Positions 1 through 64,000 of a stretch of DNA of 64,000 nt are shown here, in pieces. Numbering within the stretch: the stretch's first letter is position 1; each line of letters opens with the position of its first letter. Where the stretch lies: positions 62,001 through 126,000 of the forward strand of contig JAGIBL010000006.1 of the NCBI GenBank assembly GCA_017744365.1. Direction: 5' to 3'. The notes under the pieces are model-generated. The model saw nothing but the letters and a program-made list of their open reading frames with translations, was not told where the DNA came from and made no database searches. The position numbers and the translations under genes were made by a program. This DNA comes from Nocardioidaceae bacterium. Its GTDB lineage: Bacteria; Actinomycetota; Actinomycetes; Propionibacteriales; Nocardioidaceae.

Positions 1-327
1 CTCGGCGGTGAGGGCGCAGCCGGCCAGCGCCAGGTTCTCCGCGATCGAGAGCGACCCGAAGATCCCCCGCGACTCGGGCACGAACGCGATGCCCGCGCGC
101 GCCCGGCGCTCCGGAGCCCAGCCGGTGACGTCGGTGCCGCGCCAGCGGATCGAGCCGCTCCGGGTGCGGACCAGGCCCTGGACGGCCGAGAGGATGCTGG
201 TCTTGCCGGCGCCGTTCGGCCCGACGATCGCGACCACGTCGCCGGGGTCCACGCTCAGGGTGACGCCCCGGACCGCGTCCACCGGCCCGTAGGAGACGTG
301 CAGGTCGGTGATCTCCAGCAGGCTCAC
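1..327 (-). CDS. livF: Branched-chain amino acid-type ABC transporter ATPase, LivF-like (partial)
   Basis: The first 109 codons of a LivF-type ATPase; the 3' part lies beyond the left edge. Read leftward from GTG at 327 it has the Walker A sequence GPNGAGKTS about 35 residues in, and the LivF-typical stretch FVPESRGIF before the helical domain. The start overlaps the LivG stop by four bases (GTGA), so the two ATPases are translationally coupled. LivF and LivG together power uptake of amino acids or related small amides through LivH/LivM permeases, which are not in the window and probably lie further left. The real substrate here is more likely set by the catabolic genes upstream. Confidence 0.9.
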   Translation of the reverse strand, partial: MSLLEITDLHVSYGPVDAVRGVTLSVDPGDVVAIVGPNGAGKTSILSAVQGLVRTRSGSIRWRGTDVTGWAPERRARAGIAFVPESRGIFGSLSIAENLALAGCALTAE

Positions 328-1052
328 GCGATCGCCTCCTCACCCAGGTACGCCGAGACCACCTCCGGGTCGGTCCGGATCTCGTCCGGGGTGCCGACCC
401 GGAGGGTGACGCCGTGGTCGAGGACGTGCACCCGGTGGCAGAGCCCGAGGATCATCCGGACGTCGTGCTCGATCACCACGACGCCGCAGCCGAGCTCGGC
501 ATGGATCCGGCGCACCGTCTCGGCCATGGCGGCGCTCTCGTCGTCGTTGAGGCCCGCCGCCGGCTCGTCGAGCAGGAGCACCCGCGGCCTGGCGCACAGG
601 GCGCGCGCCAGGCCGACCCGCCGCTGGACGCCGTACGGCAGGTCCTTGGCGAGCACGTCGGCGCTGCGGTGCAGGTCGAGCGTCGCCAGCGCCTGCCGGG
701 CCCGCTCCCGCGCCGTCGTACGACGACCACCGCAGCCGATCACCGCCACCTCGCAGTTCTCCTGCACGGTCATGTCCGCGAACAGCCGCACGTCCTGGAA
801 CGTCCGGCTGATCCCGGCCCGGGCCCGGCGTGGCGGGTCCCAGCCGGTGATCCGGCGGCCGTCGAGCTCGACCTCCCCGGTGCTGGGCCGCTGGAAGCCG
901 GACAGCACGTTGAGCAGGGTGGTCTTGCCGGCTCCGTTCGGCCCGATCAGCCCGAGGATCTCGCCGTCGCCGAGCTCGAGCGCGACGTCGTCGAGGGCAC
1001 GCAGTCCGCCGAAGCGCACGCTGACCTGCCGGGTCCGGAGCAGCGGAGCCAT
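324..1052 (-). CDS. livG: Branched-chain amino acid-type ABC transporter ATPase, LivG-like
   Basis: A 242-residue ATPase of the LivG family. Walker A is GPNGAGKTT, the signature is the LivG variant LPYGVQRRVGLARAL in place of LSGGQ, and Walker B is VLLLDEPAAGL. The length is usual for the family. The ATG at 1052 lies 5 bp after the stop of the binding-protein gene. A longer open frame reaching 2297 is only read-through of the antisense frame of that gene. It forms the energising pair with the downstream LivF-like protein and belongs to the leftward operon that starts near 10.4 kb or at the internal promoter near 2.3 kb. Confidence 0.92.
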   Translation of the reverse strand: MAPLLRTRQVSVRFGGLRALDDVALELGDGEILGLIGPNGAGKTTLLNVLSGFQRPSTGEVELDGRRITGWDPPRRARAGISRTFQDVRLFADMTVQENCEVAVIGCGGRRTTARERARQALATLDLHRSADVLAKDLPYGVQRRVGLARALCARPRVLLLDEPAAGLNDDESAAMAETVRRIHAELGCGVVVIEHDVRMILGLCHRVHVLDHGVTLRVGTPDEIRTDPEVVSAYLGEEAIA

Positions 1053-1057
1053 CCCGG

Positions 1058-2260
1058 TCAGCCGACCTTGCTCTCGGCGGCCCGGACGTAGGTGGCCACC
1101 GGGGTGAACTTGCCCGCGTCGAGGCTCATGATCACCGAGGGGCGGTCGGCCACGATGTGGTGCTCGGCGCTGTAGCCGGTCGGGCCGAGGATCGTCTCGA
1201 AGGAGCCCAGGCCGTCGATCGCCTTGGCCAGGGCGGCGCCGTCGGTGGTCTTCGCCTGCTCGATCGCCTTCGCGATCACCTGGACGGTCGCGTAGCCGGT
1301 CAGGGCGTACGAGGTGACCGCGGGCTCGCCGAACTTCGCCTGGTAGCGGGAGAAGAAGGTGTTCACGTCGGCGCGCGGGTCGTTGCCGTACAGGGAGCCG
1401 AAGGCGTCGTAGTAGAAGTCCTTGAGGTTCGGCACCGCCTCGAGCCAGTAGCTGCCGTCCATCGCCAGGTGCGAGGTCACCGGGATGTCCACGCCGGCGG
1501 CCCGGAGCTCGCGCAGCGCGGCACCGGCGCCGGGGTTGTAGCTGCACAGCTCGAGCACGTCGGCGCCGGAGTCGCGCAGCTTCGCCACCTGCACCGAGAA
1601 CGAGGTGTCCTGCTGCTGGATGGTGTCCTGGCCGACGACCTTCGCATCCGGCAGGGCGCCGAAGCTCTTCTCGAAGGAGGCGCAGGTGTTCTTGGTCTGG
1701 GAGATGCTCGGGTCCAGCCAGAGGTAGGCCTTGCGGTAGCCCTGGTCGTAGGCGAACTGGGCCACGTTCCTCGCGGCGGCGCCGGCCTCGGTCCCCATCG
1801 AGTACGCCAGCGGGCCCAGGGTCGGGACGTCGAACTGCGACGAGCCGGCGCACGGGGTGAAGGCGACCACGTTCTTGCTCGTCGCCGCGATCGCGGCCGG
1901 GCTGCCCAGGTCGAAGTCGCAGGTGACGACCATGACTTTCGCGGACTTCCCGAGCAGGTCGAGCGCCACGGTGGTGCCGAGCGCGCGGTCGGACTTGGTG
2001 TCGCCGTAGACCAGCTTCAGGGGGTGGCCGAGAACACCGCCCTTGTCGTTGATGTCGGCGACGGCCAGCTCGGCGCCGCGGGCCGGGCCGAGGTCGTACG
2101 GCGCGGCGAGGCCGGACCGGGCGATCGCCATCCCGATGGTGATGGGCCCGTCGGGCAGCTTCCCCGACGACGACGTCCCGGAGGTGTCCTCGTCGGAGCC
2201 GCAGCCGGCGGTGACGACCGCCAGGATCCCCGCGACCAGCAGAAGCATGGTTCGCCTCAT
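1058..2260 (-). CDS. ABC transporter substrate-binding lipoprotein, LivK-like
   Basis: A 400-residue periplasmic-binding-protein type I receptor anchored as a lipoprotein. The N-terminus is a basic start, a hydrophobic stretch and the lipobox VTAGC with the lipidated Cys near residue 20. The mature part has the two-lobed leucine/amide-binding pattern, for example DINDKGGVLGHPLKLVYGD near residues 90-110. It delivers substrate to a Liv-type transporter whose ATPases follow directly. Its 5' side carries a good promoter and a copy of the GntR-cluster operator, so it can be transcribed apart from the catabolic genes upstream. Substrate unknown; an amino acid, amide or hydantoin-like molecule is inferred from the neighbours. 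Confidence 0.9.
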   Translation of the reverse strand: MRRTMLLLVAGILAVVTAGCGSDEDTSGTSSSGKLPDGPITIGMAIARSGLAAPYDLGPARGAELAVADINDKGGVLGHPLKLVYGDTKSDRALGTTVALDLLGKSAKVMVVTCDFDLGSPAAIAATSKNVVAFTPCAGSSQFDVPTLGPLAYSMGTEAGAAARNVAQFAYDQGYRKAYLWLDPSISQTKNTCASFEKSFGALPDAKVVGQDTIQQQDTSFSVQVAKLRDSGADVLELCSYNPGAGAALRELRAAGVDIPVTSHLAMDGSYWLEAVPNLKDFYYDAFGSLYGNDPRADVNTFFSRYQAKFGEPAVTSYALTGYATVQVIAKAIEQAKTTDGAALAKAIDGLGSFETILGPTGYSAEHHIVADRPSVIMSLDAGKFTPVATYVRAAESKVG

Positions 2261-2296
2261 CTTGTTTCTCCACTCTCGACGGTGATTGGTACGGCA

Positions 2297-2325
2297 TTTC
2301 TAATCTTGTGCGATCTCAAAGTCAA
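2297..2325 (-). promoter_or_regulatory. Sigma-A-type promoter for the liv-type transporter genes
   Basis: On the minus strand TTGACT (2325-2320) and TAGAAA (2302-2297) are separated by exactly 17 bp. This gives a start of transcription about 30 bases before the ATG at 2260. The TGAGATATCA operator lies just upstream of the -35 box, and a second similar word (TGAGATCGCA) falls inside the spacer, so the GntR-family regulator at 10.5 kb could act here. Confidence 0.6.
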
Positions 2326-2329
2326 GACT

Positions 2330-2339
2330 TGATATCTCA
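2330..2339. promoter_or_regulatory. Putative GntR operator, copy 1
   Basis: TGATATCTCA on the plus strand, which is TGAGATATCA on the minus strand. It is the exact reverse complement of the site at 10388-10397 before the aminotransferase gene. It overlaps the stop codon of the cupin gene and abuts the -35 box of the transporter promoter. The core GATATC is palindromic. Confidence 0.5.
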
Positions 2340-2834
2340 GTCATGCTCGGCGCCGACCACGACGAAGACGATGTGCGTCGGCTCGTCGTAGTGCCAGCGG
2401 TGCAGGGCTCCGTGGCAGACGTAGACGTCGCCGGGCCCGAGCGTGGTCCGGGTGCCGTCGCCGGCCTCGATGGTGGCCCGGCCCTCGATCACCAGCGCGA
2501 TGTCGATGGTGGCGGTGGCGTGCATCCCGGGCCGGTCCGGATCGTGCACGAACCCGGGCAGCACCTGGCCCAGGTCCTCCAGCGCGCCCTCGGTGCCGCC
2601 GTGGCCGCGCAGGGCCACCACCCGGACCCCGCCCGGCGCGGGGAAGGGCGCTTCCTGCACCGGCCCGGCCGCCTCGGCCCGGGGCACCGTCGGCAGCCGG
2701 TCCCAGCCCCAGACCGGCCAGGACAGCATCGAGCCGTCCTCGGTCGGCGCCGGGACGACCTCCTCGGCGTGGGTGGTGGTGGACGTGCTGTCCTGGGTCG
2801 CGCCGATCACGACGCGTCGTACTCGTTCGATCAT
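2337..2834 (-). CDS. Cupin-domain protein
   Basis: A 165-residue single-domain protein. The C-terminal half (about 90-165) is a cupin barrel with a typical turn ending GPGDVYVCHGALHRWHYD, where the two His residues may bind metal or substrate. The N-terminal 80 residues are less typical and may form part of the barrel or a substrate lid. A clear ribosome binding site (GGAGAGAAAGG) precedes the ATG at 2834. It lies between the SDR and the transporter genes of the catabolic operon. It could be an isomerase, a dioxygenase-like enzyme or a small-molecule sensor; sequence alone does not decide. Confidence 0.8.
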   Translation of the reverse strand: MIERVRRVVIGATQDSTSTTTHAEEVVPAPTEDGSMLSWPVWGWDRLPTVPRAEAAGPVQEAPFPAPGGVRVVALRGHGGTEGALEDLGQVLPGFVHDPDRPGMHATATIDIALVIEGRATIEAGDGTRTTLGPGDVYVCHGALHRWHYDEPTHIVFVVVGAEHD

Positions 2835-2868
2835 CTCCGCACCTTTCTCTCCTGGGCGCGGCGACCGG

Positions 2869-3657
2869 TCAGACGATGAGGTCGCCGCCGTTGACGTCCA
2901 CGGCCGCGCCGGTGATGTAGCCGGCCCGGTCCGAGGCCAGGAAGGCGACCAGCTCGGCCACCTCCCAGGGCTGCCCGACCCGGGGCACCGGGAACGACCG
3001 GGTCGCCTCCTCCAGCGCCTCGGCGGGCAGCAGCCCGCGGGCCATCGGGGTGTCGATCAGGCCGGGGCAGACGGCGTTCACGGTGATGCCGTCGGGTCCG
3101 TAGGCCTTCGCCAGGTGCCGGGTCAGCCCGAGCACGCCGTGCTTGGCGGTGGTGTAGTGCGCACCCCCGGCGGTGCTGATGGTCTTGCCCGCCGTCGAGG
3201 AGAAGTTCACGATCCGGCCCCAGCCACCGGCACGCATCGCCGGCAGCGCGCGCTGGCAGCAGTGGAAGGTGCCGTGCACGTTGACCGCGAGCACCCGCTC
3301 CCACTCGGCCGCGCCGATCTCCTCGAAGGAGGTCGGCGGCGCGATCCCGGCCGCGTTGACCAGGATGTCCAGCCGCGGTCGCCGGGCCAGCAGCGCGTCG
3401 AAGGCGGCGTCCACCTGCTCGCGGTCGGTGATGTCGGCCGCGACCGTCCGGACCCGGTCGTCGGGCACCGCCAGCCGCGAGGCCAGCTCGAAGCGGTCCG
3501 GCGCGGCCAGGTCGAGCACCGTGACGGTCGCGCCCCGGCGTACCAGCGCGTGCACGGCGGCCAGGCCCATCCCGCTGGCGCCGCCGGTGACCACCGCGAC
3601 CCGCCCCTGCAGCTCGCGGCCGTCGGCACTGGTCGGCGCGCGCAGCACCCCGTTCAT
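2869..3657 (-). CDS. Short-chain dehydrogenase/reductase (SDR)
   Basis: A 262-residue classical SDR. The NAD(P) loop is TGGASGMG at about residues 25-32, the NAAG motif follows near 105, and the catalytic Ser, Tyr and Lys are in NFSS and YTTAK. The C-terminus (AAVDVNGGDLIV) is the usual SDR dimer edge. Its ATG at 3657 overlaps the stop of the Kbl-like gene by four bases (ATGA). In this position, after a 2-amino-3-ketobutyrate ligase-like enzyme, it may reduce or oxidise a beta-keto or beta-hydroxy amino acid intermediate, as threonine dehydrogenase does in the threonine-glycine pathway; this is inference. Confidence 0.88.
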   Translation of the reverse strand: MNGVLRAPTSADGRELQGRVAVVTGGASGMGLAAVHALVRRGATVTVLDLAAPDRFELASRLAVPDDRVRTVAADITDREQVDAAFDALLARRPRLDILVNAAGIAPPTSFEEIGAAEWERVLAVNVHGTFHCCQRALPAMRAGGWGRIVNFSSTAGKTISTAGGAHYTTAKHGVLGLTRHLAKAYGPDGITVNAVCPGLIDTPMARGLLPAEALEEATRSFPVPRVGQPWEVAELVAFLASDRAGYITGAAVDVNGGDLIV

Positions 3658-4838
3658 GCCGCGGACAGCGCCGAGCGCGCCCGGCCGAACGCGGCCACCA
3701 CCCGCTCCAGCTGCTCGGGCGTGTGCGCCGCGGAGACCTGGACCCGGATCCGCTCCTCGCCGGCCGGCACCACCGGGTGCGCGAGCGCGAGGGCGAGGAC
3801 GCCGTGGCGGCGCAGCTCGGCGGAGACGTCGCGGGCCAGGGTGCCGCCGCGCAACATCACCGGGACGATCGGGTGCTCCCCCGGCGGCACCTCGTAGCCG
3901 AGGTCGCGCAGCGCACCGCGCAGCCACCCGGTGTGCACCACCAGCCGGTCGCGCAGGTCCGGTCGCTCGCGGACCAGCCGCAGCGAGGTCATCGCCGCGA
4001 CGGCCAGCGCCGGGGCCATCGCGTTGGTGAAGACGTAGGGGCGCGCGCTCTGCCGCAGCGTCTCGGCCAGCACCCGGGAACCGGCGACGAAACCACCGGC
4101 GGCACCGCCCAGCGCCTTGCCGAGGGTGCCGGTGAGCACGTCGATCCCGTCCTGGGACCCGAGGTGCTCGGCGGTGCCGGCGCCGGTCGCGCCGAGGACG
4201 CCGGTGCCGTGCGAGTCGTCGACCAGGAGCACCGCGTCGTGGCGCCGGGCCAGCGCGACCAGCGCGGGCAGCGGTGCCAGGTCGCCGTCCATGCTGAAGA
4301 CGCCGTCGGTCACGATCACCCGGTGCCGGGCGCCGGCGGAGGCGGCGAGCAGGTCCGCCAGCTCGCCGAGGTCGGCGTGCCCGTAGACCTGCCTCCGGGC
4401 CCCGGAGAGCCGGATGCCGTCGATCAGGCTGGCGTGGTTGAGCGCATCGCTGAGCACCACGTCCTCCGGTCCGAGCAGGGCCGCGAACACCCCCAGGTTG
4501 GCGTCGAAGCAGGAGCCGAAGAGCACCGCGTCCTCGGTGCCGGCCAGCGCGGCGATCGCGGCCTCGAGCCGGTGGTGCACCTCCCGGGTCCCGCTCAGCA
4601 CCCGGCCCGCGCTCACGCCGAGCCCGACCTCGTCCAGCGCCTGCCGGGCGGCGTCGAGCACCTCGGGGTCGGCCGCCAGGCCGAGGTAGTCGTTGGCGGC
4701 GAGGTTGACCAGCTCCCGGCCGTCCACGGTGAGGGTGGTGCCCTGCGGGCCCGCGACGACGAGGTCGGTGCGCACGGCACCGCGCTCCCGCCGTACGGCG
4801 AGCTCCGCGGCGAGCCGGTCCAGGAGGCCGTGGTTCAT
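3654..4838 (-). CDS. 2-amino-3-ketobutyrate CoA ligase-like alpha-oxoamine synthase
   Basis: A PLP-dependent fold-type I enzyme of the Kbl/BioF/HemA family, 394 residues from the ATG at 4838. That start overlaps the preceding hydrolase stop (ATGA); an ATG nine bases upstream is also possible. PLP contacts visible are the His of NHASLIDGI, the Asp of VDDSHGTGVLG, and the Schiff-base Lys in GTLGKALGG. Kbl cleaves 2-amino-3-ketobutyrate with CoA to glycine and acetyl-CoA, while BioF joins acyl-CoA to alanine. Next to an SDR, HyuAB and an aminotransferase, a catabolic cleavage is likelier than biotin synthesis. The exact substrate is open. Confidence 0.85.
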   Translation of the reverse strand: MNHGLLDRLAAELAVRRERGAVRTDLVVAGPQGTTLTVDGRELVNLAANDYLGLAADPEVLDAARQALDEVGLGVSAGRVLSGTREVHHRLEAAIAALAGTEDAVLFGSCFDANLGVFAALLGPEDVVLSDALNHASLIDGIRLSGARRQVYGHADLGELADLLAASAGARHRVIVTDGVFSMDGDLAPLPALVALARRHDAVLLVDDSHGTGVLGATGAGTAEHLGSQDGIDVLTGTLGKALGGAAGGFVAGSRVLAETLRQSARPYVFTNAMAPALAVAAMTSLRLVRERPDLRDRLVVHTGWLRGALRDLGYEVPPGEHPIVPVMLRGGTLARDVSAELRRHGVLALALAHPVVPAGEERIRVQVSAAHTPEQLERVVAAFGRARSALSAA

Positions 4839-5380
4839 GCCCGCCACTCGGCGCAGCGGACCACCTCGACACCCCGGCTCGGGAAGATCTCGTCCATGAA
4901 GAACTCGTGCACCGCGCGGTCGCCGTCGCCGCAGCCGTCGCGCAGCACCGTCACCCGGTAGCCGCGGTCGGCGGCGCCGTACACGGTGGCCGCCACCATC
5001 GCGCTGGTGGCGACGCCGGCGATCACGACGTGGTCGACCCCGGCCGCACGCAGCACCAGGTCGAGGTCGGTGCCGTGGAAGGCGCTGGCCCGGCGCTTGA
5101 GCACCACCACGTCCTCGGGCTCCACCGGGAGGGCGACCTCGACGCCGTCGGACCCTTCGTGGAAGGCGCTGCCCGCCTCGAAGAAGCCGCGCATCAGCGG
5201 GCTCGCCGGCGGCACGTCGGCGCCGTTGCCGCGGAAGGCGAACCGCACGAACACCACCAGGTCCCCCGCCGCCCGGGCCCGGGGCAGCAGCTCGGTGAGC
5301 GGCGCGAGGACCTGCTGGGCGAACGGGTAGCTGCCGGTGATGCCCTGCTGGACGTCGCCGATGACGAGTGCGGTGGTCAT
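4835..5380 (-). CDS. Isochorismatase-fold hydrolase lacking the usual catalytic Cys
   Basis: A 181-residue protein of the isochorismatase-like cysteine hydrolase fold. The Asp of VIGDVQQG near residue 8 and the Lys of VVVLKRRASAFHGTDLD are in place. The nucleophile loop reads GVATSAMVAATVYGA, with Met where amidases such as N-carbamoylsarcosine hydrolase and nicotinamidase carry Cys. True isochorismatases also lack that Cys. The protein may therefore act by a non-cysteine mechanism or not be an amidase. Placement just after HyuB would otherwise suggest hydrolysis of an N-carbamoyl amino acid. It overlaps both neighbours by four bases, within a tight operon. Confidence 0.85.
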   Translation of the reverse strand: MTTALVIGDVQQGITGSYPFAQQVLAPLTELLPRARAAGDLVVFVRFAFRGNGADVPPASPLMRGFFEAGSAFHEGSDGVEVALPVEPEDVVVLKRRASAFHGTDLDLVLRAAGVDHVVIAGVATSAMVAATVYGAADRGYRVTVLRDGCGDGDRAVHEFFMDEIFPSRGVEVVRCAEWRA

Positions 5381-7095
5381 GCCCTGCTCCTCTCGCGCAA
5401 CCGAGCGGTCGCGCTGGTGTCGATGGTGCCGTCCGCGGTGATCACGACGCCGTAGTCGCGCTCGGCCCCCGCACGGGTGACCTTGCCATCGAGGACGTCC
5501 TCGAGGACACGCTCCGCGCCGCGCTCGAACGGGTCGCCGTGGCCGCCGCCGCCGGCGGTCACGTGCCGGTGGGACATCCCGGCGGTCATCACGAAGTGCG
5601 GTTTGGAGTCCAGCGTGGTCTCGGCGGCGCCGTCGGGGTCGAGCACGTTGAGCGACGGCGACCCGGGGGCGCCGCCCTCCAGTCCGTACGGCAGGAACTT
5701 CCGCCGGTCCGAGCGGATCTGCACGCTGGCCTCGGGCGCCAGCATCGTCATGTCCCGGAACGTCGAGAGCCCGCCGCGCCAGCGACCGGCCCCACCGGAG
5801 TCGGGGACGTAGCCGTAGGCGTCGATCCGGATGTCGCCGGAGCGCTCCAGCTCCTCGACCGGGGTGTTGGTCAGGTTCGCGCCCAGCGAGCTGATCCCGT
5901 CGACCCCGTCCTGGTCCGGGCGCGCGCCCCAGGCACCGGACAGCGGGTCCCAGAGCACGACCGAGCCGCCGTCCTCGCGGACGAGGCCGATGGCGATGCC
6001 GTTGGGCCCGCCGTCGCCGGCGGCCGGCACCTGGCCCGGGAAGACCGGCGCGAGCGCACCGAGCACCGCGTCGACGATCCGGAAGCCGACCAGGCCGCGG
6101 GCACCGCGGGCCGAGGGCCGCCGGCCGTTGAGGATCGAGGCGTCCGGGACGACGAAGCGGAACGGCCGGTAGAAGCCGCTGTTCGCGGGGATGTCGGCGG
6201 AGATCACCCCCTGCAACGCGGCGTAGCAGGCCGACCTGGTGAACGACTCGGTGGCGTTGAGCGCGGAGGCCACTTGCGGCGACGACCCGGTGAAGTCCAG
6301 CTCGATCCCGTCCGCGGACAGGGTGGCCCGGACCTTGATCGGGATCGGACCGGAGCCCAAGCCGTCGTCGTCGATGTGGTCGGTGAACTCGTAGCTGCCC
6401 GGGGTGGCCTCGGCGAGCGCCGCCCGGAACAGCGTCTCGGAGTAGTCGAGCAGCTCGTCGATCAGCTCGCGGTAGCGCTCGACGCCGTGCTTCGCCGCCA
6501 GGGCGCGCAGTCCCTCGGCGCCGGTGTGGCAGGCCGCCAGCTGCGACTCCAGGTCGCCGCGAAGCAGCTCGGGCTCGCGGACGTTGCGCAGCACCAGCCG
6601 CAGGAACGTCTCGTCGAGCACGCCCTCCTCGAGCAGCCGCAGCGGCGGGATCTGGATGCCCTCGGCGAAGATGCTCGTCGACTGCACCGCCATCGACCCG
6701 GCCGCCCAGCCACCGACGTCGGTGTGGTTGACGACGGTGACCGAGAAGCCCAGCAGGATCTCGCCGGTGAAGACCGGGGCCACCACGAAGATGTCGGGCA
6801 GGTGCATCCCGCCCAGCGACGGGTCGTTGAGCAGGTAGACGTCGCCGGGCCGGATGTCGCCCTCGAACTCGTCGAAGATCGCCTCCATCGCCCCGGGGAT
6901 CGAGCCCAGGTGCACCGGCAGCGTGTTGGCCTGCGCGATGATCCGGCCGTCGGCGTCGCAGAGCGCGGCGGAGAAGTCCATGCTGGTCGCAACCAGCTGC
7001 GAGTGCGCCGTGCGCAGCACCGTGATCGCCATCTCGTCGGCCAGCCCGGAGACGGCGTTGCGGAAGACCTCGAAGGTGACGGCGTCGCGGATCAT
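5377..7095 (-). CDS. hyuB: Hydantoinase B / oxoprolinase family protein
   Basis: A 572-residue HyuB-family subunit, usual length. Family hallmarks are the N-terminal RNAVSGLADEMAITVLRTAHS-like region and DPSLGGMHLPDIFVVAPVF near residue 115. It pairs with HyuA, encoded immediately upstream with a four-base ATGA overlap. The family covers ATP-dependent N-methylhydantoinase, 5-oxoprolinase and acetone or acetophenone carboxylase subunits. The neighbouring amide-hydrolase fold and transporter favour ring opening of a hydantoin-like or lactam compound over carboxylation, but this is not decided by sequence. Confidence 0.9.
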   Translation of the reverse strand: MIRDAVTFEVFRNAVSGLADEMAITVLRTAHSQLVATSMDFSAALCDADGRIIAQANTLPVHLGSIPGAMEAIFDEFEGDIRPGDVYLLNDPSLGGMHLPDIFVVAPVFTGEILLGFSVTVVNHTDVGGWAAGSMAVQSTSIFAEGIQIPPLRLLEEGVLDETFLRLVLRNVREPELLRGDLESQLAACHTGAEGLRALAAKHGVERYRELIDELLDYSETLFRAALAEATPGSYEFTDHIDDDGLGSGPIPIKVRATLSADGIELDFTGSSPQVASALNATESFTRSACYAALQGVISADIPANSGFYRPFRFVVPDASILNGRRPSARGARGLVGFRIVDAVLGALAPVFPGQVPAAGDGGPNGIAIGLVREDGGSVVLWDPLSGAWGARPDQDGVDGISSLGANLTNTPVEELERSGDIRIDAYGYVPDSGGAGRWRGGLSTFRDMTMLAPEASVQIRSDRRKFLPYGLEGGAPGSPSLNVLDPDGAAETTLDSKPHFVMTAGMSHRHVTAGGGGHGDPFERGAERVLEDVLDGKVTRAGAERDYGVVITADGTIDTSATARLRERSRA

Positions 7096-9170
7096 GGCGC
7101 ACTCCAGGTGATGACGATGTTGTTGAACCGGTCGCGGTGGGCCCGCGCACCGGGAGGGACGAGCGTGGTGGCGTCCATGTCCTCGATGACCAGCGGCCCC
7201 TCGACGGACTCGCTGCCGAGGTCGGCCCGGCCGATGACCGGGGTGGTCACGGTCGTCTCGAACCGGCAGGCGCGGGTGCTCGCCGGCCGGTCGGCGTCGC
7301 CGGGCAGGTTGAGCACGTCCTCGACCGCGACCGAGGTCGGCACCCAGCCGCGCACCCGCAGGTTGACCAGCTCGACCAGGTCGTCGGTGCCGGCCCGGCC
7401 GTAGGTGCGGTCGTGCTCGGCGTGGAACCGCTCCCGGGTCCGGGCCATCAGCTCCTCGGTGAGCTCGCCGTCGGGCACCCGGACGCGCAGCTCGAAGCGC
7501 TGGCCGCGATAGCGCATGTCGACCATCCGGTCCACCACCGCGTCCGGCCCGAGCTCGGCGACCACGGTCGCGGCGAGCCGGTCGAACTCGGCGGCCACCG
7601 CGCTCACCTCGGCGAGCTCCGGCCGGTACGGCGTGAGCTCGTGCCGCTCGGTGTCGGCGACCAGCAGGCCGAGGCTGCTGAACAGGCCCGGGTAGACCGG
7701 CACCACCACGGTGGCGATGCCCAGCTCGCGGGCGAGCGCCGCCGCGTACAGCGGGCCGGCGCCTCCGAAGGCGACCATGGTGGCCTCGCGCGGGTCGCGG
7801 CCGCGCTCGCTGGTCACCGCCTTCACCGCGGTGGTCATGCTCGAGACCGCCACCTGGTAGGCGCCGCGGGCGGCGTCGAGCACCTCGGATCCCAGCCGTT
7901 CGGCGACGGGGCCGAGCGCCTTGGCCGCCAGGTCGGGGTGGATCGTCACGGTGCCGCCGGCGAGCGAGGTCTGGCTGAGGTAGCCGAGGGCCACGTTCGC
8001 GTCGGTCAGCGTGGGCAGCTCACCGCCGTGGCCGTAGCTGGCCGGGCCCGGCAGGGACCCCGCGCTGGTCGGCCCGACGTGCAGCGCACCGGCCGCGTCG
8101 ACCGCGATGATGCTGCCGCCGCCGGAGCCGACCTCGGCGATGTCGATCGAGGGCGCCCGCACCGGGTACCCGGCGCCGGAGGCGAGACCGCGGGCGATGT
8201 TCATGCCGCCGCCGACCTCGTAGTCGGCCGAGACGAACGGCTCCCCGTCCTCGATCAGGGACGCCTTCGCGGTGGTGCCGCCCATGTCGAAGGCGACCAC
8301 GGTCGAGAGCCCGATCATCCGGGCGAGCTTCTGCACCGCGGTGACACCGGCCGCGGGCCCGGACTCGATGATCTGCACCGGCCGCTCGGCGACCGCGGCG
8401 GCCTCCATCAGCCCGCCGCTGGACTGCATGACGAGCAGCGGGGCGGTCACCCGCTCGGCGCGCAGGCCCGCCTCCAGCCGGGTCAGGTAGCCGTGCACCG
8501 CGGGTCCGACGTACGCGTTGACCGCGGCGGTGCTGGTGCGCTCGTACTCCTGCAGCTGCGGCGAGACGTCCACCGAGGCGGTGACGTAGACGCCGGGCAG
8601 CTCCTCGCGCAGCAGGTCGGCGACCCGGCGCTCCTCGTCGGGGCGCAGGTAGGAGTTGAGCAGGCAGACCGCGACCGCGCCGATGCCGTCCGCGCGCAGC
8701 CGGGCCGCCAGCGCGCGCACCTCGTCCTCCGCGGCCGGCGGCGTCAGCCGGGCGTCGGCGGTGATCCGCTGGTCGAGCTCGTAGCGGTGCCGGCGCCGGG
8801 CCAGCGGCCGCGGCCGGGACCAGGACAGGTCGTAGAGCGCGGGCCGGCGCAGCCGCCCGATCTCCAGCACGTCGCGGAAGCCGCGGGTGGTGACGACGGC
8901 GGTCAGGGCGCCGTCCATCGACAGGATCGCGTTGGTCGCCACCGTGGTGCCGTGCAGCATCGCCACCACGGCCTCCGGCTCGACGTCGGCCGTCGCGAGC
9001 ACCGCCGTGGTCGCCGCGACCACGCCGGAGCCGTAGTCCGGCGGGGTGGAGGGGACCTTCATCGGGACGACCTCGCCGTCCGGCCCCAGGGCGATGACGT
9101 CGGTGAACGTGCCGCCGATGTCGGCGCCGACGCGCCAGCCGGTGGATCGCGGTTCGTGACTGCCAGGCAC
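7092..9170 (-). CDS. hyuA: Hydantoinase A / oxoprolinase family protein
   Basis: A 692-residue HyuA-family ATPase subunit. The ASKHA phosphate-binding loop is DIGGTFTDV near residue 20, and a second ATP motif is FDMGGTTAKASL. The start is GTG at 9170, chosen because AAGGAG sits six bases before it. The protein couples ATP hydrolysis to opening of a cyclic amide (hydantoin, 5-oxoproline) or, in relatives, to ketone carboxylation together with HyuB. Second gene of the leftward operon, 36 bp after the aminotransferase. Confidence 0.92.
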   Translation of the reverse strand: MPGSHEPRSTGWRVGADIGGTFTDVIALGPDGEVVPMKVPSTPPDYGSGVVAATTAVLATADVEPEAVVAMLHGTTVATNAILSMDGALTAVVTTRGFRDVLEIGRLRRPALYDLSWSRPRPLARRRHRYELDQRITADARLTPPAAEDEVRALAARLRADGIGAVAVCLLNSYLRPDEERRVADLLREELPGVYVTASVDVSPQLQEYERTSTAAVNAYVGPAVHGYLTRLEAGLRAERVTAPLLVMQSSGGLMEAAAVAERPVQIIESGPAAGVTAVQKLARMIGLSTVVAFDMGGTTAKASLIEDGEPFVSADYEVGGGMNIARGLASGAGYPVRAPSIDIAEVGSGGGSIIAVDAAGALHVGPTSAGSLPGPASYGHGGELPTLTDANVALGYLSQTSLAGGTVTIHPDLAAKALGPVAERLGSEVLDAARGAYQVAVSSMTTAVKAVTSERGRDPREATMVAFGGAGPLYAAALARELGIATVVVPVYPGLFSSLGLLVADTERHELTPYRPELAEVSAVAAEFDRLAATVVAELGPDAVVDRMVDMRYRGQRFELRVRVPDGELTEELMARTRERFHAEHDRTYGRAGTDDLVELVNLRVRGWVPTSVAVEDVLNLPGDADRPASTRACRFETTVTTPVIGRADLGSESVEGPLVIEDMDATTLVPPGARAHRDRFNNIVITWSAP

Positions 9171-9206
9171 GGGAATCTCCTTGGTGGGTTGCGGTGCGGG
9201 TGGGTG

Positions 9207-10370
9207 CTAGGACGCGCGGCTGGCCCGGGCCAGGCCGTCGACCAGCGCCCCGAGCACGTCGTCGTCGGCGCCGTAGACGAGCCGGACGTGGGTCTGGGGG
9301 GCGTGCAGGTCCGCGCCCCGGATGGCGGCGATGCCCTGCCGGAGCAGAGCCCGGTCGATGGCCTCCGGTGTCGCGCCGAGGCGGGCGCAGTCGACCAGCA
9401 GGAACGCGCCGGAGGCGGGACGCGCCGTGGTGGCGAGCCCGCTGGCCGCGATGCCGTCGCAGACCAGGTCGCGCTTGGCCTGGTACGTCGCCCGCGCCTC
9501 GTCGAGCCAGTCGCGGGGTCCGGTCAGCGCCGCGGCGGCCGCGGCCTGCGGCACGACGCCGCAGCACACCGCCTCCCACTGGAACCGCCGCTCGACCGCG
9601 TCCACGATCGCCGGCGGCGCCAGCACGTAGCCGACCCGCCAGCTCGCCAGCGCGTAGTACTTGCTGAGGCTGGTGACGGTGACCAGGTGCGGCCACCGGT
9701 CGGCCAGCGACTCGATCGGCGTGTACCGGCGGCCGTCGTAGGTGAAGTGCTGCCAGGACTCGTCGGAGACGACCAGCAGTCCGTGCCGGGCGGCGAGGTC
9801 GACGACGGCCTCCAGGGTGGCGGCGTCGGGCAGGTAGCCGGTCGGGTTGTTCGGGTTGCACAGCAGCAGCACCCGGGTGCGCGGGGTCACGGCCGCCTCC
9901 AGCGCCGCGACGTCGAGCGCCCAGCCGTCGGCCTCGTACGACGGCACGTGGACCGGGTGCGCGCCGGCCTGGCGGAGGAAGCCGTCGAAGAAGAACGTCG
10001 GTGTCGGCACGATCACCTCGTCGCCCGGCGCGAGCACGGTGCGCAGCACCAGCGACAGCCCCTGCATCGCGCCATGGGTGACCAGCAGCCGGCGCTCGGG
10101 GTCGACCTCCAGGCCGTCCCGCCCCAGCTCGGCGGCAAGCGCCGCGCGCAGCTCGGGCAGGCCGCGGGTGTCGCGGAGGTCGGGCCGGTCCAGCGCCGCG
10201 GCCGCGGCCCGGCGCACGTGCCCGGGCATCGGCAGCACCGGGGCGCCGACCAGCGGCAGCATGACGGTCCCGTCCTCCGCCGTGTGGCGGGCTCGCTCCC
10301 GGGTGGCCATCGCGCCCATCTCCGGCAGCGCGGTCGCGGCGGGGAGGGACCAGGCGGCTGTCGTCGGCAT
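9207..10370 (-). CDS. Class I/II PLP-dependent aminotransferase
   Basis: A 387-residue fold-type I aminotransferase. The nucleotide-like motifs NPNNPTGYL (PLP and substrate binding), the Asp and Tyr of VVSDESWQHFTY, the Schiff-base Lys in TSLSKYYALASWRVGY and the final Arg of THVRLVYG fit the aspartate aminotransferase superfamily. It is the first gene of the catabolic operon, with the divergent GntR gene 90 bp away. It probably deaminates an amino acid released by the later steps, or supplies a keto acid. Substrate not predictable. Confidence 0.88.
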   Translation of the reverse strand: MPTTAAWSLPAATALPEMGAMATRERARHTAEDGTVMLPLVGAPVLPMPGHVRRAAAAALDRPDLRDTRGLPELRAALAAELGRDGLEVDPERRLLVTHGAMQGLSLVLRTVLAPGDEVIVPTPTFFFDGFLRQAGAHPVHVPSYEADGWALDVAALEAAVTPRTRVLLLCNPNNPTGYLPDAATLEAVVDLAARHGLLVVSDESWQHFTYDGRRYTPIESLADRWPHLVTVTSLSKYYALASWRVGYVLAPPAIVDAVERRFQWEAVCCGVVPQAAAAAALTGPRDWLDEARATYQAKRDLVCDGIAASGLATTARPASGAFLLVDCARLGATPEAIDRALLRQGIAAIRGADLHAPQTHVRLVYGADDDVLGALVDGLARASRAS

Positions 10371-10387
10371 GGGAGCACCGTAACGCC

Positions 10388-10455
10388 TGAGATATCAGTG
10401 TGCAAGAGAAACATATTAAGCATCTGCCGTACCAACACCCCGTCCTGATATCCTC
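10388..10455. promoter_or_regulatory. Putative GntR operators, copies 2 and 3, in the divergent intergenic region
   Basis: TGAGATATCA lies at 10388-10397, an exact reverse complement of the site at 2330-2339. A second GATATC core (TGATATCCTC, 10446-10455) lies only 5 bp before the GTG of the GntR gene. The pair frames the intergenic region, so the regulator may control both itself and the operon beginning with the aminotransferase. Confidence 0.5.
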
Positions 10456-10460
10456 CGGCC

Positions 10461-11222
10461 GTGTCCTCTCCGCATCCCGCCGTGGCCGGCCTCACCCACG
10501 TCCCCGCCCTCTTCCTGGTCGGCGCCGAGGAGACCGGCGACCGCACCAGCCAGGCCTACCGGGCGATCCGGCGGCAGATCATCGACCTGACCCTGCCCCC
10601 GGGCAGCAGCTTCACCGAGTCCTCGCTCGCCCAGCAGTGGCAGATCAGCAAGACCCCGGTGCGCGAGGCGCTGGCCCGGCTGCGGCGCGACGGGCTGGTG
10701 AACGCGGTCCCCCGGGCCGGCTACGTGGTCAGCCCGGTCACCCTCGAGGACACCGACGACCTCTGCGGCCTGCGCACGCTGCTCTCCAGCGAGGCCGCCG
10801 CCGCGGCGGCCCGGTACGGCGCCGGCGTCGAGGCGCTCGACCACCTCGACGCCTTCGCCGCGGTGCCGTTCGCGCTCGCCCAGGGTGACGCCGGCATGGA
10901 GGAGTCGCTGCAGGCCGGCATCGGCCTGGAGGCGATCATCGCCAACGCCTGCGAGAACAACCGGCTCGGCAAGGCGATCGTGGACGTGCTCGACGAGCTC
11001 GAGCGGGTGCTGCGGATGGTGATGCTGATGGCCCCCGACGTGGCCAGCCCGCCCGGGGAGCTGCGCGCGATCGCCGAGCGGCTGCGCGAGCGCGACGAGG
11101 ACGGCGCCCGCGCCGCGATGAGCAAGCGCTGCGAGCGGGTCCGGCGCGACGTGCTCCAGGTGCTGGCCAAGAGCGCCTCGGTCAGCCGGGCGCCGATCCA
11201 GCTGCCGGTGGCTCCCGCCTAG
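10461..11222 (+). CDS. GntR/FadR-family transcriptional regulator
   Basis: A 253-residue regulator. The winged helix-turn-helix spans about residues 30-95, with the GntR hallmark ISKTPVREALARLRRDGLV. The C-terminal half is an all-alpha FCD-type ligand domain typical of FadR-group sensors. GTG start at 10461. It is divergent from the catabolic operon. The shared TGAGATATCA words at both the operon head and the transporter promoter are its likely operators; the ligand is probably the pathway substrate. Its TAG stop overlaps the stop of the convergent dehydratase gene. Confidence 0.9.
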   Translation: MSSPHPAVAGLTHVPALFLVGAEETGDRTSQAYRAIRRQIIDLTLPPGSSFTESSLAQQWQISKTPVREALARLRRDGLVNAVPRAGYVVSPVTLEDTDDLCGLRTLLSSEAAAAAARYGAGVEALDHLDAFAAVPFALAQGDAGMEESLQAGIGLEAIIANACENNRLGKAIVDVLDELERVLRMVMLMAPDVASPPGELRAIAERLRERDEDGARAAMSKRCERVRRDVLQVLAKSASVSRAPIQLPVAPA

Positions 11223-12142
11223 GCGAGGTCCGCCGGGTTCGTGTTGGCGCCGCAGAGCACGACCGCGACCCGCTCGCCGGGCGCGGGGGTGTAGGCACCC
11301 GAGGTCAGCGCCGCGTAGGCAGCCGCGGCCCCGTGCTCGACGGCGATCCGGTACTCCTCCCACAGCCGCCGCCGCGCCTCGGCGATGGCCTCGTCGGTCA
11401 CCAGCCGCGACACGACCCCGGTCCGGGTGGCCACCTCGAAGGCGATGTCGCCGACCCGGCGCGCGCCGAGCGAGTCGATGGCGATCCCGGAGACCGCCAC
11501 GTCGACCGGGTGCCCGGCCTCGAGTGCGGCGCCGACCGCGCGGGACGTCTCCGGCTCCACGGCGACCACGCGCGCCCGTCCCTCCAGGGCCGCGGCCACC
11601 CCGGCCATCAGCCCGCCGCCGCCGACCGCGACGAGCACGGTGTCGAGCTCTCCGCCGGTCTGGTCGAGCAGCTCGAGCCCCACCGTCCCGGCCCCGGCCA
11701 CGATCTCCGGCTGGTCGTAGGCGTGGCAGAGCACCGCCCCCGTCGCCGCGGCGTGCTCGACCGCGCCCTCGGCGGCGTGCGCGTACTCGGTGCCGCGCAG
11801 GATCACTCCCGCGCCGTAGCGACGCAGCTTGTCGGCCTTCACCGCCGGGGTGTTCTCCGGAACCACCACGGTCGCGGGGATCCCGGCCGCGCGGGCGGCG
11901 TAGGCGTTGCCCAGACCCGCGTTCCCGCCGGAGGCGACCACGATGCCGACGGCCGGGTCGAGCTCGCCGGCCTGCTGGGCGGCGAGGATCCGGTTGAACG
12001 CGCCGCGGGCCTTGAACGACCCGCCGTGCTGGAGGTACTCGAGCTTGAACCAGGTGCCGTCGTCGGTCTCGAGGACCGGCGTGCGCCGGACCCAGTCCTC
12101 GATCCGGGCGGCGGCGGCGAGGACGTCGTCACGGGTGACCAT
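11219..12142 (-). CDS. Threonine/serine dehydratase-like PLP enzyme
   Basis: A 307-residue fold-type II PLP enzyme. The PLP lysine is in GSFKARGAFN near residue 45; the Asn-containing loop SGGNAGLGNA and the glycine-rich phosphate loop AVGGGGLMAG follow. It lacks a C-terminal ACT regulatory domain, as in catabolic dehydratases or serine racemase-like enzymes. It may convert threonine or serine to the 2-keto acid and ammonia. ATG at 12142 is 17 bp after the icmF stop, so it may share the icmF transcript. Its TAG forms the palindrome CTAG with the stop of the convergent GntR gene. Confidence 0.87.
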   Translation of the reverse strand: MVTRDDVLAAAARIEDWVRRTPVLETDDGTWFKLEYLQHGGSFKARGAFNRILAAQQAGELDPAVGIVVASGGNAGLGNAYAARAAGIPATVVVPENTPAVKADKLRRYGAGVILRGTEYAHAAEGAVEHAAATGAVLCHAYDQPEIVAGAGTVGLELLDQTGGELDTVLVAVGGGGLMAGVAAALEGRARVVAVEPETSRAVGAALEAGHPVDVAVSGIAIDSLGARRVGDIAFEVATRTGVVSRLVTDEAIAEARRRLWEEYRIAVEHGAAAAYAALTSGAYTPAPGERVAVVLCGANTNPADLA

Positions 12143-12159
12143 GGGGAGAGCCTTCCTGC

Positions 12160-15100
12160 TCAGACGTTGCGGCGGTACTGGCCGCCGACCTCGAAGAACG
12201 CGTCGGTGACCTGCTGCAGCGAGCAGACCCGGGCGGCGTCCATGAGCACCGCGAAGACGTTCTCCCCCGAGACCGCGGCCTGCTGGAGCCGCTCGATCGC
12301 CACACTTGCCTCCTCGGCATGGGTGGCCTGGAACTCCTGGACGCGCTCGAGCTGGGAGGCCTTCTCCTGCTCGGTGGCGCGGGCCAGCTCGAGGGTCACC
12401 GGCTGCTCGGCGCCGTGCGGGTTGCGGAAGGTGTTCACGCCGATGATCGGCAGCGAGCCGTCGTGCTTGCGGTGCTCGTAGCGCATCGACTCGTCCTGGA
12501 TCCGGCCGCGCTGGTAGCCGGTCTCCATCGCGCCCAGCACACCGCCGCGCTCGTTGATCGCGTCGAACTCGGCGAGCACGGCCGCCTCCACCAGGTCGGT
12601 GAGCTCGTCGACGATGAACGAGCCCTGCAGGGGGTTCTCGTTCATCGCCAGGCCCCACTCGCGGTTGATGATGAGCTGGATCGCGAGCGCGCGCCGGACC
12701 GACTCCTCGCTCGGCGTGGTCACCGCCTCGTCGTAGGCGTTGGTGTGCAGCGAGTTGGCGTTGTCGTAGATCGCGATGAGCGCCTGCAACGTCGTACGGA
12801 TGTCGTTGAAGTCCATCTCCTGCGCGTGCAGCGAGCGGCCCGAGGTCTGCACGTGGTACTTCAGCTTCTGCGAGCGCTCGTTGGCGCCGTACTTCTCCTT
12901 CATCGCCACCGCCCAGATCCGCCGGGCCACCCGGCCGAGCACCGAGTACTCGGGGTCCATGCCGTTGGAGAAGAAGAAGGACAGGTTCGGCGCGAAGTCG
13001 TCGATGTCCATCCCGCGGGCCAGGTAGGCCTCGACGTAGGTGAAGCCGTTGGCCAGGGTGAAGGCGAGCTGGCTGATCGGGTTCGCCCCGGCCTCGGCGA
13101 TGTGGTAGCCGGAGATGGAGACCGAGTAGAAGTTGCGCACCTGGTGCGCGATGAACCACTCCTGGATGTCGGCCATCATCCGCAGGCTGAACTCGGTGGA
13201 GAACAGGCACGTGTTCTGGCCCTGGTCCTCCTTGAGGATGTCGGCCTGCACGGTGCCGCGCACGGTCCGCAGCGCCTCGGCCGGGTCGATCCCCTGCTCG
13301 CGGGCCTGGTCGATGACGGTGTTGAGGAAGAACGCCAGGATCGTCGGCGCCGGGCCGTTGATGGTCATGCTCACGCTGGTGCTCGGAGCGAGCAGGTCGA
13401 AGCCGTCGTACAGGGCCTTCATGTCCGCCAGCGTCGCCACGCTGACCCCGGAGGTGCCGACCTTGCCGTAGATGTCGGGGCGCAGGTCGGGGTCGCGGCC
13501 GTAGAGGGTGACCGAGTCGAAGGCCGTGGAGAGCCGGGTGGCCTCGGCGTCGGCGGAGAGCATCTTGAAGCGGCGGTTGGTGCGGAACGGGTCGCCCTCG
13601 CCGGCGAACATCCGGGCCGGGTCCTCGTTCTCGCGCTTGAAGGGAAAGACCCCGGCGGTGAAGGGGAAGCGACCGGGCAGGTTCTCGTTGCGCCAGAACC
13701 GCACGAGCTCACCGTGGTCGGCGTACGACGGGAGCGAGACCCGCGGGACCAGGGTGCCCGAGAGCGACTCGCGGCGCGGCTTCGCGGCGTACTCGGCGAC
13801 GACGCCGGGCCAGTCCTCGAGCTGCTGGCGCACCGCCGGGTCGAGCGCCGCGCGCGCCTCGGCGAGCTTGGCGGGGACGCCGCCCTGCTCGCCGGGGGCC
13901 AGCTCGGCGCTGACCTCGGCGAGCCGCTGGGCCCGGCGGGCCTGCTCGACCAGGGTCGCGGTGCGCGCGTGGTAGTCGCGGACGGTCGCGCCGATCTCGG
14001 CGAGGTAGCGGACCCGCTCGCCGGGGACGACCTGCCGGATGCCGGAGGAGTACCGCACGTCCGCGACCGGCAGCCGGCCCTCGCCGACGGGCATGCCGAG
14101 GCCGGCCAGCTCGCCGCGCAGGTACTGGTAGAGCGCGGTGACGCCGTCGTCGTTGAAGGTGGCCGCCGAGGTGCCGAAGACCGGCATCTCCTCGGGCTGC
14201 TGCCCGAAGGCCTCGCGGTTGCGGACCAGCTGGCGGGCCACGTCGCGCAGCGCGTCCTTGGCGCCGCGGCGCTCGAACTTGTTGATCGCGACCGCGTCGG
14301 CGAAGTCGAGCATGTCGATCTTCTCCAGCTGCGAGGCGGCGCCGAACTCCGGCGTCATCACGTACAGCGAGGTGTCGACGTACGGCACGATCGCGGCGTC
14401 GCCCTGGCCGATGCCCGGCGTCTCGACCACCACCAGGTCGAACCCGGCCGCCTTGACCACGGCGATCACGTCGGCGAGGTTCTCCGGCAGCTCGTGGGCG
14501 CCGCGGGTGGCCAGCGAGCGGAAGTAGATGCGGTCGCCGTCGAGGGAGTTCATCCGGATCCGGTCGCCGAGCAGCGCGCCGCCACCCTTGCGCCGGGTCG
14601 GGTCCACCGCGATGACGGCGATCCGGAGCTTGTCCTCCTGGTCGAGCCGGAACCGCCGGACCAGCTCGTCGGTCAGCGAGGACTTGCCCGAGCCGCCGGT
14701 CCCGGTGATCCCCAGCACCGGCGTACGACGAGAGTCCGCGGCCGCCCGCAGCCGGTCGAGGAGCTCGGCCGGCATCGAGCCCTGGTCGGCCCCCGTGATC
14801 GCCCGGGCGAGCGCGCCACGGTCGCCGGCGAGCACCGCCTCGGCCTGCACCGGGGCGAGGTCCCAGAGGTCCACGTCGCACTCGGCGACCACGCTGTTGA
14901 CCATCCCGGCCAGGCCCAGCCGCTGGCCGTCCTCCGGGGAGAAGATCCGCACGCCGCTGGTCGCGAGCCGCTCGATCTCCTCGGGCACGATCACCCCGCC
15001 CCCGCCACCGACGACCTTGACGTGCCCGGCCCCCCGCTCGCGCAGGGAGGCGACCAGGTACTCGAAGTACTCCACGTGCCCGCCCTGGTAGGACGAGACC

Positions 15101-15297
15101 GCCACACCCTGGACGTCCTCCTCCAGCGCGGCGTCGACCACCTCGGCGACCGAGCGGTTGTGCCCGAGGTGGATCACCTCGCAGCCCTGGCTCTGGAAGA
15201 TCCGCCGCATGATGTTGATCGAGGCGTCGTGCCCGTCGAAGAGCGCCGAGGCGGTGACCAGGCGGACGGGGTGGACGGGACGGTGCAGCTCGCTCAT
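12160..15297 (-). CDS. icmF: Fused isobutyryl-CoA mutase (IcmF)
   Basis: A 1045-residue adenosylcobalamin enzyme with the three-part IcmF order: an N-terminal B12-binding domain (about 1-140, base-off motif DGHDASI near 21), a MeaI-like G-protein chaperone domain (about 150-450, P-loop GTGGSGKSS near 200), and the TIM-barrel mutase domain (about 530-1045, including SISGYHIAEAGANP). It interconverts isobutyryl-CoA and n-butyryl-CoA; some members act on isovaleryl- or pivalyl-CoA. Neighbouring CoA transferase and enoyl-CoA hydratase genes fit branched acyl-CoA metabolism. The start at 15297 lacks a ribosome binding site but follows a well-placed -10 box, so it is probably leaderless. Confidence 0.95.
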   Translation of the reverse strand: MSELHRPVHPVRLVTASALFDGHDASINIMRRIFQSQGCEVIHLGHNRSVAEVVDAALEEDVQGVAVSSYQGGHVEYFEYLVASLRERGAGHVKVVGGGGGVIVPEEIERLATSGVRIFSPEDGQRLGLAGMVNSVVAECDVDLWDLAPVQAEAVLAGDRGALARAITGADQGSMPAELLDRLRAAADSRRTPVLGITGTGGSGKSSLTDELVRRFRLDQEDKLRIAVIAVDPTRRKGGGALLGDRIRMNSLDGDRIYFRSLATRGAHELPENLADVIAVVKAAGFDLVVVETPGIGQGDAAIVPYVDTSLYVMTPEFGAASQLEKIDMLDFADAVAINKFERRGAKDALRDVARQLVRNREAFGQQPEEMPVFGTSAATFNDDGVTALYQYLRGELAGLGMPVGEGRLPVADVRYSSGIRQVVPGERVRYLAEIGATVRDYHARTATLVEQARRAQRLAEVSAELAPGEQGGVPAKLAEARAALDPAVRQQLEDWPGVVAEYAAKPRRESLSGTLVPRVSLPSYADHGELVRFWRNENLPGRFPFTAGVFPFKRENEDPARMFAGEGDPFRTNRRFKMLSADAEATRLSTAFDSVTLYGRDPDLRPDIYGKVGTSGVSVATLADMKALYDGFDLLAPSTSVSMTINGPAPTILAFFLNTVIDQAREQGIDPAEALRTVRGTVQADILKEDQGQNTCLFSTEFSLRMMADIQEWFIAHQVRNFYSVSISGYHIAEAGANPISQLAFTLANGFTYVEAYLARGMDIDDFAPNLSFFFSNGMDPEYSVLGRVARRIWAVAMKEKYGANERSQKLKYHVQTSGRSLHAQEMDFNDIRTTLQALIAIYDNANSLHTNAYDEAVTTPSEESVRRALAIQLIINREWGLAMNENPLQGSFIVDELTDLVEAAVLAEFDAINERGGVLGAMETGYQRGRIQDESMRYEHRKHDGSLPIIGVNTFRNPHGAEQPVTLELARATEQEKASQLERVQEFQATHAEEASVAIERLQQAAVSGENVFAVLMDAARVCSLQQVTDAFFEVGGQYRRNV

Positions 15298-15304
15298 GGG
15301 CGAG

Positions 15305-15333
15305 ATACTAGGATGTCCAACTAAATTCGGGAA
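15305..15333 (-). promoter_or_regulatory. Leaderless-type promoter of icmF
   Basis: On the minus strand TAGTAT (15310-15305) ends seven bases before the ATG at 15297, which would put the start of transcription at or beside the start codon. A weak -35 (TTCCCG, 15333-15328) lies 17 bp upstream. No Shine-Dalgarno-like sequence precedes the ATG. It overlaps the last codons of the M20 peptidase gene. Confidence 0.5.
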
Positions 15334-16721
15334 ATCGCCTCCCCCAGGTCCCAGAAGACCCCGGTCATGATCCGCAGGGCGTCGAGCGCCAGGGACACCG
15401 GCAGGTGCTCGTTCGCCGCGTGCTGGCCGCAGGCCGGGTAGGAGTGCGGGATCCAGATCGTGGGGAGCCCGAGGATCTCGGAGAACACGTGGTTCGGCAG
15501 GGTGCCGCCCAGGTTCGGCAGCACCGCGGGCTCCGATCCGGTGGTCTCCCGCATCGAGCGCCGCGCCCACCCGACCCACGGGTCGCCGGGCTCGAGCCGG
15601 GTCGCCGGGGTGCACGGGCCCATCTCGATGCCGACCATCGACAGGCCGGCGCGGTCGAGGGTGGACCGCACGGTCGCCTCGACCTCGCTCATCGCCGTTC
15701 CGACGACGAAACGAAGCTGGCAGTGGGCGCTCGCCTCCCCGGGGATCGCGTTCGGGGGCACACCCGGCGGGCCTGCCTGCAGCGACAGCACCTCGAGCGA
15801 GTTCCAGGCGAGCACCCGCTCGGTGGCGGTGAGCCCCGGCTCGCCCCAGCCCTCGTCGGGGCGCGGGGCAGCAGGCCCGGCGTCGATGGTCACGTCGGCG
15901 AGCAGCGCGCGGACCTCGGCATCCAGCGGCGGCGGGCGAAGCCGCTCCGGGCGGATGCGTCCGCGTCCGTCGACGAGTGCGTCGATCGCGCTGGCCAGGA
16001 CGGTGGCGGGGTTGCGCAGCACCCCACCCCAGTTGCCCGAGTGGTACGACGCGTCCCGCAGCCTCGCGCGCAGGACGAAGTTCGCCTCGCCGCGGGACCC
16101 CAGGAAGATCGTGGGGCGGCCGGCGGCGCAGCGCACCCCGTCGGAGGCGATCAGCACGTCCGCGCTCAGGTCCTCCCGGCGCGCGACGCAGATCTCCTCG
16201 AGCCCGGGCGAGCCGACCTCCTCCCCCGTCTCGACCAGCACCTTGAGGTTGAACCCGAGCCGCCCGCGCCTCGCCGCGAGCACGTGAGCGATCGCCGCGA
16301 CGTTGATGGAGTGCTGCCCCTTGTTGTCCGCGGTGCCCCGGCCGTACCAGCGCCCTCCACGCGACGTGACCTCCCACGGCGGCAGCCCGGACTCCCACGC
16401 GTCCTCCTCCACGGCCACCACGTCGGCGTGTCCGTAGACCAGGACCGTCGGCAACGCGGCGTCCTCGTGGCGCCGGGCGAGGAGCACGGGCCCCGCGCCA
16501 CGAACGGGGTTCTCGACGATCTCGACCGCACAGCCGAGGCGACCCAGTGCAGGGGCGATCTCGTCCGCCAGGTACGCGTGCAGCTGAGGCAGGCACTCAG
16601 GTTCCGAGCTGACGGTCCGGTAGGCGACGCGTCGACGGAGGTCGGCGAGCAGCTGGCCGGAGCTCAGGTGCTGCTCGACGGAGTCGACGGCGTGGGAACG
16701 GGAGTCCGGCACGCCCGCCAT
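15321..16721 (-). CDS. M20-family metallopeptidase (dipeptidase/amidohydrolase)
   Basis: A 466-residue M20 peptidase. Metal ligands visible are His in YGHADVVAV, Asp in YGRGTADNKGQ, the Glu pair in TGEEVGSPG, and a late His in HAANEHLP. The lid (dimerisation) domain lies between about residues 200 and 350. M20 enzymes cleave dipeptides or N-acyl amino acids with two zinc ions. The ATG at 16721 was chosen because the longer open frame upstream has no family similarity. It lies just upstream of icmF in the same direction and is divergent from the CoA transferase. Confidence 0.87.
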   Translation of the reverse strand: MAGVPDSRSHAVDSVEQHLSSGQLLADLRRRVAYRTVSSEPECLPQLHAYLADEIAPALGRLGCAVEIVENPVRGAGPVLLARRHEDAALPTVLVYGHADVVAVEEDAWESGLPPWEVTSRGGRWYGRGTADNKGQHSINVAAIAHVLAARRGRLGFNLKVLVETGEEVGSPGLEEICVARREDLSADVLIASDGVRCAAGRPTIFLGSRGEANFVLRARLRDASYHSGNWGGVLRNPATVLASAIDALVDGRGRIRPERLRPPPLDAEVRALLADVTIDAGPAAPRPDEGWGEPGLTATERVLAWNSLEVLSLQAGPPGVPPNAIPGEASAHCQLRFVVGTAMSEVEATVRSTLDRAGLSMVGIEMGPCTPATRLEPGDPWVGWARRSMRETTGSEPAVLPNLGGTLPNHVFSEILGLPTIWIPHSYPACGQHAANEHLPVSLALDALRIMTGVFWDLGEAISRI

Positions 16722-16872
16722 CCTCGGCCCGCCCCCGCCGGGATGCTCGTGGTCGGGAACGATCCACGACCTCGACGTTGGTGGCCGTGCACAAGCAGGC
16801 CGGCGGCCGCGCGGACTGCAATGCCAGTCTGCACCGCGGATGATCCGGTGCCCGCCCGGAAGGAGAGCCGGA

Positions 16873-18033
16873 GTGACCACGTTGCGCGGCGTGACCGTCA
16901 TCGAGGTCGGGGGATTCCTGGCGGCGCCGTGGGCGACCATGCACCTGGCCGACCTCGGCGCCCGCGTCATCAAGATCGAGCGGGCCGGTGACGGTGACGC
17001 CGTACGGGACGCTCCACCGCTCGTCGACGGGCACAGCGCCGCGTTCGCGTCCATCAACAGGAACAAGGAGTCGGTCGAGCTCGACCTCGAGACCGACACC
17101 GGGCGTGCCCTCTTCCTCGAGCTCGTCGCGGGGGCCGACGTCCTGGTGGAGAACCTCCGCCCAGGTGCGATGGGCCGCCTCGGCCTGGGCTACGACGACC
17201 TCGCCGGAGTCGCACCGCGGCTGATCTACGCGTCGGCGTCCGGCTGGGGCCAGGACGGCCCGGACGCGCACCTCCCCGGGCTGGACATCATGGCTCAGGC
17301 GCGCAGCGGCCTGATGAGCAGGACCGGGGACCCCGACGGTCCACCCGCCAAGGTCGGGGTACCGGTGTGCGATCTCGTCTGTGCGCTCTACGTGGCTCTC
17401 GCGGTCACGGCTGCCTTGCACGAGCGCGAACGGACCGGGACCGGCCAGCACATCGACGTCTCGCTGCTGGAGGCTGCGATCTCGCTGGCCGTCTGGGAGT
17501 GGCCACGCCACGTCACCGGGGCCGACCCGGGGACGCGGTCGGGAACCGCTCACCAGAGCCTGGCGCCGTACCAGGTCTTCGACACCCGTGACGGTCACGT
17601 CGCCATCGGCGCCGTGACGCGGCTCACCTGGCACGCGCTCTGCGAGGCCCTCGGGCTGAGCGACCTCCTGCAGGACCGGCGGCTCAGCGACGCGGGCCTG
17701 CGCTTCCAGCACCGTGAGGAGGTCGTGGAGCGACTCCAGTCGGTCACCCTCGGGTACTCCGCCGCCGAGCTGGTCGCCCTGCTCGGCGACGCCGGTGTTC
17801 CGTGCGCGCGCCTCGCCGACATGGCCCAGGCCTTCGAGGATCCTCAGCTCGTGGCCCGGGACTTCTACTGGGACGCGGCGCACCCGCGCCTCGGTTCGGT
17901 CCCCCAGATGGGCTCCCCGATGCGGTTCTCCCGCACACCGACGGTCCGGAGCCACGCAGGGCCGATGCTCGGCGAGCACACGACCGCCGTCCTGCGCGAG
18001 CTGGCGCCGGACGAGGGGAAGCACCATGGCTGA
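16873..18033 (+). CDS. CaiB/BaiF family CoA transferase
   Basis: A 386-residue family III CoA transferase. The N-terminal Rossmann part has the usual GFLAAPWATMHLADLGARVIKIE-like pattern, and the catalytic Asp is in PGLDIMAQARSG near residue 145. Members move CoA between carboxylic acids through a mixed anhydride on that Asp. The GTG at 16873 has AGGAG seven bases upstream; an ATG 33 bases earlier is less likely. The gene overlaps the enoyl-CoA hydratase by eight bases, so the two form an operon that activates and then hydrates an unsaturated acid. Confidence 0.9.
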   Translation: MTTLRGVTVIEVGGFLAAPWATMHLADLGARVIKIERAGDGDAVRDAPPLVDGHSAAFASINRNKESVELDLETDTGRALFLELVAGADVLVENLRPGAMGRLGLGYDDLAGVAPRLIYASASGWGQDGPDAHLPGLDIMAQARSGLMSRTGDPDGPPAKVGVPVCDLVCALYVALAVTAALHERERTGTGQHIDVSLLEAAISLAVWEWPRHVTGADPGTRSGTAHQSLAPYQVFDTRDGHVAIGAVTRLTWHALCEALGLSDLLQDRRLSDAGLRFQHREEVVERLQSVTLGYSAAELVALLGDAGVPCARLADMAQAFEDPQLVARDFYWDAAHPRLGSVPQMGSPMRFSRTPTVRSHAGPMLGEHTTAVLRELAPDEGKHHG

Positions 18034-18790
18034 GGTCGTCACCGAGTGCGTCGACGGCGTGCTCCGAGTCACGCTCGACCGACCCGAGAAGCTCAACGCC
18101 CTCACCTGGACGATGTACGACGCGCTCGAGGCCGCGTGCGAGCAGGCTCATGCGCCGGAGATCCGCGCCATGGTGCTCAGGTCCTCGAGCAACCGGGCAT
18201 TCGCCGCGGGGACCGACATCACCCAGTTCCGGGCCTTCCGCAGCGGTGCCGACGCCGTGGCGTACGAGCGCCGCGTGAGCGCCGTACTCGACGCGATCCT
18301 GGCGGTCCCGGTGCCGACGCTCGCGTCCATCACCGGTTGCTGCATCGGTGGCGGGTTCCTCGTGGCCTGTGCCTGCGACCTGCGTCTCGCGAGCACGGAC
18401 GCGGTCTTCGGGGCCCCGATGGCGCGCACCCTCGGCAACTGCCTGTCCCAGCAGTCCTCCCGGCTCCTCGTCGACCTTCTCGGCCGCGGACCGACCATGG
18501 ACCTGCTCCTCCGCGCGCGGTTGATGTCTGCGGAGGAGGCCCACCAGCGCGGCTTCCTGGCCGTCGTGTGCGCTCCGGAGGAGCTCGACTCGCTCACGGA
18601 CGCCGAGCTCGACAACCTTCGCGACCTGGCGCCCTTGAGCCTGTGGGCCGCGAAGGCCGCACTGAACCGGACCTCGTCGCCCCCCACGGAGGACGAGGAC
18701 ATCCTCCGCACCGTCTACGGCAGCCACGACTTCCGGCAGGCGGTAGAGGGCTTCGGCAGCGGTCGTCTCCCCTCCTGGACGGGCACCTGA
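18026..18790 (+). CDS. Enoyl-CoA hydratase/isomerase family protein
   Basis: A 254-residue crotonase-fold protein. The oxyanion-hole segments are FAAGTDITQF (about 55-65) and CCIGGGFLVACACD (about 100-112). The second glutamate typical of hydratases is not obvious: the usual position reads ARTLGNC, so the reaction could be isomerisation or another crotonase reaction. It is coupled to the CoA transferase and ends four bases before the convergent toroid protein gene. Confidence 0.87.
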   Translation: MAEVVTECVDGVLRVTLDRPEKLNALTWTMYDALEAACEQAHAPEIRAMVLRSSSNRAFAAGTDITQFRAFRSGADAVAYERRVSAVLDAILAVPVPTLASITGCCIGGGFLVACACDLRLASTDAVFGAPMARTLGNCLSQQSSRLLVDLLGRGPTMDLLLRARLMSAEEAHQRGFLAVVCAPEELDSLTDAELDNLRDLAPLSLWAAKAALNRTSSPPTEDEDILRTVYGSHDFRQAVEGFGSGRLPSWTGT

Positions 18791-18794
18791 GGCG

Positions 18795-19673
18795 TCAAGT
18801 TGCCCGGGCGTCCGGCACCAGCGAGATCCGGCCGTGCTCGTGGAGACGAAGCAGGTTGCTGACCGTGAAGCTGCTGCGCCAGTCGAGTGCCTGGCCGGCC
18901 GACCAGTGCAGGAAGTCGAAGTCCCACCCGCCGTCCTCGAGCTGCTCGGCCTCGACGCGGTCGAGGTCCGCGGCGATCTGCTCGGGCGTGAACATCCGGC
19001 GGCTGCGGGCGCCGCGACGAGGAGACAGGGTCAGCGGCGTGACCGCCTCGCCCTCGATCCCGCCCGGCACCGGCATGGCGCCGTCCGCCTCCACCAGGGC
19101 GCGGAAGCGATCGACCTGGGCGGCGGCGCGGTCAGCGTCGGGAACGGCGTCGAGGAACCGCAGGGCGAACACGACGGTGTAGGTGTGCGGCCGAACCTCG
19201 GTCTCCAGCTCCTGCCAGCACCAGTCGGTGGCGCGCTCGAGCCACGGCGTGCGCACGTCGGTCTGCCACAGCGCGCCCGCCAGGGCGAAGGTCAGGAAGG
19301 TCGGACCACCCGGGTTGATGAAGGGAGCGTGCGGGTACCCGGCGCCGGTCGGCATCATCTGCGGCAGCGTGCCGTCGGCGGCCGACACGTCGGCGAGCCA
19401 GCTCGCGGCGGCGTCGTACATCGGGTGCTGGGTGAGGCCGAGCTCGACGAGCGTCTCCAGCGCGACCAGGGTGGCGGACGGCTCGCTTCCCGGCGCCCGG
19501 ATGTCGGGCTCCAGAGCGTGGCCGAAACCGCCGTCGCGGTTCTGGTAGGCCCGGAGGGCGCCGACGACGTCCTCGGTCGATGCCCGGCCGAGGTGGTGCT
19601 CGAGCCGACGGCGGTCGAGGAGCCGGGCGCTGGCGTAGGTGAACTGGATCGCGGCGTCGATGTCGATGGTCAT
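18795..19673 (-). CDS. Alpha/alpha-toroid (prenyltransferase/squalene-cyclase-like repeat) protein
   Basis: A 292-residue soluble protein without a signal peptide. It carries short repeats of the alpha/alpha toroid class: QNRDGGFG near residue 45, DGTLPQM, and DGGWDFDF near 250. These resemble the QW motifs of terpene cyclases and prenyltransferase beta subunits, but the catalytic DXDD of squalene cyclases is absent. It may bind or hydrolyse a small substrate or be a non-enzymatic repeat protein. It lies next to a divergent-function AraC gene; no clear partner. Confidence 0.75.
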   Translation of the reverse strand: MTIDIDAAIQFTYASARLLDRRRLEHHLGRASTEDVVGALRAYQNRDGGFGHALEPDIRAPGSEPSATLVALETLVELGLTQHPMYDAAASWLADVSAADGTLPQMMPTGAGYPHAPFINPGGPTFLTFALAGALWQTDVRTPWLERATDWCWQELETEVRPHTYTVVFALRFLDAVPDADRAAAQVDRFRALVEADGAMPVPGGIEGEAVTPLTLSPRRGARSRRMFTPEQIAADLDRVEAEQLEDGGWDFDFLHWSAGQALDWRSSFTVSNLLRLHEHGRISLVPDARAT

Positions 19674-19725
19674 GACATCGAGGATCGTCGTCGGCGGGTG
19701 CTGGTTCTTGTACGAATCGGCCAGG

Positions 19726-20493
19726 TCAGTGGTGCGTGACGAGGTCGCGTGCCGAGGCGACCGTCCGATCCTGGGTCCACAGCGCCGGGTCGGCCCGTTC
19801 GACGCGGAGCGCCCGTGGTGTCACGCCGGTGAGCTGCTTGAGGTCGCGGGTCAGGTGTGCCTGGTCGCTGTAGCCCGACTGCACCGCGATGGAGGCGAGA
19901 GACCGGCCGGGTCGGTCGATCAACGACACCACCCGGGTCAGGCGTCCGACGTGGGCGAGCTCGCGCGGTGAGAGTCCGGTGAGCTCGCGGGTCGTGCGGC
20001 GGGCCTGCCGTTCCGAGACTCCGGTCGACCACCCGGTGCGCTCGACGCCGCCGGAGGGAGCGTGCAGGAGCCCCTTCACCAACGACATCTGCCACGGGGA
20101 GGTGTCGATGCTGCTCCAGCAGCGCGGGACCTGGCCGGCCCACACCGCCGCCGCGACCTCCTCGGCGACACGAGGCGCGACGAGGTCCTGCAGCGGCAGC
20201 ACCCGGTCGCGGAGATCCGCCGCCGTCGTACGGAACAGCAGCGGGATGGACCAGGGCTGGAGCCGCAGGCCGCGGAACGTGACCGCCGGGAGCAGGGCGA
20301 GGCGATGGGGTGTCATCGTCGGTCCGACCACGACCGCGGTTCCGGTCGCGTCGACCACGATGTCGGTGCAGGCGTCGGGAAGCACGGTGGCGCCGGCGCC
20401 CGGCGCGAGCGAGCCGCGGCGGACCCACACGCAGCGGAACGCATCGGGCAGGTCGCACGGCTGCTCGACGTACGCGGGGCCGAACGTCTCCAT
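19726..20493 (-). CDS. AraC-family transcriptional regulator
   Basis: A 255-residue regulator. The C-terminal double helix-turn-helix (about 150-245) has the family pattern RSLASIAVQSGYSDQAHLTRD followed by LTGVTPRALR. The N-terminal part is the DUF6597-like sensor typical of actinobacterial AraC proteins, including PDACTDIVVDATG. It lies upstream of the toroid protein gene in the same direction, 52 bp away, and may regulate it. Confidence 0.85.
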   Translation of the reverse strand: METFGPAYVEQPCDLPDAFRCVWVRRGSLAPGAGATVLPDACTDIVVDATGTAVVVGPTMTPHRLALLPAVTFRGLRLQPWSIPLLFRTTAADLRDRVLPLQDLVAPRVAEEVAAAVWAGQVPRCWSSIDTSPWQMSLVKGLLHAPSGGVERTGWSTGVSERQARRTTRELTGLSPRELAHVGRLTRVVSLIDRPGRSLASIAVQSGYSDQAHLTRDLKQLTGVTPRALRVERADPALWTQDRTVASARDLVTHH

Positions 20494-20550
20494 GCGGCCA
20501 GTCTGCCTGCCCGCACCGACACCGTGGCTCGGTGGTGGATCGGGTCGGCC

Positions 20551-20994
20551 TCAGTCGAGCGGGAGGGGACGATTGGCGCTGTCGAGGAACTCGACCGTGG
20601 AGAAGGCGATGTCCGCGTCGCCGACGTTCTCGAGGTCGTGAAGCAGGTACTCGCCCTCCGCGAAGCGGAAGTGCTTGGTCTCACCGGCCACGTACTCCAC
20701 CTCACGCGTCGTCCCGTCAGCGGTGTGCTGGCGGCTGCGACCGGGAACCAGCGCGGTCCAGAAGTAGTCGAGCACGTGCCGGTGGGCTCCCAGCCGCTCG
20801 CCCGGCTCCAGCTTGATCTCCCAGATCCGGACACGGTCGGACTCGCTGAGGAGCCGGCTTCCCACCTGCCCGTTGAAGGCGTGGCGCTCGAAGTCCTCGA
20901 CGAGGTCCTCGTCCCAGCCCTCGAAGTCCTTGCCGGTCAAGGTTCCTGCCAGCGGCTGGCTCGTGAGGGTGGTGTCTCCACGGTCGTTCGTCAT
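20551..20994 (-). CDS. Cupin-like protein
   Basis: A 147-residue protein. The middle shows a cupin pattern (EPGERLGAHRHVLDYFWTAL near 70-90, HFRFAEGEYLLHDLENVGD near 115-130) with several His and Glu that may bind metal. ATG at 20994 is preferred over one at 21024 because AAAGGAAG lies just before it. It is the last gene of the leftward arm after the PRISE-type reductase and the dehydrogenase, so it is probably controlled by the LysR regulator. Role unknown. Confidence 0.75.
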   Translation of the reverse strand: MTNDRGDTTLTSQPLAGTLTGKDFEGWDEDLVEDFERHAFNGQVGSRLLSESDRVRIWEIKLEPGERLGAHRHVLDYFWTALVPGRSRQHTADGTTREVEYVAGETKHFRFAEGEYLLHDLENVGDADIAFSTVEFLDSANRPLPLD

Positions 20995-21058
20995 GGTTCT
21001 TCCTTTCGTGCACCAGGTGCACATCGCGGTTGAGCTGTCAGGGGTGCGGAGGCTGCTG

Positions 21059-22141
21059 CTAAGGCAGGACCCGGTTGCTGCGCAGCGACCGGATCTGCCT
21101 GGTGAACATCTCCTCGCTGTCGACGAAGACGTTCCAGCCGTGCGACCGGGCCTTCAGGTCGCTGCGGACGTTGTCGTACTCGGAGTTGAAGATGAAGTCG
21201 CCGAAGCCCCACACCGCGACCTTGTCGAAGGGCACCTCGACCAGGTCGTGCGCAGCGGTCATGCGGTCCCACAACGGGCCGTAGTCCTGCATCATCGCGG
21301 TGAGGTTGACGGGGGCGGGATCCGCCAACGGCATGTCGAAGGCGCGAGCGATCACGGGGAACATGTCGCGCCACCGGAAGGCGTCGCCGTTGGTGATGTT
21401 GTACGCCTCCCCGCGACACGCGGGAGTCTGCGCGGCCCATGCAGCGGCCTTACCCAGAAGCTCGGCCTCGTTGACCTGGTAGAGCGCGTTGTAGGCCTTC
21501 TCGGTACCGGGGAACCGCAGGGGCAGGCCCAGCTCCTTGCTGATCGCGGCGTACACCCCGATGACCATCAGGAGGCTCATCGGCGTGCCCATCGACTCCC
21601 CCATGACCGCCTCGGGCCGGAGGGCTGTCCAGTCCCAGGCAGCCGACGGAGCGCGCCCGGCGAGGTAGTCCTGCTGATCGAAGTAGAAGTTCGGGCCGAT
21701 GTGGCGGGGGTCGGACTCCTTCGCGGGAGTCTTGAACGGACCCAGGTGGCAGCCGTAGTACTTGCCACCTTGGAAGAGGGTCACGTGCTCGAGCGGGTGC
21801 CCTGCCTCCTCGGTCGACTCGACGGCCGAGGCCAGCAGCTCCAGGTTGGGCGCCACTTCCTCGGCCGGACGGGAGCGCTGCTGGTAGGCGGCGTACACGA
21901 GGTGCGTGACGGGTCGGGAGTCCGCGGCTGTGCGCAGGGCTTCGACCGCGCTCGTCCTGTCGAACAGGTCGGTCTCGATGTACTCGGTCTCTGCGGGCTC
22001 GTCTCCCAGGAGCCACACGGGTCGGTGGCGGCTGAGTCCGGTCACCTCCCAGTCCGGGAGGGTGGCGAAGTGGGCCACCACACCGCGGCCGATGACGCCG
22101 CCGGCACCGACGACCAGGGCATGCTTGCGCACGTCAGTCAT
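21059..22141 (-). CDS. PRISE-type reductase (progesterone 5-beta-reductase/iridoid synthase-like SDR)
   Basis: A 360-residue atypical SDR. The nucleotide loop is GAGGVIGRG near residue 12. The PRISE hallmarks are present: FQGGKYYGCHLGPFKTPAKE around 125-145 with the active-site Lys, and NFYFDQQDYL around 155, which carries the conserved Tyr. Enzymes of this family use NADPH to reduce activated C=C bonds of enones, such as steroids, iridoid precursors and small enones. Start ATG at 22141, 27 bp after the dehydrogenase gene. Together with the two dehydrogenases nearby it suggests breakdown of a cyclic or terpenoid-like compound, which is inference. Confidence 0.85.
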   Translation of the reverse strand: MTDVRKHALVVGAGGVIGRGVVAHFATLPDWEVTGLSRHRPVWLLGDEPAETEYIETDLFDRTSAVEALRTAADSRPVTHLVYAAYQQRSRPAEEVAPNLELLASAVESTEEAGHPLEHVTLFQGGKYYGCHLGPFKTPAKESDPRHIGPNFYFDQQDYLAGRAPSAAWDWTALRPEAVMGESMGTPMSLLMVIGVYAAISKELGLPLRFPGTEKAYNALYQVNEAELLGKAAAWAAQTPACRGEAYNITNGDAFRWRDMFPVIARAFDMPLADPAPVNLTAMMQDYGPLWDRMTAAHDLVEVPFDKVAVWGFGDFIFNSEYDNVRSDLKARSHGWNVFVDSEEMFTRQIRSLRSNRVLP

Positions 22142-22168
22142 GGCACTGCCTTTCTGCCGTCCGGGCGA

Positions 22169-23155
22169 TCAGAAGGTCAGGTGCACCTTGACGTTGGCGG
22201 GGTCGTCGGTCGCGCGCATCGCGGCAGCGGCGTCCTCGTAGTGGTATCGCGCGGTGATGACCGGGGTCAGGTCGATGTCCTGGCGCCCCAGGAAGCGCAG
22301 GGCGGCCGGCCAGATGCCTGCGCTTCCCGTGGTGCCACGGACCGTGAGGTCCTTGGCCTGGACGAGACCCCAGGGTGCGGCGACGCTGTCGTCGGCGCAG
22401 ATGCCGATGTTGGTGATCCGGCCTCCGAACCGGGCCAGGGTGACGGTGCTGGCAAGCCCGGCCGGATGGCCCGAGGCCTCGATGACCAGATCGGCTCCGT
22501 CGAGCCCCGTGGCGGACCGGATCTCTGCCAGTGCGTCGAGGCTGGTCGGGTCGAGGACCAGGTCGGCTCCCAGCTTGGTGGCGAGCTGGCGCCGCAGGTC
22601 GGAGGGCTCGAGGACGACCGTGGTCGAGCCGTTGGCCTTCGCCACGGCCAGGGCGCAGAGGCCGATCATGCCGCCGCCGACGATCACCACCACGTCGGCG
22701 GCATCGGAGCCGCCACTGACCTTGAAGGCGTTGTAGGCGATGGTGAAGGGCTCCACGAGTGCGCCCTGCTCGAACGTCATGGCGTCGGGCATGCGGTGCA
22801 GCAGGTTCGCCGGTACGACGAACTCCTCGGATGCGGCGCCCTGGTAGGTGAAGCCGAACCAGTGGTTCGGGGCGATCACGCACTCCCCGACCACCCTGTC
22901 GCCGGGCCGCACGTTGGTCACGGCTTCGCCGACGGCGACGACCTCGCCGGACCACTCGTGCCCCGGAACCACCGGGTCCGGGATGTCCAGCTGGGCGTCG
23001 AGGTGTCCCTCGAGGAGCTCGTTGTCCGAGCGGCACAGGCCGACGACCTTCGCGGCGACCAGCACGTCGGTGGCGCCCAGCGGCGCCAGCTCGAACGAGC
23101 GAACGTCAACGGTGCGCGGGTCGGATCCGAAGACCACGGCGCGGGTCGAAGTCAT
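22169..23155 (-). CDS. Zinc-type medium-chain dehydrogenase lacking the structural-zinc Cys cluster
   Basis: A 328-residue MDR protein. The catalytic zinc site is visible as Cys of GLCRSDNELLEGH near residue 40 and His-Glu of PGHEWSG near 65. The NAD loop is VGGGMIGLCAL near 160. The loop after GDRVVGECVIAP lacks the four-Cys structural zinc cluster of most family members and is shortened. It resembles polyol/threonine-type dehydrogenases. First gene of the leftward arm of the LysR locus, with a promoter and LysR-type site just upstream. Confidence 0.85.
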   Translation of the reverse strand: MTSTRAVVFGSDPRTVDVRSFELAPLGATDVLVAAKVVGLCRSDNELLEGHLDAQLDIPDPVVPGHEWSGEVVAVGEAVTNVRPGDRVVGECVIAPNHWFGFTYQGAASEEFVVPANLLHRMPDAMTFEQGALVEPFTIAYNAFKVSGGSDAADVVVIVGGGMIGLCALAVAKANGSTTVVLEPSDLRRQLATKLGADLVLDPTSLDALAEIRSATGLDGADLVIEASGHPAGLASTVTLARFGGRITNIGICADDSVAAPWGLVQAKDLTVRGTTGSAGIWPAALRFLGRQDIDLTPVITARYHYEDAAAAMRATDDPANVKVHLTF

Positions 23156-23231
23156 TACGTGTCTCCATCGCTAGTCGGGTCGACGCCACGTTCGTGCGTC
23201 TGCGCAGATCCTGCGCGCCCGAAGCGATTGG

Positions 23232-23275
23232 TGTCCAAGACCAGAAACGCAGCCTTTCCATAGTCATCGGCTATG
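23232..23275 (-). promoter_or_regulatory. LysR-regulated promoter of the dehydrogenase arm
   Basis: Read on the minus strand: a 17-bp interrupted palindrome CATAG-N7-CTATG (23275-23259), 16 bp starting GAAA, then GGTCTTGGACA (23242-23232), which holds a -35-like TTGGAC. The same three parts in the same order and spacing precede the SDR gene at 24192-24235 on the other strand. The palindrome overlaps the stop codon of the LysR gene. Confidence 0.6.
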
Positions 23276-24170
23276 TCACGGCGCTCTCACGCTTGCGTCG
23301 CAGGTGCCGGGTCGTCTGCCGGAGGACGCGCACGTAGGAGTCCACGAGGGGCGAGAACTCGGTGCGCCCGTAGGCCGCGAGCGGCCGCAGCAGGGGCGGA
23401 TCGAGGTGGACGATCGAGGCCCGTAGCCCCGGAGGCACGATGTTGCTGGGAACCAGGGCAGGTCCGATCCCGGCAGCCGCCAGCCGGGCAGCGGCCTCGA
23501 CCTGGCCGGTCCGGACGGACCCGCGAGCCCGGAAGCCGGCCGCTGCGCAGATCTCGTCCAGGAAGTCCGACAGGCCGTGCGACTCGTCGTAGAGCACCCA
23601 CTCGCTCTCGGCGAAGTCGGTCAGCGGCCGCGGGCCGATCGTGGCCTCCGCCGCGTCCCTGGCCAGGACGATGACGAACTCCTCCTCGCCGAGCTCCACC
23701 ACGGGTCCTCGCCACTCCGTGGGGGTGGGCCCGATGGCGACGTCGCCGATGCCGGCCGCCACCGCCTGCTGCAGGGCCTCGCGGTGGCGGTACTCGTGCA
23801 GGCCCATGGTCACGCCCGGCCGCAGCTGGTGCCACGCGCTGATGGAGGCGGGGAGCAGTCCCACGGCGATGGACAGGACCGTGGCGATCTGGATCTCGCC
23901 GCTGTTGCCGTCGAGGGTGGCGCGGGCCGCCCGCCGCGCGCGGGACGCGGCCAGCACGGCCTGCTGCGCCTCGACCTGGAAGGCCCGGCCCGCCGGAGTC
24001 AGGACGACCCCGCGCGGAAGGCGCTCGAACAGCTTGCCGCCCAGCTCCCGCTCCAGGCGCGCTATCTGCGTCGACAGGCTCGGCTGGGCGATCGTGAGCC
24101 GTTCGGCGGCACGCGTGAACGACCCCTCCTCGGCCACGGTGAGGAAGTACTCCATCTGGTGCAGCTGCAT
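23271..24170 (-). CDS. LysR-family transcriptional regulator
   Basis: A 299-residue LysR regulator. The N-terminal winged helix-turn-helix reads MEYFLTVAEEGSFTRAAERL then IAQPSLSTQIARLERELG. The C-terminal two-lobed effector domain runs from about residue 90. The ATG at 24170 matches the usual LysR N-terminus; an ATG 24 bases upstream adds residues not seen in the family. It sits between two operons that diverge from it and carries near-identical promoter modules at both flanks, one of which is 22 bp before its own start, so autoregulation is likely. Confidence 0.92.
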   Translation of the reverse strand: MQLHQMEYFLTVAEEGSFTRAAERLTIAQPSLSTQIARLERELGGKLFERLPRGVVLTPAGRAFQVEAQQAVLAASRARRAARATLDGNSGEIQIATVLSIAVGLLPASISAWHQLRPGVTMGLHEYRHREALQQAVAAGIGDVAIGPTPTEWRGPVVELGEEEFVIVLARDAAEATIGPRPLTDFAESEWVLYDESHGLSDFLDEICAAAGFRARGSVRTGQVEAAARLAAAGIGPALVPSNIVPPGLRASIVHLDPPLLRPLAAYGRTEFSPLVDSYVRVLRQTTRHLRRKRESAVT

Positions 24171-24191
24171 GGAACCAAGAAACCACGCTGC

Positions 24192-24235
24192 CATATCGCT
24201 TGGCTATAGAAACCGTCGCAACTGGGTCTTGGACA
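24192..24235 (+). promoter_or_regulatory. LysR-regulated promoter of the SDR/transporter arm
   Basis: CATAT-N7-CTATA (24192-24208), 16 bp starting GAAA, then GGTCTTGGACA (24225-24235). It mirrors the module at 23232-23275: the 11-bp word is identical and the palindromes share the pattern CATA-N8-CTAT. The site lies between the LysR start and the SDR gene and may serve both directions. Confidence 0.6.
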
Positions 24236-24305
24236 AGTATCGCTGGGCCACCTCATGCTCTCCGTGACCGCCGCCCGAACCGGCCTCGAAGGAGACGAAA
24301 CGCAG

Positions 24306-25088
24306 ATGCAGACGAACCTTGCAGGAAAGGTCGCCATCGTGACCGGCGCCGGGTCGGGGATCGGACTGGCGATCGTCGACCAGCTCCTGGCCGAGGGCGC
24401 TGACGTGATCGGTGCCGACCTCGAGCCGTCGGCCCTCGAGGGCATGGAGGGCGTCACCACGGTGACCGCCGACCTCAGCACGACCGAGGGCGTGCGCGCC
24501 GCGGTCGACACCGCCCTGAGCGTCCACGGCAAGATCGACGTGCTGGTCAACAACGTCGGGATCTTCCCCTACCGGGAGAGCTTCATCTCCACGTCCGACG
24601 ACGACTGGCAGCGCGTCATGGACATCAACTTCTACTCGATGGTCCGGGCCTGCCGCGAGGTGCTCCCCCACATGATCGAGCAGAGCGCGGGCTCCATCGT
24701 CAGCATCGCCTCGGAGTGCGCCCGGCAGCCCGACGTCTTCTTCGTCGACTACAGCGTCTCCAAGGCCGCCATGGTCAGCCTGAACAAGGCGCTCGCCAAC
24801 GAGTTCGGCCCGCAGGGAGTCCGGTGCAACATCGTCTCCCCGGGCCCCACCCGCACTCCGCCGTGGGACGCGCCGGGGGGCTTCGGTGATTCCTTGGCCG
24901 CCGAGTACGGCCTGGACAAGGAGAAGGCCATCGAGCACTTCGCGACCGAGGTCCGCAAGCTCCCGCTCGGGAAGCTGGGCCGGCCCGACGACGTCGCTGC
25001 CGCTGTCGTCTTCCTCGCCAGCGACCTCGCCAGCCAGGTCACGGGTTCCGAGTACTGCGTCAACGGCGGCTCCTACGTGGGTGCCTGA
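24306..25088 (+). CDS. Short-chain dehydrogenase/reductase (SDR)
   Basis: A 260-residue classical SDR. The cofactor loop is TGAGSGIG at about residue 14, NNVG near 85, and the catalytic Ser, Tyr, Lys are in SIASE and YSVSK. The C-terminus GSEYCVNGG is usual for the family. ATG at 24306 is used because the upstream in-frame ATG adds a non-family extension; GGAG lies 11 bases before it. First gene of the rightward arm, 72 bp before the binding-protein gene of the ribose-type importer, so it probably oxidises the imported compound. Confidence 0.88.
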   Translation: MQTNLAGKVAIVTGAGSGIGLAIVDQLLAEGADVIGADLEPSALEGMEGVTTVTADLSTTEGVRAAVDTALSVHGKIDVLVNNVGIFPYRESFISTSDDDWQRVMDINFYSMVRACREVLPHMIEQSAGSIVSIASECARQPDVFFVDYSVSKAAMVSLNKALANEFGPQGVRCNIVSPGPTRTPPWDAPGGFGDSLAAEYGLDKEKAIEHFATEVRKLPLGKLGRPDDVAAAVVFLASDLASQVTGSEYCVNGGSYVGA

Positions 25089-25160
25089 GGCACCCCCAGA
25101 CCCGCACGTCCAGTTCCACCGGGCAAGCCTGCCCGGCTCACCGAGAAGAGGTGCCAGCAC

Positions 25161-26261
25161 ATGGAGAACCAGCAGCCGACGAACGAACACTGGGCCCAGA
25201 CAGACGAGGTCCTGACCCGGTACAAGGGGCACGATCGCCGCGACATCATCAAGAAGGCCGGTCTCGGCGCCCTTCTCCTGGGTCCGGTGAGCGCAGTGCT
25301 CGCCGCCTGCGCCAGCGAGGAGAACCCCAAGGACGTCGCCAACCAGGCAGCGAAGGACGCCCGCGGGACCGGCATGACCATGCTCGGCAGCAACGGCGGC
25401 CTGGTGGTCACCTGGTACGCCGAGGGCAAGCGCGCCATGGAGCGCTGGGCCAGCGACCTGGGCGTCTCCCTGGACTGGGTCGACGGCGAGCTCAACGCCC
25501 AGACGCAGCGGGCCAAGCTCGACAACGCGGCCGCGACCAAGAAGTACGACCTGGCCGCGATCACCGCTCACGAGTCGGGAACCTGCGTCCCTCCGGTGCG
25601 CAAGCTGATCGACCGGGGTACCCGGGTCGTGCAGATGATCAGCACCATCGGCGGTCCCGACGACCAGCTCGACCTGCTGACCTGGTGCGAGCAGAGCTCC
25701 TACGACATGGGCTTCAACGTGGCCAAGGCGCTCTTCGAGGCCGCCGGCGGCCGCGGAACCGTCATCCAGACCCAGGGCCCCGCCGCGTTCACCGGCGCGA
25801 AGGAGCGGGCCCGGGGCTTCAAGGACGCGCTGGCCCAGTACCCCGGGATGAAGCTGCTGGCGGACGACTTCGGGAACTGGGACGTCAACCGGGCGCGGGA
25901 GCTGTGGGACAGCTACGTCAACAAGTACGACGAGATCACCTGCGGCTACTTCCACAACGACGACATGGCATTCGCCGGCCTGGAGGCGCTGAAGTCGGCC
26001 GGCCGTGCCGGCAGCACCTTCATCGGCGGCGCCGACGCGATGCCCGAGGCGATCAAGGCGGTGCAGGACGGAACCTTCACCGCGACCGCGCGCCACTCGG
26101 CCTGCCGGATGCACTCCTACCCCGTGGTCATCGGCGTGGCCAGCAAGATGGGTGCTCTCGACAAGGTGCCCGAGAAGGTGGTCATCGACGGTCCCCTGGT
26201 GACGAAGGACAACGCCGACACCCTGCTGCTGCTCCAGAACGACAGCCTTCTCCTGGTCTGA
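25161..26261 (+). CDS. Sugar-type ABC transporter substrate-binding lipoprotein (RbsB-like)
   Basis: A 366-residue periplasmic-binding-protein type I receptor. The N-terminus has a twin Arg (HDRRDIIKKAG near residue 26), a hydrophobic stretch and the lipobox VLAAC, so it may be a Tat-exported lipoprotein with an unusually long n-region. The mature part shows the RbsB pattern, with GNWDVNRARELWDS and CGYFHNDDMAFAGLEAL before the ligand-binding GGADAMPEAI. It feeds the ATPase and permease encoded directly after. Ligand unknown, possibly a sugar or cyclic polyol. Confidence 0.88.
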   Translation: MENQQPTNEHWAQTDEVLTRYKGHDRRDIIKKAGLGALLLGPVSAVLAACASEENPKDVANQAAKDARGTGMTMLGSNGGLVVTWYAEGKRAMERWASDLGVSLDWVDGELNAQTQRAKLDNAAATKKYDLAAITAHESGTCVPPVRKLIDRGTRVVQMISTIGGPDDQLDLLTWCEQSSYDMGFNVAKALFEAAGGRGTVIQTQGPAAFTGAKERARGFKDALAQYPGMKLLADDFGNWDVNRARELWDSYVNKYDEITCGYFHNDDMAFAGLEALKSAGRAGSTFIGGADAMPEAIKAVQDGTFTATARHSACRMHSYPVVIGVASKMGALDKVPEKVVIDGPLVTKDNADTLLLLQNDSLLLV

Positions 26262-26263
26262 CC

Positions 26264-27787
26264 ATGACGACACAGCAGCGCACGGGCCCGGAGCACGCCA
26301 CCCCCGTCTTCGCGATACGAGGCCTGCACAAGTCGTTCGGCGGCGTGCGGGCACTGGCCGGCGTCGACTTCGACGTGCGCGCCGGCGAGGTGCACGCGGT
26401 GATCGGCGAGAACGGCGCCGGCAAGAGCACGATGATCAAGTGCCTGGCCGGCGCCGTGACTCCCGACGGGGGCCACGTCGAGGCGGACGGCCGACCGGTC
26501 CGGTTCGCCAACCCGGCCGACGCGCGGGCCGCGGGAGTCAGGGTGGTCTACCAGGAGCTCTCGCTCTTCGATGCCCTCTCGGTGACCGAGAACGTCCTCG
26601 GCGTCGCGGGCCTCGATCGTCGCTGGGTGTCGTGGCGGTCCCACCGCCGCCGCGCCCGCAAGCTCCTGGCGGACGCCGGACTGGACCTCGACATCAACGC
26701 GCGCGTGGCCCAGCTGACCGTGGGGCAGCAGCAGATGCTCGAGATCGTGCGTGAGCTCTCCAGCGGGGGACGCGTCATCGTGCTGGACGAGCCCACGTCG
26801 TCGCTGAGCCCGCACGAGACGACGGTCCTGTTCCGGTTCGTCCACGAGCTGACGAGGGCGGGCGTCTCGTTCGTCCTCATCACGCACTTCCTCGACGACG
26901 TCGTCAGCCACGCCGACCGGGTCACCGTCCTGCGCAACGGCAGGCGGGTGGACACCCTCGACGTCCAGGACGTCACCAAGCACCGGCTGGTGCAGCTCAT
27001 GATCGGTGACCAGTCACGAGTCCTGGCCACGACGTACGAGGAAGGGACCGTCAGGCTCCGGGAGCGACCGGCCTCCCCTGTCGTTCTCGAGCTGCAGGAG
27101 GTGGCGGTCCCGCCACGGGTGCAGAGCTTCAGTCTCCAGGTCCATGCCGGGGAGGTCCTCGGCGTGTACGGCGACCTCGCCAGTGGGCACGAGGTGCTGG
27201 CCGACCTGGCCTCCGGGGCGGAGCAGCCCGCGGCCGGCCGGGTCGTGGTCGAGGGTGACCCCATCAGGCTGAAGTCGGGCAAGCACGCCAAGCGTGCCGG
27301 CATCGGCGTCATCACCGGCGACCGCAGGCAAGCCCTCTGCCTCGAGCAGTCCGTGAGCTCGAACATGACCCTCGCGGCCTTGCCGCAGATCAGCAGGACC
27401 CTGCTCAGGACGCGTGCGGAACAGTCCGCGACCGCGCGACTCATCACCCAGCTGGGAATCGCCGGGGCCAGTCCCGGGAAGGCGGTCGGCGCCCTGTCCG
27501 GCGGCAACCAGCAGAAGGTCCTGTTCGGCCGCTGGACGCTGGCCGAGCCACGGGTCCTCGTCCTCGTGGAGCCCACGCGAGGCATGGACGTGGGAGCGAA
27601 GAGCGATGTCATCCGGCTCATCGAGAAGGTCGCCGCACGGGGCGCAGGCGTCCTGGTCGTGTCCTCCGAGCCCGAGACCGTGCTGGCGCTCGCCCACCGT
27701 GTCGTGATCGCGCGACGCGGACGGATCACGAAGGAATTCGCCGGCACCACAGTCACGAAGAACACCTTGATGGAGGCAGCACAATGA
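26264..27787 (+). CDS. Ribose-type ABC transporter ATPase (RbsA-like, tandem NBDs)
   Basis: A 507-residue double ATPase. The first domain (about 15-240) is complete: Walker A GENGAGKST, signature LTVGQQQ, Walker B VIVLDEPTSS. The second (about 265-500) has no proper Walker A (GDLASGHEV replaces it), keeps the signature LSGGNQQK, and has Val for the Walker B Asp (VLVLVEPTRGMDVGA). RbsA second domains are often degenerate; losing the Walker B acid as well is notable. It starts two bases after the binding-protein stop and overlaps the permease start (ATGA). Confidence 0.9.
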   Translation: MTTQQRTGPEHATPVFAIRGLHKSFGGVRALAGVDFDVRAGEVHAVIGENGAGKSTMIKCLAGAVTPDGGHVEADGRPVRFANPADARAAGVRVVYQELSLFDALSVTENVLGVAGLDRRWVSWRSHRRRARKLLADAGLDLDINARVAQLTVGQQQMLEIVRELSSGGRVIVLDEPTSSLSPHETTVLFRFVHELTRAGVSFVLITHFLDDVVSHADRVTVLRNGRRVDTLDVQDVTKHRLVQLMIGDQSRVLATTYEEGTVRLRERPASPVVLELQEVAVPPRVQSFSLQVHAGEVLGVYGDLASGHEVLADLASGAEQPAAGRVVVEGDPIRLKSGKHAKRAGIGVITGDRRQALCLEQSVSSNMTLAALPQISRTLLRTRAEQSATARLITQLGIAGASPGKAVGALSGGNQQKVLFGRWTLAEPRVLVLVEPTRGMDVGAKSDVIRLIEKVAARGAGVLVVSSEPETVLALAHRVVIARRGRITKEFAGTTVTKNTLMEAAQ

Positions 27788-28962
27788 CCACCGCGACAGG
27801 CGAGACACTCACCACCACCCGCCCGGGGCCGGCTCCCCACCGCGGTGGCGTCAGGAGCTGGGCCGAACGGAACGCGACCATCCTGGGACCGTTCGCCGCA
27901 CTCCTCATCATGTCCGTCGCCTTCGGCCTCCTGGCACCGTCCTTCGCGACCGCGGGCAACCTGTGGAACGTCCTCTCCCAGGTGTCGGTCCTCGCCGTGC
28001 TGGCCGCCGGCCTCACGTTCGTGCTCCTGCTGGGCCAGATCGACCTGGGCGTGGCCAACATCGCGGTGATGACGGGGGTCGTGGTCGCCGTGGTCTACAG
28101 CGGCAAGCCGCTGACGCTCCCGGTGGTGGGGGACCTGACCTTCGGCACCGGCAGCGTCGTTCCCGCCGTCGTGATCGCCCTCGTCCTCGCGGTCGCCCTC
28201 GGCCTGCTCGCCGGCTGGCTGACCGCCCGGCTCGGCATTCCCAGCTTCATCGGAACACTGGGGATCCTCCAGGTCGCCCAGGGGCTCGCGTTCTTCTGGT
28301 CCGGCGGGAACAACATCTACGACCTTCCGCCCATCGCCACCAAGCTGGGCGGCGGGTTCACCGGTCCGGTCCCCAACATCGTCATCACCGCTGCTCTGGT
28401 CCTGGTCGTGTGCCACGTCGTGCTGAGCAGGACCCGGTTCGGCCGCTACGTGTACATGACCGGTGCCAACGCGAGGGCAGCCGAGCTCTCCGGCGTACCC
28501 GTCCGGCGGGTCACGATCTCGGTGTTCGTGCTCTCCGCCGTCCTCGCGGCCTTCGCGGGAGTGCTGTCGGTGGGGCGCCTCGGCTCAGCGCAGGCGAACG
28601 CCGGCGACGAGCTGCTCCTGCCGGCCATCGCTGCCGTCGTCCTCGGGGGCACCAGCCTCTTCGGTGGCGTGGGCAGCATGCTCAACACCAGCGTGGGCCT
28701 GCTGCTGTACGGCGTGCTCAACAACGGCTTGGACCAGCTGAACATGAACATCTACCTCAAGCCGTTCGCACGCGGCGCGTTCCTCCTGCTCGCCATCGCG
28801 TTCAACATCGTGGCGCTCCGGATTGCCAGCCGCGCCCGGTTGCAGCAGGCACTCGACGACCAGCCGGACGACGTCCCGGCCCGCGGGTCATACGCGTCTG
28901 GTGTCGTAGGCCCACATCGCGATCTCGACGCGGTTGCGGGCGCCGAGCTTGGTCATCAGTGA
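27784..28962 (+). CDS. Ribose-type ABC transporter permease (RbsC-like)
   Basis: A 392-residue permease with about eight to ten membrane segments, usual RbsC pattern (GLTFVLLLGQIDLGVANIAV near 78, ARLGIPSFIGTLG near 150, VVLGGTSLFGGVGS near 285). The last 25 or so residues (from about 28890) are hydrophilic and read through the 3' end of the convergent response regulator gene, a 75-bp overlap of coding ends. The family usually ends close to the last membrane helix, so the native stop may have been lost when this operon was joined to the neighbouring DNA. No sugar kinase follows. Confidence 0.88.
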   Translation: MTTATGETLTTTRPGPAPHRGGVRSWAERNATILGPFAALLIMSVAFGLLAPSFATAGNLWNVLSQVSVLAVLAAGLTFVLLLGQIDLGVANIAVMTGVVVAVVYSGKPLTLPVVGDLTFGTGSVVPAVVIALVLAVALGLLAGWLTARLGIPSFIGTLGILQVAQGLAFFWSGGNNIYDLPPIATKLGGGFTGPVPNIVITAALVLVVCHVVLSRTRFGRYVYMTGANARAAELSGVPVRRVTISVFVLSAVLAAFAGVLSVGRLGSAQANAGDELLLPAIAAVVLGGTSLFGGVGSMLNTSVGLLLYGVLNNGLDQLNMNIYLKPFARGAFLLLAIAFNIVALRIASRARLQQALDDQPDDVPARGSYASGVVGPHRDLDAVAGAELGHQ

Positions 28963-29535
28963 GGCGACGTGGGTCTTGACCGTGCTCAGGCTGACGAAGA
29001 GCTCGGTGGCGATCTCGGCGTTGGTGCGGCCCCGGGCCACCAGCGCGAGCACCTCCTCCTCGCGCTCGGTGAGGGGGTCAAGAGGCTGGACTGGTACCGC
29101 CGGCGCCTGGTCGGCGAAGCTCGCCAGCAGCCGGCGCGTGACGTTGGGGGCGATCAGCGCGTCTCCGTCGGCCGCCGCGTGGATGGCCTGCACGAGGAGC
29201 TCCGGCCCGGCGTCCTTGAGCAGGAAGCCGCGGGCACCGGCGCGGAGGGCGCCGAGGACGTACTCGTCGAGGTCGAAGGTGGTGATCACGACGACCGCCA
29301 TCGGGTCGGTCACCTCGGGGCCGGCCAGGCGCCGCGTCACCTCGACGCCGTCGAGCCCGGGCATCCGGATGTCGACGAGGAGGACGTCGGGACGCAGCCG
29401 GGTCGCCAGGTCGAGGGCGGCGAGCCCGTCCGCCGCCTCCCCCACGACCTCGAGGTCGGGTTGCGCGCCGAGGATCATCACCAGCCCGGTCCGGACCAGA
29501 TCCTGGTCGTCGGCCACGACGACACGGATGCTCAT
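28888..29535 (-). CDS. Two-component response regulator, LuxR/NarL type
   Basis: A 215-residue regulator. The receiver domain (about 1-120) has the acidic pocket DDQ, the phosphorylated Asp in LLVDIRMPG near residue 55 and Lys in LLKDAG. The C-terminal helix-turn-helix (about 150-210) has LTEREEEVLALVARGRTNAEIA. It overlaps its histidine kinase gene by four bases (ATGA). Its 3' end runs into the convergent permease gene. Target genes unknown; the divergent small membrane-protein gene is a candidate. Confidence 0.92.
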   Translation of the reverse strand: MSIRVVVADDQDLVRTGLVMILGAQPDLEVVGEAADGLAALDLATRLRPDVLLVDIRMPGLDGVEVTRRLAGPEVTDPMAVVVITTFDLDEYVLGALRAGARGFLLKDAGPELLVQAIHAAADGDALIAPNVTRRLLASFADQAPAVPVQPLDPLTEREEEVLALVARGRTNAEIATELFVSLSTVKTHVASLMTKLGARNRVEIAMWAYDTRRV

Positions 29536-30695
29536 GCCGGCGCCTCCACCGGCAGCACGGCTTCGACCACCCAGCCACCCTCGGGCCCCGGTCCCGCGGA
29601 GAGCGACCCGCCGAGGAGCTGGGCGCGCTCGGCCATGCCCAGCAGGCCGAACCCGGGCTCCGCGGCCGGCCCCGGCTCGGCCTGGCCGTCGTCGCTGACG
29701 CGCAGCCTGACGACGTCGCCCTCCCGGCGTACGTCGATCCCGACACGGGTCGCGCTCGGGGCATGCCGTACGGCGTTGGTCAGCGACTCCTGCGCGAGAC
29801 GGTAGAGCGCAGTGTCCACGGACGGCGCCAGCCGGGTCAGCGAACCGTGCAGCGAGACCACGACGGCCGGCGTCCCGCCCGTGCGCGCCAGCGCCGGCAG
29901 GTCCGCGACGCCCCGCTGCGGTGCGTAGGCGACGGCTTCCTCCTCGCGCAGCACGCGCACCATGGATCTCATCTCCGCCAGGGTCCGGGACGCTTCGGAC
30001 TCGATCGCGGCCAGGACCTCGGCAGCCTTCTCCGGCTGGATGCCGGCCACCACGCCACCGGCCTGCGCCTGCACCGCGATGGCCGAGACGTGGTGAGCCA
30101 CGGTGTCGTGCAGCTCGCGGGCCAGCGCCACCCGCTCCTGGTTGCGGATCTCGCGCTGCTGGCGACGCCAGAGGTCGGCGCGATACCGGAACACCGCCGC
30201 GAGGGCGACGAGCAGCAGCAGGAGGACGGTCCCGCCGAAGACGTCGGCCCCGCCCGCGGAGGAGGCGTACATCCCGAGTGCGACGACGGCGGTCACGAAC
30301 GCCGTCCCCGCGACCATCTCGCGACCCGAGCCCCACCGCACCAGCGAGTAGAGCAGGATCAGGACGGCCAGCATCGAGTACAGGCCGAGGTCCTCGTCGT
30401 GGGCAGCCAGCTGGCCGACCGAGAGCAGCCCGGCGACGCCCCACCCGAGCAGCGCGGCCACCAGGGGGCGGCCCCGCCGCCAGAGGAGGGCGGGGACCAG
30501 CACCAGCGCGAGCACCGTCACCAGCGGTCGCCAGGCCAGGCCCGGCCGCACGATGCCCTCGACCAGGGTGGCGGCTGCGAACACGCCCGCCAGCCACCAG
30601 TCGAGACGACCGATGGGTGGGGCGTCGGCAGGCCGCGGCTCGTGCCAGAGGGAGCGGCCCAGGGAGCGGCCCAGGGAGCGGTGGAGTGTGACCAC
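29532..30695 (-). CDS. Histidine kinase of the NarL/DesK type
   Basis: A 387-residue kinase. About five membrane segments fill residues 28-165, the HisKA_3 dimerisation helix carries the phosphorylated His in ELHDTVAHHVSAIAVQA near 200, and the ATPase has the N-box ESLTNAVRHA and the G motif GFGLLGMAERA. No large external sensor loop is seen, so it may sense the membrane. The N-terminus starts with a tetrapeptide repeat (SLGR) encoded by a tandem 12-bp DNA repeat. GTG start at 30695. Cognate partner of the response regulator after it. Confidence 0.9.
   Translation of the reverse strand: MVTLHRSLGRSLGRSLWHEPRPADAPPIGRLDWWLAGVFAAATLVEGIVRPGLAWRPLVTVLALVLVPALLWRRGRPLVAALLGWGVAGLLSVGQLAAHDEDLGLYSMLAVLILLYSLVRWGSGREMVAGTAFVTAVVALGMYASSAGGADVFGGTVLLLLLVALAAVFRYRADLWRRQQREIRNQERVALARELHDTVAHHVSAIAVQAQAGGVVAGIQPEKAAEVLAAIESEASRTLAEMRSMVRVLREEEAVAYAPQRGVADLPALARTGGTPAVVVSLHGSLTRLAPSVDTALYRLAQESLTNAVRHAPSATRVGIDVRREGDVVRLRVSDDGQAEPGPAAEPGFGLLGMAERAQLLGGSLSAGPGPEGGWVVEAVLPVEAPA
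30650..30681. repeat. Tandem 12-bp repeat in the histidine kinase 5' end
   Basis: Two full copies and one 8-bp partial copy of GGGAGCGGCCCA lie head to tail. Being a multiple of three, the unit encodes SLGR and can expand or contract without a frameshift, which would alter the cytoplasmic N-terminus of the kinase. Confidence 0.8.
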
Positions 30696-30826
30696 GGGCC
30701 CAGCCTAGGGATCGGCGCGCCTCGGCGTACCGGCCGAAAGAACGAGACGGAGACCATGCCTTCGGCCAGGCGAAGCCGGCTTCCGGGCCGATACGCCGGC
30801 CCCCGGGCCCCGCGAGCGTTGAGCCC

Positions 30827-31273
30827 ATGATGAAGACACGCCAACCCACCGCCACGCTCGACGACCAGCCGATCCCGGTCAGGGTGAAGCTCGCCGCCGC
30901 GTGGACCAGCTTCATGTTCCTGTACGCCTACGTGGACATCCTCAACTTCTTCACGCCCGGCGTCGTCGACGACATCCTCGACGGCAAGGTCTTCGAGTTC
31001 GAGCTCTCCCAAGCCTTCTCGACCGCGGCCCTGGCCCTCGTGGGAGTCCCGATCCTCATGGTCGTGGCGTCGACGACGCTGCCCGCCCGGGCGGCCCGCA
31101 CCACCAACCTCGTGGTGGCCGCGCTCTACGTCCCGGTCACGGCCGTCAATGCCGTGGGCGAGTCCTGGCTGCTCTTCTACGGCCTCGGCATCGTGCTGGA
31201 GCTGGCCCTTCTCGCCCTCGTCGTCCGGTACGCCTGGACCTGGCCCCGCGCGGCGTCGTCGGGTGCTGCATGA
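30827..31273 (+). CDS. Small four-helix membrane protein (DUF6326-like)
   Basis: A 148-residue integral membrane protein with four hydrophobic stretches, roughly residues 24-46, 65-88, 93-113 and 118-141. The pattern resembles DUF6326 proteins, whose function is unknown. It is divergent from the histidine kinase, sharing a 131-bp intergenic region, so it may be controlled by the two-component system; that is inferred from position only. Confidence 0.75.
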   Translation: MMKTRQPTATLDDQPIPVRVKLAAAWTSFMFLYAYVDILNFFTPGVVDDILDGKVFEFELSQAFSTAALALVGVPILMVVASTTLPARAARTTNLVVAALYVPVTAVNAVGESWLLFYGLGIVLELALLALVVRYAWTWPRAASSGAA

Positions 31274-31299
31274 AGGTAGTGACTTCGGTGTTCCGCGGA

Positions 31300-31326
31300 T
31301 GCGACCGGCCGCTCGGACCGGTCGCA
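31300..31326. terminator. Bidirectional hairpin between convergent genes
   Basis: TGCGACCGG (31300-31308) pairs perfectly with CCGGTCGCA (31318-31326) around a 9-nt loop. It lies between the stop of the membrane-protein gene and the stop of the convergent collagen-like gene, and has no U-tract, as is common in actinobacteria. Confidence 0.55.
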
Positions 31327-31353
31327 CCCGTGTGGAACCGTCAGCCTCGTGGC

Positions 31354-31947
31354 TCAGGGCGTCGCCATGGTCGCGCACGCAACCTTGGCGACCAGCTTCG
31401 CGCCGTAGCCGTCGGGGATCGGATGGATCACCGTCACGTAGTACTGGTCGATTCCCTCGAAGTCGGTCTCGGGAAGCGCGTTCACGCGCTCCGGCGGGGT
31501 GTACTGCGGTGCGAATCCCGGTGGGACGAGGTAGAAGGCAAAGCCGCCGCCGAGGAAGCGCTTGCCTGCGGGACACTTCGCGAACACGTCGAGCCGGTTG
31601 CCGTCGAAGGAGATGTGGGTCGACTCGGCCGTGATCATCTCGTAGCCGCTGACCCCGTCGGCCCCGTCGGCCCCGTCGGTGCCGTCGGTTCCATCGGTGC
31701 CGTCCGCCCCTGGCAGGCCCTGGATGTTCCAGGTCAACGACGTCTCCGAGGTCTTGCACTTCGCGTTGGTCGGATCGATGACCCGCAGGGTGCCTCCCGA
31801 CTTCATGTAGCAGCCGCTGATGGTCCCGTTGGCGGACGGGATGGCGGCGTAGGCGACCCCACTGACTCCCAGCAGGGCGATGGTGATCGCGAGGATCTCG
31901 TAGACGGAGGGCCTGCGAAGCCGCCGTCTTGTCTTCGTCTCGGACAT
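31354..31947 (-). CDS. Secreted or surface protein with a short collagen-like segment
   Basis: A 197-residue protein. It begins with a basic region and a hydrophobic segment (about 18-38) that serves as signal or anchor. Residues about 79-101 form a collagen-like run of seven to eight Gly-X-Y triplets rich in GTD and GAD. The C-terminal part has paired Cys and an aromatic-rich stretch (CPAGKRFLGGGFAFYLVPP) seen in exported phage-tail-like or surface proteins. The start at 31947 has AAGGGG seven bases upstream. Gly-Asp-Thr triplets are encoded by near-identical 9-bp DNA units. Function unknown. Confidence 0.75.
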   Translation of the reverse strand: MSETKTRRRLRRPSVYEILAITIALLGVSGVAYAAIPSANGTISGCYMKSGGTLRVIDPTNAKCKTSETSLTWNIQGLPGADGTDGTDGTDGADGADGVSGYEMITAESTHISFDGNRLDVFAKCPAGKRFLGGGFAFYLVPPGFAPQYTPPERVNALPETDFEGIDQYYVTVIHPIPDGYGAKLVAKVACATMATP

Positions 31948-32084
31948 GCGTGAACCCCTTCTCGCGCCGGCCGACACGGCCGTGCCAGCCCGCTTCGCAC
32001 GCTAGGCGGGGCCTTCGCCGCGGTACTAGAGGACAAACCTGGCACTTGTCATCGACAAGGCGAGACCGATCAGGGTCGAATCTC

Positions 32085-33173
32085 CTAGCTCGGCAGGCGC
32101 TCCCCGGTGGCGGTGGAGAACACGTGGACGTGCCCCGGCTGGGGCGCGAGCTCCACGATCTCGCCCTTCCGCGGTGGGGTGCGTCCGTCGACGCGGGCGA
32201 TGACGTGGTGCTCGGAGCCGCCGAGCTCGGCGACGCCGTACACGTAGGCATCGGCCCCGAGCGACTCCACCAGGTTGATCACGGTGCGCAGTCCCTGGCC
32301 GTTGCCGACCAGCTGCAGGTCTTCGGGGCGGACGCCGATGGTCACCGCGTCGCCGGCCTGGTGGGCCTCGCCGGCCGTCTCGCGGCGCAGCGGAACGCGG
32401 GCGTTGCCGAACATCATCTCGTTGCCCTGGACGCCGACCTCGAGGAGGTTCATCGCCGGGGAGCCGATGAACCCCGCGACGAAGACGTTGGCCGGGTGGT
32501 CGTAGATGTACGACGGCGTGTCGGCCTGCTGCAGGATCCCGTCCTTCATCACCGCGACCCGGTCGCCCATCGTCATCGCCTCGACCTGGTCGTGGGTGAC
32601 GTAGACCGTGGTCACCTCGAGGCGCCGCTGCAGGGCGGCGATCTGGCTGCGGGTCTGGACGCGGAGCTTGGCGTCGAGGTTCGACAGCGGCTCGTCCATC
32701 AGGAACACCTGAGGCTGCCGGACGATCGCGCGGCCCATCGCGACCCGCTGCCGCTGGCCGCCGGAGAGCGCCTTCGGCTTGCGGTCCAGGTAGTCCTCGA
32801 GGTCGAGGATCTTCGCCGCGTGGATCACCCGGGAGCGGATCTCGTCCTTCGCCACGCCCGCGATCTTGAGCGCGAAGCCCATGTTCTCGGCGACCGACAT
32901 GTGCGGGTAGAGCGCGTAGTTCTGGAAGACCATCGCCACGTCGCGGTCCTTGGGCGGGACGTCGGTGACGTCGCGGTCGCCGATCCAGACCGCGCCGTCG
33001 TCGACGTCCTCGAGGCCCGCCAGCATTCGCAGCGAGGTCGACTTCCCGCATCCGGAGGGACCGACCAGGACGAGGAACTCACCGTCGGCGATGTCGAGGT
33101 CGAGCCTGTCGACCGCCGGGTGCTCGGCGCCCGGGAAGAGCCGCGTGGCGCCGTCGAACTTGACCGTGGTCAT
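32085..33173 (-). CDS. Carbohydrate ABC transporter ATPase (MsmK/UgpC-type)
   Basis: A 362-residue ATPase. Walker A GPSGCGKST near residue 40, Q-loop in VFQNYALYPH, signature LSGGQRQRV, Walker B VFLMDEPLSNLD and H-loop VTHDQ are all intact. The C-terminal TOBE/OB part (about 240-362) is typical of MalK-type ATPases that energise many sugar importers. It is the last gene of the leftward importer operon, 28 bp after the second permease. Confidence 0.92.
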   Translation of the reverse strand: MTTVKFDGATRLFPGAEHPAVDRLDLDIADGEFLVLVGPSGCGKSTSLRMLAGLEDVDDGAVWIGDRDVTDVPPKDRDVAMVFQNYALYPHMSVAENMGFALKIAGVAKDEIRSRVIHAAKILDLEDYLDRKPKALSGGQRQRVAMGRAIVRQPQVFLMDEPLSNLDAKLRVQTRSQIAALQRRLEVTTVYVTHDQVEAMTMGDRVAVMKDGILQQADTPSYIYDHPANVFVAGFIGSPAMNLLEVGVQGNEMMFGNARVPLRRETAGEAHQAGDAVTIGVRPEDLQLVGNGQGLRTVINLVESLGADAYVYGVAELGGSEHHVIARVDGRTPPRKGEIVELAPQPGHVHVFSTATGERLPS

Positions 33174-33201
33174 CGTGTCTCCTTCACGTCCAGGGACCGC
33201 A

Positions 33202-34083
33202 CTACTTGCCCATTCCGCTCGCCAGGGCGTTGACGACGTACCTCTGGAAGAGCATCGCCACGACCACCGGTGGGATCAGGGTCAGGACCGTCGCCGCGGC
33301 GAGCTCGGTCCAGTTGAAGTTCTGGAGCGACTGGAACCCCGCGAGGATGGGCGGCACGGTGTACTGGCTCGTCAGGGTGAGCGAGAAGAAGAGCTCGCTC
33401 CAGGCCTCCATGAACACCAGGACACCGGTCGCGACGAGCCCCGGGACGGCGAGCGGCGCGACGACGACCAACAGGGTGCGCACGCGCGAGGCACCGTCGA
33501 TGGCGGCGGCTTCCTCGACGTCGACCGGGACCTGGTCGAAGTAGTTCTTCAGCATCATGATCGCCAGCGGAAGAGTGAACGCGTGGTAGCTGATGATGAG
33601 AGCTGCCGCCGGATGGTCGAGCACGCCGAGGACACGGAAGGCCACGAAGAACGGGCCGATGAGGGCCAGGCCCGGGACGACGCGTGAGAGAACCACGAAG
33701 TTGAAGAAGGACTGCGACCCGGGATAGGGGAATCGCGAGAGACCGTAGGCGCAGAGGCCGGCGATCAGCAGGTTGGACACGACCAGGACGGCGCTGACGA
33801 GGAAGCTGTGCCCCATGCCTTCGACGACGCGCGAGACCTGACTGGTCGCGCTGGTCCCTGCGTCGTCACCGAATCCGAGGACGGCACGGTAGTTGTCCAA
33901 GGTGGGATGGGCGGGCCACAGCGGCGCGGGAACGGCACCGATGTCTCTCGGGGCGCTGAAGCTGCTCTGGATCGTGAACCAGATGGGGAAGAGGATCCAG
34001 ACCAGGTAGACGGCGGAGCCTCCGGAAATCGTTCCGAACCGCGCCAGTGCGATCCGGGTACGACGGCCGGTCAGGCGGCGCAT
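33202..34083 (-). CDS. Carbohydrate ABC transporter permease (MalG-type)
   Basis: A 293-residue permease with six membrane segments. The ATPase-contact EAA loop is EEAAAIDGASRVRTLLVVVAP near residue 195. The C-terminus ALASGMGK is the usual MalG ending. Its ATG shares one base with the stop of the other permease gene (TGATG), so the pair is translationally coupled. Confidence 0.92.
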   Translation of the reverse strand: MRRLTGRRTRIALARFGTISGGSAVYLVWILFPIWFTIQSSFSAPRDIGAVPAPLWPAHPTLDNYRAVLGFGDDAGTSATSQVSRVVEGMGHSFLVSAVLVVSNLLIAGLCAYGLSRFPYPGSQSFFNFVVLSRVVPGLALIGPFFVAFRVLGVLDHPAAALIISYHAFTLPLAIMMLKNYFDQVPVDVEEAAAIDGASRVRTLLVVVAPLAVPGLVATGVLVFMEAWSELFFSLTLTSQYTVPPILAGFQSLQNFNWTELAAATVLTLIPPVVVAMLFQRYVVNALASGMGK

Positions 34084-35012
34084 CACAGCTCCACCCGTCG
34101 GTAGATGACCTTGACAGCGACGTACCCGGCCGTGGCGGCCATGGCCGCGAGCACGGTCGCGATGGCCGACCCTGCTCCCAGGTTCGTGTAGGTGAACATC
34201 TGCTTGTAGATGAGGATGCTCGTCAAGGTCGTGGCGTCGGCCGGGCCACCCTGGGTCATCGTGTAGACCAGGTCGAACTGCATCAGTCCGTACACGAGGT
34301 TGAGAACGGTGACGATGGCCATCACCGGCCGGAGCCACGGCAGGGTCATGTGCCAGAAGCGCTGCATCACTCCCGCACCGTCGATCGCGGCCGCTTGCTG
34401 CAGCTCGGGCGGCATGGTCTGCAGGCCGGCGAGGAGCAGCAGCGCCACCAGCGAGGCCTGGCGCCATGCGGCCGCGAGCACGACGACGATGAGAGCCCAC
34501 GTGGGCGAGGCCAGGAAGTTGACGTAGTCGTCGACGACCCCCAGGCGGTACAGCACGCTGTTCAACCCTCCGACATCGCCGTCGACGAACCACTTCCAGA
34601 CGATGCCGGCGATGAGCCACGGGCACGCCCACGGGATGACGAGAACCGCCCTCAGCAGGCTGCGCCCGAAGAACGCCTGATTGAGCAGGAGTGCCATCCC
34701 CAGCCCGATCCCCGTGGAGACGAGGACGAATCCGCCTGTGAACACGACCGTGACGAACACCGAGTGCCACACGACATCGCTCGTCAGCACCCGGTGGTAG
34801 TTCTGGAACCCGACGAACTCACCCCAGCGCGAGCCGTCGGGCGGCACCGAGCGCATGCTCTGGTCGACCATGAGGGCCGCCGGCAGCGCCACGAGCGCAG
34901 CAACGACCAGGATGGAGGGAAGGGTGAGTCGCCGTCCGAAGCGCCGGCGCTCGAGCTTCGCTCGACTGTGCCTGCTCACAGGCGACGGCTGGACGAGGTG
35001 CTCACAGCCCAC
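34083..35012 (-). CDS. Carbohydrate ABC transporter permease (MalF-type)
   Basis: A 309-residue permease from GTG at 35012, which overlaps the binding-protein stop by 11 bases. A second GTG at 34979 would give 298 residues; neither has a strong ribosome binding site. Six membrane segments and the EAA loop LQQAAAIDGAGVMQRFWHMTLP near residue 205 identify the family. Works with the MalG-type partner downstream. Confidence 0.9.
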   Translation of the reverse strand: MGCEHLVQPSPVSRHSRAKLERRRFGRRLTLPSILVVAALVALPAALMVDQSMRSVPPDGSRWGEFVGFQNYHRVLTSDVVWHSVFVTVVFTGGFVLVSTGIGLGMALLLNQAFFGRSLLRAVLVIPWACPWLIAGIVWKWFVDGDVGGLNSVLYRLGVVDDYVNFLASPTWALIVVVLAAAWRQASLVALLLLAGLQTMPPELQQAAAIDGAGVMQRFWHMTLPWLRPVMAIVTVLNLVYGLMQFDLVYTMTQGGPADATTLTSILIYKQMFTYTNLGAGSAIATVLAAMAATAGYVAVKVIYRRVEL

Positions 35013-36342
35013 CGCCCGACTTGGCGGAGGAGACGGCTTTGGCGAGCTCGCCCTTCGCCGCCGAGGGTTCCAGCTTCCCGACGATCAGCTGCTGAAGGAC
35101 GTCCCCGGCCTGCGCCGCGAACGCCGAGTACCAGGAGCGCGTCCTCGCAGGGACCAGCTCGGAGCCCGACTCGAAGGTCTGCTGGATGAGTGGGAGGTTC
35201 ATGTAGTCGCCGAAGGCCGCGCGCACCTCGGGGTCCGCGAAGACTCCGGGGTACGGCGCCAGCAGGTTCGCCGACTTCGCCCACGCTCGGAACGTGGCGA
35301 ACTGCCCGTTGGGATCCTTCCAGCCGTAGTACTTCATCAGCTCCCAGGCGGCGTCCGCTGCCTTCCCGCTCGTCTTCGCCCCCATCTGGATCACTTCACC
35401 GAACTGGAGCGTCTTGGTGCCGCTCGTCGGTTGCACCATGACGAGGTCCTGGGAGGCGGAGCCCTTGGCTTCCACCAGGTTCTTCATCACGTAGTGGTCC
35501 ACGATCCAGAAGGCCGCCTTCCCCGACGACATCGTCGTGATGAGCTTCCCCGGGTCGTCGGTGAGCGCCGACTTCTGCACGAGGCCTTCCTGGTACATGG
35601 TCTGCCACCACGCGAGGACGTCCACGGTGGCGGGATCATCGGCAAATGCCGGCTCGCCGCCCTCGTCGAACGGCGTCACCCCCGCCAGGAGCAGGTAGGT
35701 GATGAGGTAGTGCTCGAGCACGTCCTTGTTCCAGAAGCCCAGGAACGGCGTCTCCGAGGCGCCGGCTTCCTTCACGGCCTTGGACTGCGTGTAGTAGTCC
35801 TGCAGGGACGACGGCGGGGCCGAGATTCCCGCCTTGGCGAGCATCGCCTTGTTGTACACGTTCATGTCCACGGCCGAGAAGTACGGAAGGCTGATCAGGC
35901 GCTGGTCCGCGTCCACGTAGCGGGAGCGGGACGCCTCGAACATGTCGTTCAGGATGTCGTCGACGTTGGAACGTCCTTCAAGCGTCGCCGCGAACTTGTC
36001 CTTCACGAACTTCTGCGACGCGTACGCGAAGTTGTAGAAGACGTCGGCCCTCGCACCGCCACGGAGCCGGGACTGGAGAGCGGCCGAGAACCCCAGGCTC
36101 GGGATGATCGTGACGTCGACCTTGACGTCCTTCGTCTTCCCCCAGGTGGCGGTGAACTCCTTGATCTTGTCGGGCTCGTAATCCCAGCCGACGAAGGCGA
36201 GGGTCTTGTTCCAGGTGTCGCCCTCGGACGATGCGTCCGACCCGCACGCCGTCAGCGAGGCGGCCCCGCCGATCGCCAGGCCCGAGAGTCCCAGCAGCTG
36301 CAGGAAGCTGCGGCGATCCGTCGTTCCACCAAGCTGCGCCAT
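35002..36342 (-). CDS. Sugar ABC transporter substrate-binding lipoprotein
   Basis: A 446-residue cluster-B binding protein. The signal region has a twin Arg (TDRRSFLQLLGLSG) and the lipobox SLTAC, so it is a probable Tat-exported lipoprotein with the mature Cys near residue 33. The body fits multiple-sugar or oligosaccharide receptors. TGGAG lies five bases before the ATG at 36342. Two direct copies of AGTTCAYAT lie in its upstream region and may allow separate control from the two genes upstream. Confidence 0.9.
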   Translation of the reverse strand: MAQLGGTTDRRSFLQLLGLSGLAIGGAASLTACGSDASSEGDTWNKTLAFVGWDYEPDKIKEFTATWGKTKDVKVDVTIIPSLGFSAALQSRLRGGARADVFYNFAYASQKFVKDKFAATLEGRSNVDDILNDMFEASRSRYVDADQRLISLPYFSAVDMNVYNKAMLAKAGISAPPSSLQDYYTQSKAVKEAGASETPFLGFWNKDVLEHYLITYLLLAGVTPFDEGGEPAFADDPATVDVLAWWQTMYQEGLVQKSALTDDPGKLITTMSSGKAAFWIVDHYVMKNLVEAKGSASQDLVMVQPTSGTKTLQFGEVIQMGAKTSGKAADAAWELMKYYGWKDPNGQFATFRAWAKSANLLAPYPGVFADPEVRAAFGDYMNLPLIQQTFESGSELVPARTRSWYSAFAAQAGDVLQQLIVGKLEPSAAKGELAKAVSSAKSGGGL

Positions 36343-36351
36343 GTCGACTCC

Positions 36352-36380
36352 AGTTCATATAGGTGATCCCGAGTTCACAT
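36352..36380. promoter_or_regulatory. Direct-repeat regulatory site before the sugar-binding-protein gene
   Basis: AGTTCATAT (36352-36360) and AGTTCACAT (36372-36380) are 20 bp apart, two helical turns. The core GTTCAYRT recurs as an inverted pair (38369-38404) beside the IclR gene, so this is a candidate second target of that regulator. Confidence 0.4.
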
Positions 36381-36431
36381 GGGAGTATGGATGCACCGCA
36401 TCGACGCGTCAACCCGCAAGGTCGGGGCAGC

Positions 36432-37199
36432 TCACGGAGGTGGCTCGAGATGCGACTTGCCCGAGCCGCGAGCGAAGAGGAAACGCCCGTTGGTCGTCGC
36501 CGGCGGACTCCCGAGGATCTCGTCGAGCAGCTCGATCACACGATCCATCGAGTCCCCTCCCCCGGCGCGAACGCCGGCGACCGAGTCCGCGAGCGAGGCG
36601 CCGCCTGCCCCGAGCGACCTGGAAGCACTCTCGATGTCGTCCCACATCGCCGTCAGGACGTCGCCCGGGTGGATGGCGACGGCAGCGACCGCGCTCCCCG
36701 CGAACTGCTCCGCGACGCATCGCGTGTAGTGGACCAACGCGGCCTTCTGCGTCGCGTAGGCGGCGACGACCCCGGCGGGAGGAAGGACCGCCTGAGCCGA
36801 CGAGACGTTGATGATCCATCCGGCAGCTGCCGACTCGAGCTGGCGCGTCAGCACCTCGGTCATCTGAACGGGCCCCAGCAGGTTAGTCATCAGCGCCTCC
36901 CGCCACTGGAGGAGGTCGACGCGGCCGACCGGACCGATCGGCCCGGTGACACCAGCCGCATTGACGAGGCAGAGCGTGTCTCCCTCCACGTCGCCGAGCA
37001 CGGCCGAGACGGCCCGCGCCGTGGCCAGGTCAGCCACGTCACCCACCACGGGAACCACGGACGCCACCTCCGCCGCGAGGGACTCCAGGAGGTCGCCTCG
37101 CCTGCCGACCGCGATGACTGCTGCCCCGTGCGAGCGTGCCAGGTGCAGGGCCAGCGCCCGTCCGATCCCGCTCGAGGCTCCGGTGACGACGGCTCTCAC
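36432..37199 (-). CDS. Short-chain dehydrogenase/reductase (SDR)
   Basis: A 255-residue SDR starting directly at the cofactor-binding strand: MRAVVTGASSGIGRALALHL (GTG start). NAAG is near residue 84 and the catalytic Ser, Tyr, Lys are in VSSAQ and YATQK. The GTG overlaps the stop of the TIM-barrel-like gene by four bases. It is part of a sugar-importer operon and may oxidise the sugar or a polyol derived from it. Confidence 0.87.
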   Translation of the reverse strand: MRAVVTGASSGIGRALALHLARSHGAAVIAVGRRGDLLESLAAEVASVVPVVGDVADLATARAVSAVLGDVEGDTLCLVNAAGVTGPIGPVGRVDLLQWREALMTNLLGPVQMTEVLTRQLESAAAGWIINVSSAQAVLPPAGVVAAYATQKAALVHYTRCVAEQFAGSAVAAVAIHPGDVLTAMWDDIESASRSLGAGGASLADSVAGVRAGGGDSMDRVIELLDEILGSPPATTNGRFLFARGSGKSHLEPPP

Positions 37200-38350
37200 G
37201 ACATCCCTCCGGCGAGCTCACCGATCCAGGGCACGACGGAGCCGGGGAGGATCGACCAGTTGTACAGGGCGAATCGAGAGACTCCGAGGGTCTGGTAGGC
37301 GGCCAACTCGTTCTCGATCCGGCTCCGAGCCGGACGCGCCGCAGCGGCGAAGGTGAAGGTGACGGTCGTCGACCGCGCCCGCGAGTCGTCGTCGCGCAGG
37401 TACGACGCAGCCTCGCCGGGGCTCACGTCGTACGGCAGCAGGTTCACGCCGGCGCCCGCGGCGAGGACCTGCCCCGGGTCGACCCCTTCGTCGGGTTCCC
37501 GGAGATCGCTCCCCCAACCACCGGCCGAGACCGACAGCGGGACGCCCGACGCGGCATCGACCAGCTCTCGGCACAACGACGCGACGATCGATCGGCGGTT
37601 CGAGAACCAGAGGTCGACCATGGACCTCAGGTCGTCCGGCGGTTCTAGCTCCGCATCCGACCAAGGGAGGTTCCAGTACTCCCCCAGCACGTCTCGCACC
37701 CTCCGCGCGAACTCGTCCGGGCGGAGGCCGGCGTTCTCCATCGCGTCGCAACAGGCTCGGCAGAAGCAGATCGCCTCCAGTCGCCTCGACCACGCCGACT
37801 CCGACGTCGCGGAGATGAAGTGCGGCTGGCTGTCCCGCGAGGTCATGAAGCCGACGCCCTCCACCATCACGTCGTCGAAGTCGCCGGACGCAGCGATCTG
37901 CGCCACGAGCTCGCACAGGTACCGCCTCGACGCAGGATTCGCCGGGCACAGGGCGTGCGATGCCCTCGAACCGAACGCGTCGAGCGCCGCGACCTCCGGG
38001 AACGTACGGGCGATTCGTGAGTTGTGCAGGCCGACGACCCAAGCGGTGGTATGCACCTCGGCTCCACGGCACAACGCGGCGAGGTGCCGCACGCGAGCAC
38101 GTTCCACCTCGGATGCCTCTCGGGGGCGGACCTCTCCGAACCTGGCCATCGCCAGGGAGCTTCGAACCACGTTCGGCGTCGGTTCGATGTGCGCCGGGTG
38201 CGCTCCGCGCAACGATCGGATGCGCGCGGAGTGATACGCGGTCGCGATGAGCAACCGCGCGACGCCCCATCCGCGGATCCCTTCGAGGGTCTCCTCGGCC
38301 GCTGGCCCGAAGTCCCAGGGATAGACGTACAACCCGAGCTCTGGACGCAT
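37196..38350 (-). CDS. TIM-barrel-like protein resembling glycoside-hydrolase-like families
   Basis: A 384-residue protein. It begins with a barrel-type strand (LGLYVYPWDFG), then blocks such as DFDDVMVEGVGFM near residue 160 and LSVSAGGWGSDL, and ends with GVSRFALYNWSILP, a pattern of putative glycoside hydrolase or hypothetical TIM-barrel proteins. A CxxC pair (FCRACCDAM) lies near 195. ATG at 38350 is chosen for the ribosome binding site GGAGGAGG. First gene of the sugar-importer operon and divergent from IclR, so it may hydrolyse or recognise the imported glycoside. No signal peptide, so it acts in the cytoplasm. Assignment to a named family is uncertain. Confidence 0.7.
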   Translation of the reverse strand: MRPELGLYVYPWDFGPAAEETLEGIRGWGVARLLIATAYHSARIRSLRGAHPAHIEPTPNVVRSSLAMARFGEVRPREASEVERARVRHLAALCRGAEVHTTAWVVGLHNSRIARTFPEVAALDAFGSRASHALCPANPASRRYLCELVAQIAASGDFDDVMVEGVGFMTSRDSQPHFISATSESAWSRRLEAICFCRACCDAMENAGLRPDEFARRVRDVLGEYWNLPWSDAELEPPDDLRSMVDLWFSNRRSIVASLCRELVDAASGVPLSVSAGGWGSDLREPDEGVDPGQVLAAGAGVNLLPYDVSPGEAASYLRDDDSRARSTTVTFTFAAAARPARSRIENELAAYQTLGVSRFALYNWSILPGSVVPWIGELAGGMS

Positions 38351-38368
38351 GCAAGTCCTCCTCCGATG

Positions 38369-38404
38369 GTTCATGTGTTTGAATTACTGTACGCATACAT
38401 GAAC
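38369..38404. promoter_or_regulatory. Inverted repeat in the IclR divergent region
   Basis: GTTCATGT (38369-38376) and ACATGAAC (38397-38404) are perfect 8-bp arms 20 bp apart, between the TIM-barrel-like gene and the IclR gene. It is the likely operator for both directions. Confidence 0.5.
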
Positions 38405-38526
38405 ACACGCGGACGCCCGCGTCGCCACCTGCGGTTCCGCCGAGATCGTCGCGACCGGCGCCCTAGGATGATCGACCGGACAGGACGTCGCTGGTCGGCG
38501 GAACCGAGCTGCCGGGAGGATCGAAC

Positions 38527-39372
38527 GTGGACCGAGTCAGAGAACGCGAGTCGGATGCGACCGGCGCCGCGTCCCCGACCCAGGCTGCTGGGTCGATCAA
38601 GTCGGCGGAGCGCGTCCTGGACCTGCTCCAGCTCGTGGCATCCGAGCCTTCTGACTCGTTGACGTTCAGCGACATCCGAACGCGGCTCGACCTCCCGAAG
38701 AGCAGCCTTCACGGCCTTCTGCGCGTGCTCACCGACCGCGGCTTCCTGACCCTCGATCCTGAGAACAAGACGTACCGGATCGGCGTCCGCGCGTGGCAGG
38801 TCGGGCAGCAGTTCCGCTTCGCGACCCAGCTGGCGAGCGCGGCCAACAGTCACCTCAGCGAGGCCCGCGTCGAGCTGAACGAGACGTTCCAGGTCGCGAT
38901 CCTCGACGGCGTCGAGAACGTGTACGTCGCCAAGGAGGAGTCGGACCAACCACTCAGGCTGGTCTCCGAAGTGGGCTCCCGGCTGCCCGCCTACACCACC
39001 GGTCTGGGCAAGGTTCTCCTGGCGGGCCTCAGCCCGAGCGAGGTCGAGAGGCGGTTCAAGGGCAGACGGCTCGTGAAGTTCACCCCGAGCACCGTCGCCA
39101 CGCGCGAGGAGCTCGAGCAACAGCTCGAGTCGGTCCGAGAGCTCGGTTACGCCGAGGACCACGGCGAGTTCACCGAAGGGGTGTATTGCGTCGCCGTCCC
39201 GATCCTCACGTCGACGGGCAGCACGCTGGCGGCGGTGAGCTGCTCGATCCCGTCAGCGCGACTCCCGGACGTGTCGAGCGTGCGCGACCAGGCTCTGCGG
39301 GTTCTCCGCAAGTGCGCGACCTCGATCTCGGTGTCGATGGGCGAGTCCATCGACTCGACGCCGGCGGGCTGA
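38527..39372 (+). CDS. IclR-family transcriptional regulator
   Basis: A 281-residue regulator. The N-terminal winged helix-turn-helix (about 25-85) includes LDLPKSSLHGLLRVLTDRGF, and the C-terminal effector domain (about 100-265) has YTTGLGKVLLAGLS and YAEDHGEFTEGVYCVAVPI typical of IclR. GTG start at 38527. It is divergent from the sugar-importer operon and convergent with adenine deaminase. A sugar or sugar acid is the likely ligand. Confidence 0.92.
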   Translation: MDRVRERESDATGAASPTQAAGSIKSAERVLDLLQLVASEPSDSLTFSDIRTRLDLPKSSLHGLLRVLTDRGFLTLDPENKTYRIGVRAWQVGQQFRFATQLASAANSHLSEARVELNETFQVAILDGVENVYVAKEESDQPLRLVSEVGSRLPAYTTGLGKVLLAGLSPSEVERRFKGRRLVKFTPSTVATREELEQQLESVRELGYAEDHGEFTEGVYCVAVPILTSTGSTLAAVSCSIPSARLPDVSSVRDQALRVLRKCATSISVSMGESIDSTPAG

Positions 39373-39402
39373 GAGCACGCAAGTCGCCGAGCGGCGTGCG
39401 GT

Positions 39403-41193
39403 TCAGACGGTGTCGACGAACAGCTCACGCCCCTCCGGACGCTCCCCCCGTACGACGTGCACAAGGCCACGCGCCGTGATCTTCAGCGAGGGGATCGAGA
39501 CGGCCAGCAGCGTGAAACCGGCGGCGCTGACCAGACCGGCGAAGTCGGTCTGCAGGCCGGTGGCGATCGCCTCCTCGAACGCGTGGCACTGGGCCACCAC
39601 GTCATCGGCCGGCTCGTCGGTGATGATTCCGTAGATCGGCAGCGCGACGTGAGCGAGCACCTGGCCGTCGACCACGACAGCCAGGCCGCCCGCCGAGTCG
39701 GCGACGGCCTGCGCGGCGAGTGCCATGTCGTCCTCGTCGACGCCGATGACCATCAGGTTCATCATCCCGGGGTTGATGGTCGCCGCCACCGCTCCGCGGC
39801 GGATCCGCAGCCCACTGATCAGGCCGGTGAACCGCTCGGCGCCGCCGTCGTGGCGGTCGATCACCGCGATCATGGCCCGGTCGACGCCGGCGTCGACCGG
39901 GCGGCCGGCCTCCAGACGTACGTCTTCGATCAGCTCGGTGGTGACCAGGCTGCCGTCCTCGACCCCGATGACCCGCATCGAGAACGTGCCGGTTCGGTCT
40001 CCGAAACGGAAGTCGGCGGCGGTGACCGGCTCGTCGACCCGGGTCAGCGAACGCGCGGCCTCGCCATACCCGTCGGGCTCGACCGGGACGAGCGCGCGTC
40101 CGCCCTCGGCGACCAGCCGGCCGCGGGCGTAGACCGACGAGATCGTCAGCGAGCGGAGGTCGTCGACCAGCAGGAACGAGGCGAGCTTGCCCGGCTGGAC
40201 CGAGCCGTAGTCGTCCTCGACCCCCATCGAGCGGGCAGCGTTGAGCGTGGCCATGGTGATCGCTTCAACCGGGCCGATGCCCGCGGCCACGGCGTCCCTG
40301 ACCATCCGGTCGATGTGCCCGTTCGCGGCCATGTCGGAGAGCTCCTGCTCGTCGGTGCAGAACGCGAAGGCCGAGGTGGCGCAGCCGTGCTCGGTGATCG
40401 CCGGCACGATCGCGTCGAAGTCGCGGGCGGCCGACCCGTTGCGGATCTGCACGGTCAGTCCGAGCCCCACCCGCTCCAAGGCCTCAGCCGCGGTCGCCGT
40501 CTCGTGGTCCGAGACCACGCCGAGCGCCGCCGAGGCCTGCAGCGCCGGGCCGGACAGTCCCTCCAGGTGGCCGGCGAGGGTGATCCTGCGCTCCAGGATG
40601 CGCTCGTGCAGCTCGCGCATCTCGGGCATCGGCAGCCACGAGGACCAGCAGTTCCACTCTCGGAACTCGGCGCAGGCAGGGTGGTCCAGGAGCGCGAACA
40701 GGTCGTCCCAGCTGAAGCGGCCCGGGTTGCCGAAGGCGCCGATGCCGAGGACGCCGAAGACCGACGGCGAGAAGATCACGTCGAGCGCGGCCTCCTCCGA
40801 CTGGGCGAGCTCGTGAAGGACGGCCTCCCTACCGCCGAGGGCGGCGATCTCGTAGAAGTCGGTGCCGACCGCCACGGTGCCGTGCGGGACCAGGACGTCG
40901 GAGAGACGGCGGACGACCAGCTGCGATCCGCCGAGGTGGATGTGACTGTCCAGGAAGCCGGGGACCAGGAAGCGCTGCCCGGCGGAGACGACGGTGGTCC
41001 GCGGGCCCACACAGCGCTCGACGTCCCCGACCGCCGCGATCCGCGGGCCGACCACCGCGACCTCGCCCGGCTGCACCCGGCCGGTGTGCACGTTGACGAT
41101 GCGTGCGTCGGTGATGACGAGGTCCGCGTACGCGCGTCCCGCGGCCACCTCGGCCGCCGCCTCGCGCTCGAGTCTCGTGGTGGTGACAGACAT
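39403..41193 (-). CDS. ade: Adenine deaminase
   Basis: A 596-residue amidohydrolase of the adenine deaminase (Ade) family, usual length. Metal-site motifs are DSHIHLGGS near residue 82, GHLEGLSGP near 208, a His-containing SDHE, and CTDEQE near 280. The C-terminal Ade-specific domain has NPGMMNLMVIGVDEDDMALA. It deaminates adenine to hypoxanthine, with manganese or iron, in purine salvage or breakdown. AGAGGAGA precedes the ATG at 41193. An 18-bp palindrome 63 bp upstream is a likely operator. Confidence 0.9.
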   Translation of the reverse strand: MSVTTTRLEREAAAEVAAGRAYADLVITDARIVNVHTGRVQPGEVAVVGPRIAAVGDVERCVGPRTTVVSAGQRFLVPGFLDSHIHLGGSQLVVRRLSDVLVPHGTVAVGTDFYEIAALGGREAVLHELAQSEEAALDVIFSPSVFGVLGIGAFGNPGRFSWDDLFALLDHPACAEFREWNCWSSWLPMPEMRELHERILERRITLAGHLEGLSGPALQASAALGVVSDHETATAAEALERVGLGLTVQIRNGSAARDFDAIVPAITEHGCATSAFAFCTDEQELSDMAANGHIDRMVRDAVAAGIGPVEAITMATLNAARSMGVEDDYGSVQPGKLASFLLVDDLRSLTISSVYARGRLVAEGGRALVPVEPDGYGEAARSLTRVDEPVTAADFRFGDRTGTFSMRVIGVEDGSLVTTELIEDVRLEAGRPVDAGVDRAMIAVIDRHDGGAERFTGLISGLRIRRGAVAATINPGMMNLMVIGVDEDDMALAAQAVADSAGGLAVVVDGQVLAHVALPIYGIITDEPADDVVAQCHAFEEAIATGLQTDFAGLVSAAGFTLLAVSIPSLKITARGLVHVVRGERPEGRELFVDTV

Positions 41194-41255
41194 CAGGGTC
41201 TCCTCTGCCGGACGTCGACGTCCTGCGTCGATTCCGGGACATGATCCACCACAAT

Positions 41256-41273
41256 CGTTTGCGGACGCAAACG
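41256..41273. promoter_or_regulatory. Perfect 18-bp palindromic operator upstream of ade
   Basis: CGTTTGCG and CGCAAACG are perfect 8-bp arms separated by GA. The form and spacing fit a LacI- or TetR-type operator. No such regulator is adjacent, so control would come from elsewhere. The rest of 41194-41547 holds a transposase-like relic and a terminator, and no gene. Confidence 0.5.
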
Positions 41274-41371
41274 GTTGCTATCAAACCGGACGGTCTCGCC
41301 CCCGACTCGGACACGACCACGACGCACGTCATCCCGGGACGAGATGGCGGCGGACATCGCGGTGCACCCCG

Positions 41372-41428
41372 TCCGAAGCTGCGCAGCTCTACCGAGTCAC
41401 TCAGAGCTGGATCAGCCGGCTCATGACC
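41372..41428 (+). pseudogene. Relic of a transposase-like helix-turn-helix
   Basis: Nineteen in-frame codons read SEAAQLYRVTQSWISRLMT, which resembles the N-terminal helix-turn-helix of IS481-type transposases. There is no start codon in context, no catalytic domain and no terminal repeats nearby. It lies about 120 bp outside the left att site, so it belongs to the host side. Short and low-confidence. Confidence 0.35.
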
Positions 41429-41505
41429 TGCTGTGTGCTCCGAGGGGGTCTCGCTGAGTGGCGTTGACTTCCCCGCGGCGTGACATCCAGATCGGAAAAC
41501 GAAGA

Positions 41506-41537
41506 ACCCGCTGACCTGTTTCCGCAGGTCAGCGGGT
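41506..41537. terminator. Host terminator at the left junction
   Basis: A perfect 13-bp stem (41506-41518 with 41525-41537) around the loop TTTCCG, extended by GAAG/CTTC pairs at the base. It lies just outside the left att site, where the original 3' flank of the tRNA gene should be, so it was probably the terminator of the tRNA-fMet transcript before integration. Confidence 0.65.
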
Positions 41538-41547
41538 CCTTCATCGA

Positions 41548-41583
41548 GTAGCGGGGGCAGGATTTGAACCTGCGACCTCTGGG
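41548..41583. repeat. Left attachment site (36-bp partial tRNA copy)
   Basis: Identical over 36 bases to 53266-53301, the 3' part of tRNA-fMet from the anticodon-arm 3' side through the T-arm to the acceptor end. The next base on each side differs. Only this fragment of the tRNA remains here, so no tRNA is made from it. Confidence 0.85.
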
Positions 41584-41892
41584 GTCCTAGGTGGGGAGAT
41601 CGGGCCAGATCCGAATGAGCCCGGACGAGCGGGAATCCCGACACCTCGGACTAGATGGAGTTCGCTCTAGGTCGCATCGGTTCCCCAGAAACTGGGGAGT
41701 TTCTGGGGAACGGGCTGGATCGGTCAAGTCGGCTCGCAATCGAAAACCCGATCCCGCTTCGGCGCGAGGGCCCCGGGGGTCATCGCGCAACCGGCTTGAC
41801 CTCATCGCACGGCGATTCAATGGCCCTGTTAGGGGTGTGACCCGTGCCACAATCATCACTTCCCGATTTCGACCGCACACTCGGAGACCCAG
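41584..41892. other. Left end of the element: no gene, integrase-type repeat and hairpin
   Basis: About 309 bp without a credible gene. It contains a perfect 14-bp inverted repeat with a GGGG loop (41680-41711) whose right half belongs to a 20-bp word repeated at the other end of the element. A possible -35 (TTGACC, 41796-41801) lies 92 bp before TcmP, but no good -10 follows it. Confidence 0.6.
41692..41711 (+). repeat. Putative integrase arm-type site, left
   Basis: Two CTGGGGA words 11 bp apart. The 20-bp stretch matches 18 of 20 bases with 53189-53208 in the same orientation. It lies 108 bp inside the left att core. Paired helically phased repeats near both att cores are what a tyrosine integrase with an arm-binding domain would use. 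Confidence 0.55.
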
Positions 41893-43002
41893 ATGACGCC
41901 ACGACGCGGCGACAACCTCGACACCGTCTGGGACCGGCCGGCGCACACCAAGGCGAAGCACGACATCTTGGTGAAGTACCTGCAGGCCTGGTTCGCGATC
42001 ATGGGGGGCTCGTCGTGGGTCTCAAAGGCCGGGGTGCTCGACGGCTTCGCCGGACCGGGCGTGTACAGCGAAGGGGAGCCGGGATCGCCGGTGCTCGTCC
42101 TCAACGCCTTGCTCGATCACGCCCACTTCGGGCGCTGGGACGGCACCGAGTTCATCTTCCTCTTCAACGAGCAGGACCCCGAGCGGTACGCCTCGCTGGA
42201 CGCGGTCATCGCCGACCTGGCCAACGACCCGAGTCGACCGCTCCCGAAGAACATCAAGATTCACCCTGCGAATCGCAACTTCAGCGAGTTGGGCGAGGAA
42301 CTCCTGAACGGCGTGACCAACGGACTCATCCCACTCTTCGCGTTCGTCGATCCTTTCGGCTACAAGGACTGCTCGATGGACCTGATCCGTCGGCTCCTGC
42401 AGTACGACAAGGGAGAGCTGTTCATCTACTTTGACTTCAACAGCGTGAACCGTTTCGCAACGGCAGGCAACGTGGACGACCGCTTCGAGGAACTCTTCGG
42501 CTGCGACGACTTCAAGAACGCGCCAGCGAGCGGCGAGGAGCGCCGAATCTTCCTGCACGACCTGTACGAGAGCCAGCTCAGGAAAGTCTGCTCCTTTGCT
42601 CACGTCCGCAGCTTCGCGATGGTCAACGAGAAGGGGCGCATTGGCAACTACCTGTTCTTCTGCACTCGTGACCTCCAAGCCTTCGACCGAATGAAGGCAG
42701 CGATGTGGTCACTCGACAGGAGCGGCGAGTACCGATTCGAAGATCGACTTGCAGACCAAGAAGTGCTGTTCGATCCCGAACTCGACACTCGGCCGCTCCA
42801 GGACGAACTTGCTCTCCACTTCGCCGGTCGGACGGTCTCGATCGACGAGGTCGTGAACTACGTGATCGCCGATACGCCCTATTACAGCGGCCAGGTCAGA
42901 AGATCGACCCTGAAGCCGATGCAAGCCGACGGAAGGATCTCGTCACCGAATCAGGTCCGTCGAGGGACGTATCCGGCTGGCACTCTGATCACGTTTCCCT
43001 AG
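41893..43002 (+). CDS. tcmP: Three-Cys-motif partner protein TcmP
   Basis: A 369-residue protein of the TcmP family (TIGR04474), named for its regular pairing with Gp37/Gp68 three-Cys proteins. The N-terminal half looks like a Rossmann methyltransferase: AKHDILVKYLQAW, then motif-I-like VLDGFAGPGVYSEG (Asp50 to Gly56), then motif-IV-like FVDPFGYKDC (Asp153-Pro154). The last 80 residues resemble a winged helix. Methyl transfer is inferred from these motifs and not shown for the family as far as I know. The gene is tail-to-tail with its partner, with one base between the stops, so the pair has separate promoters. It is the first gene of the element. Confidence 0.85.
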   Translation: MTPRRGDNLDTVWDRPAHTKAKHDILVKYLQAWFAIMGGSSWVSKAGVLDGFAGPGVYSEGEPGSPVLVLNALLDHAHFGRWDGTEFIFLFNEQDPERYASLDAVIADLANDPSRPLPKNIKIHPANRNFSELGEELLNGVTNGLIPLFAFVDPFGYKDCSMDLIRRLLQYDKGELFIYFDFNSVNRFATAGNVDDRFEELFGCDDFKNAPASGEERRIFLHDLYESQLRKVCSFAHVRSFAMVNEKGRIGNYLFFCTRDLQAFDRMKAAMWSLDRSGEYRFEDRLADQEVLFDPELDTRPLQDELALHFAGRTVSIDEVVNYVIADTPYYSGQVRRSTLKPMQADGRISSPNQVRRGTYPAGTLITFP

Positions 43003-43003
43003 A

Positions 43004-43750
43004 TCAAACACTCGCGAGCGCAGGCATGTCGTCCCAGGTACGGCCGTCGAGCTCGCGACCGTTGGCCTTCGGGGTACGACCGCCCCACTGCTTGAAGAAG
43101 AACGCAACCCCGGCCTCTCCGCACTGGTCACGGATGTCCTCGACCCACCACGATTCCATCGGCCTGGCCCGAGGCCCCGACTCACCACCCGCTATGACCC
43201 AGTCAATGCCCTGAAGGTTCAGGTCGGGAAGCGCCGTGAGCAGCGGCTCGCAAGACAGGAACCGCACCCTGGCCGGAGTTCGTCGCAGGTGGTCGATCCG
43301 GTCGACTGCGGCCGCCGACTCGACCGAGACGCCCATCCAAACGTTGTCGGGCCAGTCGAACTTGTCGGCGATCCGCTCAAGGCGAAGAGCACGCTTCGTC
43401 AGCACCTGATAGGTGTGCTGCGGCGTTTCCCGCATCACGTCGAACACGTCCTTGATGAAGTCGATCGGAACCTTCGCGTGGAACAGGTCAGACATGGAGT
43501 TCACGAACACGACCTTCGAGCCCGACCAGCGAAATGGCTCGACCAGCGACTTCGGATGCGTAGTGACAGCGAACCCAGGGCCGCTCGTAGCCGGGTTCCC
43601 ATCGTTCTGATACTTCTCGGCGCCCATAGCCTTAAGCCTCTTCGCGAGGGCAAGGGCGTAGCAGTTGTCGCACCCGGCCGCGACACGGTCGCAACCGGTC
43701 ACTGGATTCCAGGTGACCTCGGTCCATTCGATTGCGCTCTGAGTGGCCAT
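43004..43750 (-). CDS. Phage Gp37/Gp68-family three-Cys protein (DUF5131)
   Basis: A 248-residue member of the Gp37/Gp68 family (PF07505). Near the N-terminus it has WNPVTGCDRVAAGCDNCYA, with Cys20, Cys27 and Cys30 (C-X6-C-X2-C), the family's cluster motif. This resembles a radical-SAM iron-sulfur motif with a wider first gap; the partial barrel pattern that follows (FVNSMSDLFH, GVSVES, FLSCEPLL, WVIAGGESG) fits. Start ATG at 43750 has AGAAGG upstream. A perfect LexA box 15 bp before the start indicates DNA-damage induction. Reaction unknown; a nucleic-acid-modifying or repair role with TcmP is inference. Confidence 0.88.
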   Translation of the reverse strand: MATQSAIEWTEVTWNPVTGCDRVAAGCDNCYALALAKRLKAMGAEKYQNDGNPATSGPGFAVTTHPKSLVEPFRWSGSKVVFVNSMSDLFHAKVPIDFIKDVFDVMRETPQHTYQVLTKRALRLERIADKFDWPDNVWMGVSVESAAAVDRIDHLRRTPARVRFLSCEPLLTALPDLNLQGIDWVIAGGESGPRARPMESWWVEDIRDQCGEAGVAFFFKQWGGRTPKANGRELDGRTWDDMPALASV

Positions 43751-43764
43751 GACATTCGCCTTCT

Positions 43765-43780
43765 TCGAACATATGTTCGA
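43765..43780. promoter_or_regulatory. LexA (SOS) box before the Gp37/Gp68 gene
   Basis: TCGAACATATGTTCGA is a perfect 16-bp palindrome and a full match to the actinobacterial SOS-box consensus (TCGAAC-N4-GTTCGA). It lies 15 bp upstream of the start codon of the Gp37/Gp68 gene and reads into its promoter region. Confidence 0.85.
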
Positions 43781-43932
43781 CTCACGAACAACTCTAGTCT
43801 CAAGTCTGCCCCATGTCGAGGCCGATCTGGCAGTCTTCCGGAATACGTGCGGGTCATCCTCATCAGCGGTCTCCACGTCTTGGTGGACAACCCCGACCGC
43901 GGCCTCGCGCCCCGAGCACGCCGCGACCTGGC

Positions 43933-44164
43933 ATGGCGCACGCAGAAGGCCGAATGGACCTCCCGGACATCGACGCGGCACTCATGCCGGTCGGCGGTGC
44001 CCTCCTTGGACTTCTGCAAGCATCTGGAGAACCCCGATCTCGACGATGCCGCAGTCACCGACGAATCCGCTCGACGGGTTCTACTCATGCTTGGCATGAG
44101 CGCCTCCGACGCGTGTGAACTCGTCTCGCGACCACTCCCGCAGCTTCCGCACCTGGAGGCTTGA
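43933..44164 (+). pseudogene. Possible frameshifted small gene
   Basis: From ATG 43933 one frame reads a natural-looking protein start (MAHAEGRMDLPDIDAALMPV...LLGLLQAS) to about 44028. The next frame then continues naturally (NPDLDDAAVTDESARRVLLML ...) to TGA at 44162-44164. The first frame becomes Arg/Ser-rich after 44030. This suggests a single-base indel near 44025-44035. I do not recognise the product. The rest of 43781-44208 shows no other credible gene. Confidence 0.35.
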
Positions 44165-44208
44165 CCAACGAAATGCCGACTCACCTTGTCGAAGCGAGAA
44201 GCGAGTCT

Positions 44209-44604
44209 TCAGGCACCATTGGGGTCGAGCTCAACTAGAAAGTCCTTGGCTAGCGATATCCATTCCTCTGGCGAGGCGCCGGAAACCCATATCTCGAGGT
44301 ATTCCTCGGCTGTCAGGCCGCGCGGACTCGCTGGCAGCGAGTCAGTGTCGTACCCGTGAAACGGCGACGTGCGCTTCAGTTGCCACAGCAACTCGCGCGG
44401 CTGACTCGACCGTCCATGCCCGCCGACCTCAAACAGTGGGAATGCAGCCGGATTGCGCCGTGCTGGGGCCCACCTCGCCCAGGCTCTGTAGAACGGGAGC
44501 TCCCAGGTCAGATGGCTGTACTTGAAGGGGCCCTGGAAGCCCGCGGCAACCAGGCCTGCCATCAAGCCCTCGGCTGTATTGCGGAGGCGTTGCTGCTTGG
44601 TCAC
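44209..44604 (-). CDS. Hypothetical protein
   Basis: A 131-residue protein from GTG at 44604, not recognised. It is basic and aromatic-rich in the first half (SHLTWELPFYRAWARWAPAR) and acidic at the end. No signal or membrane segment is seen. TAGGTT lies six bases before the GTG with no ribosome binding site, so it may be leaderless. Codon use fits a real gene. It lies alone on the minus strand between a broken gene and the GNAT gene. Confidence 0.6.
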   Translation of the reverse strand: MTKQQRLRNTAEGLMAGLVAAGFQGPFKYSHLTWELPFYRAWARWAPARRNPAAFPLFEVGGHGRSSQPRELLWQLKRTSPFHGYDTDSLPASPRGLTAEEYLEIWVSGASPEEWISLAKDFLVELDPNGA

Positions 44605-44730
44605 CCAACGAACCTATCCGAGTCGCGAAACCTGTCCGTTGCCTCGCAGCGAGACCTCGCCACCTGACAGTCGCTAACGAGGCCAGTTGCCGGGCCGCCG
44701 ACGAGTCGCGACTTCGGTACCTTGCCTGGC

Positions 44731-45276
44731 ATGGACATCAAGTACGTATCGACAGATGTCGAAAGACTCGAGGTTCGTGACTTTCTCGCCGAACACATCC
44801 CGGGTATTGCCCAGACGGCAGTGCCGGCAACAGCAATGGACAGCGCCTACGCCCCGCTGGTGGCGGCAATCCGAAGCGAAGAGAACACAATCGTCGCGGC
44901 GGCGCTGACTTGCCGGGCTCAAGTTGCGGCTGGAGCCTCGATGACAGGCATCGGACGCCAGATGTTCGGCACGGCTCTCGACAAGCATTCCGAGCTCGAC
45001 CTGCTCGCGGTGGCCCCGCAAGCACGCGGCGCCGGCCTGGGTACAGCATTGGTCAACGACCTACAAGGAGAACTCGTCAGCAACGGGGTGCGCGTGTGGT
45101 TCGGCAACGTCACGGAGGATCTTGAGGTCGACAAGCTCAGGGGGTTCTACGCCAGGCTTGGTTTCACCGTGCTCGGCGACGGGCAGCCCCTTCCTCCCCT
45201 GCTGGGCAAGCAATGGGTGCCGCCGTTCGCCGAGATGCCGGCCTTCTTCTTCTACAAGTTGTTGCCGAAGCAGTGA
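44731..45276 (+). CDS. GNAT-family N-acetyltransferase
   Basis: A 181-residue protein of the GNAT fold. The acetyl-CoA loop follows LDLLAVAPQARGAGLGTAL (R/Q-X-X-G-X-G/A near residue 97), and LRGFYARLGFTVLGDG is the usual C-terminal GNAT segment. ATG at 44731 is preferred to TTG at 44722. TACCTT lies seven bases upstream of the ATG without a ribosome binding site, so the message may be leaderless. Substrate unknown; a stand-alone cargo gene. Confidence 0.8.
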   Translation: MDIKYVSTDVERLEVRDFLAEHIPGIAQTAVPATAMDSAYAPLVAAIRSEENTIVAAALTCRAQVAAGASMTGIGRQMFGTALDKHSELDLLAVAPQARGAGLGTALVNDLQGELVSNGVRVWFGNVTEDLEVDKLRGFYARLGFTVLGDGQPLPPLLGKQWVPPFAEMPAFFFYKLLPKQ

Positions 45277-45334
45277 AGCCGATGGAACGCGCTTCAGCCG
45301 AGCACCAAGCGGTGTTCTCGGTGACTTCAGCGAC

Positions 45335-45838
45335 TTGTACGACCAGTGTCACGGCTTCGAGAGTGGCGGCTTCGCCGAGTTCAGAACGGATCCGCTAGTT
45401 GCGTTGCTCCGCTGGCCGGACGATGTCGTCGAACAGTGGCTCTTCGATTTTGCGAACTGGGGCCCGTTTCTTGATGACTACGGGCATATCGACCTGACCT
45501 TGCTTCACTGGGAGGAAGAGGTACTGCCAGCCCGGGCGTTCCTCATCATGACCACCGGCCGTTCTGACGCTGACCTGCTCGACTACTTCGCGGCTGACGC
45601 CGACCGCCAATCAGAGATTCGGAGCGATCAGGGAGTACCGCAGCACTGGGAGCGCGCGGGCACGTGGCTCCGGAGCCCTCTTCTAATCGACCGGAGCCTT
45701 GTCAATCCTTCCGCCGATGGCCTGGAAGTCATCGAGGGCCGCACCCGCGTCGGCGTGCTACGCGGATTCCTGACGGCCGGTCGTCAAGTTGCGCCGTTTC
45801 ACAAGGCCTGGGTCGCCAGAAAGGCAGACGAGCCCTAG
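45335..45838 (+). CDS. Hypothetical protein, N-terminus uncertain
   Basis: The open frame codes a natural-looking acidic protein (SDLYDQCHGFESGGFAEF ... VVEQWLFDFANWGPFLDDYG ...) of about 168 residues from a TTG at 45335. No ATG or GTG fits this frame. An ATG at 45282 begins a short natural-looking start (MERASAEHQAVF) in another frame that meets this frame near 45312-45325. A single-base indel there would make one protein of about 186 residues. So this is either a TTG-started gene or a frameshifted one. Product not recognised. Confidence 0.5.
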   Translation: MYDQCHGFESGGFAEFRTDPLVALLRWPDDVVEQWLFDFANWGPFLDDYGHIDLTLLHWEEEVLPARAFLIMTTGRSDADLLDYFAADADRQSEIRSDQGVPQHWERAGTWLRSPLLIDRSLVNPSADGLEVIEGRTRVGVLRGFLTAGRQVAPFHKAWVARKADEP

Positions 45839-45847
45839 GCCGGCGGG

Positions 45848-48319
45848 TCATCGGCGGCGCGTCTTGGGAGGTCGCTTAGCTGACGGAGGCGGGCGGTTCT
45901 GGAACGCCTCGGGAGGCCGAAGGCGATCCAGGAGCGGCTTGAGTGCGTCAGGTAGTTCGCCAACGTGACCGTCATAGCTGACGTGCACCAGTTCGCGACT
46001 CGCCTGGTCGAACACGAAAAGAGCCCCGCGCGGCAGGCCCAACTGGTGCTTCTTTAGGCGGAGATACCGCTCCTGATCCGCGATCGTGGCCGCAAGATCA
46101 ACGACGCCCGTTGGGTGCGTTGACCAGACAAGAAGCCAGCCGTCGGCGGCGTTGGTCATTTGGGTGACCGGAACCGCGACCTGCCGGCTGCGCCCGGGGT
46201 GCGGGTTGTCGAGGAGAATGTTCGCTTGGGTTGCGATCTGCTCCTGGAAAGCCGTGGACCCGCTGAGAAGAGTCGCCCCCAGGCTTAGCGCACCAAAGAC
46301 GCCGCGCTTCATGACCTCGTCGATGAGTGGGCCCGCTGGTGAGTGAATCATCGTCGGCTTCGGCACAATCGGCCCGCCTGCTCGGCCCTTGGAGTAGTGC
46401 CATGCGTCGAGCTGGTCAGTCCTACTGGTGACAAAGGCGACCCCCTGCTCGCGGAACCGCCGGCGAGAAGCAGGGGTGGGATGACCGGTGAACGGGAATG
46501 TCCTGTGCACTTCGTCGGGGTCGGGCTCGGCCCAGAGCATGCCGTCGAAGAACAGTAGAAACAGGTCGAGTTCGTCCGGAGCCATGAAGATGCGAGTCGT
46601 CAGCGGATCGCGCCGGCGCCGGAGGTACAAGAGGAACTCGGCAGGCCTGTCTACGAGTTCGCTGATCAACTCTAGATCGTGAAGGGAGACAGTCCAAGGG
46701 ATACTCGCGGGGTCGATCAGTCCAGCGCGCACCAGTTCAGCTGTTGCGGTGGTGACGCTCATGAGGTCGTCCAGACTGACTGCCACAGTGTGGATCTCAC
46801 GGATGTGGGACAGGTCGACCCATCCGTCGTCGGTGCGCACTCCCCCGTCGCGTTCAATGAGGGCGCCCAACCGCCCCGCTTGATCGGCAGCCTTGGTGAT
46901 GATGCTGGTTAAGTCAGTTCGCAGGCGTTGGGTCTTCCCCGCCTTGGCAACTGCGCTGACGGCGCCTGCCTTGTCCTCCACGACAAGGGCCACGTCATCG
47001 ACTACGACTAGGTGATCGCCCTCGACCCTCTTGCTGTACTTGGTCGGATCACCTTCCTGATCCTCGGCCTGGCTAGCAGGAATGAAGTAGTTGAACGCAT
47101 CCCTGAACACAGCGTTGGCCGGGAGCACTCGTTCGAGGGCCGCGTGTACCCGCGCTTCAACGAGATCCCCCCGATGGTTCTGATACGTCTCCCAGACTTC
47201 GGTGGTCTTCAGATACTCCTCGAGGTTCTCCTTGACCGCATCAGCTGAAAGCGTGTGGTGAGGGAGCAGGACGCGGTCACCGTCAGCCGCGATGAAGGGG
47301 CGCGGTCGCAGGGGATTGTCTCCGGCTATGAATGCTTCGACGACATCCGCTGGAGTCTGTCCTGAGATATCGACCGTGAACCGTTCGACAACCGCACGCA
47401 CGCGGAGCTCCTCGAGCCCGGACTCAGCAATAACCTCCGCAACCGGAACAGTTGACGCTTCCTGGTTAGGCTCGAAGAAGGCTCCAACCGCCTCAAGCCA
47501 ACGGGCGCGCAGTTCTGCCTTGAGTTCTTCACTAGGCTCGGCATCTTCGTCACTCGCAGAGTCGCTCAGTGCGGCTTCTCGGAGACTGTTGACGGCTTCA
47601 GCGAAGGTCGCACCGCGGTCGTTGATCTGATCCTGTTGGATCTCGTGCACGACAGTTAGAACCCGGATTGCGTCGTGTGCGTCGAAGCCGAGCCCGGCAA
47701 CCAATTCTTCGCGCACAGCCACGACACCGTCGAGAAGGTCGGTCACAGTGCGCTCAGCCATGTCGGCGTATGAAGTGTTGCGAATCAACACTTGCGACCC
47801 TCGCGCCAACATCGAGATGAACGCGAGCTTGTCCGACCGATCGGCGGTCATCGCGGCCCGAAGGTGCGACAGGTTGAACAGGAGGTCCAAGTCGTCCTTG
47901 GCATGTGAGATCAGCTCACTCATCTCCTGCACCTCTGGGGCTGGGCCGGTCGGCGGACCGCCCGCCTGCGCCTCAGCGGAGAGGGCGATCAGGGCGAGCA
48001 ACTCGACATGGGCGGCGGACGCGTCCGGATCCACGTGGTACTCGCCATCGCGCATCCACGGGAGCACCGCCATCCGCGCTGCTTCGATCAGCGAAACCGC
48101 ACCAAACCTGCGCGCGCGCTCGACAAATTCTTGCAACCTCGCGTCGAACTGATCCTGTATCGAACCCGCACGGTCCTCGGAGCCTCCAAGCGAGTTCAGG
48201 ATCGCCTCAAGGTCGTGCATCTGCCCCAAGAAGTGTTCGGCGTGCACGTCAAGAACAGGGGCGTTCAACTTCGCCTTCTTCTGCCTCTTGTTGCGAGCAG
48301 CCCTGCGCTTGTTCGTCAC
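45848..48319 (-). CDS. Large protein with a PD-(D/E)XK-like nuclease centre, unknown function
   Basis: An 823-residue protein from GTG at 48319. The N-terminus is strongly basic (KRRAARNKRQKKAK). Residues 20-370 are mostly helical and not recognised. The centre has a nuclease-like pattern: Glu388 in RGDLVEARVHAAL, Asp435 in VEGDHLVVVDD, then Glu448-Asp449-Lys450 in VVEDKAG, matching E-D-(E)XK of NERD/restriction-like folds. The C-terminal 350 residues are unrecognised, with a Pro/Arg/Lys-rich tail. No helicase or ATPase motif is seen. As the largest cargo gene of the island, a defence role against other mobile DNA is a reasonable guess, not shown. Confidence 0.75.
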   Translation of the reverse strand: MTNKRRAARNKRQKKAKLNAPVLDVHAEHFLGQMHDLEAILNSLGGSEDRAGSIQDQFDARLQEFVERARRFGAVSLIEAARMAVLPWMRDGEYHVDPDASAAHVELLALIALSAEAQAGGPPTGPAPEVQEMSELISHAKDDLDLLFNLSHLRAAMTADRSDKLAFISMLARGSQVLIRNTSYADMAERTVTDLLDGVVAVREELVAGLGFDAHDAIRVLTVVHEIQQDQINDRGATFAEAVNSLREAALSDSASDEDAEPSEELKAELRARWLEAVGAFFEPNQEASTVPVAEVIAESGLEELRVRAVVERFTVDISGQTPADVVEAFIAGDNPLRPRPFIAADGDRVLLPHHTLSADAVKENLEEYLKTTEVWETYQNHRGDLVEARVHAALERVLPANAVFRDAFNYFIPASQAEDQEGDPTKYSKRVEGDHLVVVDDVALVVEDKAGAVSAVAKAGKTQRLRTDLTSIITKAADQAGRLGALIERDGGVRTDDGWVDLSHIREIHTVAVSLDDLMSVTTATAELVRAGLIDPASIPWTVSLHDLELISELVDRPAEFLLYLRRRRDPLTTRIFMAPDELDLFLLFFDGMLWAEPDPDEVHRTFPFTGHPTPASRRRFREQGVAFVTSRTDQLDAWHYSKGRAGGPIVPKPTMIHSPAGPLIDEVMKRGVFGALSLGATLLSGSTAFQEQIATQANILLDNPHPGRSRQVAVPVTQMTNAADGWLLVWSTHPTGVVDLAATIADQERYLRLKKHQLGLPRGALFVFDQASRELVHVSYDGHVGELPDALKPLLDRLRPPEAFQNRPPPSAKRPPKTRRR

Positions 48320-48489
48320 AGATCAAGATCACCACATGCACCCGACGCTCGCCGAGTGCATTTTGGACCGGCCGAGACGGCTAAGGAGTCTTGCGTTGGT
48401 TTCGGCGCTCCTGCGCCAACTTCGTCAGGCGCTCCTGCATCGCGGATTCGACCCGCGCCGCGAAGTCGGCCGGAGCCTCACCCGGCGCG

Positions 48490-48750
48490 GCTGTCACCGG
48501 CGGCAGTACGGCGGTCGGAGACCTCATCCAAACGGGCACGCCGGTCGGCACGGCGCTGGCGGCTCCCCCGAAGCCTGTCGAGATCATCGGCCACCTGCTT
48601 CCGCCGGCCCTGAAATGGAAGTTGCTCTTCGACAAGCAGCGTAAGAACCCCAAGTACCTCGCGGACGGCGACGTGGTCGAGCTGGAGGTGCGCACGGCAG
48701 ACGGGACGCTGGACCTGGGCAGGCAGCGCACAGTCATTCGGTTCGCCTGA
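48490..48750 (+). pseudogene. C-terminal remnant of a fumarylacetoacetate hydrolase-family gene
   Basis: The frame ending at 48750 reads VGDLIQTGTPVGTALAAPP and later YLADGDVVELEVRTADGTLD with GRQRTVIRFA, the C-terminal signature of FAH-family enzymes (GDLI-x-TGTP and DGDVVE). The N-terminal catalytic part is absent; upstream codons are Arg/Ser-rich noise. Likely debris from an earlier recombination. Confidence 0.55.
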
Positions 48751-48789
48751 CCCGCCGCGGAACCGGAGCAACCGGAGCATCCGGAGACG

Positions 48790-48894
48790 GGCCCGCGCTA
48801 CGTGCCGTCGGGGGCGAACGAACTCGGGCTCGGCTTCGAGCACGGCCTCGTCGACGAGTACCAAGACACCAACCACCTCCAGTACGCGACGTGA
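48790..48894 (+). pseudogene. Remnant of a UvrD-like helicase
   Basis: Thirty-four codons in one frame contain LVDEYQDTNHLQY, which matches UvrD/Rep helicase motif II (Walker B, DEYQDTN). It is followed at once by TGA, with no other helicase motif around. It lies 40 bp after the FAH remnant in the same frame. Debris, not a functional gene. Confidence 0.5.
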
Positions 48895-48928
48895 ACAACC
48901 TGATCATCGACACCTACCGGGCCCCGCT

Positions 48929-48960
48929 CGTGGATCGCGTGAAAACACGCTCGATCCACG
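48929..48960. repeat. Strong hairpin with AAAA loop
   Basis: CGTGGATCG (48929-48937) pairs with CGATCCACG (48952-48960), and CGTG (48938-48941) pairs with CACG (48946-48949), around an AAAA loop with a 2-nt bulge. It may be a terminator, a plasmid-type origin structure or a transfer origin. About 260 bp from here to 49222 contain no credible gene. Confidence 0.5.
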
Positions 48961-49222
48961 CTCTGGCACGCCTGCGACGGGGACGCCGACTAGTCCAACC
49001 GTTCCCGCGAACCGCGCTCTTGGATCGGCCCTCGCGCGCACGGGACTCCGGGGATCTAGTACCTACAACCCCGGCTAGGCGGCTTCCACGGCCCGGAATC
49101 GACCGCCCTCGTTCGTAGGGTCTGCCGACGTGACCACCAAGACAGGGACGACCCGGACGGCGCTGCCGCACAGCAATCGTGTGGTTTCGCTGCGCACCCT
49201 TCGCGCGCAGGCGTTGAGCGAT

Positions 49223-49531
49223 TCAGAACAGCACCCGGAGGTCGGCGACGTCAGGGGCGTCGAGCAGACCGGAAACTCGGCCCTCCAGGTCAGTGAGAGT
49301 TGCCTCGATGCCGCTGAGCCGTGCGGCGAGGTCACGGTAGGGATCAGCAGCGAGGGCACGATGGCGATCGGCCGCCCCAGGACCGGCCTGATGGACCCAC
49401 CGGCGAACGGACTCCTCGGAGCATCCGACCTCTCGCGCGACCGACGCACAGGAGGCGTTCGGGTCCGACCAGTACATCTCCACTGCCCGATCCCGAACCT
49501 CCCGCGCGTACGGGCGAGGACCGAGGCGCAT
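49223..49531 (-). CDS. Small transposase-like helix-turn-helix protein
   Basis: A 102-residue protein. Residues about 8-48 form a transposase orfA-type helix-turn-helix (YAREVRDRAVEMYW, then CASVAREVGCSEESVRRWVH), and the C-terminus is a short amphipathic helix that may dimerise (LAARLSGIEATLTDLEGRV). No catalytic partner orfB follows. Its ATG overlaps the stop of the AlpA-like gene as TGATG, so the two are translated together and may be a regulatory pair of the element. Confidence 0.65.
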   Translation of the reverse strand: MRLGPRPYAREVRDRAVEMYWSDPNASCASVAREVGCSEESVRRWVHQAGPGAADRHRALAADPYRDLAARLSGIEATLTDLEGRVSGLLDAPDVADLRVLF

Positions 49532-49743
49532 CACTTCTCCACCTCCGAGGCCGCCGTGAGCTGCGAGTCGATGAAGTGGTCGATGGAGCTGGCCAGGACG
49601 AAGCTGCGGGCCCCGACCTTGATGCCCTGGAGCTTCCCCTCCGTCACCAGCTTCCAGATCGTCGTGCGCCCCACGCCGCCCAGCCGGGATCGCGCCTCGG
49701 CGATCGACAGCAGGTCGGTGGTCGCGTTCTCGAAATCATTCAT
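49531..49743 (-). CDS. AlpA/excisionase-type DNA-binding protein
   Basis: A 70-residue protein of the helix_turn_helix_17 (AlpA/Xis) type: LLSIAEARSRLGGVGRTTIWKLVTEGKL followed by GIKVGARSFVLASSIDHFI. Such small MerR-like proteins control integrase or serve as excision factors in satellites. It is divergent from the P-loop gene, so it may control the right-hand module. Confidence 0.75.
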   Translation of the reverse strand: MNDFENATTDLLSIAEARSRLGGVGRTTIWKLVTEGKLQGIKVGARSFVLASSIDHFIDSQLTAASEVEK

Positions 49744-49959
49744 GCGACGGATGGTGCCGTCCGCGTCGCCTTTGTGTCGCGGGCTGCGCTCCTGCCGCCA
49801 CCGCCGCTCCGTCCGTGCCGGCCGCCGATGCCGTCGGTGTTCGCGCAGGAGTGGACGCAAGCAGTTCCGATAGCCGACCCTCCCCGACACCTCGCACCAA
49901 CGGCGCATCAACCGACCGTCGAGAACCAACACACCAACACGAACCGAGAGGCAACACCA

Positions 49960-51324
49960 GTGAACCTGAACGACGGGGACGCGCACCTCACGCGCGAAGA
50001 GGAAGAGCGTTTCATCCAGGAAGCCGAGCAGCTGGTCGAGGAAGCGGAGCAGTACATCCACGGCCAGTCTGAGTTCGACGCTCCGCTTTCTCCGGTTGCT
50101 CCGCTTCCGGAGATCGTGGGCGCCGACCTGCTCGACGCCGTGCGCGACCACCTCGGCACGTACATCTACGCCCCCGAGGACGACCTGGATCTCCTGACGC
50201 TGTGGGCTGCCCACACCCACCTGGCCGAGGCGACGTACACGACGCCCCGCCTGCTCATCGACTCCCCCGTGCCTGGCAGCGGCAAGACGACCGTCCTCGA
50301 GCACATGGAGCGGCTGTGTGTGAACGGGGTCAACATGTCGTCGATCACCAGCGACGCGATGCTGACCAGGCTGATCGACGGCTACGGCCTGGCAACGATC
50401 CTGATCGACGAGGCGGACCGCGCTCTCAGCCCCGACCAGCCCGGGATCGGAAAGCTGATGGCCGTCATCAACAGCGGATACAAGGTCGGTGGATCGCGGC
50501 CCGTCTCGGTCCCCGACGGCGACGGCGGATGGCGTGTCCAGAAGATGCCGACGTTCTCGCCGGTGGCGATGGCGGGCAACGCGCCGGCCCTGCCTGGCGA
50601 CACCGTCTCCCGCAAGGTCCGCGTCCTCCTCCTGCCCGACGAGCGCGGCGACGTGGACGAGTCGGACTGGGAACTCATCGACGCCCCGACTCGCAGCCTC
50701 GGGGACAAGCTCGCCGCCTGGGCCGACAAGGTGCGTGCTCTGGTCGCCGCGGGCAAGGGCACCCTCCCTGGCAACGTCAGGGCACGCCGCGGCGAGTGCT
50801 GGCACCCGCTCAAGCGAGTCGCCCTCGCAGCGGGCGGACGGTGGCCGGAGGTCGTCGATCAGCTCGTACTCCGCGACAAGGAGGAGATCGAACTGGCGAA
50901 GGAGGATGGGATCACCACCGCTGCGCCGCACATCCAGGTTCTCCAGGACCTCGCCGAGGTCTGGCCGACTGGGCCGGACGCTGAGCCTGCCGCGTGGGTC
51001 CCGACTGCTGAACTGCTCAAGGCGCTGATCCGCCACCGCCCCGATCGGTGGAGCGCGCGATCCGTCCGCGGGGCCGAGCTCAACGCTCACCGCCTGGGAG
51101 GGATGCTGACGGGATCCTTCCGGGTCAGTTCGACTCGCCCGGACAGCCACGGGCAGCGCGGGTACGCCCTAGCCAAGTTCACGCTGCCGTGGAGGTCGAT
51201 GCGGATCGAGCCGCCGCAGGCGAAGGCACCGGCGGTCCTGTGCACCGACTGCGGCTACCCGCTCCCGCCTGCGGCGGTCGCTGGCGGACTCACGGTGCAC
51301 CTGAACTGCGAGGGCGCCGCGTGA
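49960..51324 (+). CDS. P-loop ATPase, DUF3631-type (replication-associated)
   Basis: A 454-residue protein from GTG at 49960 (GAGAGG upstream). Residues 1-45 are acidic and helical. The ATPase has Walker A SPVPGSGKTTVLEH near 105 and Walker B ATILIDEADRAL near 148. The DUF3631-like region continues to about 420 (MAGNAPALPGDTVSRKVRVLLL). The end carries a Cys2/His-Cys zinc knuckle (CTDCGYP ... HLNC). DUF3631 domains are found with primase-helicases of phages and integrative plasmids, so this protein probably opens or loads the element's origin. No primase domain is attached. Confidence 0.75.
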   Translation: MNLNDGDAHLTREEEERFIQEAEQLVEEAEQYIHGQSEFDAPLSPVAPLPEIVGADLLDAVRDHLGTYIYAPEDDLDLLTLWAAHTHLAEATYTTPRLLIDSPVPGSGKTTVLEHMERLCVNGVNMSSITSDAMLTRLIDGYGLATILIDEADRALSPDQPGIGKLMAVINSGYKVGGSRPVSVPDGDGGWRVQKMPTFSPVAMAGNAPALPGDTVSRKVRVLLLPDERGDVDESDWELIDAPTRSLGDKLAAWADKVRALVAAGKGTLPGNVRARRGECWHPLKRVALAAGGRWPEVVDQLVLRDKEEIELAKEDGITTAAPHIQVLQDLAEVWPTGPDAEPAAWVPTAELLKALIRHRPDRWSARSVRGAELNAHRLGGMLTGSFRVSSTRPDSHGQRGYALAKFTLPWRSMRIEPPQAKAPAVLCTDCGYPLPPAAVAGGLTVHLNCEGAA

Positions 51325-51518
51325 CGGCCGCCGTGGCGATCCGCCACCTTCGTCCGCCGGACCTCGCAAGTCGCTGGGGAGTGTCGGTGAAGCGGCTGGC
51401 CGACGACCGATCGCGTGGCGTCGGTCCCCCTTACCTCAAGGTCGGAGGTTCGATCCTCTACCGGCTCGAGGACATCGAGGCCTACGAGCGCGACTGCCTG
51501 GTGCGCCCGGTCGGTTAA
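51321..51518 (+). CDS. Excisionase-like helix-turn-helix protein
   Basis: A 65-residue protein. LRPPDLASRWGVSVKRLADD and YLKVGGSILYRLEDIEAYE are the usual MerR-like excisionase pattern of actinobacterial integrative elements. GTG start overlaps the stop of the P-loop gene (GTGA). It lies 86 bp before the integrase gene, the usual xis-int order. It would direct excision, if the integrase were intact. Confidence 0.8.
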   Translation: MTAAVAIRHLRPPDLASRWGVSVKRLADDRSRGVGPPYLKVGGSILYRLEDIEAYERDCLVRPVG

Positions 51519-51604
51519 CAGCCGACCGGGCGTCACCCGGCCTCCTAGCCAAATCAACAAACACCACTTAAGTTCCGTCTACCTTCAACCCTTTGGAGCA
51601 ACCC

Positions 51605-52821
51605 ATGGCCCGGCCGACCAGCCTTCCGTACACCCTCGGCAAGATCACCTACTCCCCGCACCCGACCCGTAAGGGCGAGGTCCAGGCCCGCGGCTACTTC
51701 GTCAACGGCAACCGCGTCCGGCGTGAGATCACCGCCCGCGGCAAGTCCGAGCCCAGCGCCAAGCGAGCACTCCAGAAGAAGGTGGATGCGGAGCGCGATC
51801 GGTTCCGTGGCGGGACAACCTCCTGTCCTCGGAGACCGCGCTCTCCCGGGCGGCAGACATCTGGATCGACTGGAAGCGTCGCGAGAAGAAGGGTGGCAAG
51901 CCACTCGCACCTCAGACGCTGAAGGACTACGAGGGGTACGTCGCCCGCTCGATTCACGGCTCGACGCTCGCGAACCTGACGTTGGCGGAAGCCAACAGCA
52001 TCGGCCGGATCGAGACCTGGCTCGAGGTCATCGCCGACGAGCGTGGAGAGACAGCGGCCCGCCAGTCGAAGAAGGTTCTTTCAGGCATTCTCGGCATGGC
52101 CGAACGGCGCGGAGCCATCCCCGCGAGTGTGGTCTCGCGGGTCCAGACGCCGGGAGCCCGCCCGGGAAGCACCGGAGACCGTCGCTGCGTCACAGAAGAC
52201 TGCGACTACGACTGCAGCAAGCGCCACCTCGACACCGAGCGGGCCTTCACCGCCGAGGAGGCACTCGCCGTCCAGGAGGCGGCGGACAAGGCCAAGGCCG
52301 ACGTGGGAGACCTGGCTGCGTTCCTTTTCGGAACCGGCACGCGCATCGCCGAGGCGCTCCACAACACCGCGTGGGCCGACGTGGACCTCGACGCTCGTAC
52401 CGTGCGCGTCCGCGGGACGAAGACCGCTCGCGCAGACCGCACACTGGTGATCAGCGACCAGCTCGCCGACCGTCTGTGTAAGCGTGCCGAGAAGTTCGGT
52501 AGGAACGGCCTGGTCTTCGGGATCACCTACTTCCACTCGAAGATCGGCGAGCCTCGCGACCGCAACAACGTGTCCAAGGCCCTTCGGCGCGCGTTCGCCA
52601 GCGCGGACGTGCGGTGGGCGGGTACACACACCTTCCGGCGGACGGTGGCTACGTGGCTCGACGAGAACGGTGCTCCGCTCGCCGAGATCGCGAACCAGCT
52701 CGGCCACGCCGACACGAACGTGACGGCCGGCTACCTCGGGCGCACCACCCAGCCGACCAGGGCAGCGAGCGTGATGGTCCTCCAGCGACCGGGCGACCTG
52801 CGGCTCGTCTCCGGTGAGTGA
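51605..52821 (+). pseudogene. int: Tyrosine recombinase (integrase), frameshifted
   Basis: A tRNA-targeting integrase of about 405 residues in two frames. The first frame from ATG 51605 (GGAG upstream) codes the arm-binding domain (GYFVNGNRVRREITARGKSE) to about 51805. The second continues from about 51808 (WRDNLLSSETALSRAADIW) through core-binding and catalytic domains: Arg in GTGTRIAEAL, HTFRR, the His of NQLGHADTNVTAGY and the nucleophilic Tyr in AGYLGR. The join near 51800-51817 has no slippery sequence, so a one-base indel is likely; a sequencing error is possible. Adjacent to the right att site. Confidence 0.8.
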
Positions 52822-53119
52822 GCAGGAGGACGCTCCCGACACGGAGCCGCTGACCTGGCATCACCCAGGCGGACCTGGGCGCCTGTACAAGATGACGCGG
52901 GTCAACGCGCTCCTGGCGACAAATGCGGGTTCGCACGCTTTCCGCCGCGGATTGAAACCGTGGGACTGCCCCTACGCTCCCACGGATGCCACCCAGGAGT
53001 TCCTCGCTCATTTCTGGTTGAGCGGATGGTGGCTTGCGGCCCGCCCGGGCGTTGAGGGAGCACGAGCGATTCACTTCGAGCGGACGATGCGGCGATTCGG
53101 CGTGGACCCTTCGCGGTAG
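52814..53119 (+). CDS. Ribosome modulation factor (Rmf/CrpP)-like protein
   Basis: A 101-residue protein from GTG at 52814, overlapping the integrase end by eight bases. The middle has the Rmf-family pattern: AFRRGLKPWDCPYAPTD, then FWLSGWWLAARPG. Rmf dimerises 70S ribosomes in starved enterobacteria, while the small CrpP relatives were reported on plasmids and phages. The N-terminal 40 residues are extra. Its place next to the att site and integrase is typical of small accessory genes of such elements. Family assignment is moderate. Confidence 0.6.
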   Translation: MSEQEDAPDTEPLTWHHPGGPGRLYKMTRVNALLATNAGSHAFRRGLKPWDCPYAPTDATQEFLAHFWLSGWWLAARPGVEGARAIHFERTMRRFGVDPSR

Positions 53120-53188
53120 TCGGCCCTCGGCAAGGACACCAACCCCGAGGCCCCAGAGGACGCACGCGGACGCTCCCGAACGTCATTC

Positions 53189-53208
53189 CTGGGGAATATC
53201 TGGGGAAC
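53189..53208 (+). repeat. Putative integrase arm-type site, right
   Basis: CTGGGGAATATCTGGGGAAC, matching the left-end site 41692-41711 at 18 of 20 bases in the same orientation, again with two CTGGGGA words 11 bp apart. It lies 57 bp inside the right att core. Confidence 0.55.
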
Positions 53209-53221
53209 GCCCCAGCCGAGC

Positions 53222-53261
53222 AACAGGGCCTGATCTGCGTTTCCGCAGGTCAGGCCCTGTT
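53222..53261. terminator. Terminator of tRNA-fMet brought by the element
   Basis: An 18-bp stem (53222-53239 with 53244-53261, one G-U type mismatch) around a TTTC loop. It directly follows the tRNA 3' end on the minus strand. It resembles the hairpin outside the left att site (both contain TTTCCGCAGGTCAG), so the element supplies a replacement terminator for the tRNA. Confidence 0.65.
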
Positions 53262-53263
53262 CT

Positions 53264-53340
53264 TGGTAGCGGGGGCAGGATTTGAACCTGCGACCTCTGG
53301 GTTATGAGCCCAGCGAGCTACCGAGCTGCTCCACCCCGCG
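53264..53340 (-). tRNA. tRNA-fMet (initiator), anticodon CAT
   Basis: A 77-nt tRNA with encoded CCA. It begins CGCGGGG and ends with the complementary CCCCGCTACCA; the initiator traits are the unpaired first C against A and the three G-C pairs in the anticodon stem (GGG CTCATAA CCC). The element is integrated at its 3' end; bases 53266-53301 are the repeat shared with 41548-41583. Confidence 0.92.
53266..53301. repeat. Right attachment site inside tRNA-fMet
   Basis: The 36-bp copy identical to 41548-41583, covering the T-arm and acceptor 3' side of the tRNA. The element side supplies this 3' part and so keeps the tRNA intact. Confidence 0.85.
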
Positions 53341-53355
53341 TCGGTGAAGAGAAGG

Positions 53356-53985
53356 TTACCCGCCCCCGACGTTCGATCCAAATCGGGGTTCCGACAGCAG
53401 CAGCTCGCACGCCCGGCGCAGGTCGGCCTCGGCGTTCGCCGCGGGCCGGTTGCCGCTCATCGTGGTCATCAGCACGCCGAACCAGCACTGGATCACCAAC
53501 CAGACCCGGCTGCGCTGGTCAGCGGTCGCGTGCTCGTCCCAGCCGGCGACCCGGAGCAGCAGGTCCACGAAGCCGGTCTCGATGTCGTAGGAGTCCGGGC
53601 TGGGGTGGCTCTCGGCCAGGATGATCGACTGCACCATCGACATGGACAGCCGCTGGTTCTCCCGCAGCCGGCGGGTCAGGCCGAGCAGCAGCTCGGCGAC
53701 CACCTCGGGTGGCGACGCCTCCGGCTGGGCCTCGAAGACATCCTCGCCGAAGCGCTGGATCTGCGCCTTCATCACCCCGGTGAACAGGTGTGCCTTGGAC
53801 GGGAAGTACCGGTACAGCGTCGCGATCGCGACGTCCGCCTCGGCGGCCACGTCCTGCATCTGCACGTGCTCGAGGTCCACCTCGGACCCGAGTCGCACCG
53901 CCGCCTCCAGGATGCGCTGGTAGCGCTCCTGCTGCGTCGCCGAGCTCGGCGCGGCAGGCCTGCGGGTGACCGGGAGGCGGGCCAT
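53356..53985 (-). CDS. TetR-family transcriptional regulator
   Basis: A 209-residue regulator. The N-terminal helix-turn-helix (about 18-65) has VQMQDVAAEADVAIATLYRYFPSKAHLF. The C-terminal domain, all helical, resembles that of KstR-type regulators of lipid or steroid genes, though this is weak. It lies two bases after the UPF0182 gene in the same direction, an unusual place for a regulator, and 15 bp from the tRNA. Confidence 0.88.
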   Translation of the reverse strand: MARLPVTRRPAAPSSATQQERYQRILEAAVRLGSEVDLEHVQMQDVAAEADVAIATLYRYFPSKAHLFTGVMKAQIQRFGEDVFEAQPEASPPEVVAELLLGLTRRLRENQRLSMSMVQSIILAESHPSPDSYDIETGFVDLLLRVAGWDEHATADQRSRVWLVIQCWFGVLMTTMSGNRPAANAEADLRRACELLLSEPRFGSNVGGG

Positions 53986-53987
53986 GG

Positions 53988-56978
53988 CTAGCTGGTCGGA
54001 CTGGCCGTCGGAGAGCCGGAAGGCGTCGGAGTAGGAGTCGGGGTCGCGCTGGGAGACGCGGAGGCGTTGCGGATCTGGGTCAGCGCCTGGCTGACCAGCT
54101 TCTGTCCCTCCTTGATCCGAGCGGCGTACGCCTCGAGGTCACCGGCCTTCAGTGCGGTCTCGGCCTGGCCGAACTTGGTCTCCGCCTGCTGCAGCAGGTT
54201 CACCGCGCTCTGCGGCACCCCGGTGGTCGGACCACCAGGCGTCGACGGCGTGCCCGGCTGCGGGGTCTCCGGCGACTCCGAGGGCGCCTCGCCACCGCCC
54301 TTCACGACGTTGTCCAGCGCCTCCCTGAGCGTCGAGCCGATGCCGACCGAGTTACCGAAGGAGGCCAGCACGAACCGCAGCGTCGGGTAGTTGGCGGTGC
54401 CGCCCTCACGGATCGTGTACACCGGCTGCACGTAGAGCAGACCGCCGCCGACCGGCAGGGTCAGCAGGTTGCCCAGGCGCACCTGGGTGCCGGCCCGCTT
54501 GAACGCCAGCAGCGAGTTCGCGATCGCGTCGTCGGAGTTGAACTTGTTCGCGATCTGCGAGGGACCGGAGACCTGGTTGGTGTCCGGCAGCCGCAGGATC
54601 TGGAACTTGCCGTACGAGTCGGGCTCGGCGGCGTCAGCACCGACCGACATGTACGCCGCCAGGTTCTGCTTGTTCGTCGGCACGTAGACCGAGGTCAGCG
54701 AGAACACCGGGTTCGAGCCCGACTTGGTCGCCACCGAGAGCCGGTACGGCGGCTGCGTGCGGGTGTCCTCGTTCGGGTCCTGCGGCACCTGCCACTTGTC
54801 GCTGTCCTCGTAGAACGTCTTCGGGTCGGTGACGTGGTAGTCGGCCAGGATGTTCCGCTGCACCTTGTAGAGGTCCTCGGGGTAGCGGAAGTGCTGGAGC
54901 AGGTCCTCCGGGATGTCCTTGCGCGGCTTGATCGCGTCCGGGAAGGCACCCTGCCAGGCCTTGAGGATCGGGTCGGACTCGTCCCAGGCGTAGAGCGTGA
55001 CGGTGCCGTCGTAGGCGTCCACGGTCGCCTTCACCGCGTTGCGCATGTAGTTGATGTTGTCGGTCGGCAGCGACGCGTACGGCGAGCGCGGCGTGATCGA
55101 GTCCGAGATCATCTCGCGCAGCGACCGCTTCTCCGCGTTCGGGTAGCGACCGGTGGTGGTGTACCCGTCGAGGATCCAGACCACCTTGCCGTCCACGACG
55201 GCGGGCAGTGCGTCCCGGTCCACGGTGAGCCAGGGCGCCACCTTCTCCAGCCGGCGGATCGGCGAGCGGACGTAGAGCAGCTTGGAGTTCGCGTTCACCC
55301 GCGAGGACAGCAGGAACTTCGGCTCGCCGAACTTCACCGCGTAGAGCAGCTTGCGGAAGGTCGAGCCGATCTTGACCCCGTCCTTGCCCTCGTACGTGCT
55401 GTTCCGAGCGACACCGGTGTCGCCGGAGTCACCCGAGTTCTGCGGGATGTCGAGCTCGACGTCCTTGCCGCCCTTGACCTTGCCGACGATCGAGTACTCC
55501 GGGCTGTTCTCGCCGAAGTAGATCTGCGGCCGGTAGCCGTCGCCGTTCGGGCCGCTGAGCACACCCTCCGGCGGGATCTGCTGCTCGGCCCAGACCGGGT
55601 TGCCGTCGGCGTCGGCCTGGTTGCCGTACGCCGCGATCACGCCGTACCCGTGCGTGTACACGGTGTGCTGGTTGGCCCACTTCTTCTGCGCCGCGGGCAG
55701 GCCGGCCAGGTGCATCTCGCGGGCGGCGATCACCACGTCGCGCTCCTGGCCGTTGATCTGGTAGCGGTCCACGTCGAGGACGCCAGGCACGGTGTAGTAG
55801 GCGCGCACCTGCTGCAGCTGGTCGAACGTGCTCGAGACCAGGAAGGGGTCGAGCAGCCGGATGCCGGGCAGCGAGGCCGCGTCCGCCGCGAGCTGCTGCT
55901 GGCTGAGCTTGGTCTTCGCGTCGTACCGGGTCACCTCGGCGTCGGCCACGTCGAAGGCCGTCCTGGTCGCCTTGATGTTGTTCTCGATGTACAGCGCTTC
56001 CTTGTCCGGCTCGTTCGGCTTGACCTGGAACTGCTGGACCAGACCCGGCCAGACCGCGCCGAGCAGCACCGCCGAGAGCGCGAACAGCGCCAGGCCCACA
56101 CCGGGCAGCAGCCAGGTGCGCCGGACGATGTTGGCGAAGAACAGGACGGCGCAGATCACCGCGATGACCATGAGGATGTTCTTGCTGGGCAGCACCGCGT
56201 GGTCGCGGGTGTTCGTCATCCCGGTGACCAGCCCGCCGCCGGCCGAGGTCAGGTCGAACCGGTCGAGGTAGTAGTCGACGCCCTTGAGCAGCACCAGCAC
56301 GCCGAGCAGCGCGGAGAGCTGGGCCTGCGCGGCCCCGGAGATCCGGTCGGTGCGCGACTGCAGCCGGATGCCGCCGTACACGTAGTGCACCAGCACCGCC
56401 GCGATCAGACCGATCACCACCGCGGTCATCAGGAAGTCGACCAGCCAGTGGTACCAGGGCAGCGAGAAGACGTAGAAACCCGCGTCCTTGTGGAAGTAGG
56501 CGTCCTTCTGGCCGAACGACTGCCGGTGCTGCCAGAGCAGGTAGGTGCGCCACTGCCCCGAGGCCGACGCGCCCGCGAAGATGCCGAAGACCAGGGCCGC
56601 GACGATCAGCGCGACCTTGCGGATCGGGGTGATGACCTCGCGGTAGCGGTCCAGGTTGGCCTGCTCCATCGAGTTCGGCCGGAACATCGGACGCAGCCGG
56701 TAGGCCAGGAAGATGTTGCCGCCGACGACCAGCGCCATCAGCAGCCCGAAGATCGCGAACAGCGAGATCTTGGTCAGCAGCAGGGTGGAGAACACGTCGC
56801 CGTACCCGGTGCTGGAGAACCACAGCTTCTCGGTCCAGATGCTCGAGAACAGCGAGAACCCGACGATCAGCGCGGCCATCACCACCAGGGTGAGCACCAG
56901 CGGGCGGGAGCGGCGGCCGTCGCGGTGCGGCGGCTGCGGCTCCGGCTGGTCGGGCTCGTCGGCGAAGAAGTCACTCAT
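53988..56978 (-). CDS. UPF0182-family membrane protein
   Basis: A 996-residue protein of the UPF0182 (COG1615) family, conserved in actinobacteria, function unknown. The first 330 residues have about seven membrane segments, followed by a large extracytoplasmic domain (YVRSPIRRLEKVAPWLTVD, RYPEDLYKVQR). The C-terminus is a Pro/Ser/Thr-rich low-complexity tail (PTPTPTPSGSP). Its ATG overlaps the stop of the PPA1309-like gene (ATGA). Three genes here are joined by such overlaps. Confidence 0.92.
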   Translation of the reverse strand: MSDFFADEPDQPEPQPPHRDGRRSRPLVLTLVVMAALIVGFSLFSSIWTEKLWFSSTGYGDVFSTLLLTKISLFAIFGLLMALVVGGNIFLAYRLRPMFRPNSMEQANLDRYREVITPIRKVALIVAALVFGIFAGASASGQWRTYLLWQHRQSFGQKDAYFHKDAGFYVFSLPWYHWLVDFLMTAVVIGLIAAVLVHYVYGGIRLQSRTDRISGAAQAQLSALLGVLVLLKGVDYYLDRFDLTSAGGGLVTGMTNTRDHAVLPSKNILMVIAVICAVLFFANIVRRTWLLPGVGLALFALSAVLLGAVWPGLVQQFQVKPNEPDKEALYIENNIKATRTAFDVADAEVTRYDAKTKLSQQQLAADAASLPGIRLLDPFLVSSTFDQLQQVRAYYTVPGVLDVDRYQINGQERDVVIAAREMHLAGLPAAQKKWANQHTVYTHGYGVIAAYGNQADADGNPVWAEQQIPPEGVLSGPNGDGYRPQIYFGENSPEYSIVGKVKGGKDVELDIPQNSGDSGDTGVARNSTYEGKDGVKIGSTFRKLLYAVKFGEPKFLLSSRVNANSKLLYVRSPIRRLEKVAPWLTVDRDALPAVVDGKVVWILDGYTTTGRYPNAEKRSLREMISDSITPRSPYASLPTDNINYMRNAVKATVDAYDGTVTLYAWDESDPILKAWQGAFPDAIKPRKDIPEDLLQHFRYPEDLYKVQRNILADYHVTDPKTFYEDSDKWQVPQDPNEDTRTQPPYRLSVATKSGSNPVFSLTSVYVPTNKQNLAAYMSVGADAAEPDSYGKFQILRLPDTNQVSGPSQIANKFNSDDAIANSLLAFKRAGTQVRLGNLLTLPVGGGLLYVQPVYTIREGGTANYPTLRFVLASFGNSVGIGSTLREALDNVVKGGGEAPSESPETPQPGTPSTPGGPTTGVPQSAVNLLQQAETKFGQAETALKAGDLEAYAARIKEGQKLVSQALTQIRNASASPSATPTPTPTPSGSPTASPTS

Positions 56979-57502
56979 CCGACGTCGGTCTCCTCTTCGA
57001 GCGTGGCGTGCAACAGGGTGAGCAGTCCGGGCACCAGGTCCGGACCGGTCAGCACCAGGTCGTCCTGGTCATGCGACCTTAGCCGCAACGCACACGCGGA
57101 CTCACCGGTTCGCAGCGCTGCCGCGACCATCCGGACCTCTTGGCGCTGCGGGTGCCGGGCGGCGTACTCCTGGGCCGCGACCGGGTCCTCGGGCAGGTCG
57201 TCGTCGACGCCGGGCGGCAGCACCAGCCGCTCGGCGACCACCGCGACCCCGGCCACCTCGGGCGGCCAGACGATCTCGGGCAGCACCTGCTCGACCAGCC
57301 GGCCGGCCGGGAGCGCCTCCTGCTCGACCGGGGTCAGCGAGTCCGGCGCCGCCTCGGTGAGGCCGAGCGCCTCGGCGAGCTGCGGCTCCTGGGCGACGAG
57401 GTCGACGGTGCCGACGAGGGCGAACAGCTGCTCGGGGCGGTCCCACCCGGCGGCCGACGCGTGCGCCTCGATCTCCTTGACCACGGCTTGCAGCGCGCTC
57501 AT
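56975..57502 (-). CDS. PPA1309-family protein
   Basis: A 175-residue soluble protein resembling the actinobacterial PPA1309 family, whose function is unknown. Typical stretches are VEQVLPEIVWPPEVAGVAVV near residue 85 and YAARHPQRQEVRMVAAAL near 125. It is coupled on both sides by four-base ATGA overlaps, between the PDZ-Lon and UPF0182 genes, an order often kept in this group of bacteria. Confidence 0.8.
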   Translation of the reverse strand: MSALQAVVKEIEAHASAAGWDRPEQLFALVGTVDLVAQEPQLAEALGLTEAAPDSLTPVEQEALPAGRLVEQVLPEIVWPPEVAGVAVVAERLVLPPGVDDDLPEDPVAAQEYAARHPQRQEVRMVAAALRTGESACALRLRSHDQDDLVLTGPDLVPGLLTLLHATLEEETDVG

Positions 57503-58572
57503 CGGGTGCACCTCGGCAGGTCGGCCTCCGGGTTCGCGCGCCACGCGTCGATGTCCTCGATCGCGTCGGCGAGCTTGCTCACCTTGACCAGCCGGATCTT
57601 GCCGGTGTCGTAGTGCGAGCGGGCCGCCTCGGCGCAGTTCTCGGCCGGGACCAGGAACAGCCGGGCACCGTCGCGCTGGGCGCCGACGATCTTCTGGCCG
57701 ATGCCGCCGATCGAGCCGACGGTGCCGTCGGGGTCGATGGTGCCGGTGCCGGCGATCATCTTGCCGCCGGTCAGCGAGCCGGGGGTGAGCAGGTCGTAGA
57801 TGGAGAGTGCGAACATCATCCCGGCCGACGGTCCGCCGATGCTGTCGGAGAGCCGGATGTCGACCGAGAACGGGAAGATGTAGCGCTGCTCGACGCCGAC
57901 GTTGATCCGGGACGCCTTCGGGTCGTCGGCGGCCTTCTCGGTGACGATCCGGACCTGCTTCTCCACGCCGTTGCGGCGGACGGTGACGGTGATCGGCGTG
58001 CCCGGCTTCACCGCCCGGATCGACTGCACCAGCTTGGTGCCGCTGTCGGGTCCGTGCCCGGGGTCCTTACCGTCGACCGCGACGAAGACGTCGCCGGTGC
58101 GCAGCTTGCCGTCCGAGGCACCGCCCTTGGCGACCAGGCTGACCCGGACGTCGATCCGGTAGTCCACGCCGAGCGCGGTCAGCGCTGCCGCGCGGGCGGC
58201 GTCCTGCGAGGAGGTCATCTCGGCCGCGGACTGCTGCTGGACCTGCTTGTCGGTCGTCTTCTTGTCCGGGAAGACGATGTCGTACGGGATCAGCGCGACG
58301 TCGGGGTCGACCCAGCCGAAGACCATGTCCGCCAGCGTGATCTTCTGCTGCGGCTGGGACTGGTAGACCGTGACCATCCGCAGGCCACCCTCGTCGCGGT
58401 AGGTCTTGTGCCCGGTGATCTTGATGATCTGCTTGCCGTCGAACTCGCCCAGCACGTTGATGGTCGGGCCGGGCTTCAGGGTCACGTAGCCGGAGGTCCG
58501 GGTGGCGCCGTACCCGCCGAGCAGGACGATCAGTCCCAGCGCGAGCAGGCCCGCGACGGTACGGCGACTCAT
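57499..58572 (-). CDS. PDZ-domain, Lon-like membrane protease (YlbL type)
   Basis: A 357-residue protein. One N-terminal membrane anchor (about 5-25), a PDZ domain (about 135-225), and a Lon-type protease domain with no ATPase (about 230-345). The catalytic Ser is in GGPSAGMMF near 248 and Lys in GGIGQKIVGA near 292. It probably trims membrane or exported proteins outside the membrane. First gene of the coupled set with PPA1309-like and UPF0182. Confidence 0.88.
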   Translation of the reverse strand: MSRRTVAGLLALGLIVLLGGYGATRTSGYVTLKPGPTINVLGEFDGKQIIKITGHKTYRDEGGLRMVTVYQSQPQQKITLADMVFGWVDPDVALIPYDIVFPDKKTTDKQVQQQSAAEMTSSQDAARAAALTALGVDYRIDVRVSLVAKGGASDGKLRTGDVFVAVDGKDPGHGPDSGTKLVQSIRAVKPGTPITVTVRRNGVEKQVRIVTEKAADDPKASRINVGVEQRYIFPFSVDIRLSDSIGGPSAGMMFALSIYDLLTPGSLTGGKMIAGTGTIDPDGTVGSIGGIGQKIVGAQRDGARLFLVPAENCAEAARSHYDTGKIRLVKVSKLADAIEDIDAWRANPEADLPRCTR

Positions 58573-58605
58573 GGGGTCACCCTCTCAGACGGGTGGCAAC
58601 GGACC

Positions 58606-58869
58606 TCAGGCGGACCGTCGCGTCTCGTCGGGCCGCGGCGCGGTCCGTCGTACGGCGACGCCCGTGCTCCGCTCCCTCGTACGACGAGAGTCCGCACCCG
58701 GGCGGGGCCGGGCGGCCGCGGGCAGCGGCTTCTGGATGGCCCGGGCGAACCGCTCCTGCTCGGCGTCGGTGCGTTCGCGCTCGGGCCGCTCCCGCGCGAC
58801 CCATCCCGCCCACAGCCCGGCCACCGTCGTGACCACGACGGCCGGCACCAACCAGAGCAGGATCTCCAC
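58606..58869 (-). CDS. Small membrane-anchored protein
   Basis: An 87-residue protein from GTG at 58869: one N-terminal membrane helix (ILLWLVPAVVVTTVAGLWAGWVA) then a basic, Arg/Pro-rich tail. Such short proteins are common in actinobacteria and have no known role. Ends 33 bp before the PDZ-Lon gene in the same direction. The start is not fixed by a clear ribosome binding site. Confidence 0.55.
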   Translation of the reverse strand: MEILLWLVPAVVVTTVAGLWAGWVARERPERERTDAEQERFARAIQKPLPAAARPRPGADSRRTRERSTGVAVRRTAPRPDETRRSA

Positions 58870-58932
58870 GCGCCCATCATCGCGACCCGCTCCCGCCGTA
58901 CGCGGAAGGACACGCCCGCCGGGACCTAGGGC

Positions 58933-58968
58933 CTCATTCGAATCGAGAACCTCAGGTCTGCGAATGAG
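58933..58968. repeat. Inverted repeat upstream of the flagellar operon
   Basis: CTCATTCG (58933-58940) and CGAATGAG (58961-58968) are perfect arms 20 bp apart, about 90 bp before flgB. It could be an operator for the flagellar genes or a hairpin between the divergent units. No sigma-28-type promoter was recognised. Confidence 0.4.
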
Positions 58969-59055
58969 CGCCCGAACAAGTCCCCCGAGCACGGATCGCT
59001 CACCGAACCTCGCCGACGGACCGGCATCGTCACGATCAGCGCAACGGAGGATCTC

Positions 59056-59424
59056 GTGCACTTCGCCGTGTCCGATGCCGTCAGCCAGGTGCTCGCCTCG
59101 GCTCTCGACGGAGTCACCGCGCGCCAGCGGACGATCGCCGACGACATCGCCAACGTCGACACCCCCGGCTTCCGGGCGAGCAGCGTCGACTTCGAGACCC
59201 AGCTCCGCTCGGCCATCGCCGACGGCTCCTTCGACGCGGGCGAGCCGGTCGAGACCGGCTACGCGGTGACGCCGACGGACACCCCGGTCGGTGCGAACGG
59301 CAACAACGTGGACCTGCGCAAGGAGACGATGGCCGCGGTGCAGAGCCAGTACCAGTACCAGGTGCTCACCAGGGCGGTCGCAGACCGCTTCGACCTGGTC
59401 AAGACCGCGGCGACGGGCGCCTGA
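59056..59424 (+). CDS. flgB: Flagellar basal-body rod protein FlgB
   Basis: A 122-residue proximal rod protein. The conserved N-terminal motif [18 protein letters not shown] and the C-terminal [15 protein letters not shown] heptad region are typical; both form the rod coiled coil. GTG at 59056 has GGAGG upstream. First gene of the flagellar run; its stop overlaps the flgC start. Confidence 0.93.
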
Positions 59425-59816
59425 TGGGGGCCTTCGACCTGCTGAGGATCGCGAACACGAGCCTCGGCTTCCACCAGACCTGGCTGGACGCGCTGGCCAA
59501 CAACATCGCCAACGTGAACACCGTCAAGCCGACCTCGGAGAACGCCTTCCAGGCCCAGATGGTCTTCGCCCGGCCGCGTGCCGACGGCGGCGTGGACGTG
59601 GCCGGGATCGCCTACTCCGACCCGGTCGGCCGGGTCGTCAACGACCCCGACAACCCACTCGCGGACGCCGAGGGCAACGTGCGGATGCCCGAGATCGACC
59701 TGGCCAGCCAGATGAGCCAGCTGGTGATGGCCCAGCGCGGCTTCCAGGCCTCGGTGCAGGTCACCAAGACCGCCCAGGACGAGTACACCTCCGCGCTGCA
59801 GATCGGGAGGTCGTGA
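59424..59816 (+). CDS. flgC: Flagellar basal-body rod protein FlgC
   Basis: A 130-residue rod protein. [20 protein letters not shown] near residue 25 and the C-terminal [19 protein letters not shown] are the family signature. Its ATG uses the last base of the flgB stop (TGATG). Works with FlgB, FlgF and FlgG in the axial rod. Confidence 0.93.
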
Positions 59817-59818
59817 GT

Positions 59819-60133
59819 ATGAGTGTGAGCGGTATCGAGGGCGTCGGCTTCACGCCGATGGTCGCGCCCACCGTCCAGACGCCGACGGTGAACAAGCCCA
59901 GCGATGCGGGCGGCACCGACTTCGGCAGCCTGGTCGTCGACGGGCTCGACCGGATCGAGCAGGTCAACGACAAGGCCGCGGACCTCTCGGTGCGCGCGGC
60001 CACCGGTGACCTGGACGCGATCCACGACTACACGATCGCGGCCACCGAGGCCCAGGTGACCACCCAGCTGACCGTCGCACTACGCAACAAGGCCGTCGAC
60101 GCGTTCAACGAGATCATGCGGATGCAGGTCTGA
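59819..60133 (+). CDS. fliE: Flagellar hook-basal body protein FliE
   Basis: A 104-residue FliE that links the MS ring to the rod. The C-terminal [28 protein letters not shown] pattern is typical ([18 protein letters not shown]). ATG at 59819 lies two bases after the flgC stop, with GGGAGG upstream. Its stop overlaps the fliF start. Confidence 0.92.
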
Positions 60134-61728
60134 TGAAGCAGACGGTCACTCGCTACCTGGCGCGCTACCAGCGCACCTTCTCCTCCCTCAACACGGGGCA
60201 GAAGGTCGCCGCCGCGCTCGGCACCGGCGCGCTCCTGCTCGCCGGCTTCCTGGTGTTCCGGTGGGCCTCCACCCCGTCGTACGCGCCGCTGTTCAGCGAC
60301 CTGTCCTCCTCCGACGCCTCCGCGGTCATCGACAAGCTCGACGCCTCCGGCACGCCGTACAAGATCACCAACGGCGGCAGCACGGTGATGGTCCCGAAGG
60401 ACAAGGTGTACTCCTCGCGGATCGCGCTGTCCGGTGACGGCCTGCCGAGCAGCAGCGGCTCCGGGTCGGGCTACGACATCATGAAGGAGGGCGGCCTCTC
60501 GGCCTCCAACATGCAGGAGCAGGTCAACTTCAAGCGCGCGATGGAGACCGAGCTCTCGCACACCATCGAGGCGATCAACGGCGTGAGCACCGCCGTGGTG
60601 CACCTGGCGCTGCCGGAGAAGCAGGTCTTCGCCGACAAGCAGGACCCCGCCACCGCCTCGGTGCTGGTGGCCACCAAGCCGGGCAGCACCCTGGATCCCG
60701 AGCAGGTGCAGGCGATCGTGCACCTGGTCGCCTCCAGCATCGACGGGCTCGACCCCGACAAGGTCACCGTCGCGGACGCCAGCGGCAAGGTGCTCTCGGT
60801 GCAGGACGACGGCTCCGGCACCGCTGCCGCGAGCACCCGCGCCCAGCAGGTCTCGGACTACCAGGACCAGGTGACCTCGCGGATCCAGGCGATGCTCGAC
60901 CGGATCGTCGGCACCGGCAACTCGACGGTGACGGTGACCGCGAACCTGGACTTCGACAAGACCACGACCGAGAAGAAGAGCTACACCTACAACAAGCAGA
61001 ACGTGCCGCTGTCCTCGACCAAGGCGTCGGAGAAGTACAGCGGGGTGAACCCGAACGGGCAGACCGGCGTCGTCGGCCCCGACGGCCAGATGGACAGCAC
61101 CGGGACGGCCGGCACCAACGGCAGCTACGAGAAGACCTCGGAGACCTCCGACAACGCCGTCGACACCACCGTCGAGCACCGCGAGACCGCGCCCGGCTCG
61201 GTGCGGAACCTGCACGTCGGCGTGGTCCTGGACGCGGCCACCGCGCGCACCATCGACCCCAACGTGATCCAGAGCCAGGTGGCCAGTGCGGTCGGCATCG
61301 ACACCGCGCGCGGCGACACCGCGGTGGTCTCGGTGCTGCCGTTCGACCGCAGCGCCGAGAAGGCCGCCGCGAAGGAGCTCGCCGAGGCCAAGAAGGCGGA
61401 CGCGAGCGCGCAGCAGTGGGGCTTGATCCGCAACAGCGGCCTGGTGGTGCTGATCGTGCTGATCCTGCTGCTGGCCTGGCTCAAGGGCCGGCGCCGGGCG
61501 AAGGCTCGCGCCGAGGCGACCTCCTACCTGGTCGAGCAGCTGCGCCAGGAGGGCCTGGACCGGGCCGCCGCCCAGGCCGAGCTCGAGACCAGCCCGGCCG
61601 TGCTCGCGCTGGAGCAGGCCGAGAAGACCGAGGAGGACGAGCTGCGCGAGGAGCTCGCCGCCCTGGTCGAGCGGCAGCCCGAGGACGTCGCGTCCCTGCT
61701 GCGCGGCTGGCTGGTGGAGCGTCCATGA
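60133..61728 (+). CDS. fliF: Flagellar MS-ring protein FliF
   Basis: A 531-residue MS-ring subunit. Membrane segments near residues 28-47 and 435-452 flank a periplasmic YscJ/FliF domain (YAPLFSDLSSSDASAVIDKL; NFKRAMETELSHTIEAINGV). The C-terminal cytoplasmic tail contacts FliG. Slightly shorter than proteobacterial FliF. Its ATG uses the last base of the fliE stop. Confidence 0.94.
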   Translation: MKQTVTRYLARYQRTFSSLNTGQKVAAALGTGALLLAGFLVFRWASTPSYAPLFSDLSSSDASAVIDKLDASGTPYKITNGGSTVMVPKDKVYSSRIALSGDGLPSSSGSGSGYDIMKEGGLSASNMQEQVNFKRAMETELSHTIEAINGVSTAVVHLALPEKQVFADKQDPATASVLVATKPGSTLDPEQVQAIVHLVASSIDGLDPDKVTVADASGKVLSVQDDGSGTAAASTRAQQVSDYQDQVTSRIQAMLDRIVGTGNSTVTVTANLDFDKTTTEKKSYTYNKQNVPLSSTKASEKYSGVNPNGQTGVVGPDGQMDSTGTAGTNGSYEKTSETSDNAVDTTVEHRETAPGSVRNLHVGVVLDAATARTIDPNVIQSQVASAVGIDTARGDTAVVSVLPFDRSAEKAAAKELAEAKKADASAQQWGLIRNSGLVVLIVLILLLAWLKGRRRAKARAEATSYLVEQLRQEGLDRAAAQAELETSPAVLALEQAEKTEEDELREELAALVERQPEDVASLLRGWLVERP

Positions 61729-61801
61729 GCGAGCGAAGCGAGCGAACAGTCCAACGCCGCTGCCGCGCTCATGACGCGGCCGATGCGAAGCGAGGCCTGT
61801 C

Positions 61802-62824
61802 ATGAGTGCACTCGCTGGGACGCTGGCGGGGCTCGGCGTCCGGAAGGCCGCCATCCTGCTCATCCAGCTCGGCAAGGACCGGGCCGCGGCGGTGATGAGC
61901 CACCTCTCCGACGCCGAGGTCGAGTCGATCTCCGCCGAGATCGCCCGGCTGGAGTCGATCAGCGCCGAGGAGACCCAGCAGGTCCTCGGCGAGTTCAAGG
62001 ACATGATGACCGCGCGGGCGCACATCGCCCAGGGTGGCCTGAGCTTCGCCCAGCAGCTGCTCGAGCAGTCGCTGGGTCCCGAGCGCGCGGCCGAGGTGAT
62101 CGAGCGGGTCAAGGCGGCCGCGGTCCGGCTGCCGTTCCAGTTCCTGCACCGCGCCGACCCCGCGCAGCTGCGCGGGTTCATCGTCGACGAGCACCCGCAG
62201 GTGATCGCGCTGGTGCTGGCGCACATGACCCCGGACAAGGCCTCGCTGCTGCTCTCCGGGCTGCCGCCGGCCCAGCAGGCCCAGGTGGCACACCGGATCG
62301 CGGTGATGGACCGCACCTCGCCGGAGATCATCCGCGAGGTCGAGTCCGCACTGGAGCGCAAGCTGTCCTCGATGCTGCAGCCCGCGGAGATGTCCCGGGT
62401 CGGCGGCGTGGACCCTCTGGTCAACATCATCAACCGCTCCGACCGCTCCACCGAGCGGCAGATCGTCGACGGCCTCGAGGCGCTGGACGCGGCGCTGGCC
62501 GACGAGGTGAAGAGCCGGATGTTCATGTTCGAGGACATCGTCAACCTCGACGACCGGACCGTGCAGCTGGTGCTGCGCTCGGTCGAGGGCAACCAGCTCG
62601 CGCTGGCGCTCAAGGGCGTCTCGGACGCGGTGCGCGCGAAGATCACCGGCAACCTGTCCAGCCGCGCCGCCGAGAACCTGGTCGAGGAGGTCGAGCTGCT
62701 CGGAGCGGTCCGGCTGACCCAGGTCGAGGAGGCCCAGCAGGGCATCATCCGGACCATCCGGCAGCTGGAGGAGCAGGGTCAGATCACGGTGCGGCGTGGG
62801 AGCGACGATGAGTTCGTCGAGTGA
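61802..62824 (+). CDS. fliG: Flagellar motor switch protein FliG
   Basis: A 340-residue rotor protein. The N-terminal domain (RKAAILLIQLGKDRAAAVMSHL), the middle EHPQ motif in DEHPQVIALVLAHM, and the charged torque helix with the C-terminal VRLTQVEEAQQGIIRTIRQL are present. ATG at 61802. A 73-bp spacer with GCGA-type short repeats (61727-61745) separates it from fliF, the only real gap in the run. Confidence 0.94.
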   Translation: MSALAGTLAGLGVRKAAILLIQLGKDRAAAVMSHLSDAEVESISAEIARLESISAEETQQVLGEFKDMMTARAHIAQGGLSFAQQLLEQSLGPERAAEVIERVKAAAVRLPFQFLHRADPAQLRGFIVDEHPQVIALVLAHMTPDKASLLLSGLPPAQQAQVAHRIAVMDRTSPEIIREVESALERKLSSMLQPAEMSRVGGVDPLVNIINRSDRSTERQIVDGLEALDAALADEVKSRMFMFEDIVNLDDRTVQLVLRSVEGNQLALALKGVSDAVRAKITGNLSSRAAENLVEEVELLGAVRLTQVEEAQQGIIRTIRQLEEQGQITVRRGSDDEFVE

Positions 62825-63440
62825 ACCGGCCGCGCTGACCACGCTGACCACGCCCGAGCTGCGCAGCGGCACCTGGACCCGCTTCGGCGCCGGCAGCGTG
62901 CTCGGCGACGCGATCACCGAGGAGACGCTGGGCGCGCTCGCGGAGAGCACGCGGTCCGCGGCCCGCTCGCAGGGCTACGCGGTCGGCTGGGCCGAGGGGC
63001 AGCGCGCGGCGCGCGCGGAGGCCACGGCCGAGGCCGAGCGTGTCGCCGCCGCCCGGGCCGCCGAGGACGCCCACCGCGCGGCCGAGCACCAGGCCGCGAT
63101 GGACGCGCTGCACACCGCGACGGCCCGGCTGCACGAGGCGGTCGCCACCGCGGTGGCGCAGGTCGACGACCGGGCGAGCGCGCTGGCGCTGGGCCTGGCC
63201 GAGACGATCGTGGGTGCCGCGACGACGGACCTCGACGCCGTACGACGGGCACTGGCACTGGCTCCGGTCCACGGGCTGGTCGCCCTGCGGGTGCACCCGC
63301 TCGACGTCGTCGACGGCGAGGTCCGGCTGATCCCGGACCCGAGCCTGGTGCGGGGCGACGCCCTGGCCGAGTACGACGACCACGTCCTCGACCTGCGCAT
63401 CACCACCGCGCTGGAGCGGGTCCGGGAGGCACTGCGATGA
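62808..63440 (+). CDS. fliH: Flagellar assembly protein FliH
   Basis: A 210-residue FliH-like regulator of the export ATPase. The middle is Ala/Glu-rich coiled coil (about 50-100), and the C-terminus (ALGLAETIVGAA; VALRVHPLDVVDGEVRLIPD) is the family's globular end. ATG at 62808 overlaps fliG by 17 bases; stop overlaps fliI by four (ATGA). FliH proteins vary strongly, so position also supports the call. Confidence 0.85.
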   Translation: MSSSSEPAALTTLTTPELRSGTWTRFGAGSVLGDAITEETLGALAESTRSAARSQGYAVGWAEGQRAARAEATAEAERVAAARAAEDAHRAAEHQAAMDALHTATARLHEAVATAVAQVDDRASALALGLAETIVGAATTDLDAVRRALALAPVHGLVALRVHPLDVVDGEVRLIPDPSLVRGDALAEYDDHVLDLRITTALERVREALR

Positions 63441-64000
63441 ACGTCCTGGAGGCTGCCCGGCCGTTGCGACTCGGCCGGGTCACCGAGCTGGTCGGGCTGC
63501 ACCTGCGGGTGCGCGGGCTGCACGCGGCGGTCGGCGACCTGGTCGAGGTCGAACCCGGCGTCCTGGCCGAGGTGGCGGCCAGCGATCCCGACGGCCTGGT
63601 CTGCCTGCCGCTCGGCGAGACCACCGGCCTGCGCGTCGGCGCGCTCGCCCGGCACACCGGCGGACCTTTGCGGGTCCACGTCGGCGACGCGCTGCGCGGC
63701 CGGATCCTCGACGGGCTCGGCCGCCCGGTCGACGGCGGTCCTTCCCTGGACCACCTGCCGCTGGTCCCGGTCCAGCACCCGGCCCCGGCAGCGCTGAGCC
63801 GGCCGCGGATCGCCGAGCAGCTCGGCACCGGCGTGCGCGTGCTCGACACCCTGGTCCCGGTCGGGCGCGGCCAGCGCATCGGCGTGATGGCCGGCTCCGG
63901 CGTCGGCAAGTCCAGCCTGCTCTCCATGGTCGCCCGTGGCACCGATGCCGAGGTCTCCGTGATCGCCCTGGTCGGCGAGCGCGGCCGCGAGGTGCGCGAG
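63437..64000 (+). CDS. fliI: Flagellar export ATPase FliI (partial)
   Basis: The first 188 codons of FliI; the 3' part is beyond the window. The N-terminal beta-barrel (LRLGRVTELVGLHLRVRG) and Walker A GSGVGKSSLLSMVA near residue 155 are clear, followed by the family motif ALVGERGREVRE. It powers export of rod, hook and filament subunits. Confidence 0.94.
   Translation, partial: MNVLEAARPLRLGRVTELVGLHLRVRGLHAAVGDLVEVEPGVLAEVAASDPDGLVCLPLGETTGLRVGALARHTGGPLRVHVGDALRGRILDGLGRPVDGGPSLDHLPLVPVQHPAPAALSRPRIAEQLGTGVRVLDTLVPVGRGQRIGVMAGSGVGKSSLLSMVARGTDAEVSVIALVGERGREVRE

What the first reader, a model, noticed from the sequence alone, without database searches (positions are those of the whole stretch)
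41893..43780. SOS-controlled three-Cys (Gp37/Gp68) and TcmP pair on an integrative element
Seen: TcmP and Gp37/Gp68 are tail-to-tail with one base between their stops, and a perfect TCGAACATATGTTCGA LexA box sits 15 bp before the Gp37/Gp68 start. Known: the two families (TIGR04474 and PF07505) are regular partners with no established reaction that I know of. The Gp37/Gp68 protein has a C-X6-C-X2-C cluster motif like a variant radical SAM enzyme, and TcmP has methyltransferase-like motifs. Inference: a damage-induced cluster enzyme works with a partner to modify or repair nucleic acid, or to sense damage for defence or element escape.
Basis: partly seen in the sequence, partly recalled or inferred. 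Interest (0 to 1): 0.87.

Follow-up and report, generated by a model that had tools for sequence, protein, structure and literature searches.

The report
Damage-box-controlled two-enzyme mobile gene pair
A mobile DNA element carries two partner genes, predicted to make a radical-chemistry enzyme shaped like a known DNA-repair enzyme and an RNA-methylase-like protein, and the first has a DNA-damage switch in front of it that also turns up before the same gene in a minority of related bacteria.

The parts
41548..41583 (.). left attachment-site-like direct repeat (36 bp), copy of the tRNA-Met 3' end
   Evidence: identical to 53266-53301
41893..43002 (+). TcmP (three-Cys-motif partner), 369 aa: RlmJ-like methyltransferase fold, C-terminal winged helix (GMT-wHTH, residues 283-350, just under its Pfam cut-off)
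43004..43750 (-). DUF5131 / phage Gp37-Gp68 family, 248 aa: predicted radical SAM enzyme with CX6CX2C (C20, C27, C30), SPL-like fold
43765..43780 (.). LexA box (SOS box) TCGAACATATGTTCGA, perfect palindrome
43791..43819 (-). promoter-like -35 TCGACA, 17-nt spacer, -10 TAGAGT; the LexA box begins about 10 nt after the -10, where a repressor would block initiation
   Evidence: (consensus match only), sequence
51593..52821 (+). tyrosine integrase: catalytic domain in 51982-52821; a piece that looks like its N-terminus (by eye) lies in another frame from 51593, so the gene may be interrupted
   Evidence: PF00589 3.7e-20, phrog_1; frames
53266..53301 (.). right attachment-site-like repeat inside tRNA-Met (53264-53340, minus strand)

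Best explanation
A mobile two-enzyme nucleic-acid-modification module. DUF5131 is a radical SAM enzyme of spore-photoproduct-lyase fold that uses a [4Fe-4S] cluster on its three cysteines to make a 5'-deoxyadenosyl radical; TcmP is an RlmJ/Trm1-like SAM-binding methyltransferase with a winged-helix tail. They act on the same nucleic acid base (more likely RNA than DNA, judged by TcmP's nearest structures) as a stress or phage-defence response. In this element LexA sits just downstream of the -10 box of the DUF5131 promoter and represses it until DNA damage; TcmP is transcribed from the other side, so damage would raise the radical enzyme relative to its partner. Shown by computation: pair association, predicted folds, invariant cysteines, the box and its recurrence. 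Inferred: cluster, SAM cleavage, methylation, shared substrate, defence role, induction.
Against: Box absent (over 1 mismatch) from 68 of 84 Actinomycetota upstreams and from the sample of a betaproteobacterium's class (0 of 30 exact), so SOS control is not intrinsic. Profile-profile comparison of DUF5131 with SPL is not significant, nor is that of TcmP with RlmJ (hhalign probability 2.0, and a second TcmP profile gives RlmJ only 6 bits). The cysteine spacing is not the canonical CX3CX2C. In 43 of 80 viral loci I found no TcmP with DUF5131 in the fetched stretch (my TcmP profile may miss distant ones and some contigs end early); 8 of 30 TcmP-seeded loci show no DUF5131 at E 1e-10 (one of them, L060, has a weak Pfam match next to it). 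No substrate evidence at all.
Confidence: 0.45

Rival explanations
1. DNA repair: DUF5131 is an SPL-like direct-reversal enzyme for a DNA lesion or cross-link, induced by SOS like other SplB-type proteins; TcmP binds or marks the lesion site.
For: Nearest fold is SPL. The best hhalign path, though not significant, sets the cysteines, a VFxxxxxD stretch and a (V/L)TK stretch on SPL's in order. SplB-like radical SAM proteins are linked to SOS genes (PMC3765255, passages), and a radical SAM protein was 20-fold mitomycin-induced with a LexA site in Streptomyces venezuelae (PMC9380542, passages).
Against: A repair enzyme would be expected to be chromosomal and more uniformly SOS-controlled; this family is patchy (43 of 396 genomes) and often mobile. 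Barrel similarity does not transfer the substrate. TcmP's nearest structures are RNA methyltransferases.
Confidence: 0.25
2. Anti-phage defence (PDC-M30) whose LexA boxes are a secondary way to fire when phage or mobile-element conflict damages DNA; the product may be a modified RNA or nucleotide that stops phage growth, as viperin does with its nucleotide product.
For: PDC-M30A/B models match. PDC-M30 was predicted in 32 of 100 P. aeruginosa strains, 68.8% of them phage-resistant, a correlation only (PMC10855318, passages). Viperin is the second structural neighbour. Neighbours on a Rhodococcus plasmid include a DUF262 protein and an EcoRI-type methyltransferase, and in Sinorhizobium meliloti the TcmP gene SMa2243 has a locus number two from the Hna defence gene SMa2245 (PMC12445080, passages).
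Against: PDC systems are predictions by guilt-by-embedding; I found no plaque assay. The PADLOC scan of 78 flanking ORFs had no control, and each of the 25 families shown (of 48) matched one member.
Confidence: 0.4
3. The LexA box in this element is a chance or transient capture and the pair is ordinary constitutive mobile cargo.
For: 68 of 84 loci lack the box; the label needs 13 changes on a quick tree with 15 boxed rows, hardly more clustered than shuffles (shuffled mean 14.0, 125 of 500 shuffles as low).
Against: Exact boxes are far above chance and confined to the upstream window: 7 of 84 windows against 1 site in 459,160 other positions.
Confidence: 0.12

Closest known systems
PDC-M30 (PADLOC phage-defence candidate; TcmP = M30A, DUF5131 = M30B)
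   Same: both proteins match its models strongly; adjacent genes
   Different: only a candidate; no LexA box was mentioned in the passages I saw; the DUF5131 here scores slightly higher with PDC-M41B (378) than PDC-M30B (363)
Spore photoproduct lyase (SPL, PF20903)
   Different: CX6CX2C instead of CX3CX2C; no significant sequence profile link; about 90 residues shorter; no Pfam SPL match in 72 members
Viperin
   Different: second-best fold by 2.6 Z; nucleotide substrate not indicated by anything here
RlmJ (23S rRNA m6A2030 methyltransferase)
   Different: motif IV DPFGY instead of DPPY; extra C-terminal winged helix; weak sequence score (16 bits with one profile, 6 with another)
Radical SAM mobile pair A (TIGR04471)
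   Same: DUF5131 matches it at 75.6 bits; also a mobile radical SAM pair by name
   Different: far under its cut-off of 355 bits
Streptomyces venezuelae vnz_31145, LexA-controlled radical SAM protein (PMC9380542)
   Same: radical SAM, LexA site, induced by mitomycin C (passages)
   Different: described there as similar to enzymes that repair thymine cross-links; not shown to be DUF5131, and no Gp37/Gp68 or three-Cys term occurs in that text

Membership tests
DUF5131 / Gp37-Gp68 (PF07505) | match over Pfam gathering score | tested here: met
   343 bits against 28.9
TcmP (TIGR04474) | match over NCBIfam cut-off | tested here: met
   152 bits against 53
PDC-M30 (candidate defence) | both M30A and M30B models match adjacent genes | tested here: met
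   205 and 363 bits; genes one base apart
PDC-M30 (candidate defence) | protection against phage | not testable with these tools
   no experiment; none found in print
Radical SAM superfamily | radical-SAM barrel fold | tested here: met
Radical SAM superfamily | three conserved cysteines for a [4Fe-4S] cluster | tested here: inconclusive
   three invariant Cys but with CX6CX2C spacing; cluster itself not testable
Spore photoproduct lyase | Pfam SPL / significant profile match | tested here: not met
   PF20903 not among the families matched by 72 members; hhalign probability 1.4
Spore photoproduct lyase | CX3CX2C motif | tested here: not met
   CX6CX2C
RlmJ-like methyltransferase fold | Rossmann methyltransferase fold with RlmJ as best match | tested here: met
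RlmJ (the enzyme) | DPPY catalytic motif | tested here: not met
   DPFGY in its place
LexA (SOS) regulon of the host | palindrome CGAACN4GTTCG at the promoter, as before recA and uvrA of the same genome | tested here: met
LexA (SOS) regulon of the host | LexA binding and induction by DNA damage | not testable with these tools
   needs EMSA/SPR and a transcription assay

The most novel reading that the evidence does not exclude
DUF5131-TcmP is a new two-SAM-enzyme pathway: TcmP methylates an exocyclic amine of a base and DUF5131, an SPL-like radical enzyme, rearranges or reverses that base (or a lesion) by radical chemistry; mobile elements of Actinomycetota have repeatedly placed it under LexA so that it acts when DNA damage or phage attack starts.
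Probability: 0.2. Interest if true: 0.88.

Novelty: new variant of a known kind. Interest (0 to 1): 0.62.

Why it matters
DUF5131 matched 43 of 396 sampled genomes of the host phylum and 34 of 295 of the class of a betaproteobacterium, and is also found in phages and plasmids, yet has no known reaction that my searches could find. The fold assignments narrow both partners to testable chemistries (radical SAM and base methylation), and the LexA boxes give an inducing condition and natural boxed and unboxed homologues to compare, so a long-unassigned pair becomes directly testable.

Tried and rejected
Element escape: rejected as unsupported; no exact LexA box near the integrase. SOS control beyond Actinomycetota: looked for GAACN4GTTC, CTGTN8ACAG, GTTCN7GTTC and GAACN7GAAC before DUF5131 and TcmP. 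In 30 loci of the class of G752 none was exact (all 19 TcmP upstreams there were long enough). In 39 loci of other or unassigned groups none was exact before DUF5131, and 2 of 35 had one before TcmP (L131, L163; four patterns, no shuffle control). Five viral loci had an exact one before DUF5131 (L192, L202, L204, L220, L227), and two more before TcmP (L221, L231); not tested against chance. PafBC-type motif before DUF5131: 3 of 84 loci, not pursued. At two mismatches the Actinomycetota count is 30 of 84 against 7.24 in shuffles and 7 of 84 in genes. Sequence homology DUF5131-SPL and TcmP-RlmJ by hhalign: not significant. Sequence search of solved structures: nothing for DUF5131 at E up to 1; for TcmP only weak, unrelated hits. 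Empty integration site: tRNA-Met found in 5 relatives, but the left flank was not found beside it in their 3-kb loci, so not shown. Neighbour scan for defence genes: no control, inconclusive. Box before TcmP in Actinomycetota: 3 of 71 readable upstreams at one mismatch (L010, L018, L090). Rows dropped before the 84-locus counts: of 97 Actinomycetota loci, 12 with partial, split or low-scoring DUF5131 matches (L021, L023, L029, L030, L061, L065, L080, L082-L086) and one duplicate (L108 = L009); the TcmP-seeded loci L031-L060 were not used for box counts. The box label on the tree uses 15 of the 16 boxed loci; L013, with its site at -179, was left out.

Papers: I saw only passages of PMC12429752, PMC12445080, PMC10855318, PMC3765255 and PMC9380542; others only as search listings (one search listed 40 of 395, nearly all unrelated uses of the abbreviation). 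The form with a slash, Gp37/Gp68, cannot be searched. That radical SAM enzymes usually have CX3CX2C, that the 13E12-type DUF222 genes are known LexA targets, and that Trm1 also has a DPFG motif IV are recalled.

Full report
What is there. TcmP (41893-43002 +) and DUF5131 (43004-43750 -) converge with one base between their stops, and TCGAACATATGTTCGA lies at 43765-43780, 14 bases before the DUF5131 ATG. A -35 TCGACA / 17 nt / -10 TAGAGT element precedes it on the minus strand, and the palindrome begins about 10 nt after the -10, a place where a repressor would block initiation. The pair is at one end of an 11.7-kb stretch bounded by identical 36-bp repeats, one in tRNA-Met, with an integrase domain near the tRNA. 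In between lie an acetyltransferase-like ORF, an unassigned 823-aa ORF, a DUF3631 protein and an excisionase-like helix-turn-helix. The genome has one DUF5131 gene.

Is the box a LexA box? CGAACN4GTTCG occurs 16 times in 4.76 Mb, and the reversed pattern once. I fetched the other 15 sites and ran Pfam on ORFs beside 10 of them: RecA, UvrA, a 2OG-Fe(II) oxygenase (the family of AlkB), five DUF222 proteins (one just under its cut-off), a DUF4032 protein and an aminoacyl-tRNA editing domain. Five sites were not examined this way. RecA and UvrA mark the host's SOS regulon. In Streptomyces venezuelae less perfect boxes, such as the one before recA, were validated in vitro (PMC9380542, passages).

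Is the box conserved? I took DUF5131 loci from samples of the host's phylum and class and from named genomes. Of 97 Actinomycetota loci 12 were dropped for partial or weak matches and one as a duplicate, leaving 84. Within 200 bp upstream of the start, 7 of 84 have an exact CGAACN4GTTCG (shuffle mean 0.02; in-gene control 0 of 84) and 16 of 84 have at most one mismatch (shuffle mean 0.59, maximum 4 in 200 mononucleotide shuffles; in-gene control 0 of 84). The rest of the same loci gives 1 exact and 41 one-mismatch sites in 459,160 positions, equivalent to 0.03 and 1.40 in the windows. Nine of the ten tail-to-tail boxed loci have the site starting at -26 to -46 and the tenth, L013, at -179; the five with TcmP following on the same strand have it at -57 (L014) or -125 to -133; the remaining one, L101, whose contig ends early, at -50. 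Named carriers are Nocardioides, Mycolicibacterium, Mycobacterium, Rhodococcus, Pseudonocardia, Amycolatopsis, Micromonospora, Salinispora, Blastococcus, Streptomyces and an Acidimicrobiales bacterium. On a quick protein tree the 15 boxed rows used need at least 13 changes, of which well-supported branches force 6, and are hardly more clustered than shuffles. So SOS control was gained or lost many times. Against generality: 68 of 84 lack it, the nearest named relative (L087, 83% identity) lacks it, and outside the phylum I saw no pattern. Four loci (L073, L075-L077) have instead the palindrome CGCACATATGTGCG at -52 or -53.

Is the pair a unit? In the same 396 genomes, DUF5131 matched 43 and TcmP 41; comparing the lists, 29 hold both, 4.5 expected. 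Of the 84 loci, 73 have TcmP: 39 tail-to-tail (one of them, L099, with about 2.8 kb between), 26 DUF5131 then TcmP, 7 TcmP then DUF5131, 1 head-to-head; 11 have none in the fetched stretch, some of which is short. Of 39 loci of other or unassigned groups 35 have TcmP, in each case upstream on the same strand; two of the four misses begin at a contig end. In the class of a betaproteobacterium it is 19 of 30, and in viral contigs 37 of 80 (a profile built from Actinomycetota-phylum TcmPs, which may miss distant ones). Phages thus often carry DUF5131 without a recognised TcmP, e.g. near a replication initiation gene in Mycobacterium phage Squirty, while Gordonia phage Jablanski carries the pair between integrase and immunity repressor. 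Association through several rearrangements is good evidence of joint function; phage copies suggest the radical enzyme may also work without this partner.

How it most likely works. Both proteins look like SAM enzymes built for nucleic acid: a radical SAM enzyme with the fold of a DNA-repair lyase, and a base methyltransferase of RNA type with a winged helix. I commit to joint modification of a base in a stress or defence response, with DUF5131 released from LexA on damage in this element (0.45). Direct DNA repair and phage defence remain open; the SOS link favours damage sensing, the mobile setting and PDC-M30 favour defence.

What is known. TIGR04474 by its name is the partner of the three-Cys family, and the pair is PADLOC's PDC-M30; 32 of 100 P. 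aeruginosa strains carry it by prediction (PMC10855318, passages). Full-text searches for the names gave a few passing mentions and no function; the library lacks most subscription papers and all preprints, and the slashed name cannot be searched. SplB-like radical SAM proteins in SOS gene neighbourhoods (PMC3765255, passages) and a LexA-controlled, mitomycin-induced radical SAM protein in S. venezuelae (PMC9380542, passages) are precedents for another family. LexA boxes before DUF5131 and the SPL and RlmJ fold assignments were not found in print by the searches.

Noticed in passing
L029:1483-3453 (minus strand): A DUF5131 ORF of 657 aa is split by an insert of about 340 aa with a LAGLIDADG_3 domain right at the three-Cys motif: probably an intein in the active site.
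   Followed up: partly
L073, L075, L076, L077 upstream of DUF5131: A different perfect palindrome, CGCACATATGTGCG, at -52/-53: a variant LexA box or another repressor's site.
   Followed up: no
window 51593-52821: What looks like the integrase N-terminus lies in another frame from its catalytic domain; the element may be immobile now.
   Followed up: no
window 45848-48319 (minus strand): 823-aa ORF in the element with no Pfam, PADLOC or PHROGs match and only a sub-threshold NCBIfam one; it holds an ALVVEDKAG stretch like a nuclease core (recalled resemblance).
   Followed up: no
L090 (Mycolicibacterium tusciae): LexA boxes before both genes of the pair: exact before DUF5131, one mismatch before TcmP.
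   Followed up: no
L167, L169, L170, L174, L175, L177 (own genome): Five DUF222 genes (Pfam, one just under cut-off) and probably a sixth (L175, by its similar N-terminus) each have an exact LexA box 13-18 bp before a start codon.
   Followed up: partly
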